From NCBI GenBank assembly GCA_945877595.1, contig CAMDVN010000013.1:1-49713 (forward strand): 49,713 bases of DNA, given 5' to 3'. Numbering within the stretch: position 1 is the stretch's first letter; every line of letters begins with the position of its first letter. The notes under the pieces were generated by a model. The model ran no database searches, was not told where the DNA came from, and saw only the letters and a program-made list of their open reading frames with translations. Made by a program: the position numbers and the translations under genes. This document shows positions 1-49,713 of the stretch, one piece after another. Origin of the DNA: Cyanobium sp. NIES-981. Its GTDB lineage: Bacteria; Cyanobacteriota; Cyanobacteriia; PCC-6307; Cyanobiaceae.

Positions 1-1
1 C

Positions 2-628
2 TCAGCGTTTGACGGCGACCACCGCCTGCTGTTCTGGTGGCGATGAGAGTGCAATTTGGAAGGCCTGAACGCCGAAGCTGGTTCCAATTAGTGAACCTAT
101 TACGAGGGCGTAGTAAAAACTTGTTTTCAGTTTTTCGGAGCTCAGGATCAGGCTGATGGCACCAAAGACCAGGGCGATCTGTAGCCAAAGTGTGGCTAGG
201 TCGAACTTGTCACCCGCTAGCCCAAGTGTCTCCAGCTTCCGTTCCCATGGCTTGGTGCCAATGATTTTCCCCTTGGCGCCATCCACATCCAGCACCTGTT
301 GGCTGGGGCCAACGGCTGCTGAGCCCAGAAGAATCTCGCGCTTTTCCAGGTCGTATCGTTTTGCCGATTGCTCGGCGCGGGCGAGTTGTTGTGCCAGGGC
401 TGACTGTCCCTTTGCTGTTACCGCGCCGGCATCGATCAGGCCCTGCAACAGCTGCACTTCCTGCTCGATGATCGATTGTTTGATGCTCTTGCTCTGGTAC
501 CACTGATAAAGGTTGGCTTTTTCGTTGGTGCCGATGATCTCGTCGTCGCCGAATTTGCCGCCGCCTAGGTCGACCACGGCAAGGATCGCTGCAAACAGCG
601 CCAGGGTGAGGCCGATTTTGCGTTCCAT
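2..628 (-). CDS. DUF4337-like membrane protein
   Basis: A 208-residue protein with an N-terminal hydrophobic segment (about residues 5-20) and two C-terminal ones (about 145-162 and 170-190), so it is probably an integral membrane protein with a soluble, partly helical middle. The segment around residues 36-50 (NEKANLYQWYQSKSIKQS) resembles the 'Ekan.WayYQaKSik' region that I associate with the DUF4337 family; this assignment is from memory and moderate. The stop codon is at positions 2-4, so the gene is complete although it touches the window edge. The ATG at 628 is the only good start. Function is unknown and nothing in the neighbourhood suggests one. Confidence 0.7.
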   Translation of the reverse strand: MERKIGLTLALFAAILAVVDLGGGKFGDDEIIGTNEKANLYQWYQSKSIKQSIIEQEVQLLQGLIDAGAVTAKGQSALAQQLARAEQSAKRYDLEKREILLGSAAVGPSQQVLDVDGAKGKIIGTKPWERKLETLGLAGDKFDLATLWLQIALVFGAISLILSSEKLKTSFYYALVIGSLIGTSFGVQAFQIALSSPPEQQAVVAVKR

Positions 629-740
629 GGGGTTTGATTTGGTGTTGGCGTCAGTCTGGTCTATGTGAAGACTGTCTGTTAGGGAACATCTGGATAACCC
701 GATGGAATAAGGCCAGGTTCAAGGTTGAAACTGGCAACGG

Positions 741-866
741 ATGCTCGTTGCCCTTCCGTTGGGTTGCATGGATGACGAGCAGATCTACGCCAAGAAGAAA
801 GTTCGTCGGCAGAACGTCCTCGAGGCCATCGAAACTGCGGTTTGGAGTTGCCCGTTCTGGGTCTGA
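741..866 (+). CDS. possible small ORF, 41 or 32 residues
   Basis: In the gap between the DUF4337-like gene and the GIDE-domain gene a short frame runs from ATG 741 (or the in-frame ATG 768) to TGA 864. From 768 it encodes a 32-residue peptide beginning MDDEQIYAKKKVRRQ and ending WSCPFWV: a charged, probably helical stretch followed by an aromatic tail with one Cys. Most codons end in G or C, as in the real genes here, and the composition is protein-like rather than the Arg/Pro/Ala-rich kind usual for spurious frames in this DNA. I do not recognise it. It could equally be the remnant of a decayed gene or chance. No clear ribosome-binding site is visible. Confidence 0.25.
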   Translation: MLVALPLGCMDDEQIYAKKKVRRQNVLEAIETAVWSCPFWV

Positions 867-913
867 GGTTGGGGCTGGGTCTCTCGGTTTTGAAAGCGTT
901 GCGCTGCCCCGGA

Positions 914-1675
914 TCAAAGGCTGGCCAGCAGCAGGGCAATCGCCAGGCTGATCAGCACCCAGGTGCTCACCATCCAGACCCGCCGCCAGCGGCGGATGGC
1001 ACGGCTGAAGTCGTCCTCGTTGCCGCGTCGCACCACGAACAGGCCTGCATTGGCTGGCGCCTGCAGCTGCAGCTTGCCGGTGCTGTCGTTGCATTCCGCG
1101 ACGACAAACACCATGCCGTTGGGGCGGAGAATTGATTCCTCGCGCCGGATCCCGAGTGGACGGGTGTTGAAGGTGGCAGCCCCATGGGGTGGCTCCACCT
1201 CGCTGAACACCTTGTCGAGGTCCAGCTCAGCCGCCGTGGGGTCGAGGGTGAGTGTCTGACTTCCATGCCGCAGCTCAAAGCTGCAGCGGCGCTCCAGGGT
1301 CTCGAGGGTTTCTTCGCGGCGTTCCCACGACACCTCCTTGCGCGTCCTGCCTTCGCTGTCGGTGCTGGTGCGTTCCTCCCGCACCTCCATCAGCGACGTG
1401 GTGGTGTTGCTGTGGGCCACGCAGGGTTCACCACTCCACGGGGCGGTGAGCGGTTGGGCGCAAACGATCTCGCCTGAGAGCTTCACCCGTTCGCTAAAGG
1501 ATCCTGCCCCCATCTGTTCGACCACCGTGGCCTGCAGATCAAGCAGTTCGGCCACGCTGGTGCTGCGGGCATCCAATAAATGGGCCAACTTGCGCGCCTG
1601 GTGTCGGCGCGCCAGTCCGGTGGCGACGGCGGCGGCGCCCAGCAGCGCCGTGATCACCAGCAGGGAGGTGTCCAT
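914..1675 (-). CDS. GIDE-domain membrane protein
   Basis: A 253-residue protein with a hydrophobic segment at each end (about 4-22 and 232-251). The middle contains a pattern typical of the GIDE domain known from the mitochondrial ubiquitin ligase MUL1/MULAN: a short beta-rich opening with AQPLTAPWSGEPCVAHS (about residues 74-90), followed by a charged strand region (VREERT...) and a late 'GxRREESILRPN' segment. No RING finger follows, so it is not a ubiquitin ligase; bacterial members of this family have no established role that I know. It starts 2 bp after the chlM stop on the same strand, so it is very likely co-transcribed with nagA and chlM. The membrane topology (two anchors around a soluble domain) matches the MUL1 arrangement. 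Confidence 0.75.
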   Translation of the reverse strand: MDTSLLVITALLGAAAVATGLARRHQARKLAHLLDARSTSVAELLDLQATVVEQMGAGSFSERVKLSGEIVCAQPLTAPWSGEPCVAHSNTTTSLMEVREERTSTDSEGRTRKEVSWERREETLETLERRCSFELRHGSQTLTLDPTAAELDLDKVFSEVEPPHGAATFNTRPLGIRREESILRPNGMVFVVAECNDSTGKLQLQAPANAGLFVVRRGNEDDFSRAIRRWRRVWMVSTWVLISLAIALLLASL

Positions 1676-1677
1676 GC

Positions 1678-2400
1678 TCAGCCCCGCTCAAAGGCGATCA
1701 GCCGTGAGAAGTAAAAGGGTGCCTTGTTGAGGCTGCGGCGAACGGGTTTGAAGCCGGCCTCGGCGGCGGCCGCCACGATGCCGTCTTCACGCAGGGTGTA
1801 GGCCCGGGTCGTCTTGCTGGGGCCGGGAAACAGCTGGCCGATGCTCTTGAGCGCCGCCAGCAGCGGTGTGTAGGGGGCAAAGCTCACGAGTAGATGCTGC
1901 TCAGCCATCGAGGCCAGGTGCCGCACCATGTCTTCGGCGGGCTGCTGGGGGTAGTGGATGAACACATCCAGGCAGATCACCGTGTCGTAAGTGCCCTGCA
2001 GGCTCTCCAGATCCGAGGCACTGAACTGGAGTTGCTCCGATGGGATCCCGGCGGCCTCGGCGCGGCGGGCGGCTTCAGCCGCCATCGCCTCCGAGAGGTC
2101 GCTGGCGGCAATGGTGCTGGCGCCCAGCTGGGCCAGCGGCAGGCTCAAGCTGCCCACGCCGCAGCCGGCGTCGCAGAAGCTGCGCCCGCCCAGATTGCCC
2201 TGCTCTTGGAGCCAGGCCAGCACGTTATCAACAGTTTTTTGGTGACCGATGCGAATGTTGCGCTGCACCCGGTTCACCTCGGTGCTGTCGCTGTAGATCC
2301 GGTTCCAGCGCTCGAAGCCCGTGGTCTCGAAGTAACCCTTGACCTCTGTTTTCTCGGCCGCCTTGTTAAGGGCTTTGTCGAGCTGGTCAGGGGAGGTCAT
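1678..2400 (-). CDS. chlM: Mg-protoporphyrin IX O-methyltransferase
   Basis: Transfers a methyl group from S-adenosylmethionine to the C13 propionate of Mg-protoporphyrin IX, the step of chlorophyll synthesis after Mg chelation; in cyanobacteria the enzyme is associated with membranes and works next to Mg-chelatase and the cyclase. The 240-residue product has the class I SAM-binding motif FCDAGCGVGSLSLP at about residues 75-88 and the acidic strand end ASDLSE about 20 residues later. The family signature 'YFETTGFERWNRIYSD' is at residues 23-38. I chose the ATG at 2400, which gives the usual family length; the frame continues upstream but only into nagA. The start overlaps the nagA stop by 14 bp, indicating translational coupling, and the GIDE-domain gene follows after 2 bp. 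Confidence 0.95.
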   Translation of the reverse strand: MTSPDQLDKALNKAAEKTEVKGYFETTGFERWNRIYSDSTEVNRVQRNIRIGHQKTVDNVLAWLQEQGNLGGRSFCDAGCGVGSLSLPLAQLGASTIAASDLSEAMAAEAARRAEAAGIPSEQLQFSASDLESLQGTYDTVICLDVFIHYPQQPAEDMVRHLASMAEQHLLVSFAPYTPLLAALKSIGQLFPGPSKTTRAYTLREDGIVAAAAEAGFKPVRRSLNKAPFYFSRLIAFERG

Positions 2401-3673
2401 CGGCAGCGTGCTGCGACGTCGCAGTCTGAGTTTCGGGAAGGATAGGGGCTGCCCAGGGAGACCCTGGCCCAGGTGGCCCAGGTTCACGCGCTGAGCGCCA
2501 GCTCAGCCCCTCGGCTCCCTGCTGCCAGCGCAGCGCAGCGTCCAGGGGCCGGCCCAGCAGCAGTTGCTCCACGGGGCGGCGATCGCCCAGCGCCCGCCGC
2601 GGCAGCACGGTGGCTGAGGCGATGGCCCGGCCTGGCTCGCCGCCCCAGCCCGCCAGGCGGCGCACCCCCTCGAGCAGGGGCAGGGTGACGCCGGCCAGGG
2701 TGCCGTCGGCCAGGCGGCAACTGCCGTCGGCCACGATCAACAGACGCTCATCCCAGCGGTGCTGGCCCTCGCCCAGGCCGTAGGGGGCCAGGGCATCGCT
2801 CACCAGCACCACCTGCTCGGGGGCGAGGCGCTGCAGTAGCACCGCCATCGAGGGGGCCACGTGCACACCGTCGGCGATCAGGCCCAGGGCCACATCTGGG
2901 CGCAGCAGGGCAGCGGCCACCGGGCCGGGGTCGCGGTGGTGCAGGCCTGGCATGGCATTGAACGTGTGGGTGAGCATCGACACGCCCGCCGCAAAGGCGA
3001 CGGCGGCCTGGGATTCGCTGGCAGCGCTGTGGCCCAGGCTCACCACCACGCCCAGGCGGCGCAGCTCGGCGATCACATCGGCAGCCCCCGCGAGCTCGGG
3101 GGCCAGGGTCACCAGGGCGATAGCAGGCTCAAAGCCACCGATGCGGGCTTTGAGGGCCGCCAGGCTGGGGGCGGCCAAATGCTGCTCAGGGTGGGCGCCG
3201 CGCCGTGCCGGGGCCAGAAAGGGGCCCTCGAGGTGGGCCCCCAGCAGCTGGCAGCGCCCGGGGCGGTGCTGGCTGCGGGCACGGCCCAGCACCGCCAGGG
3301 CTTCGCGGAGGGGCTCCAGCCCACAGGTCACCAGGGTGGGGCAGATCGCCTCCACCCCATCGCGCCAGAGCAGCTCCAGCAGGTCCAGCAGTTTGGGGAG
3401 GTCGGCGGCGGTGAGCTCGGGAAAGGCCAGGCCCAGGCCGCCGTTGATCTGCAGATCAACGCCCATGGGGCTGAGCCAGTCGCCGCGCCAGTCGTCGCCA
3501 GCGGCGGCGGCTGCCGCGCCAATCGGCTCCACGGCACCGATCACCTCGCCACTCCCAGCAGCGGCGTCACCCTGGGGCTGCTCGACGCGCTTCAGGCCGA
3601 TGCGCCAGCGCTGCGCCTCGTTGTGGCGGTAGCGGCTGGCCTGGGGTAAACGAACATTGGTGAGCCAGCGCAT
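2387..3673 (-). CDS. nagA: N-acetylglucosamine-6-phosphate deacetylase
   Basis: Amidohydrolase-family enzyme that removes acetate from GlcNAc-6-phosphate, feeding amino-sugar and peptidoglycan recycling. The 428-residue product has the NagA motifs in order: GVDLQINGG (71-79), HLEGPFL with metal ligand E149, LGHS with H215, HTFNAM with H236, and VSDA with the catalytic D293; these match the E. coli pattern Glu/His/His/Asp. Residues 31-63 are an unusual Ala/Gly-rich stretch where the N-terminal beta-sandwich domain normally lies. I chose ATG 3673, which leaves 40 bp to the divergent purE start; the open frame further upstream is antisense to purE and not real. Its co-transcription with chlM looks incidental rather than pathway-related. 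Confidence 0.92.
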
Positions 3674-3713
3674 CGCAGCGGGGGTGCTGGCCGCCCGGCC
3701 AGAACAGGTGACA

Positions 3714-4295
3714 ATGCCAGTCTCGCCGTGTCGTTGCCCGTTGGACGCCCCTTCTGCTGAGCCGGGTTTTGCCGCCGATCTCCCCCGGGTGGCGGTGGTG
3801 ATGGGCAGCGACTCGGATCTGCCCACCATGCAGCCCGCCGTGGCGATGCTGGAGCGCTTCGGGATCGCCACCGAAGTGCGCGTGCTCTCAGCCCACCGCA
3901 CACCGCTGGAGATGGTCGCGTTTGCCGAGCAGGCCAGCGGCCGGGGTCTCAAGGTGATCATTGCCGGCGCCGGCGGTGCCGCCCACCTGCCCGGGATGGT
4001 GGCCTCGCTCACCACCCTGCCGGTGATCGGTGTGCCGGTGCAGAGCCGGGCCCTTTCAGGGGTTGATTCGCTGCACAGCATTGTGCAGATGCCGGCTGGT
4101 ATTCCGGTGGCCACCGTGGCGATCGGCAACGGCGCCAATGCCGGCCTGCTGGCGGCTCAGATCTTGGCCACGGCCAACCCCGCCCTGGCGCTGCAGGTGG
4201 CGGCCTATCGCCAGCAGCTCCATGACCAGGTGGTGGCCAAGGATGCCCGCCTGGTGGAGCTCGGCGCAGCGGCCTACCTGGCGCAGATGGGCTGA
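3714..4295 (+). CDS. purE: 5-(carboxyamino)imidazole ribonucleotide mutase
   Basis: Class I PurE moves the carboxyl group of N5-CAIR to C4 to give CAIR in purine synthesis; it acts as an octamer in the cytosol. The 193-residue product carries the substrate-binding loops of the family: [12 protein letters not shown] near the start of the domain, SAHRTP, and [12 protein letters not shown]. There is an N-terminal extension of about 24 residues before the domain. An earlier in-frame GTG/ATG region would run into the divergent nagA start, so ATG 3714 is the better choice. The stop overlaps the start of the following permease gene (TGATG), so the two are probably translated together. Confidence 0.96.
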
Positions 4296-5374
4296 TGCTT
4301 GAGCGTTTGGTGCTGCCCCCCTGGCTCAAGGCCGGGCTGGTCCTGCCCCTGCTGGTGCTCAATCTCTGGGTGCTGCGCCAGTTGCTGTTGCCCTTGGCGC
4401 CGTTTCCGGCCCTGTTTGTGGCCGCGGCCCTGATCGCCTTTCTGCTCGATCTGCCCAGCCGTTGGCTGGTGGGCCGTGGTCTGCCCCGGCCCCTGGCGGT
4501 GCTGGGCGTGGTGGGCCTGAGCCTGGGGGGGCTGGCCCTGGCGGCGCTGTGGCTGGTGCCGCGGCTGATCGAACAGCTCGGTGAATTGGTGACGGCCCTG
4601 CCGGGATGGTTGGCCGAAGGCGAAGTGCTGCTCGGTCAAGCGCAGGCCCTGGCGGCGGCGCGCGGCCTGCCCAGTGATTTCGGTGACCTCAGCAGTGACG
4701 TGCTGTCCCGCGCCAGCCAGCTGGCCAGTCAGTTCAGCCAGCAGTTGCTCGGCCTGCTGGGGGCCACGCTCGGACTCACGGTCAACAGCTTGATCGTGGT
4801 GGTGCTGGCGGTTTTTCTGCTGCTGGGGGGCGAACCGATCAGCCGGGGGTTGCTGCAGTGGCTGCCCCCCGGGGTGCGCACCCTGGTGGGCGCCACGCTC
4901 AATCGCACCTTTCGGGGCTACTTTGCCGCCCAGGTTTTGCTGGCCTTGATCCTCAGCCTGGCCCAGATCATGGTCTTCACCCTGCTGGGCATTCCCTATG
5001 GGGTGCTCTTTGCCGTGGCGATCGGCTTCACCACCCTGGTTCCCTATGCCAGCGCCCTCACCATCGTGTTGGTGAGTGGGTTGCTGGCCCTTGAGGATCC
5101 CCGCACCGCCTTGGAAGTGCTGGTGGCGGCGATTTCAGTGGGGCAGGTTGTGGATCAGGTGATCCAGCCCCGGCTCATGGGCACCATCGTGGGCTTGCAG
5201 CCCGCCTGGCTGCTGATCTGCTTGCCCCTGGGAGCCCGGCTGGGCAGCCTGCTGGGGCTGGGCGACCTGATTGGGCTGCTGCTGGCTGTGCCACTGGCCA
5301 GCTGCGCCAAGACCATCCTCGACGCCTGGGGCGCCCAGTTGCGCGCCCGCGAGGGGTCGGTGGCAGGGGGTTAG
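4295..5374 (+). CDS. AI-2E family transporter (PerM/YhhT type)
   Basis: A 359-residue, very hydrophobic protein with the layout of the AI-2E/PerM exporter family: hydrophobic pairs at the N-terminus (about 15-75), a soluble amphipathic section rich in Gln/Ser/Ala (about 90-155), and a C-terminal group of membrane segments with the conserved 'YFAAQVLLALIL' and 'LVPYASALTIVLVSG' regions and a QxIxPRLMG motif near 285-295 (VIQPRLMGTIVGLQP). Substrates of this family are diverse (quorum-signal export, Na+/H+ exchange have been shown for individual members), so no specific role is claimed. The ATG overlaps the purE stop. The stop overlaps that of convergent cysC (TTAG). Confidence 0.88.
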   Translation: MLERLVLPPWLKAGLVLPLLVLNLWVLRQLLLPLAPFPALFVAAALIAFLLDLPSRWLVGRGLPRPLAVLGVVGLSLGGLALAALWLVPRLIEQLGELVTALPGWLAEGEVLLGQAQALAAARGLPSDFGDLSSDVLSRASQLASQFSQQLLGLLGATLGLTVNSLIVVVLAVFLLLGGEPISRGLLQWLPPGVRTLVGATLNRTFRGYFAAQVLLALILSLAQIMVFTLLGIPYGVLFAVAIGFTTLVPYASALTIVLVSGLLALEDPRTALEVLVAAISVGQVVDQVIQPRLMGTIVGLQPAWLLICLPLGARLGSLLGLGDLIGLLLAVPLASCAKTILDAWGAQLRAREGSVAGG

Positions 5375-6024
5375 CTCGGGCCCTGGGCCGGGATCAGCTC
5401 CTTGGCCTGCAGGTGGGTGATCACGTGGGCCACGCAGTCCTCGAGGCTGCTGCTGCCGGTCTCAATCCGCAGCTCGGGTGCCTCAGGCGCTTCGTAGGGG
5501 CTGGAGATGCCGGTGAACTCCTGGATCTGGCCGGCGCGGGCCTTGGCGTAGAGCCCCTTGGTGTCGCGTTCTTCGCAGACATCGAGATCGGCGGCACAGT
5601 GGATTTCGATGAAGTCGCCGGGGTCGACCAGGGCGCGGGCTTTGTCGCGGTCGGCCTTAAAGGGCGAGACGAAGGCCGTGAGCACCACCACGCCGGCATC
5701 GAGAAACAATTTGGCCACTTCGCCGATCCGGCGGATGTTCTCCTCCCGATCGGCATCGGAGAAGCCCAGGTCATTGCAGAGGCCGTGGCGAATGTTGTCG
5801 CCATCGAGCACGTAACAGGCCAATCCCTGCTCAAACAGGGCGGAGTTAACCGCATTGGCCAGGGTGCTCTTGCCCGAACCGCTCAGGCCCGTGAACCACA
5901 GGATCGCGCTGCGGTGGCCGCGCTGCTCGGCCCGGGCGGCCCGATCCACCGAGGTGTGGTGCCAGGCGATGTTGGTGGAGGCCCCCTGGGTGGTGAGCGC
6001 GCCGTAGGTGGGAGAGGCGGTCAT
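5371..6024 (-). CDS. cysC: adenylylsulfate kinase
   Basis: Phosphorylates adenosine 5'-phosphosulfate (APS) to PAPS using ATP, the second activation step in sulfate assimilation. The 217-residue product has the P-loop GLSGSGKST at residues 46-54, the APS-binding segment DGDNIRHGLCNDLGFS and the segment AFVSPFKADRDKAR containing the acceptor-type Ser (S120). The end is long compared with bacterial CysC but without an ATP-sulfurylase domain. I chose ATG 6024 (MTASPTYG), since the upstream extension is Arg/Pro-rich and unlike the family. The gene lies downstream of the SUI1-like gene on the same strand, 134 bp away, and ends by overlapping the permease stop on the other strand. Confidence 0.95.
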   Translation of the reverse strand: MTASPTYGALTTQGASTNIAWHHTSVDRAARAEQRGHRSAILWFTGLSGSGKSTLANAVNSALFEQGLACYVLDGDNIRHGLCNDLGFSDADREENIRRIGEVAKLFLDAGVVVLTAFVSPFKADRDKARALVDPGDFIEIHCAADLDVCEERDTKGLYAKARAGQIQEFTGISSPYEAPEAPELRIETGSSSLEDCVAHVITHLQAKELIPAQGPS

Positions 6025-6158
6025 GGCGGCGGTGTTGGGGAGGGAGCGGCCAAATTCTCTCGTTTGGACGGACGCGGCTGGGGCGGCTCCTCTGGCCGTG
6101 GTGGGCCACGCGGTCAGCACCGCTCGCTGGATTCAGAGGCTGCGCATGAGGGTGCCCT

Positions 6159-6485
6159 TTAGCCCCCTGCCTGCTTGGGGCGGTAGCCGGCTTGGCTCAG
6201 CGCCTCGAGGGCGGCGGCCACTTGGTCGCCCTGCAGCTCGATCACGCCGTCTTTGAGGGTGCCGCCGGTGCCGGCGCGGGCTTTGAGCTGCTTGAGCAAA
6301 ACCTTGAGCTCGGCCTCGGAGGCCTCCAGGCCGGTGATCGCTGTGACCAGCTTGCCGCCCTTGCCCGCCTTGCTGCGTTGCACCCGCACCCGTTGATGAA
6401 CCTTGGCGGTGGGCGCCGACGCTGCCCCCGCGGGCCGCTGCAGGCTCGCCCCGCTGGTGAACTCTTGCCAGCCGCCCTTGGCCAT
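6159..6485 (-). CDS. SUI1/eIF1-like translation factor (YciH family)
   Basis: A 108-residue protein whose C-terminal two-thirds match the SUI1/eIF1 fold: [22 protein letters not shown], then a helix with [21 protein letters not shown], then EIQGDQ-type strand ([24 protein letters not shown]). Bacterial YciH proteins can influence start-codon selection and translation of leaderless or non-canonical messages, but the role in cyanobacteria is not settled. The ATG at 6485 gives the family length. It diverges from trpB with 39 bp between the two start codons, so the two promoters must overlap each other or lie partly in coding DNA. Confidence 0.9.
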
Positions 6486-6524
6486 GGCCGCTTCTTACGC
6501 TGGAACGATCTTGCTCTGCCGCCG

Positions 6525-7796
6525 GTGACCAGCACCGTTCCCCCGACCCTCTCGGCACCCGGCAGCAGCGACCCTGCGGCGCTGGCCCTGGGTGCCCGTC
6601 CCAACGCCCTGGGGCGCTACGGCCAGTTCGGTGGTCAATACGTGCCCGAAACCCTGATGCCCGCCCTGGCGGAGCTGGAGAAGGCCGCTGCCGAGGCCTG
6701 GGCCGATCCCGCCTTCACCGATCGGCTCAACCATCTCCTGCGCAACTACGTGGGCAGACCCAACCCTCTCTACGAGGCGGAGCGGCTCACGGAGCACTAC
6801 CGCCGGGCTGAGGGTGGGCCGCGCATCTGGTTGAAGCGCGAAGACCTCAACCACACCGGTGCCCACAAGATCAACAACGCCCTCGGCCAGGCCCTGCTGG
6901 CCCTGCGCATGGGCAAGCAGCGGATCATTGCCGAGACGGGTGCGGGCCAGCACGGCGTGGCCACGGCCACGGTCTGCGCCCGCTTTGGGCTCGAGTGTGT
7001 GATCTACATGGGCGCGGAAGACATGCGCCGTCAGTCGCTCAATGTCTTTCGCATGCGGCTTCTCGGGGCCACGGTGCAGCCGGTGACCGCCGGCACCGCC
7101 ACCCTGAAGGACGCCACCAGCGAGGCGATCCGCGACTGGGTCACCAACGTGGAATCAACCCATTCCATCTTGGGGTCGGTGGCGGGTCCGCATCCTTACC
7201 CGATGCTGGTGCGCGATTTCCACGCCGTGATCGGTGAGGAGACCAAGCGCCAATGCCATGGGGCCTTCGGCCGCAATCCCGATGTGCTGGTGGCCTGCGT
7301 GGGCGGCGGCTCCAATGCCATGGGCCTGTTTCATCCCTTTGTGGCCGATACCGCCGTGCGGCTGATCGGTGTGGAAGCCGCTGGCGATGGTGTGGCCACT
7401 GGTCGCCATGCCGCCACCATCACCGAGGGCCGCGTGGGCGTGCTGCATGGGGCCATGAGTCTGTTGCTGCAAGACAGTGAGGGTCAGGTCCAGGAGGCCC
7501 ATTCGATCAGCGCTGGTCTGGACTATCCCGGTGTGGGCCCTGAACACAGCTACCTCAAGACGATCGGCCGGGCCGAATACGGCGCCGTGACCGACAGCGA
7601 GGCCCTCGAGGCCCTGCAGCTGCTGTGCCGCCTGGAGGGGATCATCCCGGCCCTCGAAACGGCCCATGCCTTTGCCTGGCTCGAGAAGCTCTGCCCCACC
7701 CTGCTTCCCGGCACCGAGGTGGTGCTCAACCTCTCGGGTCGCGGCGACAAAGACGTCAACACCGTGGCCGAAAAATTGGCTGAAAAGCTCCTCTAG
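6525..7796 (+). CDS. trpB: tryptophan synthase beta chain
   Basis: PLP enzyme that condenses indole and serine to tryptophan, working as an alpha2-beta2 complex with TrpA (not in this window). The 423-residue product shows [16 protein letters not shown] near the start, the PLP lysine K115 in HKINNAL, the ETGAGQHG indole/serine region, and the PLP-phosphate loop GGGSNAMG. I chose GTG 6525 (TSTVPPTLS), since no in-frame ATG lies close upstream and the conserved region begins soon after; the frame further upstream is antisense to the SUI1-like gene. The stop codon sits in the first copy of a 14-bp triplicated repeat. Confidence 0.96.
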
Positions 7797-7829
7797 ATCA
7801 GATCCTCTAGACCAGCTCCTCTTGACCAG
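7788..7829. repeat. 14-bp tandem repeat, 3 copies, spanning the trpB stop
   Basis: Three adjoining 14-bp units, 7788-7801, 7802-7815 and 7816-7829, with consensus CTCCTCTAGACCAG and one or two differences each. The first unit contains the trpB TAG stop (7794-7796). It lies in the 47-bp gap between the convergent trpB and hrcA genes. Confidence 0.85.
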
Positions 7830-7843
7830 TTCCCTGGGAGCGC

Positions 7844-8857
7844 CTAACCGAGCAGGCGCTCCAACACCCGCGCCACCGAGCGCACGGCGGCGCGGGCCGT
7901 GGCATAGGCCATGCGCATCGGGCCGATGAGGGCCACGTGGCCCACATCGCCAGTGCCAGCCCGGTAACTGGCTTGCACCAGCCCACAGGAGTGCAGGGCT
8001 TGGAGGGGGTGTTCGGCCCCGATCCAGATGCTGGCCGGCTGGCTTTGTTCCAGTAGGGCCTGTGGCGGGCACACCAGGTGTTGGGGATTGTTTTCGACCA
8101 GCTCCACCAGGGGCCTGAGATAGGCGGTCTGGCTGAATTCTGGTTGGCCAAGAAGGCCGGCTAGCCCCACGGTGAGGGCGCCGTCACCATCGCTCGGACG
8201 GGCCAGGCGGTGGCTGTTGAGGGCTTGCTGGAGCAGGGTGCCGCTGCGCTGGAGCTGGGGTGGAAGACCACGCCAGTCGATCGTGCCGCCCCGACCTCGC
8301 TGCAGTTGCTCGGTGGCCCAGCGCTCAAGGGCGGGCAGTTCGGGGGTGGCTTGTTGGGGCAGGCGCAGGTTGAGGCTGCTGGTGTGGGCGGCCCCCTCAA
8401 CGAGAAACACCAGCAAACGCTCGCCACTGGGTACCAGCCGCAGGGCCTGCAACTGGGGCTGGCGCCGGCGGGGCCGGGTGATCAGGCTCAGCAGGCCGGT
8501 GAGATCGGCAAGGCGGCGCGAGAGATGCAGCAGCAGGTCATCGAGGGCGGCCCACTGCAGGCTCAGGCCGGCGAGCTCGCGGTCGAGCTGCAGGGCTGAG
8601 GCCCCGGGCTCAGGCAGGAGTTGGTTGACGTAGACGCGGTAGCCGGCCTGGCTGGGAATGCGCCCCGCCGAGGTGTGGGGCTGGGTGAGCAGGCCGCGTT
8701 GTTCCAGGGCCCCCATGGCCGAGCGCACCGTGGCCGGACTGGCCTCTAGGCCAAAACGACGCACCAAAATCTTGCTGCCCACCGGTTCGATCGTGTCGAC
8801 GTAGTGGCGCACCGTGGCCTGCAGCACCTGTTCTTGTCGGCGGGAGAGGCTCTCCAA
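7844..8857 (-). CDS. hrcA: heat-inducible transcription repressor HrcA
   Basis: HrcA represses chaperone genes by binding the CIRCE element and is itself kept active by GroEL. The product begins LESLSRRQEQVLQATVRHYVDTIEPVGSK, the winged-helix DNA-binding start typical of the family, followed by RRFGLEASPATVRSAMGALEQRGLLTQPHTSAGRIP with the conserved HTSAGR(I/V)P motif, then the GAF-like dimer domain and a C-terminal GxGxVGHVALIGPMRM region. I chose TTG 8857 because homologues start M-E-x-L right there; there is no ATG or GTG nearby and the frame upstream runs into the rhodanese gene. About 337 residues, normal length. No CIRCE-like inverted repeat is visible in this window. Confidence 0.9.
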   Translation of the reverse strand: MESLSRRQEQVLQATVRHYVDTIEPVGSKILVRRFGLEASPATVRSAMGALEQRGLLTQPHTSAGRIPSQAGYRVYVNQLLPEPGASALQLDRELAGLSLQWAALDDLLLHLSRRLADLTGLLSLITRPRRRQPQLQALRLVPSGERLLVFLVEGAAHTSSLNLRLPQQATPELPALERWATEQLQRGRGGTIDWRGLPPQLQRSGTLLQQALNSHRLARPSDGDGALTVGLAGLLGQPEFSQTAYLRPLVELVENNPQHLVCPPQALLEQSQPASIWIGAEHPLQALHSCGLVQASYRAGTGDVGHVALIGPMRMAYATARAAVRSVARVLERLLG

Positions 8858-9026
8858 ATGGGTGGCGGCCAGGGCACACGCAGGATCAGAAGTTGATCGT
8901 AAGGCGATGGGCCTGCGATCAGCCCGTGGCGGGCCCGTGATCAGCCCGGCCGCCGTGCCGTTTGAACCTGCGGGCTGCCCAGCAGAGGGCCAGCTGGGTA
9001 GCCGGACAGCTCCGAAGCGGGGCACC

Positions 9027-9380
9027 TCAGTAGCGGGGCACCGAAGCATCGACCTCGACGCTCCAGGCATCGATGCCGCCCTGCAGATTCCAGACCTGGC
9101 CGTAGCCCTGGGCTTCGATCAGCCAGCAGCCAAACTGCCAGCTGCGCACGCCGGCGTGGCAGAGCACGGCAATCGGGCGATCGCGGTTGAGCAGCTCCTC
9201 AAGCCGCCCCACCCAGGCCTCCGAGCGGCTCAGGGGTAGATGCACCACCGCCAAAGGGAAGCGGGCGAGCTCCAACTCGACGTCTTCGCGCACATCGACC
9301 AGTTGGATGGCCTCGCCCCGCTCCAGGCGGGCCTGCAGCTCGGCAGCGCGAAGGCTGGTGGGGCTGGTGGGGCTGCTCAT
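9027..9380 (-). CDS. rhodanese-like sulfurtransferase
   Basis: A 117-residue single rhodanese domain: the CDC25-like opening QLVDVREDVELELARFPLAVVHLPL and the active loop LCHAGVRS with the catalytic C74, followed by the closing GYGQVWNLQGGIDAW. Such small rhodaneses accept persulfide sulfur or act in sulfide or cyanide handling; the true substrate is unknown. I chose ATG 9380 (MSSPTSPTS); the upstream in-frame ATG at 9425 overlaps the divergent DUF3352 gene start. The conserved Cys and Arg of the loop are present, so it should be active. It diverges from the DUF3352 gene and precedes hrcA on the same strand by about 170 bp. Confidence 0.92.
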   Translation of the reverse strand: MSSPTSPTSLRAAELQARLERGEAIQLVDVREDVELELARFPLAVVHLPLSRSEAWVGRLEELLNRDRPIAVLCHAGVRSWQFGCWLIEAQGYGQVWNLQGGIDAWSVEVDASVPRY

Positions 9381-9423
9381 GGCGGGGGCAGGGGTCAAGA
9401 TGGGGCCATCTTGCGTTGGGCGC

Positions 9424-11142
9424 ATGAAGGCCCGCCCCTTTTTGGCGGTGGTGCTGGCGGCGGTGCTGTCGCTGTTGGCCCTCGGAATCGGAGCCTGGTG
9501 GCTGGTGCTGGCCCGTTCGCCGCTGCAGTTGCAGCACCAGGCGCTTGCGATGCCGCTGGCGGCCCGCTTTGTGCCGCGGCAGGCGCCGCTGAGCCTCTAC
9601 CTGCTGAGCGATGGCGAGCAGCTCGAGGGCTATGCCCGGGCCGTGGCGCCCGGCCGCCGCCGCCGCCAGGCGGGCGAGGCGATCGCCCAGCTGCGCGATG
9701 GGGCCTTTGCCGTGGCTGGCCTCGATTACCGCACTGAGCTGGCTGGCTGGCTGGCGCCCGAGACCGGCCTGGCCCTGCTGGCCAACACCGGCGACGGCCC
9801 CCCCACGGGCTGGCTGCTGAGCCTGCGCAGCCGCGACGCCGATGGCGCCCGCCGCTTTCTGCAGCGCTTCTGGCAGACCCGCAGCCTGGCGGGTACCGAT
9901 CTTCAGGTCAGCAGCTACCGCGGCATGGGGTTGATCAGTGGCCGCGGCGCCCTGGTGGGCCGCGAGGCCGTGCCCCTGGCCACGGCCCTGATCAACGACA
10001 ACCTGGTGCTGATCGCCTCGGGGCGCGGCGTGCTGGAGCAGGCGCTCGATGTCTCCCAGATCGATGAACTCAACCAGGCATCGAGCCGCATGCTGAAGGC
10101 CAGCCTGGCCCAGCTGGGCCACGGTGCAGCCCTGCTCACGGCCCGGCCAGAGGCCCTGGAGCGCTGGTTTGGTCTGCCGGCCCCGGTGGCAGCGTTGGGC
10201 TGGCAGCAGCTGGTGGCGGCGATCCGCCCCGACGGCCCCGGGCTCAGCCTGGAGGCTCGGCTGTCCCTGGCACAGCCCTGGCCCACGCCTTCCGTTCAGG
10301 GTTCGGCTCAGGCTTTCGATCAACCTTCAGGCCAGCCCCTCGAACAGCCTTTAGGCCAGCCTTCAAGCCAGCCGTTCGATCGGCCTTCCGATCCGATCTC
10401 GACCCAGGTTGTCGGCTCCGATTCGGCTGGCCAGACCCTGCTCGAGTCCTACCGGGGCGATGCCGATAGCTTGGCGCTGCTTGTGGATCCGGCCCATTGG
10501 CCCGCCGAGCTGCAACCCCTGCTGCAGGCGTCGCTGGGCCAGGTGGGCAGTCCAATGCCGTCCCTGGTGGCCGCTGCCGCAAACGGACCGCTGCTCTGGG
10601 CCGAAGGCCCCATGGGCTGGCAGTTGGGTACGGAGGCCCTGCAGCCCGACCCGGCTGAGCTCGAGCCGGCCCTGGCGGCCCAGGGTTTGGTGGCGGCGCC
10701 GCTCGATTGGCGTGGTCGGCCGGTGCAGGTCTGGACACGCCTCGAGGCTGGCAAGGCAGCTGGCCATCGCGTTCCCTCCAGCCAGCGCGATGGCCAGCTG
10801 CAGGCCACCCTGGTGGGTGTGCGCAGTGTTGTGGCAGCCGGTGTGTCCCCAGGCCCAACCTGGTGGGCCCAGTCGCTGGCGGGCCTGGTGCCGCAGCAGG
10901 AGCAACGGCCAGGGGGGCGTCAGCGCCTGGCCCAGCTCGAGGCTTTGGCCACACCCACCGCCAGGCTGCGCTGGGCGTGGTCGGCGGCACCGGCCCAGGA
11001 GCTGCTGCGGCAATGGCGCCCTTGGCAGTTGCTGTCAACCCTCGCCGGCCAGCCCCTAGGCGGGGCCATTGAGGGACTGGCCGTGGCGGTGCAAAGTGAC
11101 GAGGCCGAGCTTGTGGTGAAGGCCCAGCTTCGCTTTGGTTGA
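9424..11142 (+). CDS. DUF3352 domain protein with N-terminal membrane anchor
   Basis: A 572-residue protein with one N-terminal hydrophobic segment (about residues 5-28: FLAVVLAAVLSLLALGIGAWWLVL) acting as anchor or uncleaved signal, followed by a long soluble region, probably on the outer face of the membrane. The pattern after the anchor (ARFVPRQAPLSLYLLSD, then GLLxLANTGD and a RGMGLISG segment) fits DUF3352, a family common in cyanobacteria without known function. Residues about 290-330 are a Gln/Pro/Ser-rich insert encoded by imperfect tandem repeats and probably a disordered linker. The ATG at 9424 starts the anchor; the frame is open further upstream but antisense to the rhodanese. The sixA-like gene follows after 6 bp in the same reading frame. 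Confidence 0.88.
   Translation: MKARPFLAVVLAAVLSLLALGIGAWWLVLARSPLQLQHQALAMPLAARFVPRQAPLSLYLLSDGEQLEGYARAVAPGRRRRQAGEAIAQLRDGAFAVAGLDYRTELAGWLAPETGLALLANTGDGPPTGWLLSLRSRDADGARRFLQRFWQTRSLAGTDLQVSSYRGMGLISGRGALVGREAVPLATALINDNLVLIASGRGVLEQALDVSQIDELNQASSRMLKASLAQLGHGAALLTARPEALERWFGLPAPVAALGWQQLVAAIRPDGPGLSLEARLSLAQPWPTPSVQGSAQAFDQPSGQPLEQPLGQPSSQPFDRPSDPISTQVVGSDSAGQTLLESYRGDADSLALLVDPAHWPAELQPLLQASLGQVGSPMPSLVAAAANGPLLWAEGPMGWQLGTEALQPDPAELEPALAAQGLVAAPLDWRGRPVQVWTRLEAGKAAGHRVPSSQRDGQLQATLVGVRSVVAAGVSPGPTWWAQSLAGLVPQQEQRPGGRQRLAQLEALATPTARLRWAWSAAPAQELLRQWRPWQLLSTLAGQPLGGAIEGLAVAVQSDEAELVVKAQLRFG
10291..10398. repeat. degenerate tandem repeat encoding Gln-Pro-rich linker
   Basis: Within the DUF3352 gene a roughly 108-bp tract is built from degenerate 12- to 24-bp units of the type TTC-xAT/GAA-CAG-CCT-TCA/TTA-GGC-CAG-CC, giving the protein repeat QPSGQPLEQPLGQPSSQPFDRP. 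The unit length is a multiple of three, so the frame is kept when units are gained or lost. Confidence 0.75.
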
Positions 11143-11148
11143 CCCCCT

Positions 11149-11640
11149 TTGACCCCGTTCGAACCCTGCCAGCTCCTGCTGCTGCGCCATGGCATCGCCG
11201 CTGACCCGGCACCGGGCCAGGCCGACGCCGAGCGCCCTCTTACCGAGGCCGGACGGCGCCGCACCAGCGCCGTGCTGCAGCGCTTGGTGCAGTTGGATTG
11301 GGGCTGTGACCGCCTGCTGAGCAGCCCGTTGCTGCGGGCCCAGCAGACCGCCGAACTGGCCCTGGCCGCCGGCCTGGCCCCGCAGCTCGAACTGGCACAG
11401 GCCCTGGCCCCCGGCGGCGAGGCTCCGGCTCTGCTGCGCACGCTGCAGGGCCATGGGGTGAGTTGGCGGCGGCTGGCGCTGGTGGGCCATGAGCCCGACC
11501 TCAGCACCCTGGCGGCCGGCCTGATCGGCGCCTCCCCTGGCAGTCTCCAGCTCAAGAAGGCCGGCGTGGCGTTGCTCGAATGGTCGCCAGCCGGTTGGCA
11601 GTTGCTGGTGCTGGCGACTCCCCGGCTGTTGGTGCAGTGA
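11149..11640 (+). CDS. sixA: SixA-type phosphohistidine phosphatase
   Basis: Histidine-phosphatase superfamily member. The 163-residue product has the catalytic LLLRHGIA with R13-H14, the RPLTEAGRRR segment, a SSPLLRAQQTAE segment and the second histidine in LVGHEPDL (H114). SixA proteins remove phosphate from phosphohistidine residues, for example on HPt domains or the nitrogen PTS; the target here is unknown. The start is TTG 11149: it is the only candidate, since an in-frame stop (the DUF3352 TGA) lies two codons before it. The 6-bp spacing and shared frame suggest co-translation with the DUF3352 gene. Confidence 0.88.
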   Translation: MTPFEPCQLLLLRHGIAADPAPGQADAERPLTEAGRRRTSAVLQRLVQLDWGCDRLLSSPLLRAQQTAELALAAGLAPQLELAQALAPGGEAPALLRTLQGHGVSWRRLALVGHEPDLSTLAAGLIGASPGSLQLKKAGVALLEWSPAGWQLLVLATPRLLVQ

Positions 11641-11697
11641 GCGCTACGTCAGCTCAGGGCCGTTGGCCGTAGGTTCGCAAGATCAGCCGCCTTGGCC

Positions 11698-12870
11698 ATG
11701 GCCCCTGAACCTCCCACCGCGACCTCGGCAGCGCCTGGTGCCCCGCTGTTTCGGCCTGGGCTTGAAGGGGTGCCGGCCACCCAGTCGTCGATCTGCGATA
11801 TCGACGGTCAGCGCGGCCTGCTCACCTATCGCGGCTACGAGGTCTCGGAGCTCGTTGGCCACAGCACCTTCCTCGAGACGGCCTACCTGCTGATCTGGGG
11901 CGAACTGCCCACGGCGGCCCAGCTGCAGCACTTCGAGCAGGAGGTGCAGATGCACCGGCGGTTGAGCTTCCGCATCCGCGACATGATGAAGTGCTTCCCG
12001 GCCACCGGTCACCCCATGGATGCCCTGCAGAGCAGTGCGGCATCCCTGGGGTTGTTCTATTCGCGCCGGGCGCTCGATAACCCCCAGTACATCGTCGATG
12101 CGGTGGTGCGGCTGATCGCCAAGACTCCCACGATGGTGGCGGCGTTTCAGCTGATCCGCAAAGGGCAGGATCCGATCCAGCCGCGCGACGACCTGCCCTA
12201 CTCAGCCAATTTCCTCTACATGCTCACGGAGCGTGAGCCCGATCCGATTGCGGCCCGCATTTTTGACGCCTGTTTGATCCTCCACGCAGAGCACAGCCTC
12301 AACGCCAGCACCTTCAGTGCCCGGGTGACGGCCAGCACCCTCACGGACCCCTACGCCGTGGTGGCTTCGGCGGTGGGAACCCTGGCCGGGCCGCTGCATG
12401 GGGGCGCCAATGAAGACGTGCTGGTGATGCTTGAGCAGATCGGCAGTGGTGATCAGGTGGAGCCCTGGCTGGATCGGGCGATTGCCGAGAAGCACAAGAT
12501 CATGGGCTTCGGCCACCGTGAATACAAGGTCAAGGATCCCCGCGCCGTGATCCTGCAGCGCCTGGCTGAGGAACTGTTTGACGCGTTTGGCCACGACCCC
12601 CTCTACGACCTGGCCCGCAAGCTCGAATCGGCCGCCGCTGAACGGCTGGGGCCGAAGGGCATCTACCCCAACGTCGACTTCTATTCGGGCCTGGTGTATC
12701 GCAAGCTGGGCATTCCCGAAGATCTGTTTACGCCGATCTTCGCGATTGCCCGCACCGCCGGCTGGCTGGCCCACTGGAAGGAGCAGCTCGGCGCCAACCG
12801 CATCTACCGACCCTCCCAGATCTACACCGGGGAGGCCGGTCGCGACTGGCAGCCACTCCAGTCGCGTTGA
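11698..12870 (+). CDS. gltA: citrate synthase
   Basis: Condenses oxaloacetate and acetyl-CoA to citrate, entry point of the open or modified cyanobacterial TCA route that supplies 2-oxoglutarate for nitrogen assimilation. The 390-residue product is the short type II-like bacterial form. The catalytic triad can be seen: H199 in HAEHSLNAS, H234 in GPLHGGANEDV, and D327 in YPNVDFYSG; GHREYKVKDPRA provides the oxaloacetate/CoA contacts. ATG 11698 was preferred to the TTG two codons earlier. The first 20 residues are Pro/Ala-rich and not part of the fold. It stands 57 bp after sixA on the same strand and 65 bp before ndhA. Confidence 0.96.
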   Translation: MAPEPPTATSAAPGAPLFRPGLEGVPATQSSICDIDGQRGLLTYRGYEVSELVGHSTFLETAYLLIWGELPTAAQLQHFEQEVQMHRRLSFRIRDMMKCFPATGHPMDALQSSAASLGLFYSRRALDNPQYIVDAVVRLIAKTPTMVAAFQLIRKGQDPIQPRDDLPYSANFLYMLTEREPDPIAARIFDACLILHAEHSLNASTFSARVTASTLTDPYAVVASAVGTLAGPLHGGANEDVLVMLEQIGSGDQVEPWLDRAIAEKHKIMGFGHREYKVKDPRAVILQRLAEELFDAFGHDPLYDLARKLESAAAERLGPKGIYPNVDFYSGLVYRKLGIPEDLFTPIFAIARTAGWLAHWKEQLGANRIYRPSQIYTGEAGRDWQPLQSR

Positions 12871-12933
12871 GCCGTGGCCCCGACACCCACCCGCAGCCCC
12901 CGGGCGCCTAAGTTGCCTGCACGGATGCCCTGT

Positions 12934-12963
12934 CCATGGTGACCCCTTCCATGGTGACCACCT
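12934..12963. repeat. 15-bp tandem duplication at the ndhA start
   Basis: Two adjoining 15-bp units (12934-12948 and 12949-12963), CCATGGTGACCccTT and CCATGGTGACCacCT. Both contain an in-frame ATG, so ndhA has two equally placed start codons, five codons apart. Confidence 0.8.
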
Positions 12964-14078
12964 CCACCGGCCTCGATCTTCAGGCCAGTTTTGAAGCCAC
13001 CCTGGCCGGTTTGGGGGTGAGTCCGGGAGCGGCTCACCTGCTCTGGCTGCCCCTGCCCATGGTGCTGGTGCTTGTGGCCGCCGTGGTGGGCGTGCTGGTC
13101 AATGTGTGGCTCGAGCGCAAGATCTCAGCAGCTGTGCAGCAGCGGATCGGTCCCGAATATGCAGGTGCCCTCGGCATCCTGCAGCCGATGGCCGATGGGC
13201 TCAAACTGGTCTTCAAGGAAGACATCATCCCGGTTCGGGCCGATGGCCTGCTCTTCACCCTCGGGCCGGTGTTGGTGCTGATTCCGGTGATCCTCAGCTG
13301 GCTGGTGGTGCCGTTTGGCCAGCATCTGCTGATCAGCAACGTGGGGATCGGCATTTTTCTCTGGATTTCGCTCAGCAGCATTCAGCCGATCGGGCTGTTG
13401 ATGAGTGGTTATGCCTCCAACAACAAATATTCCCTGCTGGGTGGGCTGCGGGCCGCGGCCCAGTCGATCAGTTATGAAATTCCCCTCGCCCTGGCGGTGT
13501 TGGCGATTGTGATGATGAGCAATTCGCTCAGCACCGTCGACATCGTGGCCCAGCAGACCGGCGCCGGCATCCTCAGTTGGAACATTTGGCGCCAGCCGGT
13601 GGGCTTTCTGATCTTTTGGATTTGCGCCCTGGCTGAATGCGAGCGCTTGCCCTTTGACTTGCCTGAGGCCGAGGAGGAGTTGGTGGCCGGCTATCAGACC
13701 GAGTACTCCGGGATGAAATTTGCCCTCTTTTATCTGGGCAGTTACATCAATCTGGTGCTGTCGGCGCTGCTGGTTTCAGTGCTGTATCTGGGCGGCTGGG
13801 GTTTCCCGATTCCGGTCGAGTGGTTGGCGGGCTGGTTGGGCCAGCCGATTGATGCGCCTTTGGTTCAGGTGATCACGGCTTCGGTGGGCATCGTGATGAC
13901 GGTGCTCAAGGCCTACCTGCTGGTGTTTGTGGCGATCCTGCTGCGCTGGACCACCCCAAGGGTGCGGATTGATCAGTTGCTTGATCTGGGCTGGAAGTTT
14001 CTGCTGCCGATCGCCCTGGTCAACCTGCTGGTGACGGCGGGGCTGAAGCTGGCCTTCCCGCTGGCGTTTGGGGGTTGA
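12936..14078 (+). CDS. ndhA: NAD(P)H-quinone oxidoreductase subunit 1
   Basis: Membrane subunit of the cyanobacterial NDH-1 complex that, with the peripheral subunits, forms the plastoquinone site; NDH-1 takes electrons from ferredoxin for cyclic flow and respiration in the thylakoid. The 380-residue product is almost wholly hydrophobic (eight or so helices) with the conserved loop [45 protein letters not shown] and the acidic loop [29 protein letters not shown] typical of NuoH/ND1. Start is ATG 12936 or the duplicated ATG 12951. First gene of the ndhA-I-G-E cluster; ndhI follows after 158 bp containing a tandem repeat. Confidence 0.97.
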
Positions 14079-14130
14079 TCACCATGCTGTTGGTTCCGCT
14101 TCCTTTTCAGCGCTGGCAGGCTCGTCTGGC

Positions 14131-14192
14131 CTCCCAGCCGCTTCAGCCCTCCCACCGGCTTCAGCCCTCCCAGCCGCTTCAGCTCTCCCAGG
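14131..14192. repeat. 18-bp tandem repeat in the ndhA-ndhI spacer
   Basis: Units at 14131-14148, 14149-14166 and 14167-14184 plus a partial fourth (14185-14192), consensus CTCCCAGCCGCTTCAGCC. It fills most of the 158-bp gap between ndhA and ndhI. No promoter or gene is visible in the gap otherwise. Confidence 0.85.
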
Positions 14193-14236
14193 TGGCGCGC
14201 CATCATGGGCCCACCCAACCGATCGCCTGAGTCACC

Positions 14237-14872
14237 ATGTTCGGTTTCCTCAAAAAAGTTGGCGACTACACCCGTGATGCCCTGGGTGCGGCCAATTACA
14301 TGACCCAGGGTTTGGCGGTCACCTTCGATCATCTGCGCCGCCGGCCGGTCACGGTGCAGTACCCCTACGAGAAGTTGATCCCCTCGGAGCGGTATCGCGG
14401 TCGCATTCACTATGAATTCGACAAGTGCATCGCCTGCGAGGTGTGTGTGCGCGTCTGCCCGATCAACCTGCCAGTGGTCGATTGGGTGATGAATAAAGCC
14501 ACCAAGAAAAAGGAGCTGCGTAATTATTCGATTGATTTTGGGGTGTGCATTTTTTGTGGCAATTGCGTGGAGTATTGCCCCACCAACTGCCTCTCGATGA
14601 CCGAAGAGTATGAGCTCGCGGCCTTTGATCGCCATAGCCTTAACTTCGACAACATTGCCCTTGGCCGTCTTCCCACCAGCGTCACCACCGATCCGGCTGT
14701 GATTCCCCTGCGGGAGCTCGCCTACCTGCCGAAGGGTGAGATGGATCCCCACACCGTGCCCGATTCGGCGCCGCGGGCGGGCCGCTTGCCTGAGCAGGTC
14801 CTTGAAACCTTGCCCAAAGCGCCGTCTTCATCCGAAGCTAAGGCTGCCTCAGGGGCTGCTCCCGAAGCATGA
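14237..14872 (+). CDS. ndhI: NAD(P)H-quinone oxidoreductase subunit I
   Basis: Peripheral-arm subunit that carries two [4Fe-4S] clusters passing electrons towards plastoquinone. The 211-residue product has the two ferredoxin motifs [12 protein letters not shown] (C64, C67, C70, C74) and [12 protein letters not shown] (C104, C107, C110, C114), followed by the conserved [25 protein letters not shown] region. The C-terminal 40 residues are Pro/Ala/Ser-rich and variable in the family. ATG 14237 begins the usual [11 protein letters not shown] start. The TGA overlaps the ndhG ATG by four bases (ATGA), so ndhI and ndhG are coupled. Confidence 0.97.
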
Positions 14873-15471
14873 CGATCGCCTCCACCACGCAGCTGATCTG
14901 CTTTGTCGCCCTTTCGGCCACCCTCGTGTTGGGTGCCCTTGGGGTGGTCTTGCTGCCCAACATTGTCTATTCGGCCTTTTTGCTGGCCGGAGTCTTCCTC
15001 TCGGTTGCCGGGTTGTACCTGCTGCTGAATGCCAGTTTTGTGGCAGCAGCCCAGGTGCTCGTTTATGTGGGTGCCGTCAACGTGCTGATCCTGTTCGCGA
15101 TCATGCTCGTGAACAAAAAGGAAGACTTGGCCGACATTCCCGGCCTTGCTTTGCGGCGGGTCCTCTCGGGCGCCGTGTGTGGTGGCCTGTTTCTGTTGTT
15201 GGTGAGGGTGGCGATTACTACCCCCTGGGCGCTGCCAGGCCCAGCATCGATTGGGGATGGGGCCACGATCAGAATCGGTGAGCACCTCTTCAGCGACTAC
15301 TTGTTGCCATTTGAACTGGCCTCAGTGCTGCTGCTGATGGCCATGATCGGTGCGATTGTTCTGGCCCGGCGTGATGTGTATAGCAGCGATGTGATCACCG
15401 GAGAGCCGGCTGATCAGGGTCTGATCGAAAAGGCCCGAACTCCCCTTCTCACGGGCAAACCCTCCCCCTAA
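14869..15471 (+). CDS. ndhG: NAD(P)H-quinone oxidoreductase subunit 6
   Basis: Membrane subunit of NDH-1 (NuoJ/ND6 type). The 200-residue product has five predicted helices; the conserved [26 protein letters not shown] in the third helix and following loop identifies it. The last third has a longer hydrophilic loop, then the final helix [20 protein letters not shown]. The ATG at 14869 overlaps the ndhI stop; ndhE follows after 10 bp. Confidence 0.96.
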
Positions 15472-15481
15472 CTGTCCCAAA

Positions 15482-15811
15482 ATGACCCTTTCGCTGCCTA
15501 CCACCATCCCTCTGCAGGCCTACCTGCTGCTGGCAGCGGTGCTGTTTTGCGTTGGGGTCTGGGGCCTGATCAACAGCCGCAATGCTGTGCGGGTGTTGAT
15601 GAGCATTGAACTGATGCTCAATGCGGTCAACATCAACCTGATGGCCTTCTCCAGCTACCTTGATGGCCAGCTGATCCGCGGGCAGGTCTTTGCCATCTTT
15701 GTGATCACCGTGGCGGCGGCCGAGGCGGCGGTGGGCCTGGCTATTTTGTTATCTCTCTATCGCAACCGTGAAACGGTTGATATGGAGCGCTTTAATTTGC
15801 TGCGTTGGTGA
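15482..15811 (+). CDS. ndhE: NAD(P)H-quinone oxidoreductase subunit 4L
   Basis: Small membrane subunit (NuoK/ND4L type), 109 residues with three helices. The conserved glutamate in helix 2 is in [15 protein letters not shown], and the second one in [15 protein letters not shown]; both are thought to take part in proton transfer. ATG 15482 begins the open frame just before the first helix. It is the last ndh gene of this cluster; nadK starts 9 bp later, so NAD kinase is probably made from the same transcript. Confidence 0.97.
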
Positions 15812-15820
15812 TCCCTCTCC

Positions 15821-16762
15821 ATGCGTCTTGAGCGGATCTGGCTGATCGTGCGAGCGGGCAGCCAGGCAGCCCAACGCCAGGCACGTCGCTGTGCAGAAGA
15901 CCTGCGCTCCCTGGGGATTGCGGTGGTCACGGCCACCAGTGGGCTGGCCAGCAATCCCTTCCCCGGTCTCCTGGCTACCGAATCGAGCTTGCCTGATCTG
16001 GCTTTGGTGCTGGGCGGCGATGGCACCGTGCTGGGGGCTGCTCGCCATCTGGCGGCCCTGGATGTGCCGATCCTCTGCTTCAACGTGGGTGGCCACCTGG
16101 GCTTCCTCACCCATGAACGGCGTCTGCTGCGGCTCAGTGACCAAGGCGATCACCTCTGGCAGCGCCTGCTCGATGATCGCTTTGCCCTGGAACGGCGCAT
16201 GATGCTGGAGGCTCACGTGGCCCGTGCCGATGCGGCCGGCCCGGTTGCCGAAGACCTCGGCGATTCAGACGGGCCCCATCTGGCCCTCAATGACTTCTAC
16301 TTCCGCCCAAGCCTTGATGAGGTCTCCCCAACTTGCCTGCTGGAGCTGGAGATCGACGGCGAAGTGGTCGACCAGTACCGCGGTGATGGTCTGATCATCG
16401 CCACGCCAACCGGCTCCACCGGCTACGCGATGGCGGCCGGTGGGCCAATCCTGCATCCAGGCATCGAGGCCATCGTGGTCAATCCGATCTGTCCGATGAG
16501 CCTTTCGAGCCGGGCGGTGGTGGTGCCGCCGCGTTCCCATCTCAGCGTATGGCCCCTTGGCGAGGCCACCCGGCGGGTGAAGCTCTGGAAGGACGGTACC
16601 CACGCCACCATGCTCGAACCCGGTGACCGCTGCGTGGTGCAGCGCAGTGAGCATCCGGCCCTGATGGTGGTGCTCGATCAGAATCCCTCCTATTACCGCA
16701 CCCTCACCCGCAAGCTCCACTGGGCCGGCAGTCTCACCGCTGCCGAGCCCTCCCACAACTGA
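15821..16762 (+). CDS. nadK: NAD kinase
   Basis: Makes NADP from NAD with ATP or polyphosphate. The 313-residue product has the diagnostic [12 protein letters not shown] at residues 65-76, the LNDFYF segment (NAD-binding Asn-Asp) and [16 protein letters not shown]. An acidic insertion of about 15 residues ([13 protein letters not shown]) precedes the ND motif. Only 9 bp follow the ndhE stop, a fixed arrangement in marine and freshwater picocyanobacteria as far as I recall. It makes sense functionally, because NADPH pools and NDH-1 activity are linked. Start ATG 15821 gives the normal length. Confidence 0.95.
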
Positions 16763-16783
16763 GTTCACGACTCAATTCTGTAG

Positions 16784-16827
16784 GACTTGTGTAGTACTTG
16801 TGCAGCACTTGTTCAGAACTTGTTCAG
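16784..16827. repeat. 11-bp tandem repeat, 4 copies
   Basis: Four adjoining units (16784-16794, 16795-16805, 16806-16816, 16817-16827) of consensus nACTTGTtCAG in the 105-bp gap between nadK and the CYTH gene. The 11-bp period is about one helical turn, so the ACTTGT cores all face the same side of the DNA. Confidence 0.85.
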
Positions 16828-16867
16828 TTCTGAGGTCAGCACCATTCAGTCGTCTGCGTTTGTTGCC

Positions 16868-17404
16868 ATGGGCCTGGAGATCGAACGCCGTTTTTTGGTG
16901 AGTGGCCAGCAATGGCGCCGCCATGTCTTGTGGAAGGCCCGCTTGCAGCAGGGCTATCTGGCGGCCGGTGCCGATGGCTTCACCCTGCGGGTGCGCAGTA
17001 GCGAGGAGCAGGCCTGGCTCACGATCAAGGCTGCTACCGCCACGGCACCGGGCCTACCCGATGGCCTGGTGCGCCATGAATTCGAGTATGCGATTCCAAT
17101 GGTGGATGCCGAGGCTTTGCTGGATCTGGCGCCCAGCCAGATCAGCAAATGGCGCCATGGTCTTGAGCTGCCGGGAGGTGATTGGGTGCTGGATGTCTTT
17201 GAAGGGCCCAATGCCCCCTTGGTGGTGGCCGAGGTGGAGTTGGTGGCCGCCGACCAGCCCCTCACTGTGCCCTCTTGGTGCGTGCTGGAGCTCACCGGGC
17301 GCCATGAGCTCAGCAATGCCGCCCTCGCCAACCGGCCACTGGCGGCCTGGGAGGCCGGTGACCGCCATGATTTGCTGCAGTGGTGTGTGGCTGCAGGCCC
17401 CTAA
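16868..17404 (+). CDS. CYTH domain protein
   Basis: The CYTH fold is a beta-tunnel that binds triphosphorylated substrates with metal; bacterial members hydrolyse tripolyphosphate, thiamine triphosphate or make cAMP. The 178-residue product starts MGLEIERRF, where the family signature is ExExK; here the lysine position is Arg (E4, E6, R8). Further conserved parts are the LRVRSS strand, LTIKA, and VLDVFEG/AEVEL strands with acidic residues. I chose ATG 16868 because the signature must be close to the N-terminus; the frame is open upstream through the 11-bp repeat. Substrate unknown. The stop overlaps the stop of the convergent LuxR-type gene. Confidence 0.88.
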   Translation: MGLEIERRFLVSGQQWRRHVLWKARLQQGYLAAGADGFTLRVRSSEEQAWLTIKAATATAPGLPDGLVRHEFEYAIPMVDAEALLDLAPSQISKWRHGLELPGGDWVLDVFEGPNAPLVVAEVELVAADQPLTVPSWCVLELTGRHELSNAALANRPLAAWEAGDRHDLLQWCVAAGP

Positions 17405-17763
17405 GACCGGCTGGCACCGGCTTCAGGCGATCCTGGGTTGATGGCACAACAATTGAAACCGTCGCGGCAGATCTTGCCGTGATCCATGGCCCAATTCAGC
17501 AGCCCCACCCTGTTTTTGGCACCGGTCTTTGTGAAAATGTTGCTGACGTGGTTATCAACGGTGCGCTTGCTGATCGTCAGCGCCACGGCGATTTCCTGAT
17601 TCGTGAGCCCCTGAGCGACCTGATCAATGATTTCGATTTCGCGTTCGGAAAGGTCGCCGCGGTGATCGACTGGGCGTTCGGTGCGCTGATCGCCTAGGCG
17701 ATCGTTTTGCAGATCGCCTAGGCGATCGGTGCGCTGATCACGTCTTACCCCGGCGCTATCCAT
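17401..17763 (-). CDS. pedR: LuxR-type regulator, PedR-like
   Basis: A small regulator of 120 residues with only a LuxR/NarL-type DNA-binding domain at about 38-97: LSEREIEIIDQVAQGLTNQEIAVALTISKRTVDNHVSNIFTK. There is no receiver domain. Such lone-HTH LuxR proteins in cyanobacteria include PedR, which responds to photosynthetic electron transport through redox change; two adjacent cysteines occur near the C-terminus (C104-C105 in GFNCC), as well as C99. I infer PedR from size, the 'KTGAKNRVGLLNWAMDHGKICRDGFNCC' tail and the metF neighbourhood. The first 36 residues are encoded by repeats and palindromes and have no family counterpart. ATG 17763 was chosen; the frame remains open upstream but is antisense to metF. 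Confidence 0.8.
   Translation of the reverse strand: MDSAGVRRDQRTDRLGDLQNDRLGDQRTERPVDHRGDLSEREIEIIDQVAQGLTNQEIAVALTISKRTVDNHVSNIFTKTGAKNRVGLLNWAMDHGKICRDGFNCCAINPGSPEAGASRS
17679..17740. repeat. two 16-bp palindromes within a repeated segment
   Basis: The perfect palindrome GATCGCCTAGGCGATC occurs at 17688-17703 and 17712-17727, 8 bp apart, and is flanked on both sides by GGTGCGCTGATC (17680-17691 and 17728-17739, approximately). The whole tract lies in the 5' part of the PedR-like gene. It includes the GCGATC core also found in the HIP1 octamer of cyanobacteria. Confidence 0.85.
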
Positions 17764-17835
17764 GCGTCCACCGCACAGGTGCTCAATGCACTGTAGGCAG
17801 ATGGACCTGCATCTTGGTGTCGATTCGCCCAGCTC

Positions 17836-18816
17836 GTGTCGCATGATGGGAATCCACGCCAGCCCTCCGGTTTGTTGCTGCAACAGGCTCTTGATGCCGG
17901 TGCCTTTGCCCTCACGGCTGAGGTCACCCCCCCGCGTGGGGGCGACCCACGCCGCACCCTTGACGCGGCAAGGGCCCTGCAGGGCTTGGTGCATGCGGTC
18001 AATGTGACGGATGGCAGCCGGGCCGTGATGCGCATGAGCAGTTTGGCGGTGTGCAAGCTCCTGCTCGATCAGGGGATCGAGCCGGTCTTGCAAATGGCCT
18101 GCCGAGATCGCAACCGGATCGCTCTTCAGGCCGACCTGCTCGGCGCCCATGCCCTCGGGCTGCGCAACCTGCTCTGTCTCACTGGTGACCCGGTGCGTGC
18201 CGGTGACCAGCCAGGCGCCCGCCCGGTCCATGAGCTCGAATCGGTGCGGTTGTTGCAGCTCGTGGCCCAGCTCAATCAGGGTCACGATCCGGTCAAGGGG
18301 GACCTCCCCGACGGCGGCACGGCCTTTTTTGCTGGTGCCGCTGCCGATCCCAGCTCACCGAGCACCAGTGGTCTTAAAGCCCGCCTGCGGCGCAAACAAG
18401 AAGCTGGAGCACGCTTTGTCCAGACCCAAATGGTGATGGATCTCGAGACGTTGCGACGCTTTGTGGGGGAGATCGCCGCCCCGATGGGGTTGCCGGTGCT
18501 GGCCGGCGTCTTTCTGCTCAAATCAGCCAAGAACGCCAGCTTTATCAACCGGGTGGTGCCCGGTGTGGCCATTCCCCAGGCGGTGATTGATCGCCTCGCC
18601 GCCGCTCTTGACCCTGCGGCCGAGGGGATTGCGATCGCCGCTGAGCAGGTGGCCGCCTACCGGCACGTCGCCCAGGGGGTGCATTTGATGGCGATCAAGG
18701 CCGAAGAGCGGATCCCGGCAATCCTGCGCCAGGCAGGGGTCGAGCCCCTAGCTGGCGGCGATGTTCAGGGCCAGATCGGTGCCGAGCAACTCGGCCAGGG
18801 CCTTCTGCTGCGGTGA
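17836..18816 (+). CDS. metF: 5,10-methylenetetrahydrofolate reductase
   Basis: Reduces methylene-THF to methyl-THF for methionine synthesis; FAD-dependent TIM barrel. The 326-residue product has the family signatures FALTAEVTPPRGGDP near the start (catalytic Glu), LLCLTGDPV, and a QTQMVMDLE segment with the barrel end AGVFLLKSAKNASFINRVVPGV. The start is GTG 17836; the nearby ATG is out of frame. It diverges from the PedR-like gene with 72 bp between starts. The last 23 codons are antisense to the end of the nucleotidyltransferase gene and give an unconserved tail (GGDVQGQIGAEQLGQGLLLR). Confidence 0.93.
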   Translation: MSHDGNPRQPSGLLLQQALDAGAFALTAEVTPPRGGDPRRTLDAARALQGLVHAVNVTDGSRAVMRMSSLAVCKLLLDQGIEPVLQMACRDRNRIALQADLLGAHALGLRNLLCLTGDPVRAGDQPGARPVHELESVRLLQLVAQLNQGHDPVKGDLPDGGTAFFAGAAADPSSPSTSGLKARLRRKQEAGARFVQTQMVMDLETLRRFVGEIAAPMGLPVLAGVFLLKSAKNASFINRVVPGVAIPQAVIDRLAAALDPAAEGIAIAAEQVAAYRHVAQGVHLMAIKAEERIPAILRQAGVEPLAGGDVQGQIGAEQLGQGLLLR

Positions 18817-19932
18817 GGGCTCGGCCACGTCTTGCCGGCGTACGTCGGTGATCAGCCAGTCGAGGGCCGCTTCCTGCAGGTCGAAGTGGTCGCCGTTGCG
18901 GTCAACGCAGTAGCGGCCAAAGACGAGCTTTTCAACCAGGCGCACTCCGGCCCCGATGCGTGAATAGTCAAAGATGATCGAGTTGTCGATCGTGGCGCCC
19001 TCACAGATGTGGCAGCTGGGGCCAATCATGGCAGGGCCGATGATGGTGGCACCGTCTTCGATGCGGGTCATGCCGCCCACGTAGATGGGGCCCTGCACGC
19101 TGATCTTGTCCCAGTTGGCGGCCACGTTGAGCCCGGTGTAGATGCCTGGTCTCACCTCATGGCCTGGAATCTGCACCTGCCGCACGTGGCCTTGCAGCAC
19201 ACTTCTGATGGCTTGCCAATAATCAGGTACTTTGCCGATGTCGACCCACTCGAATTCCATCGGCAAGGCGTAGAAGGGGGCCCCGGCGGCCACCAGCTTC
19301 GGGAAGAGATCCGAGCCAATGTCAAACGGCACGCCCTCTGGCACAAAGTCGAGCACCTCGGGCTCGAAAATGTAGATGCCCGTGTTGATCATGTCGCTGG
19401 CGGCGTCGGCCACGTCGGGCTTCTCCTGGAAGGAGCGCACCCGGCCCTGCTCGTCGGTGACGACGACGCCGTAGCTGCTCACCTGCTCCATGGGCACCCG
19501 CTTGGTGATCAAGCTGGCCAGGGCTCCTTTGGCCTTGTGGCGCCGCACGGCCTCGGTGAGATCGAGGTCGATCAGGGCGTCGCCGCAGAGCACCACAAAG
19601 GTGTCATCAAAGAAGGGCTGGAAGCTCTGGATCTTTTTGAGCCCACCGGCTGAACCCATCGCTTCGCCGATCAGCTGACCGTCTTCGATGCGCCCTTCGA
19701 AGCTGTATGCGATCTGGACGCCGAAGCGCTGGCCATCGCGAAAGTAGTTCTCGATCTCCTCGGCCAGGTGGGAGACGTTGACCATGATTTCGTTGAAGCC
19801 GTGCTCCCGCAGTAGCTCCAGCAGAAACTCCATCACTGGTTTCTGCAGGATCGGGATCATCGGCTTCGGGATGGTGTGCGTGATGGGACGCACCCGTGTT
19901 CCCTTGCCGGCCGCCAGGATCATCGCCTTCAT
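18748..19932 (-). CDS. sugar-phosphate nucleotidyltransferase (GDP-mannose pyrophosphorylase-like)
   Basis: Makes a nucleotide sugar from NTP and sugar-1-phosphate. The 394-residue product has an N-terminal nucleotidyltransferase domain (MILAAGKGTRVRPITHTIPKPMIPILQKP, residues 4-32, with the K that binds the substrate phosphate), the LCGDAL metal-binding Asp, FQEKPD and WVDIGKVPDYW, then a C-terminal left-handed beta-helix region (IYVGGMTRIEDGATIIGPAMIGPSCHICEGATI). Homologues are annotated as mannose-1-phosphate guanylyltransferase or glucose-1-phosphate transferases; the sugar cannot be read from the sequence. ATG 19932 is clear. Its 3' end overlaps metF by 69 bp on the opposite strand. Confidence 0.92.
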   Translation of the reverse strand: MKAMILAAGKGTRVRPITHTIPKPMIPILQKPVMEFLLELLREHGFNEIMVNVSHLAEEIENYFRDGQRFGVQIAYSFEGRIEDGQLIGEAMGSAGGLKKIQSFQPFFDDTFVVLCGDALIDLDLTEAVRRHKAKGALASLITKRVPMEQVSSYGVVVTDEQGRVRSFQEKPDVADAASDMINTGIYIFEPEVLDFVPEGVPFDIGSDLFPKLVAAGAPFYALPMEFEWVDIGKVPDYWQAIRSVLQGHVRQVQIPGHEVRPGIYTGLNVAANWDKISVQGPIYVGGMTRIEDGATIIGPAMIGPSCHICEGATIDNSIIFDYSRIGAGVRLVEKLVFGRYCVDRNGDHFDLQEAALDWLITDVRRQDVAEPSPQQKALAELLGTDLALNIAAS

Positions 19933-19979
19933 CGGCGTTTGCTCACATCGGTCGGAACATGCCAGCCTAATCAGTGCCC

Positions 19980-20885
19980 CTAAGCAGCCAGTGGTTGGCG
20001 AGCCGGCCGCTGATCTGACCCATCCCCTGCGTCGGGCAGGCTCACCAGCGGCAGCAGGAGGCCGTCACCGGTGTCCAGCAGCCGTTTCAGGCTCAGCGGC
20101 CCATACAACCCGCCCTGCTGGTCCAGTTCCACCTTGCCCTGGTGGCAGAGGAACAGCAGCGCCCAGAAGATGCCAGCCCGGTCGCAGTCGAACTCTTCAC
20201 CGCTGTCGTCGCGTTGCACAACCTGGGCCCAGGCTGTCACCAGGTCGTCAAAGGAGGCCCAGCCCAGCGCGGCTGGCCAGTCGAGCAGAAAACGGCTTAG
20301 GGCCGCGGTGGTTTCGGGTAATTTTTCGCGGTGGGCCAGGGCCGCCACCTGGGCGATCGCTGCCCGTTCGCTGTAGCGCTTGGGTCGATGCCGTTGACGA
20401 CTCTTGTCTTCGTCCTGCTCGAGCCGCTCGGCGATGTCTTCAAGCTGGCGGATCAGTTCGCCCAGGGTCACCGGGCGCTGCAGCGGTGGTGGTGCCACCG
20501 GCCGTCGCCACAGATGCCGTTCTGGGCGGCTGGGCAGGGTGAAACGACCGGGCAGGAGCAAGCCCTCGTCGTCGGCGTCAAAGCCAAACTCCAGATCGTC
20601 GTCATTGAGTTGGGGCTCCACCGGCAGGGTGGCCGCCTCGAGCACCTCAGCCTTGAGGCTGACCAGCACCGAAGCGGCCAGAAAGGCCTCACTGGTTTCG
20701 GCGAGTTCTTGCTCATAGCTGCCACCGTTGACGGCGGCCAGACGCGGGGCCTCAATGCGGCTGCGGAGCTGGTCGAGAAAGCCATCAACCACGGCGATCA
20801 CGTCCACATCCCAGGGGTCAAGATCTCCCTTCTCTGCTGCGTCTTGCAGCAGTCGGATGGCCAGCCGAGCGCCCGCTTCAGCCAC
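19980..20885 (-). CDS. scpA: segregation and condensation protein A
   Basis: Kleisin subunit that bridges the SMC dimer in chromosome condensation. The 301-residue product begins with the N-terminal kleisin segment RLAIRLLQDAAEKGDLDPWDVDVIAVVDGFL (typical of ScpA: 'L..LLeLI.kgeLDPWdidi..v...yl'), a long variable middle with an acidic patch (LNDDDLEFGFDADDEGLLL), and a C-terminal winged-helix part (FWALLFLCHQGKVELDQQGGLYGPLSL). Start GTG 20885 is the only candidate in frame. It has no scpB neighbour here. It reads in the same direction as the upstream LapA gene, about 150 bp away across a repeat tract. Confidence 0.9.
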   Translation of the reverse strand: MAEAGARLAIRLLQDAAEKGDLDPWDVDVIAVVDGFLDQLRSRIEAPRLAAVNGGSYEQELAETSEAFLAASVLVSLKAEVLEAATLPVEPQLNDDDLEFGFDADDEGLLLPGRFTLPSRPERHLWRRPVAPPPLQRPVTLGELIRQLEDIAERLEQDEDKSRQRHRPKRYSERAAIAQVAALAHREKLPETTAALSRFLLDWPAALGWASFDDLVTAWAQVVQRDDSGEEFDCDRAGIFWALLFLCHQGKVELDQQGGLYGPLSLKRLLDTGDGLLLPLVSLPDAGDGSDQRPARQPLAA

Positions 20886-20981
20886 AGAGGTGTTGCTGCC
20901 AGAGCAGGGTGAACCCAGTCACGCTACCGGTGCTGGTCGAATTGGGCCAGTGGCCACGACCACTGGCGCCGCTCTGGCTGG

Positions 20982-21051
20982 CTTCGCCGTCAGCTTCGCC
21001 CGTCAGCTTCTCCGTCAGTTCTCCTTCAGCTCACTGTCAGCTCACTGTGAC
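20982..21051. repeat. 11- to 13-bp tandem repeat at the lapA-like 3' end
   Basis: Six degenerate adjoining units of the CTTCnCCGTCAG type between 20982 and about 21051. The lapA-like stop (21037-21039) lies in the fifth unit, so the array spans the gene end and the spacer towards scpA. Confidence 0.7.
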
Positions 21052-21465
21052 GGCGAGGGCCTCGTCGGTGTTGCTGTCGAGGCCTGTGGCTGCGTTGGAG
21101 CCATCGGCCTGGCGATGGGGTTGGCCTGAGGTTTGGCCAGCGGCGGGCAACAGGCCCAGCTGGGCATCGACTGTGGCGCGATAGCGCTGCAGGTCGTCTT
21201 CGAGCTCGCGGATCCGCACCTGTTGGGCTTGATAGGCGCCCTGCTGCTGGACAGCCTCGACCTTGCGAACCACCCCTGTCCACACCGCAAACACCCAGGC
21301 AGCCGTGGCGCCAATACCGCCCACCAACAGCAGCAGCGCTGCCAGGGGCAGGGTGCTGTTCAGCCCGGGGAGGAAATGGACCGTGGTGGGCGCCGTGTTT
21401 TCGAGGGTGAACATCACCATCGCCAAACCAAAGCTGAAGATCAGCAGAAAGTTCAGCTGTTTCAT
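21037..21465 (-). CDS. LapA-domain (DUF1049) membrane protein
   Basis: A 142-residue protein with two hydrophobic segments (about 3-20 and 38-62) separated by a short loop NTAPTTVHFLPGLNSTLP, followed by a coiled-coil-like soluble tail (VEAVQQQGAYQAQQVRIRELEDDLQRYRATV) and a Gln/Ser/Asn-rich end. This is the LapA / lipopolysaccharide assembly protein A domain layout; in E. coli LapA works in LPS regulation, but many cyanobacterial members are just conserved membrane proteins. ATG 21465. It lies between ndhD (46 bp upstream) and scpA on the same strand, so it may be read with either. Confidence 0.85.
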   Translation of the reverse strand: MKQLNFLLIFSFGLAMVMFTLENTAPTTVHFLPGLNSTLPLAALLLLVGGIGATAAWVFAVWTGVVRKVEAVQQQGAYQAQQVRIRELEDDLQRYRATVDAQLGLLPAAGQTSGQPHRQADGSNAATGLDSNTDEALAVTVS

Positions 21466-21511
21466 GGGTTGGCGCTCAGGAGACTTTGAAATGTAGGGCG
21501 ATTTGGCTGCT

Positions 21512-23101
21512 TCAGCCAGGCAACATGGGCGCCCTCAGGGGGAGCTGCCGGATCAGGCTGCCGCCACTTGGAGCGATGAGGGCCTTCATGGCGCTTTCGT
21601 CTCGGGCCACAAGCGCCTCCATGGAGGCGCGGTAGGTGTCGGTCAACAGCCGGGGGTAGAGGCCGATGCCGATGATCGGCACCAGCAGACAGCCGATCAC
21701 ATAGATCTCGCGCGGCTCGGCATCGACCAGCTCGGCGTGGGAGGCCAGCTCGAGGTTTTCTTTGCCGTAGAAGATCTCCCGCAGCATCGACAGTAGATAG
21801 ACGGGGGTGAGAATCACGCCCACGGCTGCGAGCCCATCGATCACGATCCTGAAGGGGAGGGTGTAGGCGTCATCGGTGGCGAAACCGACAAAGATCATCA
21901 GCTCGCTCACGAAGCCGCTCATGCCTGGCAGCGCCAGCGAGGCCAGGGAGCAAACGGTCCAGAGTGCAAACATCTTGCGCATCTTCTGGCCCACACCTCC
22001 CATTTCATCGAGCTGGAGGGTGTGGGTGCGGTCATAGGTGGCGCCCACCAAGAAGAACAAGCTGGCTCCAATCAGGCCGTGGCTGATCATCTGGAGCATG
22101 GCCCCGCTTGAGCCAAGGGCGCTGAAGCTGCCGATGCCAATCAGCACGAAGCCCATATGGCTGATGGAGCTGTAGGCGATCTTGCGCTTGAGGTTGCGCT
22201 GGGCAAACGAGGTGAGGGCTGCATAGATGATGTTCACCACCCCCAAAATCACCAGCAGCGGCGCAAACTGGGCATGGGCATCAGGCAGGATCTGGCAGTT
22301 GAAGCGCAGAAGGGCGTAGCCGCCCATCTTCAGCAGGATCCCGGCCAGCAGCATGTGCACCGGTGCGGTGGCTTCGCCGTGGGCGTCTGGGAGCCAGGTG
22401 TGCAGCGGCACGATCGGCAATTTGACGCCGAAGGCGATTAACAGACCGGCGTAGCAGAACAACTGGAAGCCGAGAGGCATCCCCTTGTCCATCAACTGGC
22501 TGTACTCAAAGCTGATCGGCGCCCCTTCGGCGCTGCCGTAGAAGGCCATCGCCAGCCCAGCCAACAGGATGAACACCGAGCTGCCGGCGGTGTACAAGAT
22601 GAATTTGGTGGCGGCGTATTGGCGTTTTTTGCCTCCCCAGATCGCCAGCAGCAGGTACACAGGCAGCAGTTCGAGCTCCCAGGCTAGAAAAAACAGCAGC
22701 ATGTCCTGCACGGCAAACACCGCGATTTGGCCGCCATCCATGGCGAGCAACAGGAAATAAAACAGCTTCGGCTTGAAAGTCACCGGCCAGGCCGCGAGTG
22801 CGGCCAGGGAGGTGATGAAGCTGGTCAGCAGAATCAGCGGCATCGAGATGCCGTCGGCGCCCACCGACCAGGCCAGTCCCAGATCGGGGAGCCACTCCAC
22901 CCGCTCAACCAGCTGCAGCTCGGGGTTGCTGGCGTCGTAGCCGTTGAGGTAGCCGCCCACCGTGAGCAGGAAAGTCACCAGGGTGATGCCGAGGGCATAC
23001 CAGCGAACCCGTTTGCCATCTCCCTGATCGGGCACAAAGGGAATCAGCAGGGCCGCGGCGATCGGAAACAGGATCGATGCGCTCAGCCAGGGAAAGGCCA
23101 C
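21512..23101 (-). CDS. ndhD: NAD(P)H-quinone oxidoreductase subunit 4
   Basis: Proton-pumping membrane subunit of NDH-1 (Mrp antiporter-like, ND4 type). The 529-residue product has about 14 membrane helices with the conserved [29 protein letters not shown] segment, the [30 protein letters not shown] signature (loop with key Lys/His), and [15 protein letters not shown]. Start GTG 23101 places the initiator just before the first helix. Next to ndhF, this is the D1/F1-type pair of NDH-1L (respiration and cyclic flow); no cupA or chpX genes, which mark the CO2-uptake forms, are present. Confidence 0.96.
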
Positions 23102-23256
23102 AGATCAGGCACGCGCTATCAAAGGAGTTTAGAAATTTCTGCCTGCTGCACTCCACCGCCATGGGGGAAGTCACACAGAGCGAAGACCCCGCCAACCCCG
23201 GAAAGGGCAAGGGCTGAACCCCTGGGGGCCCCGGCACCGAGGGTGAGTTCTCCGCT

Positions 23257-25266
23257 TCAGCCCAGCGAGCCAAACAAGACCACCAGGGCAATCACACCCC
23301 CAAACACGATCAAGGCATAAAACTGGGCCCGACCGGTGTTGAAGTATTTGAGCCCCTCGCCGCTGCCCAGGGTGAGCAGGCCCGTGAGGTTGACCACTCC
23401 GTCGACCACCTTGGAATCGACGTCGAGGACCTGTTTGGCCAGCTTGCGGCTGCCCTGCACGAAGAGCTTGTCATTGATGGCATCGAGATACCACTTGTTG
23501 GCCAGGAAGGCGTTGAGGCTTGGGAAGCGAGCAGCCACGGCGGTGCCCAAGTCGACTTTGTGGAGGGCGTAGGCGAGCACCGCCACGGTGATGCCGGCGA
23601 TCGAGATCGCCACCGAGGCTCCGGCCAGGGGCAAAAATTCAGCCCAGCTGAAGTGCTCGGCGGCCTCGATGGCTTCCTGGGGGTCGAGCAGCTGGCCGAA
23701 GCGACTGTTCCAGGGGGTGCCAAGCAGGCCGATCAGTGCTGAGGGCACGGCCAGCACCACCAGGGGCATGGCCATCTGCCAGCCGCTCTCATGGGGATGG
23801 TGAGCATGGCTGCTGCCGTGGTCGTCGTGATCGGGAGCGGTCTTGCCGGCCGCGGTGAGCAGCTGGGCCGCCATGGCCCTGTCGCCGCCGCGAAACTCCC
23901 CTTCAAAGGTGAGGAAATACAAGCGGAACATGTAGAAGGCGGTCATGCCGGCCGTGAAGAAGCCGGCCACCCAGAGGATGGGGAACTGGCCAAACGCCAC
24001 ACCCAAAATTTCGTCTTTGCTCCAAAAGCCGGCCAGGGGCGGAATGCCGCTGATCGCAATGCAACCGATGAAGAAGGTGGCGCCGGTGATCGGCATGAAC
24101 TTGCGCAGACCACCCATGAGGCGCATGTCTTGGGCGAGCACAGGCTCATGGCCCACCACCTCTTCCATGGCGTGGATCACCGATCCCGAGCCCAGAAAGA
24201 GCATGGCCTTGAAGAACGCGTGGGTCACCAGGTGGAACATCCCTGCCACGGGAGCTCCGCAACCCATCGCCAGCATCATGTAGCCCAGCTGGCTCACGGT
24301 GCTGTAGGCCAGACCTTTCTTGAGATCCATCTGGGTCAGGGCGATCGTGGCCCCCAGCACCAAGGTGATGGTGCCCACCACGGCAATCACCGCATTCACC
24401 TCGGGAAAGGCTTCATAGACCGGCTGCAGCCGGGCCACCAGAAAGACGCCGGCCGCCACCATGGTGGCGGCGTGAATCAACGCTGAGATCGGGGTGGGTC
24501 CCTCCATTGCATCGGGCAGCCACACGTGCAGAGGGAACTGGGCCGATTTGGCCATCGGACCCATGAACACGAACAGGCACAGGGCCAGGGCAGCCCAGCG
24601 CGGCACGGTGCCATTGGCCATGGCGATCTGGAGGCCGCTGCCGATCGCCTCGAAGCCGAAGCTGCCGGTCGCCCAGAACAGCCCGAGGATCCCCAGCAGC
24701 AGGCCGAAGTCGCCGACCCGGTTGACCACAAAGGCCTTCTGGGCCGCATTGGCGGCGCCGTCACGGTCGTACCAGAAGCCCACCAGCAGGTAGGAGCACA
24801 TGCCCACCAGCTCCCAGAAGACGTAGATCTCGAGCAGGTTGGGGCTGATCACCAGGCCCAGCATGGAGCTGCTGAACAGGGCCAGATAGGTAAAGAACCG
24901 CACATAACCCTTGTCGTGGGCCATGTAGCCATCGGAATAGACCATCACCAGCAGGGCGATGGTGGTCACCAGGGCCAGCATCACGGCGCCGAGGGCGTCG
25001 ACGCGAAAACCCATCTCCAGGTTGAAGGTGCCGGCGCTGGCCCAGTTGAACAACACCTCCGTGGGGGCTGCCCCGGCGAGTTGCTCGGCCAGCACCGCGT
25101 AGCTCAACACCGCGGCGGCGCCAACGCAGCTGAGCAGAAAGATCGCCACCGGCTTCCGCAGGCGGTTGATGGTGCGGTTGAAGCTGATCAGGCCCATGCC
25201 CGTGATGACGGCCCCAACAAGGGGCAGCACCGGAATCAACCAGGCAAGTTCGGCGGCTGACGGCAT
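23257..25266 (-). CDS. ndhF: NAD(P)H-quinone oxidoreductase subunit 5
   Basis: Largest proton-pumping membrane subunit of NDH-1 (ND5 type). The 669-residue product has about 16 helices with the VYSDGYMAHDKGYVRFFTYLALFSSSMLGLVISPNLLEIYVFWELVGMCSYLLVGFWYDR block, GPMAKSAQFPLHVWLPDAMEGPTPISALIHAATMV and the long C-terminal lateral helix followed by a last membrane segment. A His-rich stretch (DHDDHGSSHAHHPHES, about residues 500-516) lies in a hydrophilic loop. ATG 25266 is preferred to a start further upstream because the conserved N-terminal helix begins 7 residues later. The 155 bp to ndhD contain no gene. Confidence 0.96.
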   Translation of the reverse strand: MPSAAELAWLIPVLPLVGAVITGMGLISFNRTINRLRKPVAIFLLSCVGAAAVLSYAVLAEQLAGAAPTEVLFNWASAGTFNLEMGFRVDALGAVMLALVTTIALLVMVYSDGYMAHDKGYVRFFTYLALFSSSMLGLVISPNLLEIYVFWELVGMCSYLLVGFWYDRDGAANAAQKAFVVNRVGDFGLLLGILGLFWATGSFGFEAIGSGLQIAMANGTVPRWAALALCLFVFMGPMAKSAQFPLHVWLPDAMEGPTPISALIHAATMVAAGVFLVARLQPVYEAFPEVNAVIAVVGTITLVLGATIALTQMDLKKGLAYSTVSQLGYMMLAMGCGAPVAGMFHLVTHAFFKAMLFLGSGSVIHAMEEVVGHEPVLAQDMRLMGGLRKFMPITGATFFIGCIAISGIPPLAGFWSKDEILGVAFGQFPILWVAGFFTAGMTAFYMFRLYFLTFEGEFRGGDRAMAAQLLTAAGKTAPDHDDHGSSHAHHPHESGWQMAMPLVVLAVPSALIGLLGTPWNSRFGQLLDPQEAIEAAEHFSWAEFLPLAGASVAISIAGITVAVLAYALHKVDLGTAVAARFPSLNAFLANKWYLDAINDKLFVQGSRKLAKQVLDVDSKVVDGVVNLTGLLTLGSGEGLKYFNTGRAQFYALIVFGGVIALVVLFGSLG

Positions 25267-25303
25267 CGCCGGCGGGCAGTTGCCTCCGAGTGTAGGAAGC
25301 CCT

Positions 25304-26041
25304 TCAACCCAGCCAGTGGGCCAGGCCCGTGCGCGCAAAGCTCACCGCCCCCAGCCCGATGTAGCGATGGGCCCACCAAAAGATGCCAACGGCGATCGCG
25401 ATGCCCAGCTGGGAGGGCCGCAGAAACTCGCTCAGCACCAGCGGCTGTCGGCCATCAAGCACCGCGGCAAAGGGCACCACGGAGGTGTTGGCCCGCAGCT
25501 CTTCAAAGGCTTGCCCAAATCGGTTGGCCAGGCGCCGGTCACCGTTCCAAACCGCAAACAGGTGATGGGCGATCAGGCCAATGCAGGCGGCCACCATGAA
25601 GCTGCTGCCGATCCAGAGCAGGTGGGTGGCGCACCAGAGGATCTGTCCCACCGCCTGGGGATGACGGCTCACGCGGATGATCCCGGTTGCGTAGAGCCTC
25701 ACCTGGGGTTTGAGCACCGCTGGGATTTCCAGGAGGTTGTAGGTGGCCGGGTACAGGAACAGGAAGCTGACGGCGGTGCCGGCCCAGACCAGCGGCACGA
25801 TCCAGGGCTGGTCTTGGAGGTTCCACAGCCGGATGCCGTCGTAGCGGTGGGCCAAGAAGTACCCGATCACGATCACCGCCGAGGGGATGCTCAAGCCTGC
25901 AAACAGCAGGCGCCAGGCCCGCTCCCCAAGGCGCTCCACCCCCCAGGCCCGCAGGGAGGCCCCGCCGCTGTGGATCACGGCAAAGACGAGCAGCAGGCCC
26001 AGCATCACCAGGCTGCTGTGGTTCAAGGAGCTGGTGGGCAA
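25304..26041 (-). CDS. NnrU-family / Z-ISO-like membrane protein
   Basis: A 245-residue integral membrane protein with about six helices and the family's conserved histidines: HSGG near residue 24, and SRHPQ (about 130) plus further His in the following helix. The NnrU family includes bacterial NnrU (denitrification) and plant 15-cis-zeta-carotene isomerase (Z-ISO), a haem protein; cyanobacterial members are closer to Z-ISO in my judgement, but this is an inference. The pds-psy pair is only 2.4 kb away, consistent with a carotenoid role. Start TTG 26041 is chosen; internal GTG/ATG at 26008/26005 would cut the first residues. It lies downstream of and on the opposite strand to rbcR, divergent with 90 bp between starts. 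Confidence 0.8.
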   Translation of the reverse strand: MPTSSLNHSSLVMLGLLLVFAVIHSGGASLRAWGVERLGERAWRLLFAGLSIPSAVIVIGYFLAHRYDGIRLWNLQDQPWIVPLVWAGTAVSFLFLYPATYNLLEIPAVLKPQVRLYATGIIRVSRHPQAVGQILWCATHLLWIGSSFMVAACIGLIAHHLFAVWNGDRRLANRFGQAFEELRANTSVVPFAAVLDGRQPLVLSEFLRPSQLGIAIAVGIFWWAHRYIGLGAVSFARTGLAHWLG

Positions 26042-26131
26042 GGCTGTGCAAGGGCTTGTGAAGCAGTTAATTCTCGCTTCTGGATGGGGCGCCTAGAGTT
26101 TCAATCCCCAACGCCGGGCCCTGCTTGAGCC
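26042..26131. promoter_or_regulatory. divergent control region between rbcR and the NnrU gene
   Basis: 90 bp between the divergent starts. LysR regulators usually control a divergent neighbour or themselves through T-N11-A sites; a TTAATT core with flanking A/T lies at about 26068-26075, but I cannot assign a clean palindrome. Nothing else is visible. Confidence 0.35.
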
Positions 26132-27100
26132 ATGGCTGATCTGCCCTTCACCCTTGATCAGCTCCGCATTCTGCGGGCGATCGCCAGCGAGGGCAGCTTT
26201 AAAAAAGCTGCCGACAGCCTCTATGTGACCCAGCCGGCGGTGAGCCTGCAGATCCAAAACCTGGAAAAGCAGCTCGATGTTTCGCTGTTTGATCGGGGCG
26301 GTCGCAAGGCCCAGCTCACCGAAGCGGGCCACTTGCTGCTGAGCTACTGCGATCGGATCTTGAGCCAGTGCCAGGAGGCCTGCCGCGCCCTCGATGACCT
26401 CCACAACCTCAGGGGCGGCTCCCTGGTGGTGGGTGCGAGCCAGACCACGGGCACCTATCTGATGCCCCGCATGATCGGCTTGTTTCGGCAGAAATATCCC
26501 GACGTGGCTGTGCAGCTGCAGGTGCACAGCACCCGCCGCACCGGCTGGAGTGTCGCCAATGGTCAGGTCGACTTGGCGATCATCGGCGGTGAGCTGCCGA
26601 GCGAGCTGAGTGAATTGCTGCAGGTTTTGCCCTATGCCAGCGATGAGCTCGCCCTGGTACTGCCCACCAAGCACCCGCTGTCGCGGCTGCCTGAGCTCAC
26701 CAAAGACGACCTCTACAGGCTCGGGTTTGTGTGTCTGGATGCCCAGTCGACCACCCGCAAGATGGTCGACCAGTTGTTGGCCCGATCGGGGCTTGAGGTG
26801 AGCCGGCTCAAGATCGAGATGGAGCTCAATTCCTTCGAGGCGATCAAGAACGCCGTTCAGAGCGGTCTAGGGGCGGCGTTTTTGCCGGTGGTATCGATCG
26901 AGCGGGAGTTGGCCGCCGGCACCGTGCATCGTCCGGTGGTGGCCGATCTGTTGGTGCGCCGTCAGCTCAAGTTGATCACCCACCCGGCCCGCTACTGCTC
27001 GCGAGCTGCCGACGCCTTCCGCCGCGAAGTGTTGCCGGTGTTTGCCAGCCCCGATAGCCCCCTGAGGCGGCCCCTTCAGCAGGGCCAGCTCGAGACCTAG
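26132..27100 (+). CDS. rbcR: LysR-type regulator RbcR
   Basis: LysR family activator of Rubisco and related carbon-fixation genes in cyanobacteria and plastids (ycf30). The 322-residue product has the N-terminal winged HTH at about 6-65 ([52 protein letters not shown]) and a periplasmic-binding-like effector domain that starts [19 protein letters not shown]. It is most like RbcR rather than CmpR or NdhR, judged by the '[25 protein letters not shown]' wording and by the ndhF/NnrU context. ATG 26132. Convergent with the DUF3172 gene 13 bp downstream. Confidence 0.92.
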
Positions 27101-27113
27101 GTCTCCCCAGGGC

Positions 27114-27944
27114 TCAGAACTGGTCGGCTTCGGGGGTGATGCCCACCGTGTCGTCGGCGATGCCCTTGGTGATGAACTTGTTTTCGCTGGTGTCGGTCTG
27201 GTAGACGCAACGCACGATCGGTTTGTCTTTGATCGAGCCGATGTAGGCGAAGGTGTTCATGCGTTGCTTGCACTGGCGCATTTGCTCAGCGGTGATGGCC
27301 CCCTCCTTTTGAAGCACGCTCCAGTTTTCCCGACGAATCACACAGCCCGGCTTGAGGGCCGGTTGCGTCACGAAACTGGAGCTGGGGTTCATCGTGGTGT
27401 ACAGCTCAACGTCCATCACGAAGGCGCTTGCGCCCCATTGCCGGCAAAATTCGGGGTCTGGCACAGCCATATCGAGCTGCTGACTGCTGGCGATGTTGCC
27501 CTGGTTGCCCTGGGTGGTGCTGGAGATGCCGGTGCCGATGCCGATGCCCACCACCAGCACCCCCGCCAGCACGGCGATGGTGCCAACGTTGAATTGAAAC
27601 GGTCCCCCTGGGGGACCTTTTCCACCGGGACCACTCCCTCCTGTTCCACTCCCACCGAGGCCACCGCTGCTGGCACCACCACCGGTGCCGCCGCCTCCGG
27701 TGCCGCCGCCACGCCAGCCCCCCCCTCGATCAGGTGCACCCCGGCCAGTGCTGGGATCGCTGCGATCGGCTCCGGGCCGCCGCCGCCCTTCGTAGCCAGC
27801 CTCCTCGTAGGAGCTCTCCTCGTAGCGCGATTGGCCCCTGCGGGACTGCGGGTTGCGGGGATCGGCGTCGCGGGAGCCCGAGTTACGAGAGCCCGAGTCC
27901 CGCGAGTCTTCGTAGCGGCCCGGGGAGCTGCGGGAGCGGGTCAC
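27114..27944 (-). CDS. DUF3172 membrane-anchored protein
   Basis: A 276-residue protein: a disordered, Arg/Ser/Glu- and Gly-rich N-terminal half (first 110 residues, with repeated [17 protein letters not shown] and GGTGGGGTGGG), one membrane helix (about 117-137), then a conserved C-terminal domain with several cysteines ([43 protein letters not shown]). This matches DUF3172, found in cyanobacteria next to ndhM; no function is established. Start GTG 27942-27944 overlaps the ndhM stop (GTGA), so it is translated together with NdhM. Alternative later starts would remove only the low-complexity part. Confidence 0.88.
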
Positions 27945-28309
27945 AGGGTTTCGGGGGTACGGGGTAGGCCCATCGAATAATTGAGCACCCGGCAGTCTGG
28001 GTTGTAGCGAAGCGAGCCGGCCTGGAGTAGTTGGCGGATTAAGCCTTCCAGTTCAGAGCCGATGCGGCGCAGGTTGTAATCGCTGAGCTCGGCACCAGCC
28101 TGGGCATCGACCAGCTGCTGAAAGCGTTGCTGCACTGTTTCAAGCGCGGCTTGATCCCACAAAAACTCGTTGTCAGGATCGACATCCAGGGTCAGTTGGT
28201 TGGGGTCAAAGACCAGATCGCCTTGATCCACCCGCGCCGTAAACAGGCGGATGTGGCGGGTGGTGCACTTTTGAAAGGTGGCGCTCGTCTGGGTCTGGGA
28301 TTCGGCCAT
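27941..28309 (-). CDS. ndhM: NAD(P)H-quinone oxidoreductase subunit M
   Basis: Small NDH-1 subunit specific to oxygenic phototrophs, located on the peripheral arm where ferredoxin docks. The 122-residue product has the family opening [14 protein letters not shown] and the segment [25 protein letters not shown] and ends [21 protein letters not shown], all conserved. ATG 28309 follows a 148-bp gap shared with the divergent pds gene. The stop overlaps the DUF3172 start by 3 bp. Confidence 0.95.
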
Positions 28310-28448
28310 GGCAGGCAGCTGGGGCAGCCCGCTGGGGCGAGCTCAGGTTTCGACTCTAGGAACTGCCGGTGGCAGGGGGGCACTGGCAGGGCGGACTGGG
28401 TGGGGTCGCGGGAGTTTCAGGGCCGGCTTTAAGGTTGCCCTCGATTGA

Positions 28449-29893
<1,445 letters not shown>

Positions 29894-29894
<1 letters not shown>

Positions 29895-30826
29895 TGGTGG
29901 TCAAGGCCCCTGCCCCTGCGGCTGTTCGCCTGCCCAGTTTGGAGCAGGCCTATGAGGCTTGCCGGGCTGAAACGGCCCAGTGGGCCAAAACCTTTTACCT
30001 GGGCACCTTGCTGATGCCCGCGGCCAAGCGCCGGGCGATCTGGGCGATCTACGTGTGGTGCCGCCGCACCGACGAGCTGATGGACAGCGTTGAGGCCCAG
30101 GCACGGCCCGTGGCTGAGTTGGCCGAGCGGCTCGATGGCTGGGAGCAGCGCACTCGCGAGTTGTTTGATGGCCAAGTGCGCGATGGGTTGGACCGTGTGA
30201 TGGTCGACACCCTCGAGCGCTATCCCCAGTCGATCCAGCCCTATCTCGACATGATTGAGGGTCAGCGCATGGACTTGCAGCAGCATCGCTACGCGAATTT
30301 TGCTGAGTTGGAGCTCTACTGCTACCGCGTGGCGGGCACCGTGGGTTTGATGACCCAGGAGGTGATGGGGCTTGACCCGGCCTACACCACAGCCCCTTGG
30401 AGTGACAGGCCCGACACGTCCCAAGCGGCGGTGGCCCTCGGCATCGCCAACCAGCTCACCAACATCCTGCGGGATGTGGGGGAAGATCGCGGCCGCGGTC
30501 GTATTTACTTGCCCCTCGATGAGTTGCAGCGCTTTGGGGTCAGCGAAGCCCAGCTGATGGCTGGCACCGTGGATGACAACTGGCGCCGGTTCATGGCGTT
30601 TCAGCTGCAACGGGCCCGGGATTGGTTTGCACGCTCCGAGGCGGGGGTGCGTTGGCTGGCGCCCGACGCGCGTTGGCCGGTGTGGGCCTCGTTGCGCCTC
30701 TATCGGGGCATCCTTGATGTCATCGAGCACCATGGCTACGACGTCTTCAACAAGCGCGCCTACGTGCCCACGGCCGGCAAATTGCTCGATCTGCCGCTCT
30801 CTTTTGTGGTGGCCCAGATGCGCTAG
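29894..30826 (+). CDS. psy: phytoene synthase
   Basis: Joins two geranylgeranyl diphosphates to phytoene, committed step of carotenoid synthesis (also called crtB). The 310-residue product has both substrate-binding acidic regions: RRTDELMDS and ALGIANQLTNILRDVGEDRGRGRIYLP; the latter holds the DxxxD motif (DVGED). ATG 29894 overlaps the pds stop; an earlier in-frame start would lie in pds and encode unrelated residues. pds-psy as a two-gene operon is the common picocyanobacterial order. The stop overlaps the stop of the convergent hydrolase (CTAG). Confidence 0.97.
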
Positions 30827-31779
30827 GGCAGCCAATCCCTCAGGATTGGGTTCACCAGTTCGGGGGCCTCATCGTGGGGGCAATGCCCTACCCCTGGCAG
30901 CACTTGCAGCTCCTGGATGCAGTCAAATTGCTCGGCCCAGCGCCGGGCTTCAGCAGGGTTCTCCCAGGGATCCTGTTCGCCCCAGATCATCCGCACCGGC
31001 ACGGGCGATGGCCCTGCGCTGAGGTCGGTGAGGAGGTCGGGCCCCAGGTGGTCATTGAACAGGTTGACGAAACCGCGGAAGCTCTCGGCTGCCCCAGGAT
31101 CGGTGCTGGGGCGGTGCAGCAGTGCCACCAGGTCGTCGTCGATATGGGCGCCACTCGGATAGGCCTGCTTGAGCACCTGGCGAATGAAGCCGGGCTGGGC
31201 CAAAAGGCGAAACAACGGCCCCACAATCCAGCGCTGACGCACGAGCTGCTTCACCAATGGTCGACTGAGCTGCTCCCACGCCGGCAGCAGCTGGGCCCGT
31301 TTGTCGTCGAGGGTGCGTTGGGCACAATCGATCAGCACCACCTCGGCTGGCGCCAGTCCCTGGCGGCGCAGCAGCCGGGCAGCCGTGAGCACCACCAAAC
31401 CACCAATCGAATTGCCGATCAGCACCAGACGAGGGGGGGCTGCACCACCAGGGGAGCCCGCTGGATCAGCGAGCACCACGCTGGTGCAGAAGTCGGCGAC
31501 CTGCTGGCCCCAGAGGTCAAAGCAGTAGCGCACAGACCCGGCAGGCCCAACTTCCCCGTCCAGCCGAGAGGGCGGTTTGTCGCTGGCGCCAAAGCCAAGC
31601 AGGTCGAGGGCATGCACCCGGGCCTGATCGCTCAGGGCCGCCCAGGTGTACCGCCAATGGCCCACGCTGGCGCCAAAGCCATGCACCAAAACCACCCGAA
31701 CCGGAGCCTGAAGGGGACCTGATTGGGCAATATGGATGGCATGGCCTTGCCAGCGCCAGGTGCTGCCGCAGACCGGCAG
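30823..31779 (-). CDS. alpha/beta hydrolase, start uncertain
   Basis: Alpha/beta-fold hydrolase of unknown substrate. Visible are the oxyanion motif VLVHGFGASVGHW, the LDLLGFGASDKP loop, the nucleophile elbow GNSIGG (Ser), the acid in WGEQDPW and the catalytic His in VLPGVGHCPHDEAPE. Similar proteins in cyanobacteria resemble plant chlorophyll-metabolism hydrolases, but this is not decisive. No ATG, GTG or TTG lies between the RRM gene stop and the conserved part; the homologous region begins at about WRWQGH (31760). I placed the start at a CTG (31779); GTG 31908 or TTG 31905 (inside the RRM gene) and GTG 31695 (cutting into the fold) are the alternatives. Confidence 0.8.
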   Translation of the reverse strand: MPVCGSTWRWQGHAIHIAQSGPLQAPVRVVLVHGFGASVGHWRYTWAALSDQARVHALDLLGFGASDKPPSRLDGEVGPAGSVRYCFDLWGQQVADFCTSVVLADPAGSPGGAAPPRLVLIGNSIGGLVVLTAARLLRRQGLAPAEVVLIDCAQRTLDDKRAQLLPAWEQLSRPLVKQLVRQRWIVGPLFRLLAQPGFIRQVLKQAYPSGAHIDDDLVALLHRPSTDPGAAESFRGFVNLFNDHLGPDLLTDLSAGPSPVPVRMIWGEQDPWENPAEARRWAEQFDCIQELQVLPGVGHCPHDEAPELVNPILRDWLP

Positions 31780-31819
31780 AGGCTGGGTTGGAGGCTGGGT
31801 TGAATGATGGGGCCCGGAA

Positions 31820-32257
31820 TCAGACAGGTGCTTTCTGGTTGGCGAGCAGGTTCTTGAGCTTCGAGAGTTCGCCGGCCCAGCGGGGGTCGGGGGCTTCGCT
31901 GTCAACACTGTCGGAATGCACGACTTTGTTGACGGCCTTGCGGGCCACGGCCGGGCCGCCGCTGGCGCCGGTGCTGCCCCGGCGCTCGCTGGGGCCACCG
32001 CTGCGGGCGTCGCGACGCTCGGAAATTTCAATGCGCAGGGTGTTGCCGCCGAAATCTTTGCCGTTCAGCTGTTCGATCACTGTCTCCGCCATTTTCTGGT
32101 CGTCGACATTGGCGAAACCAAAGCCCCTGCAGGCGCCGGTGTCGCGGTCGTTGACAGCCTTAAAACGCACGCCTTCGCCAACAGCCGTGAACAGCGCTTC
32201 GAGCTCTTGGGCATCAAAGGCAGACGGCAAGTTGCCGACATAGAGACGAACGCTCAT
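31820..32257 (-). CDS. RRM-domain RNA-binding protein
   Basis: A 145-residue protein with one RNA recognition motif at residues 1-80: RNP2 LYVGNL (5-10) and RNP1 RGFGFANV (44-51), both with the aromatic residues needed to stack on RNA. Cyanobacterial Rbp proteins of this type bind mRNA and respond to cold. Instead of the usual short Gly-rich tail this one ends with a Gly/Ser/Arg stretch, then a different tail (KAVNKVVHSDSVDSEAPDPRWAGELSKLKNLLANQ) with an amphipathic helix at the end. ATG 32257; upstream of it 69 bp to cca. No cold-box or other leader structure could be confirmed. Confidence 0.9.
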   Translation of the reverse strand: MSVRLYVGNLPSAFDAQELEALFTAVGEGVRFKAVNDRDTGACRGFGFANVDDQKMAETVIEQLNGKDFGGNTLRIEISERRDARSGGPSERRGSTGASGGPAVARKAVNKVVHSDSVDSEAPDPRWAGELSKLKNLLANQKAPV

Positions 32258-32326
32258 GGGAAGGAGGGAGAGAAAAGATGGAAAACGGCTTGGGCGGGCT
32301 TGCTGATGCGCCTTTGCAGAACAAAG

Positions 32327-33595
32327 TTAATCACGCCGACGTGCCAGCCAAGCCCTGGCGATGGGCACGATCACAGCCGCCTCGGCATCCCTGGCCAGCC
32401 TCCCAAAGGCCCGTTCCTGGCTGAGGTGGGTGAGCAGCGCGCCGAGCTCTCGACCGGGCGGGATGGTCAGCATGGTCTGCAGTTGGTGACCATCGAGCGG
32501 TGGCTTCGGATGGCAGAGCGGATCGCCAGGATCCCGCCAGCGCCCCAGCAGCTCGGGCTCTGCTGCGCCGGGGCCAGCCAGCAGCAGCAGGGCTGGCAGG
32601 TCGGCTTCGAGCTTGTTGTGGAGAGCAAAGCGCTCATCGTCGGGGAGGGTGACCAGGGGGCGGCCCGCCAGGCTGTTGAAACCATCGCGCAGCAGTTGGC
32701 AGCGCTTTTGCAGCAGGCGGCTGCTGCGCAGTCGTCCAAGCCCGGCCCCATCGACCACGCAGCTCAGCCGCGCCAGGGGCAGGGCCCAGGCCCATTCGGG
32801 ATCCTGGAGGCCGCAAGCCAGGGCCCAGGTCGGGGTGAGCCGCTGCAGCTGGGGCATCAGCGCGGGGGCGCTGCCCCGCCAGGGCTCCAGCAGGTTGGCG
32901 GTGAGCACGGCGGTCAGTCCTGCGGCACCACCGGGGGCCTGGGCCAGTTTTTCGAGCTCGGCCAGCACCCGCTCCCCCGCCACGCTGGCCATGGCCCGGT
33001 GGTGGCGCTCAATCCAGGCCTGGCTCTGGGCCTCGAGGGTGAAGCTCAGCTCGGCGGCCAGCCGCAGCCCCCGCAGCAGCCGCAGGGGGTCGTCCAGGAG
33101 GTTGGCTTCGGCCACGGCGACCAGTTCGCGCCGCTGCAGGGCCGCGAGGCCCCCCGTGGGGTCAAGCAGGCCCGCCCCAGGGGCCAAAGGCAGGGCGATC
33201 GCATTGATGCTGTAGTCGCGACGACGCAGGTCGGTTTCGAGGTTGGGGCCTTCCTGGGCGGCCAGGTCGATGGTCCAGCCCTGGAGCACCAGTCGGGCGA
33301 TGTCACGCGGTTCGTCGAGCACCACGGCGCTGCCCCCCAGCCGCCTGGCGAGTTGTTGGGCGAGGTCAATGGCTCCACGGGGCACCACCAAATCGAGATC
33401 GGGGGTTTCGGCCAGGCAGCCCAGCAGACCGTCACGCACGGCGCCCCCTACCAGGGCCGCCTCCGTCGGCAGGGCCTCCAGGGGCAGCGGCCAGCGCTGG
33501 GGAGCCAGCCGCTGCCACAGGGCCGCTGCGCTCGACAGCACCGGCCCTTCGCCAGTCACAATGGGCACCTGGCGTGGCTGCGGCCGCATGTGCAT
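32327..33595 (-). CDS. cca: tRNA nucleotidyltransferase / poly(A) polymerase family
   Basis: Adds CCA, or part of it, to tRNA 3' ends; class II nucleotidyltransferase. The 422-residue product has ALVGGAVRDGLLG (nucleotide-binding GG), TPDLDLVV with the two metal-binding Asp, RRRDYSINAIALPL (base selection), LLDPTGGLAALQRRELVAV and LLDDPLRLLRGLRLAAEL. Some cyanobacteria divide the job between CC- and A-adding enzymes, which cannot be decided from sequence alone. I give ATG 33595; two in-frame codons later another ATG (33589), and GTG codons at about 33574 and 33565, are possible. The start overlaps that of divergent ycf34. Confidence 0.9.
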   Translation of the reverse strand: MHMRPQPRQVPIVTGEGPVLSSAAALWQRLAPQRWPLPLEALPTEAALVGGAVRDGLLGCLAETPDLDLVVPRGAIDLAQQLARRLGGSAVVLDEPRDIARLVLQGWTIDLAAQEGPNLETDLRRRDYSINAIALPLAPGAGLLDPTGGLAALQRRELVAVAEANLLDDPLRLLRGLRLAAELSFTLEAQSQAWIERHHRAMASVAGERVLAELEKLAQAPGGAAGLTAVLTANLLEPWRGSAPALMPQLQRLTPTWALACGLQDPEWAWALPLARLSCVVDGAGLGRLRSSRLLQKRCQLLRDGFNSLAGRPLVTLPDDERFALHNKLEADLPALLLLAGPGAAEPELLGRWRDPGDPLCHPKPPLDGHQLQTMLTIPPGRELGALLTHLSQERAFGRLARDAEAAVIVPIARAWLARRRD

Positions 33596-33839
33596 CTGTG
33601 TGGACTGCCACTGGGTCGAGATCTGCCAGGCCTACCACGCAGTGGAGCGTCAGCACGGCGTGCCCCATCTCACGGCCACACCCACGCTGATGCCCGACCA
33701 GCCCCGCATCCACGTGCAAGTCCTTGATCTGCCGGGCGGCGTCGTTGGGGTTGAGTGGGATGTGCGCACCTGTGACAGCTTTGTGGCTGACCCCGGCCGC
33801 TGGCAACGGCTCAGGCCCGATCAACGGGTGCCCACATGA
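33588..33839 (+). CDS. ycf34: Ycf34 family protein
   Basis: A short protein of 83 residues conserved in cyanobacteria and algal plastids. The start MCICVDCHWVEICQAYHAVERQHGVPHL matches the family closely, including the cysteines C2, C4, C7 and C13 that in Synechocystis are linked to an iron-sulfur cluster. The overall role is unclear; loss affects pigment level in Synechocystis, to my knowledge. ATG 33588 is dictated by the conserved start. Its first codons overlap those of the divergent cca gene by 8 bp, and its stop overlaps the tsaB ATG (ATGA). Confidence 0.93.
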   Translation: MCICVDCHWVEICQAYHAVERQHGVPHLTATPTLMPDQPRIHVQVLDLPGGVVGVEWDVRTCDSFVADPGRWQRLRPDQRVPT

Positions 33840-34441
33840 GCTGGTTGCTGGCCCTGCACAGTTCGAGTGTGGTGCTGGGAGTGGGCCTGCAACGGCTCGA
33901 CGACCCCCAGTCGCCCATCTGGCGCGAGTTTGATCTGGGCCGCAGCCTTTCGAATCAGTTGTTCGACTGTGTGGAGCAGGTGTTGCCCGCCGGCCACTGG
34001 TCAGACCTGGCCCGCCTCGCCGTGGCCACGGGTCCGGGGGGCTTCACCGGCACCCGACTCACGGTGGTGATGGCCCGCACCCTGGCCCAGCAGCTAGCGC
34101 TGCCCCTGGATGGGGTGAGCAGTTTTTTGCTGGTGGCCCGCCGCCTCGAGCTGCAGCAGCCCACCTGGCTTCTGCAGGAGCTGCCGCGCCGTGGGGTGGT
34201 GGCGGGGCTCTATGCCCCGCAGCCCGACCTGCCCGGCGGGATGGCCCAATTGGAATCCCCGCGCCTGTTTCGCGATCCGGCGGAGATTCCAGCTGGCCCT
34301 CGCTGTCCGGCTGCGGTGCAGCTCCCCGACGACGTGGAGCAGTTGTTGGCGATCAGTGGGGCCCGCCACCGCTCGCCTACCCCCGGAGCCCCCTGGCAGT
34401 TGGTGTTGCCCATCTATCCCACCAGCCCGGTGGACGGCTGA
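33836..34441 (+). CDS. tsaB: tRNA N6-threonylcarbamoyladenosine protein TsaB
   Basis: TsaB works with TsaD and TsaE to attach threonylcarbamoyl to A37 of ANN-decoding tRNAs. The 201-residue product begins LLALHSSSVVLGVGL (ASKHA ATPase-like fold) and has LAVATGPGGFTGTRLTVVMARTLAQQLALPLDGVSSFLL, the family signature. The C-terminal part after residue 120 is shorter and less conserved than in E. coli. ATG 33836 overlaps the ycf34 stop; the stop overlaps the next ATG (TGATG at 34441). A tRNA-processing gene next to cca fits its context. Confidence 0.92.
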   Translation: MSWLLALHSSSVVLGVGLQRLDDPQSPIWREFDLGRSLSNQLFDCVEQVLPAGHWSDLARLAVATGPGGFTGTRLTVVMARTLAQQLALPLDGVSSFLLVARRLELQQPTWLLQELPRRGVVAGLYAPQPDLPGGMAQLESPRLFRDPAEIPAGPRCPAAVQLPDDVEQLLAISGARHRSPTPGAPWQLVLPIYPTSPVDG

Positions 34442-35082
34442 TGCCAGGGCCCCGCTCCCGCCCGAAATCGACGCCTGGCCAGCCGGCCCGGCGCCGCCCG
34501 GCTCGCCACCCGCTCCGGCGTTGGGTTTTGGTGATGGCTGGGGCGAGCTTGCTCTGGCTTTCACGAGGCTGGTTGTGGCCCCAGCCACCGCCGCCCCAGA
34601 TGATTTTGGTGCTCGGCGGCGACGTCGCCCGGGAGGAGGTCGCCGCCCAGCTGGCCCAGCAGCGGGGTCTGCCGGTGGTGGTGAGCGGCGGCAGCAACCC
34701 CGAATACGCCGACTGGCTGTTTCGCCAGCGCCAGGGCCTGCCCCCCGATCAGGTTCAGCTGGATTACCGAGCCCGCGACACGGTCTCCAATTTCACCTCC
34801 TTGGTCGACGATCTCAAGCGGGCGCGGATCCGCCATGCCCTGCTGGTCACCAGCAGCGACCACATGGAGCGGGCCCTGTTGGTGGGCCGCATCGTGGCGG
34901 GCAGTCGCGGCATCCACCTCACGCCGGTGCCGGTGTCGTGTGGGGGGCGTTGCCGCCTCGAAGGTCGCCGTAAACTCTGGCGCGATGGGCTCCGCTCAGC
35001 CCTGTGGGTGCTGAGCGGACAAGACCTCAGGAGCTGGCTGGCAGGGCCGGACGCACCAGGCCCTGATCGAGTAGCGCGTTGA
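34441..35082 (+). CDS. YdcF/DUF218 family protein
   Basis: A 213-residue protein: Arg/Pro-rich N-terminus, one hydrophobic anchor (about 27-45: RWVLVMAGASLLWLSRGWLW), then the DUF218 domain with MILVLGGDVAREEVAAQLAQ, VVVSGGSNPEYADWLF, DYRARDTVSNFTSLVDDLKR and HALLVTSSDHMERALLVGR. DUF218 proteins (YdcF, SanA) occur near cell-envelope functions; the reaction is unknown. ATG 34441 overlaps the tsaB stop. Its last 19 codons overlap the convergent plsC gene by 56 bp. Confidence 0.9.
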   Translation: MPGPRSRPKSTPGQPARRRPARHPLRRWVLVMAGASLLWLSRGWLWPQPPPPQMILVLGGDVAREEVAAQLAQQRGLPVVVSGGSNPEYADWLFRQRQGLPPDQVQLDYRARDTVSNFTSLVDDLKRARIRHALLVTSSDHMERALLVGRIVAGSRGIHLTPVPVSCGGRCRLEGRRKLWRDGLRSALWVLSGQDLRSWLAGPDAPGPDRVAR

Positions 35083-35764
35083 TCTGGTCTTGACAGGCCC
35101 GGGTGGTGGCCTCGAGGTCGGGCCGGCGCCGGCTGGCCGGAGGCGGGATCGGGGTGCCGATGCGGATGTGAATCGGCACCAGCCGCGAGCGATGGCCGCC
35201 GGGCCCCAGGGCCAGGTGGCTGTTGATGATCGCCACCGGGAGTAGGGGTACGCCGGCCCTGGCGGCCAGCAGCGCAGCCCCGGCCTGGGGGTTGTTCACC
35301 CGGCCATTGCTCTGGCGGGTGCCGTCGATGAACACCCCCGTGGCCCAGCCCTGCAGTAGGCGGTCGGTGGCGGTGCGGATCGCCTCACGATCGCTGGCGC
35401 CCCGGGCTACCGGGTAGGCCCCACAGGCCCGGATGATCGGCCCCAGGATCGGCACCCGAAACAGCTCGGCCTTGGCCATGAAGGCCACCGGGCGGCCCAG
35501 GGCATGGCCGAGCAGCGGCGGATCCAGATGGGAGCCGTGGTTGGCTACCACCACCAGGGCTCCCTCGTGGGGCACGTTGGTGTTGCCGGCGGTGCGGCCG
35601 CGGTAGAGCAGGCGGTAGATGGGAAAGACCAGCAAGTAGCTGATCAGCCGGTAGGTGAGGCTCGGGCGGGGCGTGCGAATCAGGGCGGGTGGCTCGGGCG
35701 GTCTACGCCGCCGTTGCCAGGCCCTGCGGATGGCGCTCCCGGTCCTACCCGATGGATCCTTCAT
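35027..35764 (-). CDS. plsC: 1-acyl-sn-glycerol-3-phosphate acyltransferase
   Basis: Adds the second acyl chain in phosphatidic acid synthesis, at the membrane. The 245-residue product has the acyltransferase block I, NHGSHLDP (HX4D), block II region PVAFMAKAELFRVPILGPIIRACGAYPVARG, block III VFIDGTRQ(S)N-type (here FIDGTRQSN, normally FPEGTRS) and block IV VPLLPVAI. The FIDGTR wording is the cyanobacterial form. ATG 35764 overlaps the fabD stop (TGATG). Last gene of a rpaB-plsX-fabH-fabD-plsC run. Its 3' end overlaps the DUF218 gene. Confidence 0.94.
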   Translation of the reverse strand: MKDPSGRTGSAIRRAWQRRRRPPEPPALIRTPRPSLTYRLISYLLVFPIYRLLYRGRTAGNTNVPHEGALVVVANHGSHLDPPLLGHALGRPVAFMAKAELFRVPILGPIIRACGAYPVARGASDREAIRTATDRLLQGWATGVFIDGTRQSNGRVNNPQAGAALLAARAGVPLLPVAIINSHLALGPGGHRSRLVPIHIRIGTPIPPPASRRRPDLEATTRACQDQINALLDQGLVRPALPASS

Positions 35765-36675
35765 CAGGACTCCATCCCCAGGCCAACCAATCCCAGATCA
35801 GCGGCTGTGGCGATCTGGGCGGGGGTGACGCCGGAGCAGCTGCGCTTGATCAGCCCGCTGAGCACATTGCCGGGGCCGATCTCGACGCTCGTCTGGATGT
35901 CTTCGCTCACCAGGCGCGCCATGATTTCGCGCCAGCGCACGCCGGTGGTCATCTGGCTGCGCAGGCGCTGCTTGAGGACCTGGCCCTTGGTCTCGGGGCT
36001 GGGGTCGGTGTTGCTGAGCACGGGAATGGCCGCATCGGCAAAGGGCACCGACTCCAGTTCGGCGGCAAAGGCCTCGGCTGCCTGGGCCATGAAGGGGGAG
36101 TGGAAGGCGCCGCTCACGGCCAGGGGGATTGCCCGCTTGCAGGTGAGCTGGCTACTCACGCTGGCCACGGCCTCGGGGCTGCCGGAGAGCACCACCTGGG
36201 CCTCGCTGTTGTCATTGGCGATGACCACGCCCTCGGTGGCGGCCACCAACGCGTCGAGCTGGTTGCGCTCAAAGCCCATGACTGCGGTCATGGCGCCGCC
36301 GCCAGCGGCGGCCATCAGCTCGCTGCGCACCTTCATCAGCCGCAGCCCGGTGGCCACGTCAAACACGCCGGCGGCGTAGAGGGCCACCAGCTCGCCGAGG
36401 CTGTGGCCCGCCACCAGCTGGGCGGTGCGGCCCTGGGCCTTGAGCCCATCGACCAGCAAGCTCTCAATCACAAACAGGGCGGGCTGGGTGTTGCGGGTGT
36501 CGCCCAGATCGTTGGGTTCGGCGCTGGCATCGCCAGCGCAGATCGCCAGCAGGTCGCGGCCGAGCAGGTCCGAGGCGGCGGCAAAGCGGTCGTGGGCACC
36601 GGGAAGCTCCAGTACGCCAGCTGCCATGCCCAGCTTCTGAGATCCCTGGCCAGGAAACACCCAGGCAATGCCCAT
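35764..36675 (-). CDS. fabD: malonyl-CoA:ACP transacylase
   Basis: Moves malonyl from CoA to acyl carrier protein for fatty acid elongation. The 303-residue product has the opening WVFPGQGSQKLGM, the catalytic Ser92 in GHSLGE, the Arg in RSELM, and the His in GAFHSPFM (about residue 200). ATG 36675 is preferred over the GTG one codon earlier. It follows fabH by about 30 bp and couples to plsC. Lies in the expected position of a fab/pls operon. Confidence 0.97.
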   Translation of the reverse strand: MGIAWVFPGQGSQKLGMAAGVLELPGAHDRFAAASDLLGRDLLAICAGDASAEPNDLGDTRNTQPALFVIESLLVDGLKAQGRTAQLVAGHSLGELVALYAAGVFDVATGLRLMKVRSELMAAAGGGAMTAVMGFERNQLDALVAATEGVVIANDNSEAQVVLSGSPEAVASVSSQLTCKRAIPLAVSGAFHSPFMAQAAEAFAAELESVPFADAAIPVLSNTDPSPETKGQVLKQRLRSQMTTGVRWREIMARLVSEDIQTSVEIGPGNVLSGLIKRSCSGVTPAQIATAADLGLVGLGMES

Positions 36676-36705
36676 CACGTCACCGCTGTAGTCGGTGGCA
36701 GGAGA

Positions 36706-37707
36706 CTACGGCTCAGGGCCGCCCCAGCGCAGCAGGGCCGCCCCCCAGCTCAGGCCTGCCCCGAAGCCACTGCTGGCCAGCAGGTGGCCCGGCCGCACCC
36801 GCCCATCGCGCACGGCCTCATCGAGCATCAGCGGGATCGTGGCGGCCGATGTGTTGCCGTAGTGGGCCAGGTTGCTGAGTACGCGGGAGTGGGGCACGGC
36901 AAAGCGATCGGCCACCGCGTCGAGGATGCGTTGATTGGCCTGGTGCAGCAGCAGCCAGTCGAGCTCGGCGGCGGCGGTGCCGGTGCCTTCGAGCAGGTCG
37001 GCCAAAATCGCCGGCACCTCGCGCACGGCGAATTTGTAGACCTCCTGGCCATTCATCTGGATCGGAGCGAAGCCACCGCACTGGGCCGTGATCCCATCGA
37101 GCAGCAGCTCATGGCCATCGGTCTGGGCCAGGGTGAGGCAGGCGTTGCGGCTGCCGTCGGAGCGCATGCGAAAGCCCAGCAGGCCCGTTTCGGCGGCGGG
37201 GCAGGCTTCCACGGCCACGGCGGCGGCCCCATCGCCAAACAGCACACAGGTGCGCCGGTCATCCCAGTCGACCCAGCGGCTCAGCTGGTCGGCGCCGATC
37301 ACCAGGGCCCGGCGCATCGATCCGCTGCCGAGATACTGCGCGGCGGTGATCAGAGAAAACAGAAAGCCACTGCAGGCGGCGGTGAGGTCAAAGGCCACCG
37401 CCCGGCTGGCCCCCAGGGCGCCCTGAACCCTGGGGGCGGTGCCGAAGAGGTCGTCGGGACTTGAGGTGGCCAGCAGGATCAGGTCAAGGTCTTCGGCTCG
37501 CCAGCCGGCGTGGTCGAGCGCTGCCTGAGCAGCACGGGTGGCCAGAGTTGTGAGGCTCTCGAGCGGCCCGGCGATGCGCCGGGCGCCAATGCCGGTGCGG
37601 CTGCGGATCCAATCGTCGTTGGTGTCGACGCGCGCGCTGAGCTGTTGGTTGGTGACGCTGGCCGCCGGGACGGCGCTGCCGCAACCCACCAGGGCCATCC
37701 CTTGCAT
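36706..37707 (-). CDS. fabH: 3-oxoacyl-ACP synthase III
   Basis: Starts fatty acid synthesis by condensing acetyl-CoA with malonyl-ACP. The 333-residue product has the full catalytic triad C112 (TAACSGF), H254 (HQANQRI) and N284 (HYGNTSAAT), and the DDWIRSRTGI signature. The conserved part begins at ALVGCGSAVP; I chose ATG 37707 (MQGMALVG), since upstream codons of the frame (up to a TTG at 37755) are Ala/Gly/His-rich. Located 68 bp after plsX and 30 bp before fabD, same strand. Confidence 0.96.
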   Translation of the reverse strand: MQGMALVGCGSAVPAASVTNQQLSARVDTNDDWIRSRTGIGARRIAGPLESLTTLATRAAQAALDHAGWRAEDLDLILLATSSPDDLFGTAPRVQGALGASRAVAFDLTAACSGFLFSLITAAQYLGSGSMRRALVIGADQLSRWVDWDDRRTCVLFGDGAAAVAVEACPAAETGLLGFRMRSDGSRNACLTLAQTDGHELLLDGITAQCGGFAPIQMNGQEVYKFAVREVPAILADLLEGTGTAAAELDWLLLHQANQRILDAVADRFAVPHSRVLSNLAHYGNTSAATIPLMLDEAVRDGRVRPGHLLASSGFGAGLSWGAALLRWGGPEP

Positions 37708-37775
37708 GGGGTTGAAGGACTGGTGGTGTTGCGATCCCGCTGCCAGCGCTGCCAAGTTGAGCCCACTGTTGGGGT

Positions 37776-39149
37776 TCAGTCAACCACAGCTGAGCCGCTC
37801 AGGGCGTGCAGGTTGGCCATCACGCCGTGACTCGCGGCCGAATGGGCCAGGCGTAGGGCGCTCAGCACCGAGAGGGCTTTGCTGCTGCCGTGGCCGATCA
37901 CGCACACCCCGTCGACCCCCAGCAGCAAGGCACCGCCATGCTCGGCATGGTCGAGCCGTTTTTTGATGCGGCGCAGGTTGCCGATCAAGAAGGCCGAACC
38001 CACCTTGCCGCGGCGGCCCCGGGGCAGCTCGGCCTTGATCACGTCGAGCAAAACGCTGCCGACGCTCTCCAGAAACTTGAGCAGCACGTTGCCGGTGTAG
38101 CCGTCACACACGACCACATCAAACTCACCCGAGAGGATGTCGCGCCCCTCGCAGTTGCCGGCGAAGTTCAAGCGCCGCTCAGCGGCCAGCACGGGATAGG
38201 TCTTGAGGCAGAGCTCGTTGCCCTTGCACGCTTCCTCGCCGATGTTGACGAGGCCGACGCGGGGTTGGCCCACCTGCAGCACATCGCGGCTGTAGATGTG
38301 CCCAAGCAGGGCCCATTGGTGCAGCCACTCGGGCTTGCAATCCATGTTGGCGCCCACATCGAGCACCAGCACCTGCTGTTCGGGGTCTTTGGTTGGAAAC
38401 AGCGCTCCGATGGCGGGCCGATCAATGCCCTTGAGGCGGCCGAGGCGAAAGATCGCCGCGGCCATTACCGCACCCGAATTGCCGGCTGAGTACACGGCGG
38501 TGGCCTGCCCCTGGTTGACCAGGTCCATGGCCATGTTGATGCTGGCGTCGCGCTTCTTGCGCACGACCGTCGCCTCTTCGTGCATGCCCACCGAGGGACC
38601 GCTGGGCACGAGCTGGATCAGGCCTCGGGCCACCGCCTCGTCGAGTTCGGCTTGCAGCCCCATGGCGGCCATGGCGGCCTCCAGTGGGGCCGTTTCAGCC
38701 ACAAAGTGCACCCGCAGCGGCAGCCGCTCCACGGCGCGCAAACAGCCCTCGAGGATTGGGCCGGGGGCATGGTCCCCGCCCATGCCGTCAACGGCCACCC
38801 ACAGGCGATCGGCGTCGTTGATTGGGGCGTCGTCGCCGGGGCCACCCCGGCTGCGCTGCAGGCGGCGCAGCGGATCAAAGACCAGGGGCTCGAGCACCGT
38901 GCCGGCCACGCTGCCCGCCCCGGAGACCATCGAACCGGCCATGGTGCCGGCCATCGAGCCGGCGGCTCCGGCCACACTGCCCGCGACTCCGGCGGCCGAG
39001 GTGGCGGTGTCCACCAGGCTGGTCACCGCCGCATTGCGGCGATACCAGATCACCAGGCGGCGGATCGTCCGGTTGGGCTTGGCCCGCCGGGGGGGCAGGC
39101 CGCTGGTATCAGGATCCTTCGGAGGCAACGGCGTCGAGGCGGGGTTCAA
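37776..39149 (-). CDS. plsX: phosphate acyltransferase PlsX with long N-terminal extension
   Basis: Makes acyl-phosphate from acyl-ACP for phospholipid synthesis. From residue ~116 (LWVAVDGMGGDHAPGPILEGC) to the end the family motifs are complete: the opening DGMGGD, SAGNSGAVMAAAI, LDVGAN, IGEEACKGN and ALLLGVDGVCVIGHGSS. Before it lies an extension of about 115 residues: a basic segment with RAKPNRTIRRLVIWYRRN, then Gly/Ala/Ser repeats (TSAAGVAGSVAGAAGSMAGTMAGSM), then LEPLVFDPLRRLQRS. I cannot tell if the extension is membrane-binding. The start is TTG 39149, 41 bp inside the end of rpaB; GTG 39053 is an alternative. Confidence 0.9.
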   Translation of the reverse strand: MNPASTPLPPKDPDTSGLPPRRAKPNRTIRRLVIWYRRNAAVTSLVDTATSAAGVAGSVAGAAGSMAGTMAGSMVSGAGSVAGTVLEPLVFDPLRRLQRSRGGPGDDAPINDADRLWVAVDGMGGDHAPGPILEGCLRAVERLPLRVHFVAETAPLEAAMAAMGLQAELDEAVARGLIQLVPSGPSVGMHEEATVVRKKRDASINMAMDLVNQGQATAVYSAGNSGAVMAAAIFRLGRLKGIDRPAIGALFPTKDPEQQVLVLDVGANMDCKPEWLHQWALLGHIYSRDVLQVGQPRVGLVNIGEEACKGNELCLKTYPVLAAERRLNFAGNCEGRDILSGEFDVVVCDGYTGNVLLKFLESVGSVLLDVIKAELPRGRRGKVGSAFLIGNLRRIKKRLDHAEHGGALLLGVDGVCVIGHGSSKALSVLSALRLAHSAASHGVMANLHALSGSAVVD

Positions 39150-39870
39150 CGATGCGCTGGAACAGATAACCGGTGCCGCGGGCCGTGAGGATCAGCTCGG
39201 GGTTGGCCGGATCGTCTTCCAGTTTGGATCGCAGCCGGGAGATGTGGACATCCACCACCCGGGTGTCGACATGGCGCTCCGGGGTGTACCCCCAGACCTC
39301 CTTGAGGATTTCGCCGCGGCTGAAGGGTTCGCCCGAGCGGCTCACCAGCAGCTCCAGCAGGCTGAACTCCATGCCGGTGAGACGGATTCGCTCATCGCCC
39401 CGATACACCTGGCGTTTGTTGGTGTCGATGCGCAGATTGCCGATCTGGATCACGCCCGAATTGGGGATGCCGGCGACGCCCCCCTCCTTTTCGACCCGGC
39501 GCAGCACGCAGCGGATCCGGGCCTCCAGCTCCTTGGGGCTGAAGGGTTTGACGACGTAGTCGTCGGCGCCGAGCTCAAGACCGGTGATGCGGTCGGCGAC
39601 ATCGCCGAGGGCCGTGAGCATCACGATCGGCACATCCGATTCCTTGCGGATCTCTTGGCAGACGCCGTAGCCATCGAGCTTCGGCATCATCACGTCGAGC
39701 ACCACCAAGTCGGGATTGGTGCGATGAAATGCCTCGATCGCCTCTTCCCCATCGCAGGCGGTGACCACTTGGTACCCGATCATCGATAGGCGTGTTTCCA
39801 GGATCCGGCGGATGCTGGCCTCGTCATCGACGACAAGGATCGTTTCTTTTGCGGAGGGTGAAGCCGTCAT
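39109..39870 (-). CDS. rpaB: response regulator RpaB
   Basis: Essential OmpR/PhoB-type regulator that, with histidine kinase Hik33/NblS, controls high-light and photosystem genes by binding HLR1 boxes. The 253-residue product has a receiver domain with acidic pocket VVDDE, phospho-acceptor D59 in LVVLDVMMP, and K in VVKPFSP, and a winged-helix DNA-binding domain ending DVHISRLRSKLEDDPANPELILTARGTGYLFQ. Wording such as RRILETRLSMIGYQVVTACDGEEA fits RpaB. ATG 39870 gives the family start; one earlier ATG (39891) adds only 7 residues. Followed directly by plsX. Confidence 0.95.
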   Translation of the reverse strand: MTASPSAKETILVVDDEASIRRILETRLSMIGYQVVTACDGEEAIEAFHRTNPDLVVLDVMMPKLDGYGVCQEIRKESDVPIVMLTALGDVADRITGLELGADDYVVKPFSPKELEARIRCVLRRVEKEGGVAGIPNSGVIQIGNLRIDTNKRQVYRGDERIRLTGMEFSLLELLVSRSGEPFSRGEILKEVWGYTPERHVDTRVVDVHISRLRSKLEDDPANPELILTARGTGYLFQRIVEPRLDAVASEGS

Positions 39871-40159
39871 TTCGGCGGCGTGGCGATACAACGGATCTGA
39901 CCTACTGAAAAGGCCTGAGGGGGCATTCGTTCATTGAACGACGCCTTTCTTCATACAGACGCTTCAGCGACGCGTTCGGCGACTCGATCAGCGCCGCCTG
40001 CGGGGCGGTTGCCAGGAGCGCCAGGATCCCCATCAAGAGTCACCGTTTGGATCGGCTCCCCGTTGGATTGGCTCCCTGTCGTTGGGTCTGCCTGCTGTCG
40101 TTCCCCGTGCTGTGCGCTGGTGTTGCGCCCGCTCCGTCCCCAGTTGCCGTCTGTGTTGC
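39871..40159. promoter_or_regulatory. rpaB-radA divergent spacer with 13-bp palindrome
   Basis: About 289 bp between the divergent starts. A perfect inverted repeat CGTTCA-T-TGAACG lies at 39928-39940, 58 bp upstream of the rpaB ATG, and looks like an operator half-site pair. The right part is GC-rich with no further recognisable signal and no convincing gene. Confidence 0.45.
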
Positions 40160-41689
40160 TTGGCCAAGTCCGTCACCCAGTTTGTTTGCAGCACCTGCGG
40201 AGCCCAGACCCGCCAGTTCTTTGGTCGCTGTTCCAGCTGCGGCAGCTGGAACACGCTGGTGGAGCAGTTGCAGGCCCCGGCTGCCGGGGTGGATCGCCGC
40301 CGCCGCCGTCCGGTCGCGGCGGCCGGTAGCGGTAGCGGTAGCGGTAGTAGCGGCGGTGGTGGTGGCGCTGGGGAAACGTCTGGCGTCGTCATTGGCGCCG
40401 GTCAGCCGCGCCGCTCTGAGCCGATCGCCGCGGTGGGGGAGCGGCCCCTGCAGCGCCTTTCCAGTGGCTACGGCGAGCTCGATCGGGTGCTGGGCGGCGG
40501 GCTGGTGCCCGGATCCCTGGTGCTGTTGGGGGGTGATCCCGGCATCGGCAAGAGCACCTTGCTGCTGCAGAGCGCCCGGGCGATGGCGGGCCGCGCTTCG
40601 GTGCTCTACGTGAGTGCCGAGGAGTCGGCCCAGCAGGTGAAGTTGCGCTGGCGTCGCCTGGCCCAGGTGGAGGGCGACGCGGCGCTCGCCGCTGGCGAGG
40701 GCACCCAGGCTGCAGGCATCGACGCCAACTTTCAGTTGCTCTCTGAGACGGATCTGGAGCTGGTGCTGCAGGAGCTCGAGTCGCTGCGGCCGGCGGTGGC
40801 GATCATCGACAGCATCCAGGCCCTGCACGACGCCGAGTTGGCCAGCGCCCCCGGCTCGGTGGCCCAGGTGCGGGAGTGCGCCGCTGCTCTGGCTCGCATC
40901 GCCAAGCGCCAGGACACTGCCCTGCTGCTGGTGGGCCATGTCACCAAAGAGGGCGCCCTGGCGGGTCCCAAGGTGCTGGAGCACCTGGTCGATGCGGTGC
41001 TCACCTTCGAGGGGGATCGCTTCGCCAGCCATCGGCTGTTGCGGGCGATCAAGAATCGCTTCGGGGCCACCCACGAGTTGGGGGTGTTTGAGATGCAGGG
41101 TCGCGGCCTCGCTGAGGTGAGCAACCCCAGCGAGTTGTTTTTGGGTGGCGATGAACCCAGCAGTGGCACCGCCACGATCGTGGCCTGCGAGGGCACCAGG
41201 CCCCTGGTGGTTGAGCTGCAGGCCCTGGTGAGCACCACCAGCTATGCCAGCCCCCGCCGCAGTGCCACCGGCATTGCTGTGAATCGGCTGCACCAGATCC
41301 TCGCGGTGCTCGAAAAGCACCTGGGGGTGCCCCTGTCGCGTTTCGATTGCTACCTTGCGGTGGCCGGGGGGCTGGAGGTTGAGGAGCCAGCGGCTGACCT
41401 TGGTGTCGCCGCCGCCGTGGTCGCCAGTTATCGCGATCTCACCCTGCCAAGCGGCACGGTGCTGATCGGTGAACTGGGCCTCGGCGGCCAGCTGCGTGTG
41501 GTGGGTCAACTTGAGCTGCGCCTCGGCGAGGCAGCTCGCCTGGGCTTCAGCCGGGCGGTGGTGCCCCGCGGCAGCGGCCTGGGAGCGGTTGCAGCTGGGC
41601 TGGGCCTGCAGTTGCTTGAGGCCGGCACGATTGCTGAGGCGCTGGTGGCGGCGCTTGGCGTCAATCCGGCCGATGATTCCGAGGCTTGA
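40160..41689 (+). CDS. radA: DNA repair protein RadA
   Basis: RecA-like ATPase that helps branch migration in recombination. The 509-residue product has a zinc finger CSTCGAQTRQFFGRCSSC (C10, C13, C24, C27), the Walker A GGDPGIGKST (124-133), the RadA-specific IKNRFG motif and a Lon-like C-terminal domain. Between finger and ATPase domain (about 43-80) is a Gly/Ser-repeat linker, longer than usual. I chose TTG 40160 (AKSVTQFVCSTCG), the only codon directly before the conserved start; the upstream ATG (40082) adds 26 Cys/Arg-rich residues. Divergent from rpaB, convergent with ycf3. Confidence 0.93.
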   Translation: MAKSVTQFVCSTCGAQTRQFFGRCSSCGSWNTLVEQLQAPAAGVDRRRRRPVAAAGSGSGSGSSGGGGGAGETSGVVIGAGQPRRSEPIAAVGERPLQRLSSGYGELDRVLGGGLVPGSLVLLGGDPGIGKSTLLLQSARAMAGRASVLYVSAEESAQQVKLRWRRLAQVEGDAALAAGEGTQAAGIDANFQLLSETDLELVLQELESLRPAVAIIDSIQALHDAELASAPGSVAQVRECAAALARIAKRQDTALLLVGHVTKEGALAGPKVLEHLVDAVLTFEGDRFASHRLLRAIKNRFGATHELGVFEMQGRGLAEVSNPSELFLGGDEPSSGTATIVACEGTRPLVVELQALVSTTSYASPRRSATGIAVNRLHQILAVLEKHLGVPLSRFDCYLAVAGGLEVEEPAADLGVAAAVVASYRDLTLPSGTVLIGELGLGGQLRVVGQLELRLGEAARLGFSRAVVPRGSGLGAVAAGLGLQLLEAGTIAEALVAALGVNPADDSEA

Positions 41690-41745
41690 AGGGATCGGGG
41701 CTCAGCCTGGCTTCAATGGCTTCGGCTGGGTAGTCAGCCAACAGT

Positions 41746-41832
41746 GGTCAGCCAAGAGATCACAGCAAAGAGAGCTCAAGCAAAGAGAGCTCAAGCAAAA
41801 GAGCTCAGTCAAGAGAGCTCAGCCAAGAGAGA
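41746..41832. repeat. 14- to 16-bp tandem repeat, about 6 copies
   Basis: Six adjoining units of the form gyCAAGAGAGCTCA or AGCAAAGAGAGCTCA between about 41746 and 41832, in the spacer downstream of radA and ycf3. The unit contains GAGCTC. The last unit runs into the hairpin that follows. Confidence 0.85.
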
Positions 41833-41870
41833 TTTGCAGGGGTCTGGACGCCGGGGCCCTACAAATCTCT
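41828..41870. terminator. large hairpin between convergent radA and ycf3
   Basis: A 14-bp stem AGAGATTTGCAGGG (41828-41841) pairs with CCCTACAAATCTCT (41857-41870), with one mismatch and a 15-nt loop. It lies directly after the convergent genes radA and ycf3 and could end both transcripts. A U-run on either strand is missing, so a standard intrinsic terminator is not certain. Confidence 0.5.
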
Positions 41871-41883
41871 GGGCGACCCGTCA

Positions 41884-42405
41884 TTAGAAATACACGTCAA
41901 CCGTGCTGCGACCACTGGTCTTGAGCCAGTTCTGGGCCTCGATGTAGTTGTTGGGGGCCAGGCGAATCGCTTTGCCCCAGAAGTCGGCGGCGAGGTCGTA
42001 GCGGCGGTCGGCCTCGTCGGCATCGCCCTGCTCTTCGGCCATCGCCCCGAGGTGGTGATGGATCACGGCCATGTTGTTGAGGGCCTGGGGCATCTTGCCG
42101 TTGAGATCGAGGGCCTGGCCGTAGAAGTCGAGGGCCTTGCTGTGTTCGCCATTGGAGGCAAAGACCAGGGCCATGTTGTAGAGAATGAATGCTCGGTCGT
42201 TGGGGTCATCCTCGAGGGTGAGGGCCTCCTGGTAGTTGTCCAGGGCCTCGGCGTACTCGCCGTCGGCCTGGGCGCTCATGCCGTCGCGGTAGTAGGCGAA
42301 GGCCTCCTTGGCGCGCCGGTTGGTGGGCAGCACCTTGAGGATGAGGTCGGCCATCACCGTGAAGCTCTTGTCGATGAAGTTGTCGTTGCGCTGGGAGCGG
42401 GGCAC
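41884..42405 (-). CDS. ycf3: photosystem I assembly protein Ycf3
   Basis: TPR chaperone for photosystem I assembly on the thylakoid. The 173-residue product is the family length exactly and starts [62 protein letters not shown], nearly the conserved wording. Three TPR units can be seen at about 35-68, 72-105 and 120-153. The start is GTG at 42405, which the homology demands (PRSQRNDN); the frame upstream is not conserved. About 140 bp of repeat and hairpin DNA lie beyond its stop. Confidence 0.96.
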
Positions 42406-42790
42406 GGCGGCGGCTGGCGCGACGGTGGCGCAGACCTGGGTTTCTGCTGCCCATCCTGCCGCCTGTCGCCAGGGGAATGATCCGGGCCAGGTGGGTCGTG
42501 TTGTCAAAGGCCATTCAGCGCCGTGCGCCGTGGTGCATCGCACAGTCAGGGCGGCCTTCGCTCCCTTGATCGCCTCTGTTGATCGCCTCCGTTGGTCACT
42601 TCGGTGATGGCTGCGGTTGATGGCGCCCGATCAGGGAATCGCTTCTGGGCTTTGGGTGTCGGCCTCCATGGCTTTGGCACTGTTTGGTGGGCCGCACCGG
42701 CCCGTTGTGCTGCGGCAAAGCCCCCTAGCTTGTTTTCAACTGGCGGAGCGAGGCTCGGCTGGGTTGCCGCTCACCAAGCCACGCCACCCC
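42406..42790. other. 385-bp spacer between ycf3 and the P-type ATPase
   Basis: The divergent starts of ycf3 and the ATPase are 385 bp apart. I see a tandem 13-bp duplication TTGATCGCCTCtG / TTGATCGCCTCcG at 42566-42591 and no convincing gene. Promoters for both genes must lie here, but no clear -35/-10 pair or copper-responsive site is recognisable. Confidence 0.5.
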
Positions 42791-45211
42791 ATGTCGACGC
42801 TGCTGCTTGAAATTGACGGCATGAAGTGCGGCGGCTGTGTGCGGGCCGTTGAGCAGAAGCTGCGCGACCAACCGGGTGTGCAGGAGGCGAGTGTCAACTT
42901 GTTGACCCGCACCGCCTGGGTGGGTCTGGAGCCGCCGCTGGCTGCCCCAACTGCCGCCCCAACTGCCGCGCCTGCCGACCCCCTGCCCGGTCTGATTGAG
43001 GCCCTCGATGGTCTTGGATTTCAGGCCCGCCTGCGCGACGCTGAGGCCCCTCCCAGCCGCCTCGAGCGCCTGCAGGAGCGCAACTGGTGGCAGCGCTGGC
43101 GCCAGTTGCTGGTGGCTTTGGCCCTGCTGCTGATCTCGGTGCTGAGCCACCTGGCCGTGGCCAACCAGCTTCCCTGGCCCCCAGCCGCAGGGTTGTTGCG
43201 TCAGCTGTGGGTGCACGCCCTGGTGGCCACGGTGGCGTTGGCGGGGCCGGGCCGCCCGATCCTGGTCAACGGCTTTCGCGGCCTGCTGAAGGGGGTCCCC
43301 AGCATGGACACCTTGGTGGGACTGGGCTTGGCCAGTGCCTATGGCGCCAGCCTGGTGGGCTTTGTGGTGCCCGACAGCGGCTGGCCCTGCTTTTTCAACG
43401 AACCGGTGATGCTGCTTGGCTTTGTGCTTTCGGGCCGCTTTCTCGAGGAGCGGGCCCGCTATCGCACGGGCTGGGCGCTGGAGCAGCTGGCCTGCCTGCA
43501 GCCCCAGACGGCTCGGCTGCTCATGCCCGATGGCGAAGCCCGCGAGGTGCGGGTGGGGGGCCTGCGTCCCGATGACCGCATTCAGTTGTTGCCGGGGGAT
43601 CGGGTGCCGGTCGACGGCCTGGTGCAGCAGGGCAGCGGTGCCGTGGATGGCTCGGCCCTCACCGGGGAGCCCATGCCGATCGCCGCCGAGCCCGGTGTGG
43701 AGCTGGCGGCCGGCAGCCTCAACCTCAACGCCGTGCTGGAGCTGCAGGTGCTACGCAGCGGCCGCGACAGCGCCGTGGCTCGGATCATGGACCTGGTCGA
43801 GCGGGCCCAGGCCCGCAAGGCCCCGATCCAGGGGCTTGCCGATCGGGTCGCGGGGCGTTTCAGCCTGGCGGTGCTGGCGCTAGCCGTGGGTACGTTTTTG
43901 TTTTGGTGGCTGTGGGGCACCCAGCTGTGGCCCCAGGTGCTGATGGCTTCCCATCACACCGCTGGGGCCCATGCCGGCCATGGCGTGCTGGGTCAGACCG
44001 CCGACACCCCGCTCAGCCTGGCCCTACAGCTGGCGATCGCGGTGCTGGTGGTGGCCTGTCCGTGCGCCCTGGGTTTGGCCACCCCCACGGCGATCACCGT
44101 GGGCTCGGGCCGGGCGGCCCGGCGCGGACTGTTGTTTCGCGGCGGTGATGCGATCGAAATGGCCGCCAAGTTGAGCGCCGTCGTGTTTGACAAAACCGGC
44201 ACGCTCACCCTGGGGCGGCCGCTGGTGACGGCGGTGGCACCGCTTCAGCCCGATGGTTCCCCCGCTGCCGCAGCTGCTGCCGACGCCCAGGGCTCTGCCG
44301 ATGCCCACGGCTCTGCCGCTCCAGAGGCCGATGCGCTGGTGGCGCTGGCGGCGGGCCTGGAGCAGCAGAGCCGTCACCCCCTGGCCCATGCCCTGCAGCA
44401 AGAGGCCCTGCGCCGGGGCCTCACCGCTCAGCTGGCCAGTGCGGTGCGCATGCTGGCCGGAGAGGGGGTCGAGGGCCAGGTGGAGGGGGAGGTGTGCCGG
44501 GTGGGCCGATTGGAGTGGCTGCACCAGCAGCAGGTGTCGGTGGCTCCTGGGGTGAGCCGGCTGCAGGAGCAGCTCGAGCGCCAGGGCGCCTCGGTGCTCG
44601 CCGTGGCCCGCGGACCCGTGTTACTGGGGTTGGTGGCCGTGGCCGACCAACCCCGTGCCGATGCCGCCGCCACGGTGCAGAGCCTGCGGCGGCTTGGCTA
44701 TCGCCTCGGCCTGCTCAGTGGCGACCGTCGCCCGGCGGTGCAGCAGCTGGCCCGCCAAGTGGGCCTTGAGCCCGCTGAGCTGGCCTGGGAACTGCGACCC
44801 GAGCAGAAGCTGCAGCACCTGCTGACCCTGCAGGCGTCAGGCGCGGTGGCCATGGTGGGCGACGGCATCAACGATGCCCCTGCGCTCGCCGCTGCCGATC
44901 TGGGCATCGCCGTGGGCACCGGCACCCAGGTGGCCCAAGACACCGCCGCCCTGGTGGTGATGGGTGAGCGCCTGGAGGGGGTGGTCGAAGCCCTCAGCCT
45001 GGCCCGGGCCACCATGGCCAAGGTGCGCCAAAACCTGGTCTGGGCCTTCGGTTACAACTTGATCGTGATTCCAATTGCGGCCGGGGTACTGCTGCCCCGT
45101 TTCGGCCTGCTGCTCACGCCACCGCTGGCCGCCCTGCTGATGGCGCTGAGTTCGATCACCGTCGTGGCCAATGCCCTGCTGCTGCAGGATGGCGCTAAGC
45201 CCAAGACTTGA
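42791..45211 (+). CDS. copper-type P1B ATPase
   Basis: Heavy-metal-pumping P1B-ATPase. The 806-residue product has an N-terminal metal-binding domain with GMKCGGCV (C13, C16), eight predicted helices, the actuator TGEP (291-294), the CPC motif in VACPCALGLATPT (423-425), the phosphorylated D467 in DKTGTLT, the nucleotide-binding His in SRHPLA, and GDGINDAPAL. CPC with ALGLATP is typical for Cu+ exporters (P1B-1); cyanobacteria have two, PacS and CtaA, which feed the thylakoid. I do not assign which. A His-rich loop (SHHTAGAHAGH, 387-397) precedes the CPC helix. ATG 42791 was chosen; upstream codons are not conserved. Confidence 0.92.
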   Translation: MSTLLLEIDGMKCGGCVRAVEQKLRDQPGVQEASVNLLTRTAWVGLEPPLAAPTAAPTAAPADPLPGLIEALDGLGFQARLRDAEAPPSRLERLQERNWWQRWRQLLVALALLLISVLSHLAVANQLPWPPAAGLLRQLWVHALVATVALAGPGRPILVNGFRGLLKGVPSMDTLVGLGLASAYGASLVGFVVPDSGWPCFFNEPVMLLGFVLSGRFLEERARYRTGWALEQLACLQPQTARLLMPDGEAREVRVGGLRPDDRIQLLPGDRVPVDGLVQQGSGAVDGSALTGEPMPIAAEPGVELAAGSLNLNAVLELQVLRSGRDSAVARIMDLVERAQARKAPIQGLADRVAGRFSLAVLALAVGTFLFWWLWGTQLWPQVLMASHHTAGAHAGHGVLGQTADTPLSLALQLAIAVLVVACPCALGLATPTAITVGSGRAARRGLLFRGGDAIEMAAKLSAVVFDKTGTLTLGRPLVTAVAPLQPDGSPAAAAAADAQGSADAHGSAAPEADALVALAAGLEQQSRHPLAHALQQEALRRGLTAQLASAVRMLAGEGVEGQVEGEVCRVGRLEWLHQQQVSVAPGVSRLQEQLERQGASVLAVARGPVLLGLVAVADQPRADAAATVQSLRRLGYRLGLLSGDRRPAVQQLARQVGLEPAELAWELRPEQKLQHLLTLQASGAVAMVGDGINDAPALAAADLGIAVGTGTQVAQDTAALVVMGERLEGVVEALSLARATMAKVRQNLVWAFGYNLIVIPIAAGVLLPRFGLLLTPPLAALLMALSSITVVANALLLQDGAKPKT

Positions 45212-45228
45212 GGCGCGCATCGTTGGCT

Positions 45229-45291
45229 GCTGGGGATGCTGGGGATGCTGGGTCTGTTGGGTCTGTTGGGTCTGTTGGGTCAGCTGGGGTC
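45229..45291. repeat. 9-bp tandem repeat, 7 copies
   Basis: Seven adjoining 9-bp units from 45229 to 45291 (gctggggat x2, gctgggtct, gttgggtct x2, gttgggtca, gctggggtc), in the 95-bp gap between the P-type ATPase and tmk. The unit is three codons long and in frame with tmk, and the frame is open through it. Confidence 0.9.
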
Positions 45292-45306
45292 ATCGCAGCT
45301 GCTGCC

Positions 45307-45984
45307 ATGGCCGCAGGGCCCAGGGGCCGGTTTGTGGTGCTGGAGGGCATCGATGGCTGCGGCAAATCGACCCAGCACGAAGCCCTGAGCGCCTGGCTGC
45401 CGGGTTCGGGCCTGATGCCCCCCGGCGCTGAGCTGCTGCTCACCCGCGAGCCGGGCGGCACGGCCCTGGGCCAGGCCCTGCGCCAGCTGCTCCTGCACCC
45501 TCCGGGGGCGGCGGCTCCGCAGGCCACCGCCGAGCTGCTGCTCTATGCAGCCGACCGGGCCCAGCACGTGGAGCAGGTGATTCGACCGGCCTTGGCGGCC
45601 GGTCACTGGGTGCTGTCGGATCGTTTCAGCGGCTCTACGGCGGCTTACCAGGGCTATGGCCGCGGCTTGCCCTTGCCTCTAATTGAGCAGCTGGAGCAGA
45701 TCGCCACGGGTGGCCTGCAGCCCGATCTCACCCTCTGGCTTGCGGTACCCCTGGCGGTGTCGCTGCAGCGCCGCGGCCATCGACCCGCCGACCGCATCGA
45801 AGCCAGCGGTGAGGCCTTTCTGGCCCGGGTGGCGGTGGGTTTTGCGGAGCTGGCCGAGCTCCACGGCTGGCAGCGGATCGACGCCGATCAGCCCGCTGCC
45901 CAGGTCACGGCCCAGGTCATGGCGGCGTGCCAGCGGGCGCTGGGCCACACCCTGGCCCCAGACCCCGCTGGCGGGTCGCGATGA
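45307..45984 (+). CDS. tmk: thymidylate kinase
   Basis: Converts dTMP to dTDP with ATP. The 225-residue product has the P-loop GIDGCGKST (14-22), the dTMP-binding LLTREPGGT, SDRFSGSTAAYQGYGRGL and the LID region RGHRPADRIE, as in family. I chose ATG 45307 because the conserved FVVLEGIDG begins 9 residues later. An in-frame TTG at 45208, overlapping the ATPase stop, would add 33 residues encoded by the 9-bp repeat (GSVGSVGSVGSAG). The stop overlaps the holB ATG (ATGA). Confidence 0.95.
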   Translation: MAAGPRGRFVVLEGIDGCGKSTQHEALSAWLPGSGLMPPGAELLLTREPGGTALGQALRQLLLHPPGAAAPQATAELLLYAADRAQHVEQVIRPALAAGHWVLSDRFSGSTAAYQGYGRGLPLPLIEQLEQIATGGLQPDLTLWLAVPLAVSLQRRGHRPADRIEASGEAFLARVAVGFAELAELHGWQRIDADQPAAQVTAQVMAACQRALGHTLAPDPAGGSR

Positions 45985-47033
45985 GCCCAGACCCGAGCCT
46001 TTTTGCCGACCTGATCGGCCAGTCCCAGGCCGTGGCCCTGCTGCTGGCGGGCCTGGAGCGGCGCCGGCTGGCGCCGGCCTATCTGTTTGCGGGCCCTGAG
46101 GGGGTGGGCCGCCGTTTGGCGACGCTGCGTTTTCTCGAAGGGGTGCTGGCCGGTCCCGGCGGCGACCCTGGTGTGCGGCGGCGTCTGGCTGAGGGCAACC
46201 ACCCCGACGTGCTCTGGGTGGAGCCCACCTATCAGCACCAAGGCGAGCTGGTGCCTGCCTCCCGGGCCCTGGAGCAGGGGGTGACACGACGCACACCGCC
46301 CCAGCTGCGTCTCGAGCAGATCCGTGACGTGTCGCGCTTTTTGGCGCGTCGGGCGGTGGAGGCCCCGGGCTGCCTGGTGGTGCTCGACGGCGCCGAGGCG
46401 ATGGCTGAGGCTGCCGCCAATGCGCTGCTCAAAACCCTTGAGGAGCCTGGAGAAGGCCGGCTGGTGCTGATCACGGCGGCGCCTGAACGGCTGCTGGCGA
46501 CGATCCGCTCCCGTTGTCAAACGATCCCCTTTGGCCGCCTCAACCCCGGCGCCATGGCCGAGGTCTTGGCCCGCGGCCAGGCCACACCCCGCGGCCAGGC
46601 CATGGCCGGAGTATCGGCTGCCAACGCCCAAGTGGAACCCGAAGCCGAGTCCCAAGCCCCACCGTTTGATCCACTGGCCCTGGTGGATCCACTGGCCCTG
46701 GTTGAGCTGGCGGCGGGATCACCGGGGGCGCTGCTCAGCCATCGCCAGCAGTGGCAGTCCCTGCCTGAGGGGTTGGCGGAGCGCTTGCAGCAGCTTGGTT
46801 CGGCGGGGCTTCCCCTGCAGCGGCTCGAATTGGCCAGGGAGATCTGCGAAGGCCTTGATGGCGATCAGCAGCTCTGGCTGGTGCAGTGGTGGCAGCTGGT
46901 GTTGTGGCGCTCCGGGGCCGGGGCGGCCAGCCTGGATCGCCTCAATCGGCTGCGCAGCCATCTGTTGGCCTACGTGCAACCCCGGTTGGCCTGGGAAGTG
47001 GCCCTGCTGGATTTGGCGCGGGGGATGGACTAG
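45981..47033 (+). CDS. holB: DNA polymerase III subunit delta'
   Basis: Clamp-loader subunit of the replicative polymerase. The 350-residue product begins LFADLIGQSQAVALLLAGLERRRLAPAYLFAGPEGVGRR: the P-loop lacks its Lys (GPEGVGRR), so no ATP turnover is expected, as in other delta' subunits. The SRC motif (IRSRCQ) and DGAEAMAEAAANALLKTLEEP are conserved. No zinc-binding cysteine group is present. Residues about 215-245 are a variable linker with repeated LALVDPLALVE. ATG 45981 overlaps the tmk stop; tmk-holB is a typical pair. Confidence 0.92.
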   Translation: MSPDPSLFADLIGQSQAVALLLAGLERRRLAPAYLFAGPEGVGRRLATLRFLEGVLAGPGGDPGVRRRLAEGNHPDVLWVEPTYQHQGELVPASRALEQGVTRRTPPQLRLEQIRDVSRFLARRAVEAPGCLVVLDGAEAMAEAAANALLKTLEEPGEGRLVLITAAPERLLATIRSRCQTIPFGRLNPGAMAEVLARGQATPRGQAMAGVSAANAQVEPEAESQAPPFDPLALVDPLALVELAAGSPGALLSHRQQWQSLPEGLAERLQQLGSAGLPLQRLELAREICEGLDGDQQLWLVQWWQLVLWRSGAGAASLDRLNRLRSHLLAYVQPRLAWEVALLDLARGMD

Positions 47034-47086
47034 GGCTAGCTGGGCTGGTTGGCGTGGAGCCTGGCCGGGCCAGTTGGCGTGGAGGC
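47034..47086. repeat. imperfect duplication between holB and rpaA
   Basis: The 53-bp spacer of these convergent genes contains GTTGGCGTGGAGCCTGGCCGGGCCA followed by a second near copy (GTTGGCGTGGAGGCCTAGCTGGCC) that reaches into the rpaA end. No U-tract terminator is evident. Confidence 0.55.
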
Positions 47087-47860
47087 CTAGCTGGCCTTGG
47101 CCTGGAGCTGTTGGCGGGCTTGCTGCACCAGGGGGAGGAGTTCGGCGAGCTGATCATTGCGGGGCAGCTCGAGGCAGTAGCCGGCCCCGTACACCGTCTT
47201 GATGAAGCGGGGCTTGCGGGGATCGGGCTCGAGCTTGGTGCGCAGGTGGCGCACATGCACCCGGATGGTTTCGATGTCGTCGTCGGGTTCGTAGCCCCAC
47301 ACCTCCTTGAGAATCAGCGAGGGGGCCACGGTTTGGCCATGGCGCTGCAAGAGACAGTGCAGCAGCTCAAATTCCAGGTGGGTGAGCCGCACGGGCTGTT
47401 CAAACCAGATCGCTTCAAACCGCTCCGGAACCAAGGTGAGGCAGCCGTAGCTGAGGATTTCGTTGTGCTTGGTAGACAGCGGTGCGTGCTCGCTACGGCG
47501 CAGCAGCGCCTTGATGCGCACCATCAATTCTTCGAGATCGAAGGGTTTGGTGAGGTAGTCGTCGGCCCCTGAGTTGAAGCCGCTCACCTTGTCTTTGGTG
47601 CCGCCCAGGGCGGTGATCATCAGGATCGGAATCTTGGCGGTGCGTTCGTCGCGGCGCAGCCGCTGGCACAGGGTGAGGCCGTCCACCTTGGGCAGCATCA
47701 GATCCAGGAGGATCAGGTCGGGGATCACCTGCATGGCCAGGGCCTGGCCTTTGATGCCGTCTTCGGCCCGGTGCACGTCAAAGCCACCGTGCTCGAGATG
47801 GCCCGCCACCAGCTCGCGCATGTCGCTGTCGTCTTCGATCAACAAGATGCCGGGCTTCAT
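47087..47860 (-). CDS. rpaA: response regulator RpaA
   Basis: OmpR-type regulator that is the output of the KaiC clock through SasA/CikA and controls circadian gene expression and phycobilisome-photosystem association. The 257-residue product has receiver domain acidic pocket IEDD, D53 in [12 protein letters not shown] and the DNA-binding domain [91 protein letters not shown], almost the standard RpaA wording. ATG 47860. The tail is Gln/Ala-rich. Convergent with holB. Confidence 0.95.
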
Positions 47861-48250
47861 GACGCAGCGAAGTTGTCTCGCATTGTTGTCGTTTTTGAGC
47901 GGTTTGGGGGTGAGGCCAGTGTCTTGAGCGGCAGATCCAGCTCAAGGATGGGCCAGCGCTCCACGGCGAGGGCTGGGGCTGCGGCTTTCTGCAGCCTGTT
48001 GCAGCAAGGGTTCCTGGGTTTCAGCATCCGCTTAGCCAAGCGCCGCTCCCGGCCGGGCCGCGGCGGATCTTTGCAATCTCTTTGGATTTTTTTGTTGCAA
48101 CATCCAGTAGCTGCGACAGTCACGTCTGCCACGACAGCCGTGGCAGCCGGCAGGCAGCCGTGACGAGGTTGCGCAAAGGGTTCAATCCACCTCAAGTGGG
48201 GACAAGGGTCAGCACTGACCCGAGCCTGAGTCTTCAACGCTTGAAACCAA
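47861..48250. other. 390-bp spacer upstream of rpaA
   Basis: No convincing gene. Two perfect hairpins are visible: CTGCCACG (48126-48133) with CGTGGCAG (48139-48146), loop 5; and GGGTCAG (48206-48212) with CTGACCC (48215-48221), loop 2, the latter just downstream of tRNA-Asn. An A/T-rich spot with seven T lies at about 48088-48094. rpaA's promoter must lie between 47861 and these structures, but I could not fix it. Confidence 0.5.
48206..48221 (-). terminator. possible tRNA-Asn terminator hairpin
   Basis: A 7-bp perfect stem with a 2-nt loop lies 30 bp past the tRNA-Asn 3' end. There is no strong U-run after it on the minus strand (TTGTCCCC), so the role is only suggested by position. Confidence 0.3.
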
Positions 48251-48322
48251 CTCCCCGGGCGGGATTCGAACCTGCGACCAATCGGTTAACAGCCGACCGC
48301 TCTACCACTGAGCTACCGAGGA
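48251..48322 (-). tRNA. tRNA-Asn (anticodon GTT)
   Basis: 72 nt on the minus strand. It folds with the acceptor stem TCCTCGG/CCGGGGA (one T-G pair), D arm GCTC-AGTGGTA-GAGC, anticodon arm GTCGG-CTGTTAA-CCGAT with GTT at 48288-48290, and T arm GCAGG-TTCGAAT-CCCGC. The discriminator is G and CCA is not encoded. The T stem shows an A-C opposition in the third pair. Located 27 bp after the end of the ABC ATPase gene, same strand. Confidence 0.95.
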
Positions 48323-48349
48323 ATAACCCAAAATTGGGTTAGCAAGAAC

Positions 48350-49108
48350 CTACCGTTTTGCCCCGCCACCCGGCAAGGCCCCTGCGGCAGGTTCGAGCCT
48401 TTGGCGCAACGACGGCCCCGCTTCCCAGCGCCGCACCTGGCCCTGCTCCATCAGGGCTGCCCCATCACAGGCATCCAGTTCCTCAAGGCGGTGGGTGATC
48501 CACAGGGCTGTGAGTGGCTGCTGGGGCCTGTGGGTGAGGCGGGTCATCAGCGCCAGAATCTCGTCTTGGCTGAGGGGATCGAGCAGGGCGGTGGGTTCGT
48601 CGAGCAACAACAGGCCGGCACCGCTGGCCAGGGCTCCAGCAATCGCCAGACGTTGCTTCTGGCCACCGCTCAGGGCGTGGATCGGACGCTCCTCGAGGCC
48701 CGTGAGTCCCACCAGCTCGAGCACATCCGCCAGGCGCTGCCTGCGTTCACTGGGGCTGAGCCCTGCGGGCAAGGAGAGCTGAAGATCGCTGCCGCAGCTG
48801 GGCAAGAGAAGCTGGTGGTCAGGGTTCTGAAACACCAGCGCGACTTTGCCAGCGCACTGAATCCGACCGGCACTGGGCTCCAGCAGGCCTGCGAGCAGCC
48901 GCAGCAAGGTGCTCTTGCCACTGCCGTTGGTGCCCACCAGCATCCAGAGCCCCGGTCTGGGGATCTCAAGGGAGCAGTGGTTCAGCGCAGCGCGGCCGTT
49001 GGGCCAGCGGTAGCTGAGCTGCTCCACCTGCAGGGGCACCAAGGCCACGGGGGGTGCCGTGGGGCGTTCAGCTGTCAACGCTGAATCCTGGCCGCTTGTT
49101 GCCGGCAC
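48350..49108 (-). CDS. ABC transporter ATP-binding protein
   Basis: A 252-residue stand-alone ATPase domain: Walker A GTNGSGKST, Q-loop VFQNPDHQ, signature LSGGQKQR, Walker B LLLLDEPTALLDP and the H-loop WITHR. The wording KVALVFQNPDHQLLLPSCGSDLQLSL is typical of the ECF/CbiO (cobalt, nickel, vitamin) group, but no membrane partner gene is in this window, so the substrate is unknown. ATG 49108 makes a 41-bp overlap with the end of the UPF0367 gene. A GTG at 49045, outside the overlap, is an alternative. Confidence 0.88.
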   Translation of the reverse strand: MPATSGQDSALTAERPTAPPVALVPLQVEQLSYRWPNGRAALNHCSLEIPRPGLWMLVGTNGSGKSTLLRLLAGLLEPSAGRIQCAGKVALVFQNPDHQLLLPSCGSDLQLSLPAGLSPSERRQRLADVLELVGLTGLEERPIHALSGGQKQRLAIAGALASGAGLLLLDEPTALLDPLSQDEILALMTRLTHRPQQPLTALWITHRLEELDACDGAALMEQGQVRRWEAGPSLRQRLEPAAGALPGGGAKR

Positions 49109-49331
49109 CCATGGCCGATTTTTCGTAGAGCTGGACCGCCAGGATTTCGTTGCTCAGCAGGCTGATCTGCTTGTGCTCATCCTTTTCACAGGAAAGATCC
49201 AAAACCTTGGGATGGCCGCTTTCGATCGCCTCCCTCACGCTGCCGTAGAGGGACTGGGCGTCATGGAGCTCCTTGCGTTGAACCGCAATGGGCATGGGGC
49301 TGAGCCGAAGGGAAAGCTCGACGACGTACAT
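49068..49331 (-). CDS. UPF0367 family protein
   Basis: An 87-residue protein that matches UPF0367, found in most cyanobacteria and of unknown function: MYVVELSLRLSPMPIAVQRKELHDAQSLYGSVREAI, then VLDLSCEKDEHKQISLLSNEILAVQLYEKS and a disordered end. ATG 49331 is dictated by the conserved MYVVELSLR. It diverges from psbD with 227 bp between the starts. Its stop overlaps the ABC ATPase start region. Confidence 0.9.
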   Translation of the reverse strand: MYVVELSLRLSPMPIAVQRKELHDAQSLYGSVREAIESGHPKVLDLSCEKDEHKQISLLSNEILAVQLYEKSAMGAGNKRPGFSVDS

Positions 49332-49523
49332 CGCAGGAACCGCAGGCGGTGAATCACCAAACCACTCTGGCGAATCACGGCGCTTGCGAGCGGCAGCCCA
49401 GGCCCCAAGCCGCCCAACGAAGCCGAAGCCGCTGAGAGACCATCGCGGCGAGGCGGCTGAGCACTTTTACCTAATCGGCCAGATGGGCCGTCCCGGGGCC
49501 GCGCAAAGCCGCTCGGATGCCCG

Positions 49524-49550
49524 TACACTGCCGATGTAACGCTTCATGAA
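49524..49550. promoter_or_regulatory. psbD leader: possible -10 box and HLR1-like site
   Basis: Upstream of psbD lies TACACT (49524-49529), a plausible -10 element. On the minus strand TTCATGAA-GC-GTTACATC (49550 to 49533) resembles the HLR1 box bound by RpaB (two 8-nt repeats KTTACAWW with a 2-nt spacer): 7 of 8 positions match in the second and 5 of 8 in the first. A weak ribosome site GAAG is at 49549-49552, 6 nt before the ATG. Confidence 0.35.
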
Positions 49551-49558
49551 GTCCTCTC

Positions 49559-49713
49559 ATGACAATCGCCGTAGGGCGCGCTCCAGAACGGGGATGGTTC
49601 GACATCCTTGATGACTGGCTCAAGCGCGACCGCTTCGTTTTCGTGGGCTGGTCGGGTCTGCTGCTTTTCCCCACTGCCTATCTGGCGCTGGGCGGCTGGC
49701 TCACCGGTACCAC
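49559..49713 (+). CDS. psbD: photosystem II D2 protein, 5' part
   Basis: D2 reaction-centre subunit of photosystem II. The first 51 codons are in the window; the gene continues past position 49713. The translation [50 protein letters not shown] is the conserved D2 N-terminus, with the first membrane helix beginning at about [11 protein letters not shown] 49559, GAAG 6 nt upstream. Partial at the right edge; psbC is expected beyond. Confidence 0.97.

Follow-up and report, generated by a model that had tools for sequence, protein, structure and literature searches.

The two identical 16-bp palindromes near the 5′ end of the pedR coding sequence are, at a probability that we put at roughly 0.85, incidental to a short in-frame tandem repeat, that is, a coding minisatellite, in the disordered N-terminal tail of PedR, a regulator of the response to light and redox state. 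The gene lies in a stretch of 49,713 nt from Cyanobium sp. NIES-981, here called the window, and its features are collected in Table 1. The repeat keeps the reading frame, the tail differs in length among congeneric species, the exact palindrome has no further copy in the genome searched, and many similar arrays occur in a sample of the same genome. In our view the repeat most likely reflects genome change of an ordinary kind and not a mobile element or a demonstrated control site, and we suggest that the PedR tail would have been lengthened in a near-neutral manner by an in-frame duplication that probably arose through replication slippage or unequal recombination.

Table 1. Features of the pedR–metF region, in window positions.
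Feature	Position	Strand	Basis
pedR, LuxR-type regulator, 120 aa; ATG at 17763 is the assumed start	17401..17763	-	NCBIfam, Pfam, translation
Three 24-bp in-frame repeat units (DQRTDRLG, DLQNDRLG, DQRTERPV)	17668..17739	-	TRF, repeat search, unit identities
Fourth unit DHRGDLSE, worn; extends into helix 1 of the HTH domain	17644..17667	-	unit identities; helix in the model
Palindrome GATCGCCTAGGCGATC, copy 1	17688..17703	none	exact pattern match
Palindrome GATCGCCTAGGCGATC, copy 2	17712..17727	none	exact pattern match
Predicted mRNA hairpin, 16-bp stem and 8-nt loop, pedR codons 13-26	17688..17727	-	folding
Conserved element CTGCCTACAGTG, metF–pedR intergenic, not part of the repeat	17789..17800	-	comparison of homologous regions
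metF (methylenetetrahydrofolate reductase), divergent neighbour; GTG at 17836 is the assumed start	17836..18816	+	Pfam MTHFR, 167.8 bits

The tandem repeat and its palindromes

The protein scores 131.8 bits against the NCBIfam model NF052366 (photon_PedR), above the curated cut-off of 120, which bears out the description of the gene as PedR-like in an earlier note on this DNA. Its LuxR-type helix-turn-helix (HTH) domain is recognized by Pfam GerE at 66 bits. In an AlphaFold model (41 sequences) residues 1-35 are without secondary structure and almost all have a pLDDT below 50, a helix begins at residue 40, and the HTH reaches about 90. PedR is characterized by a redox-active cysteine near the C-terminus and by thioredoxin control. 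In the window protein Cys99, Cys105 and Cys106 are invariant across the 41 aligned sequences, and they might include a counterpart of Cys80 of Synechocystis PedR, which an excerpt of PMC13421787 names.

The same note had described twin perfect 16-bp palindromes 8 bp apart and within flanking repeats, and both parts of this description proved correct. The palindrome GATCGCCTAGGCGATC occurs twice at that spacing, and the flanking repeats belong to a 24-bp tandem array of 3.4 copies at 17659-17739, to which TRF gives a score of 106. As 24 bp correspond to eight codons, each unit encodes eight residues, and the reading frame is open throughout the array. The three clear units match one another at 20 (units 1 and 2), 21 (units 1 and 3) and 17 (units 2 and 3) of 24 positions, and the worn fourth unit, which enters the HTH, matches units 1, 2 and 3 at 13, 10 and 14 of 24, respectively. 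The term "amplified", one of two origins proposed earlier, therefore fits in the sense that part of the coding sequence was duplicated in tandem.

The composition of the units accounts for the palindromes. The second half of the unit, GATCGCCTAGGC (Asp-Arg-Leu-Gly), is identical in units 1 and 2, while the first half, GATCAGCGCACC, is identical in units 1 and 3. Since each palindrome consists of the half-unit GATCGCCTAGGC and the GATC that opens the next unit, the pair amounts to one chance palindrome and a duplication: the half-unit and the following GATC would have made a perfect palindrome by chance, and the duplication would then have doubled it.

How unusual the pair appears depends on what is counted. 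In dinucleotide shuffles of the window, GATCGCCTAGGCGATC is matched at two mismatches or fewer 0.01 times on average, and the arms, when taken as an inverted repeat, reach 26 nt at 85% complementarity. The palindrome copies are not independent, however, because both are units of one tandem repeat, and perfect 16-bp palindromes are commonplace here: 400 kb of other DNA from the same genome hold 29, against 11.3 expected from base composition, which corresponds to 3.6 per window length, and the window itself has six, the pair included. In the genome-wide count that the earlier note had called for, exact copies of this 16-mer are confined to these two in the genome searched. Tandem duplication accounts for the second copy, and likewise for the finding that an identical 16-bp palindrome pair within 200 bp is seen only this once in 449,713 bases of the genome.

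The codons chosen in the palindrome could be read as a hint at selection for the DNA sequence itself. The palindrome uses CTA, a rare leucine codon (2.2% of leucine codons), it contains CTAG, which is scarce in the sampled 449,713 bases (260 against 1487 by base composition), and the chance that DRLGD plus a further C would be encoded as GATCGCCTAGGCGATC under the codon use of the genome is about 0.15%. As this chance was calculated after the fact, we take the hint to be weak at most. In the same sample GATC is over-represented, with 3817 occurrences against 1487 by base composition.

Arrays of this kind are abundant in the genome. TRF reports 116 arrays with a score of at least 50 in 400 kb, or 29.0 per 100 kb, against 25.0 in the congener G005 (80 kb), 10.0 in G004 (160 kb), 5.0 in G002 (60 kb) and 10.0 in G050 (100 kb); at a score of at least 80 the densities are 8.0 against 3.7, 0.6, 0 and 1.0, in the same order. 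Short tandem repeats thus seem to be denser in this genome than in the four relatives, with the reservation that the samples of the latter are small, at 60 to 160 kb each, and that G005 comes near at score 50. The pedR array is among the 20 of 168 TRF rows that score at least 100 in 449,713 bases, where rows can overlap. Among 139 arrays from the sample and the window, the period is divisible by three in 69 of the 77 inside open reading frames called by script, as against 28 of the 62 outside. The abundance of arrays and their in-frame periods within reading frames support in-frame slippage or unequal recombination as the ordinary origin of the repeat. The highest-scoring array of the window is a 14-bp tandem array of 6.9 copies at 41734-41831, outside the script-called open reading frames.

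Variation of the PedR tail among relatives

A match to pedR is present in all six genomes of the genus, the window's own included, and at an E-value of 1e-25 or better in 139 of 151 genomes of the family, among them all 94 of high quality. We read the tails at 111 loci, made up of the best 80 of 231 matches, 25 family loci among the best matches (L042-L066) and six from the genus. Distinct upstream DNA was found at 96 of these loci, and the start could be placed via a conserved upstream element in 66 of the 96 regions; two had no start in range and 28 lacked the element in place.

With 37 residues before the LSERE motif, the window protein has the longest tail of the 66 measured, the other 65 ranging from 2 to 32 residues, and it is also the most repetitive of them. 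The earlier note had taken the N-terminal extension to be absent from the usual PedR and had suggested an alignment of homologues to see if it is unique. This is right in part only: the measured homologues do have a tail in that place, which varies in both length and sequence, and the window's tail is the extreme case among them. The HTH and the stretch that follows it are, unlike the tail, highly conserved among the aligned homologues.

Within the genus the six tails measure 37 (window), 25, 25, 17, 14 and 9 residues. Of the five congeners, two (L016 and L017) carry period-4 repeats of the type [DE]xRx in their tails, SIRTEVRTELRTELRSDLSE and EVHTELRPELRGELSE, and the other three have a single four-residue step ahead of [DE]LSE. 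The repeat units of the congeners differ in sequence from those of the window. They stand out more clearly in the protein than in the DNA, since a repeat search returned no 12-bp family for either L016 or L017. When 42 tails were ranked by self-similarity at a lag of 12 or 24, L015 came first, L016 shared second place with L048, a locus outside the genus, and L017 was fourth. From the range of 9 to 37 residues and the differing repeats it follows that tail length and repeat number vary between species; copy number thus differs among close relatives at the level of congeneric species, as judged from six genomes.

Other picocyanobacterial PedR tails contain Ser-Pro runs, SPSPSP in L072 and L080 and SPSPS in L087, L092 and L093, which represent another simple-sequence stretch within the tail. 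A search of the literature by titles and abstract openings returned no work on repeats in PedR tails, a scope that does not prove their absence from the literature.

Possible roles as control site, RNA structure or mobile element

According to an excerpt of a review (PMC13421787), Synechocystis PedR represses its own operon and binds RWWTRGGYNNYY, and the earlier note had offered the palindromes as an operator for the regulator or for metF. An operator pair for PedR autoregulation or for the divergent metF, placed within the beginning of the pedR coding sequence, can draw on the sequence TAGGCGATC in each palindrome, which fits the TRGGYNNYY part of the published motif on both strands and so gives four matches in 40 bp; yet the RWW part is unmatched, and the window has no complete motif either upstream of pedR or in the 5′ part of the gene. 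The 310-nt region of the window has six TRGGYNNYY cores against an average of 0.6 over 96 regions, but across these 96 homologous regions the core is found 60 times, as compared with 61.8 in mononucleotide shuffles, the full motif once, as compared with 4.0, and the corresponding regions of the five congeners have 0, 0, 0, 0 and 1 core matches. The distance from the ends of the palindromes to the assumed metF start, 109-148 bp, can be counted in favour of an operator. Their sequence, however, is found nowhere else in exact form: the genome (2,574,571 bases searched, 88.58% complete) contains two exact copies of GATCGCCTAGGCGATC, both in pedR, and none of the 299 other sampled genomes of the family contains any, so that its own genome stands alone among 300. 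This distribution argues that GATCGCCTAGGCGATC is neither a dispersed element nor a conserved operator. One place with one mismatch and 11 with two make up 12 near copies elsewhere in the genome, against two places at two mismatches or fewer for the reversed pattern, which is a poor control as it contains CTAG twice. All 12 lie within stop-free frames of 225-754 codons (frames, not confirmed genes), which also speaks against operators. We consider an operator role for the palindromes highly improbable.

A conserved element sits between metF and pedR instead. It lies within the 72 bp gap that separates the two genes, 25 nt before the pedR start, and 64 of the 96 distinct regions agree with CTGCCTACAGTG at 11 or more of its 12 bases, whereas one shuffle of each never exceeds 10. 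The motif was chosen from the congeners; 58 of the 64 matching regions are from outside the genus, many of them close relatives of one another. An exact search for CTGCCTA(C/G)AGTG in 61 family genomes gave matches in 17 and none in 44. Its 21 exact places comprise nine at pedR (the own genome and eight others) and 12 elsewhere, and as the reversed control yields 11, the places away from pedR represent background; the own genome has one exact copy, at pedR. TACAGT or TAGAGT within the element could be the −10 box of pedR, and on the opposite strand the element carries TAGGC, that is, the TRGGY core. CTGCCTA(C/G)AGTG is a better candidate than the palindromes for the regulation of pedR, and a putative site for PedR binding.

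The palindrome pair also predicts a conspicuous structure in the mRNA, and the 16-bp hairpin might act there by lowering or regulating pedR translation or mRNA stability. Folding gives a z-score of −5.2 for the 16-bp stem with its 8-nt loop over 196 nt, and of −8.0, with 60 shuffles, for the first 120 nt of pedR. The latter is the lowest of 66 homologues and an outlier among them, the next-lowest values being −3.5 and −3.2 in the congeners L018 and L020. Any closely duplicated palindrome automatically gives a strong stem, however, and the 16-mer is restricted to one genome among the 300 sampled. The usual footprint of translation initiation ends before 36 nt past the start codon, and the hairpin starts at that distance, outside the footprint. 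We therefore regard a function in RNA as very unlikely, while the stable hairpin predicted near the start of the pedR message could, as far as folding tells, slow translation as a side effect of the repeat. A search of Rfam over 16500-18900 returned two animal microRNA precursors, mir-341 and mir-679, both far below their gathering scores; the mir-341 match covers the palindromes, and we attribute it to a fortuitous resemblance of the hairpin.

A control site specific to this lineage is a further reading, in which PedR dimers on four TAGGC half-sites, or alternatively the RNA hairpin, would provide the regulator with a new brake on its own expression, one that arose when part of its own coding sequence was duplicated in tandem. 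We think this very unlikely.

The earlier note had also considered an inserted element and a relation to HIP1 (GCGATCGC). A mobile or iterated palindromic element inserted in the gene, REP-like or derived from HIP1, would be palindromic, contain GATC and could lie within coding sequence, as the 16-mer does, and the 12 imperfect copies elsewhere in the genome might be counted in its favour. Dispersed copies are expected of a REP-like element, and exact ones are absent from the rest of the genome searched (88.6% complete), where both exact copies are in pedR; on copy number, with 0 of 299 other family genomes positive, an inserted mobile element was rejected. The repeat is moreover in frame, with an eight-codon period, in a place where two congeners have in-frame period-4 repeats. 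With regard to HIP1, the genome sample has many copies of GGCGATC (227 against 50 expected from base composition) and also of the extended HIP1 form GGCGATCGCC (13 against 1.6), but HIP1 itself, at about 110 per Mb, does not exceed the maximal-order Markov estimate: the sample has 46 copies, about three times the 15.8 expected from base composition, as against 52 by the Markov estimate. The 2.57 Mb of the genome hold 282 copies, compared with 13152 in the HIP1-rich genome G300 and with 16 for the reversed pattern, a poor control as it contains the scarce CTAG. An excerpt of PMC4390886 assigns low HIP1 numbers to the Prochlorococcus/Synechococcus group. Since GCGATCGC is missing from the 16-mer and the genome is not among the HIP1-rich ones, an origin from HIP1 was rejected too, and a mobile or HIP1-derived element is barely credible as an explanation for the pair.

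Comparison with known systems

We favor the coding minisatellite as the explanation for the pair, and the case carries a caution, namely that in-frame repeat expansion in a disordered tail can produce a striking pair of palindromes without an operator role. The conserved metF–pedR element is the better place to seek the regulation of this redox regulator, and the genome of this picocyanobacterium seems to hold many short tandem repeats.

PedR of Synechocystis PCC 6803 (ssl0564) is a LuxR-type HTH regulator, and the window protein, which passes the NCBIfam cut-off for PedR, resembles it in this respect. It would differ in its long repetitive N-terminal tail. HIP1 is likewise a palindrome with GATC, and GGCGATC, which forms each half of the 16-mer, is part of its extended form; HIP1, however, is an 8-bp site with thousands of copies in HIP1-rich genomes, whereas the 16-mer has a central CCTAGG and two copies. 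Bacterial coding minisatellites, or in-frame tandem repeats of proteins, are another close likeness. As in these, the unit is short, its period is divisible by three, it lies in a tail of predicted disorder, related species differ in the length and repeats of that tail, and many similar arrays are found in the genome sample. The difference is that the units in pedR have already diverged, so that only about three are still clear.
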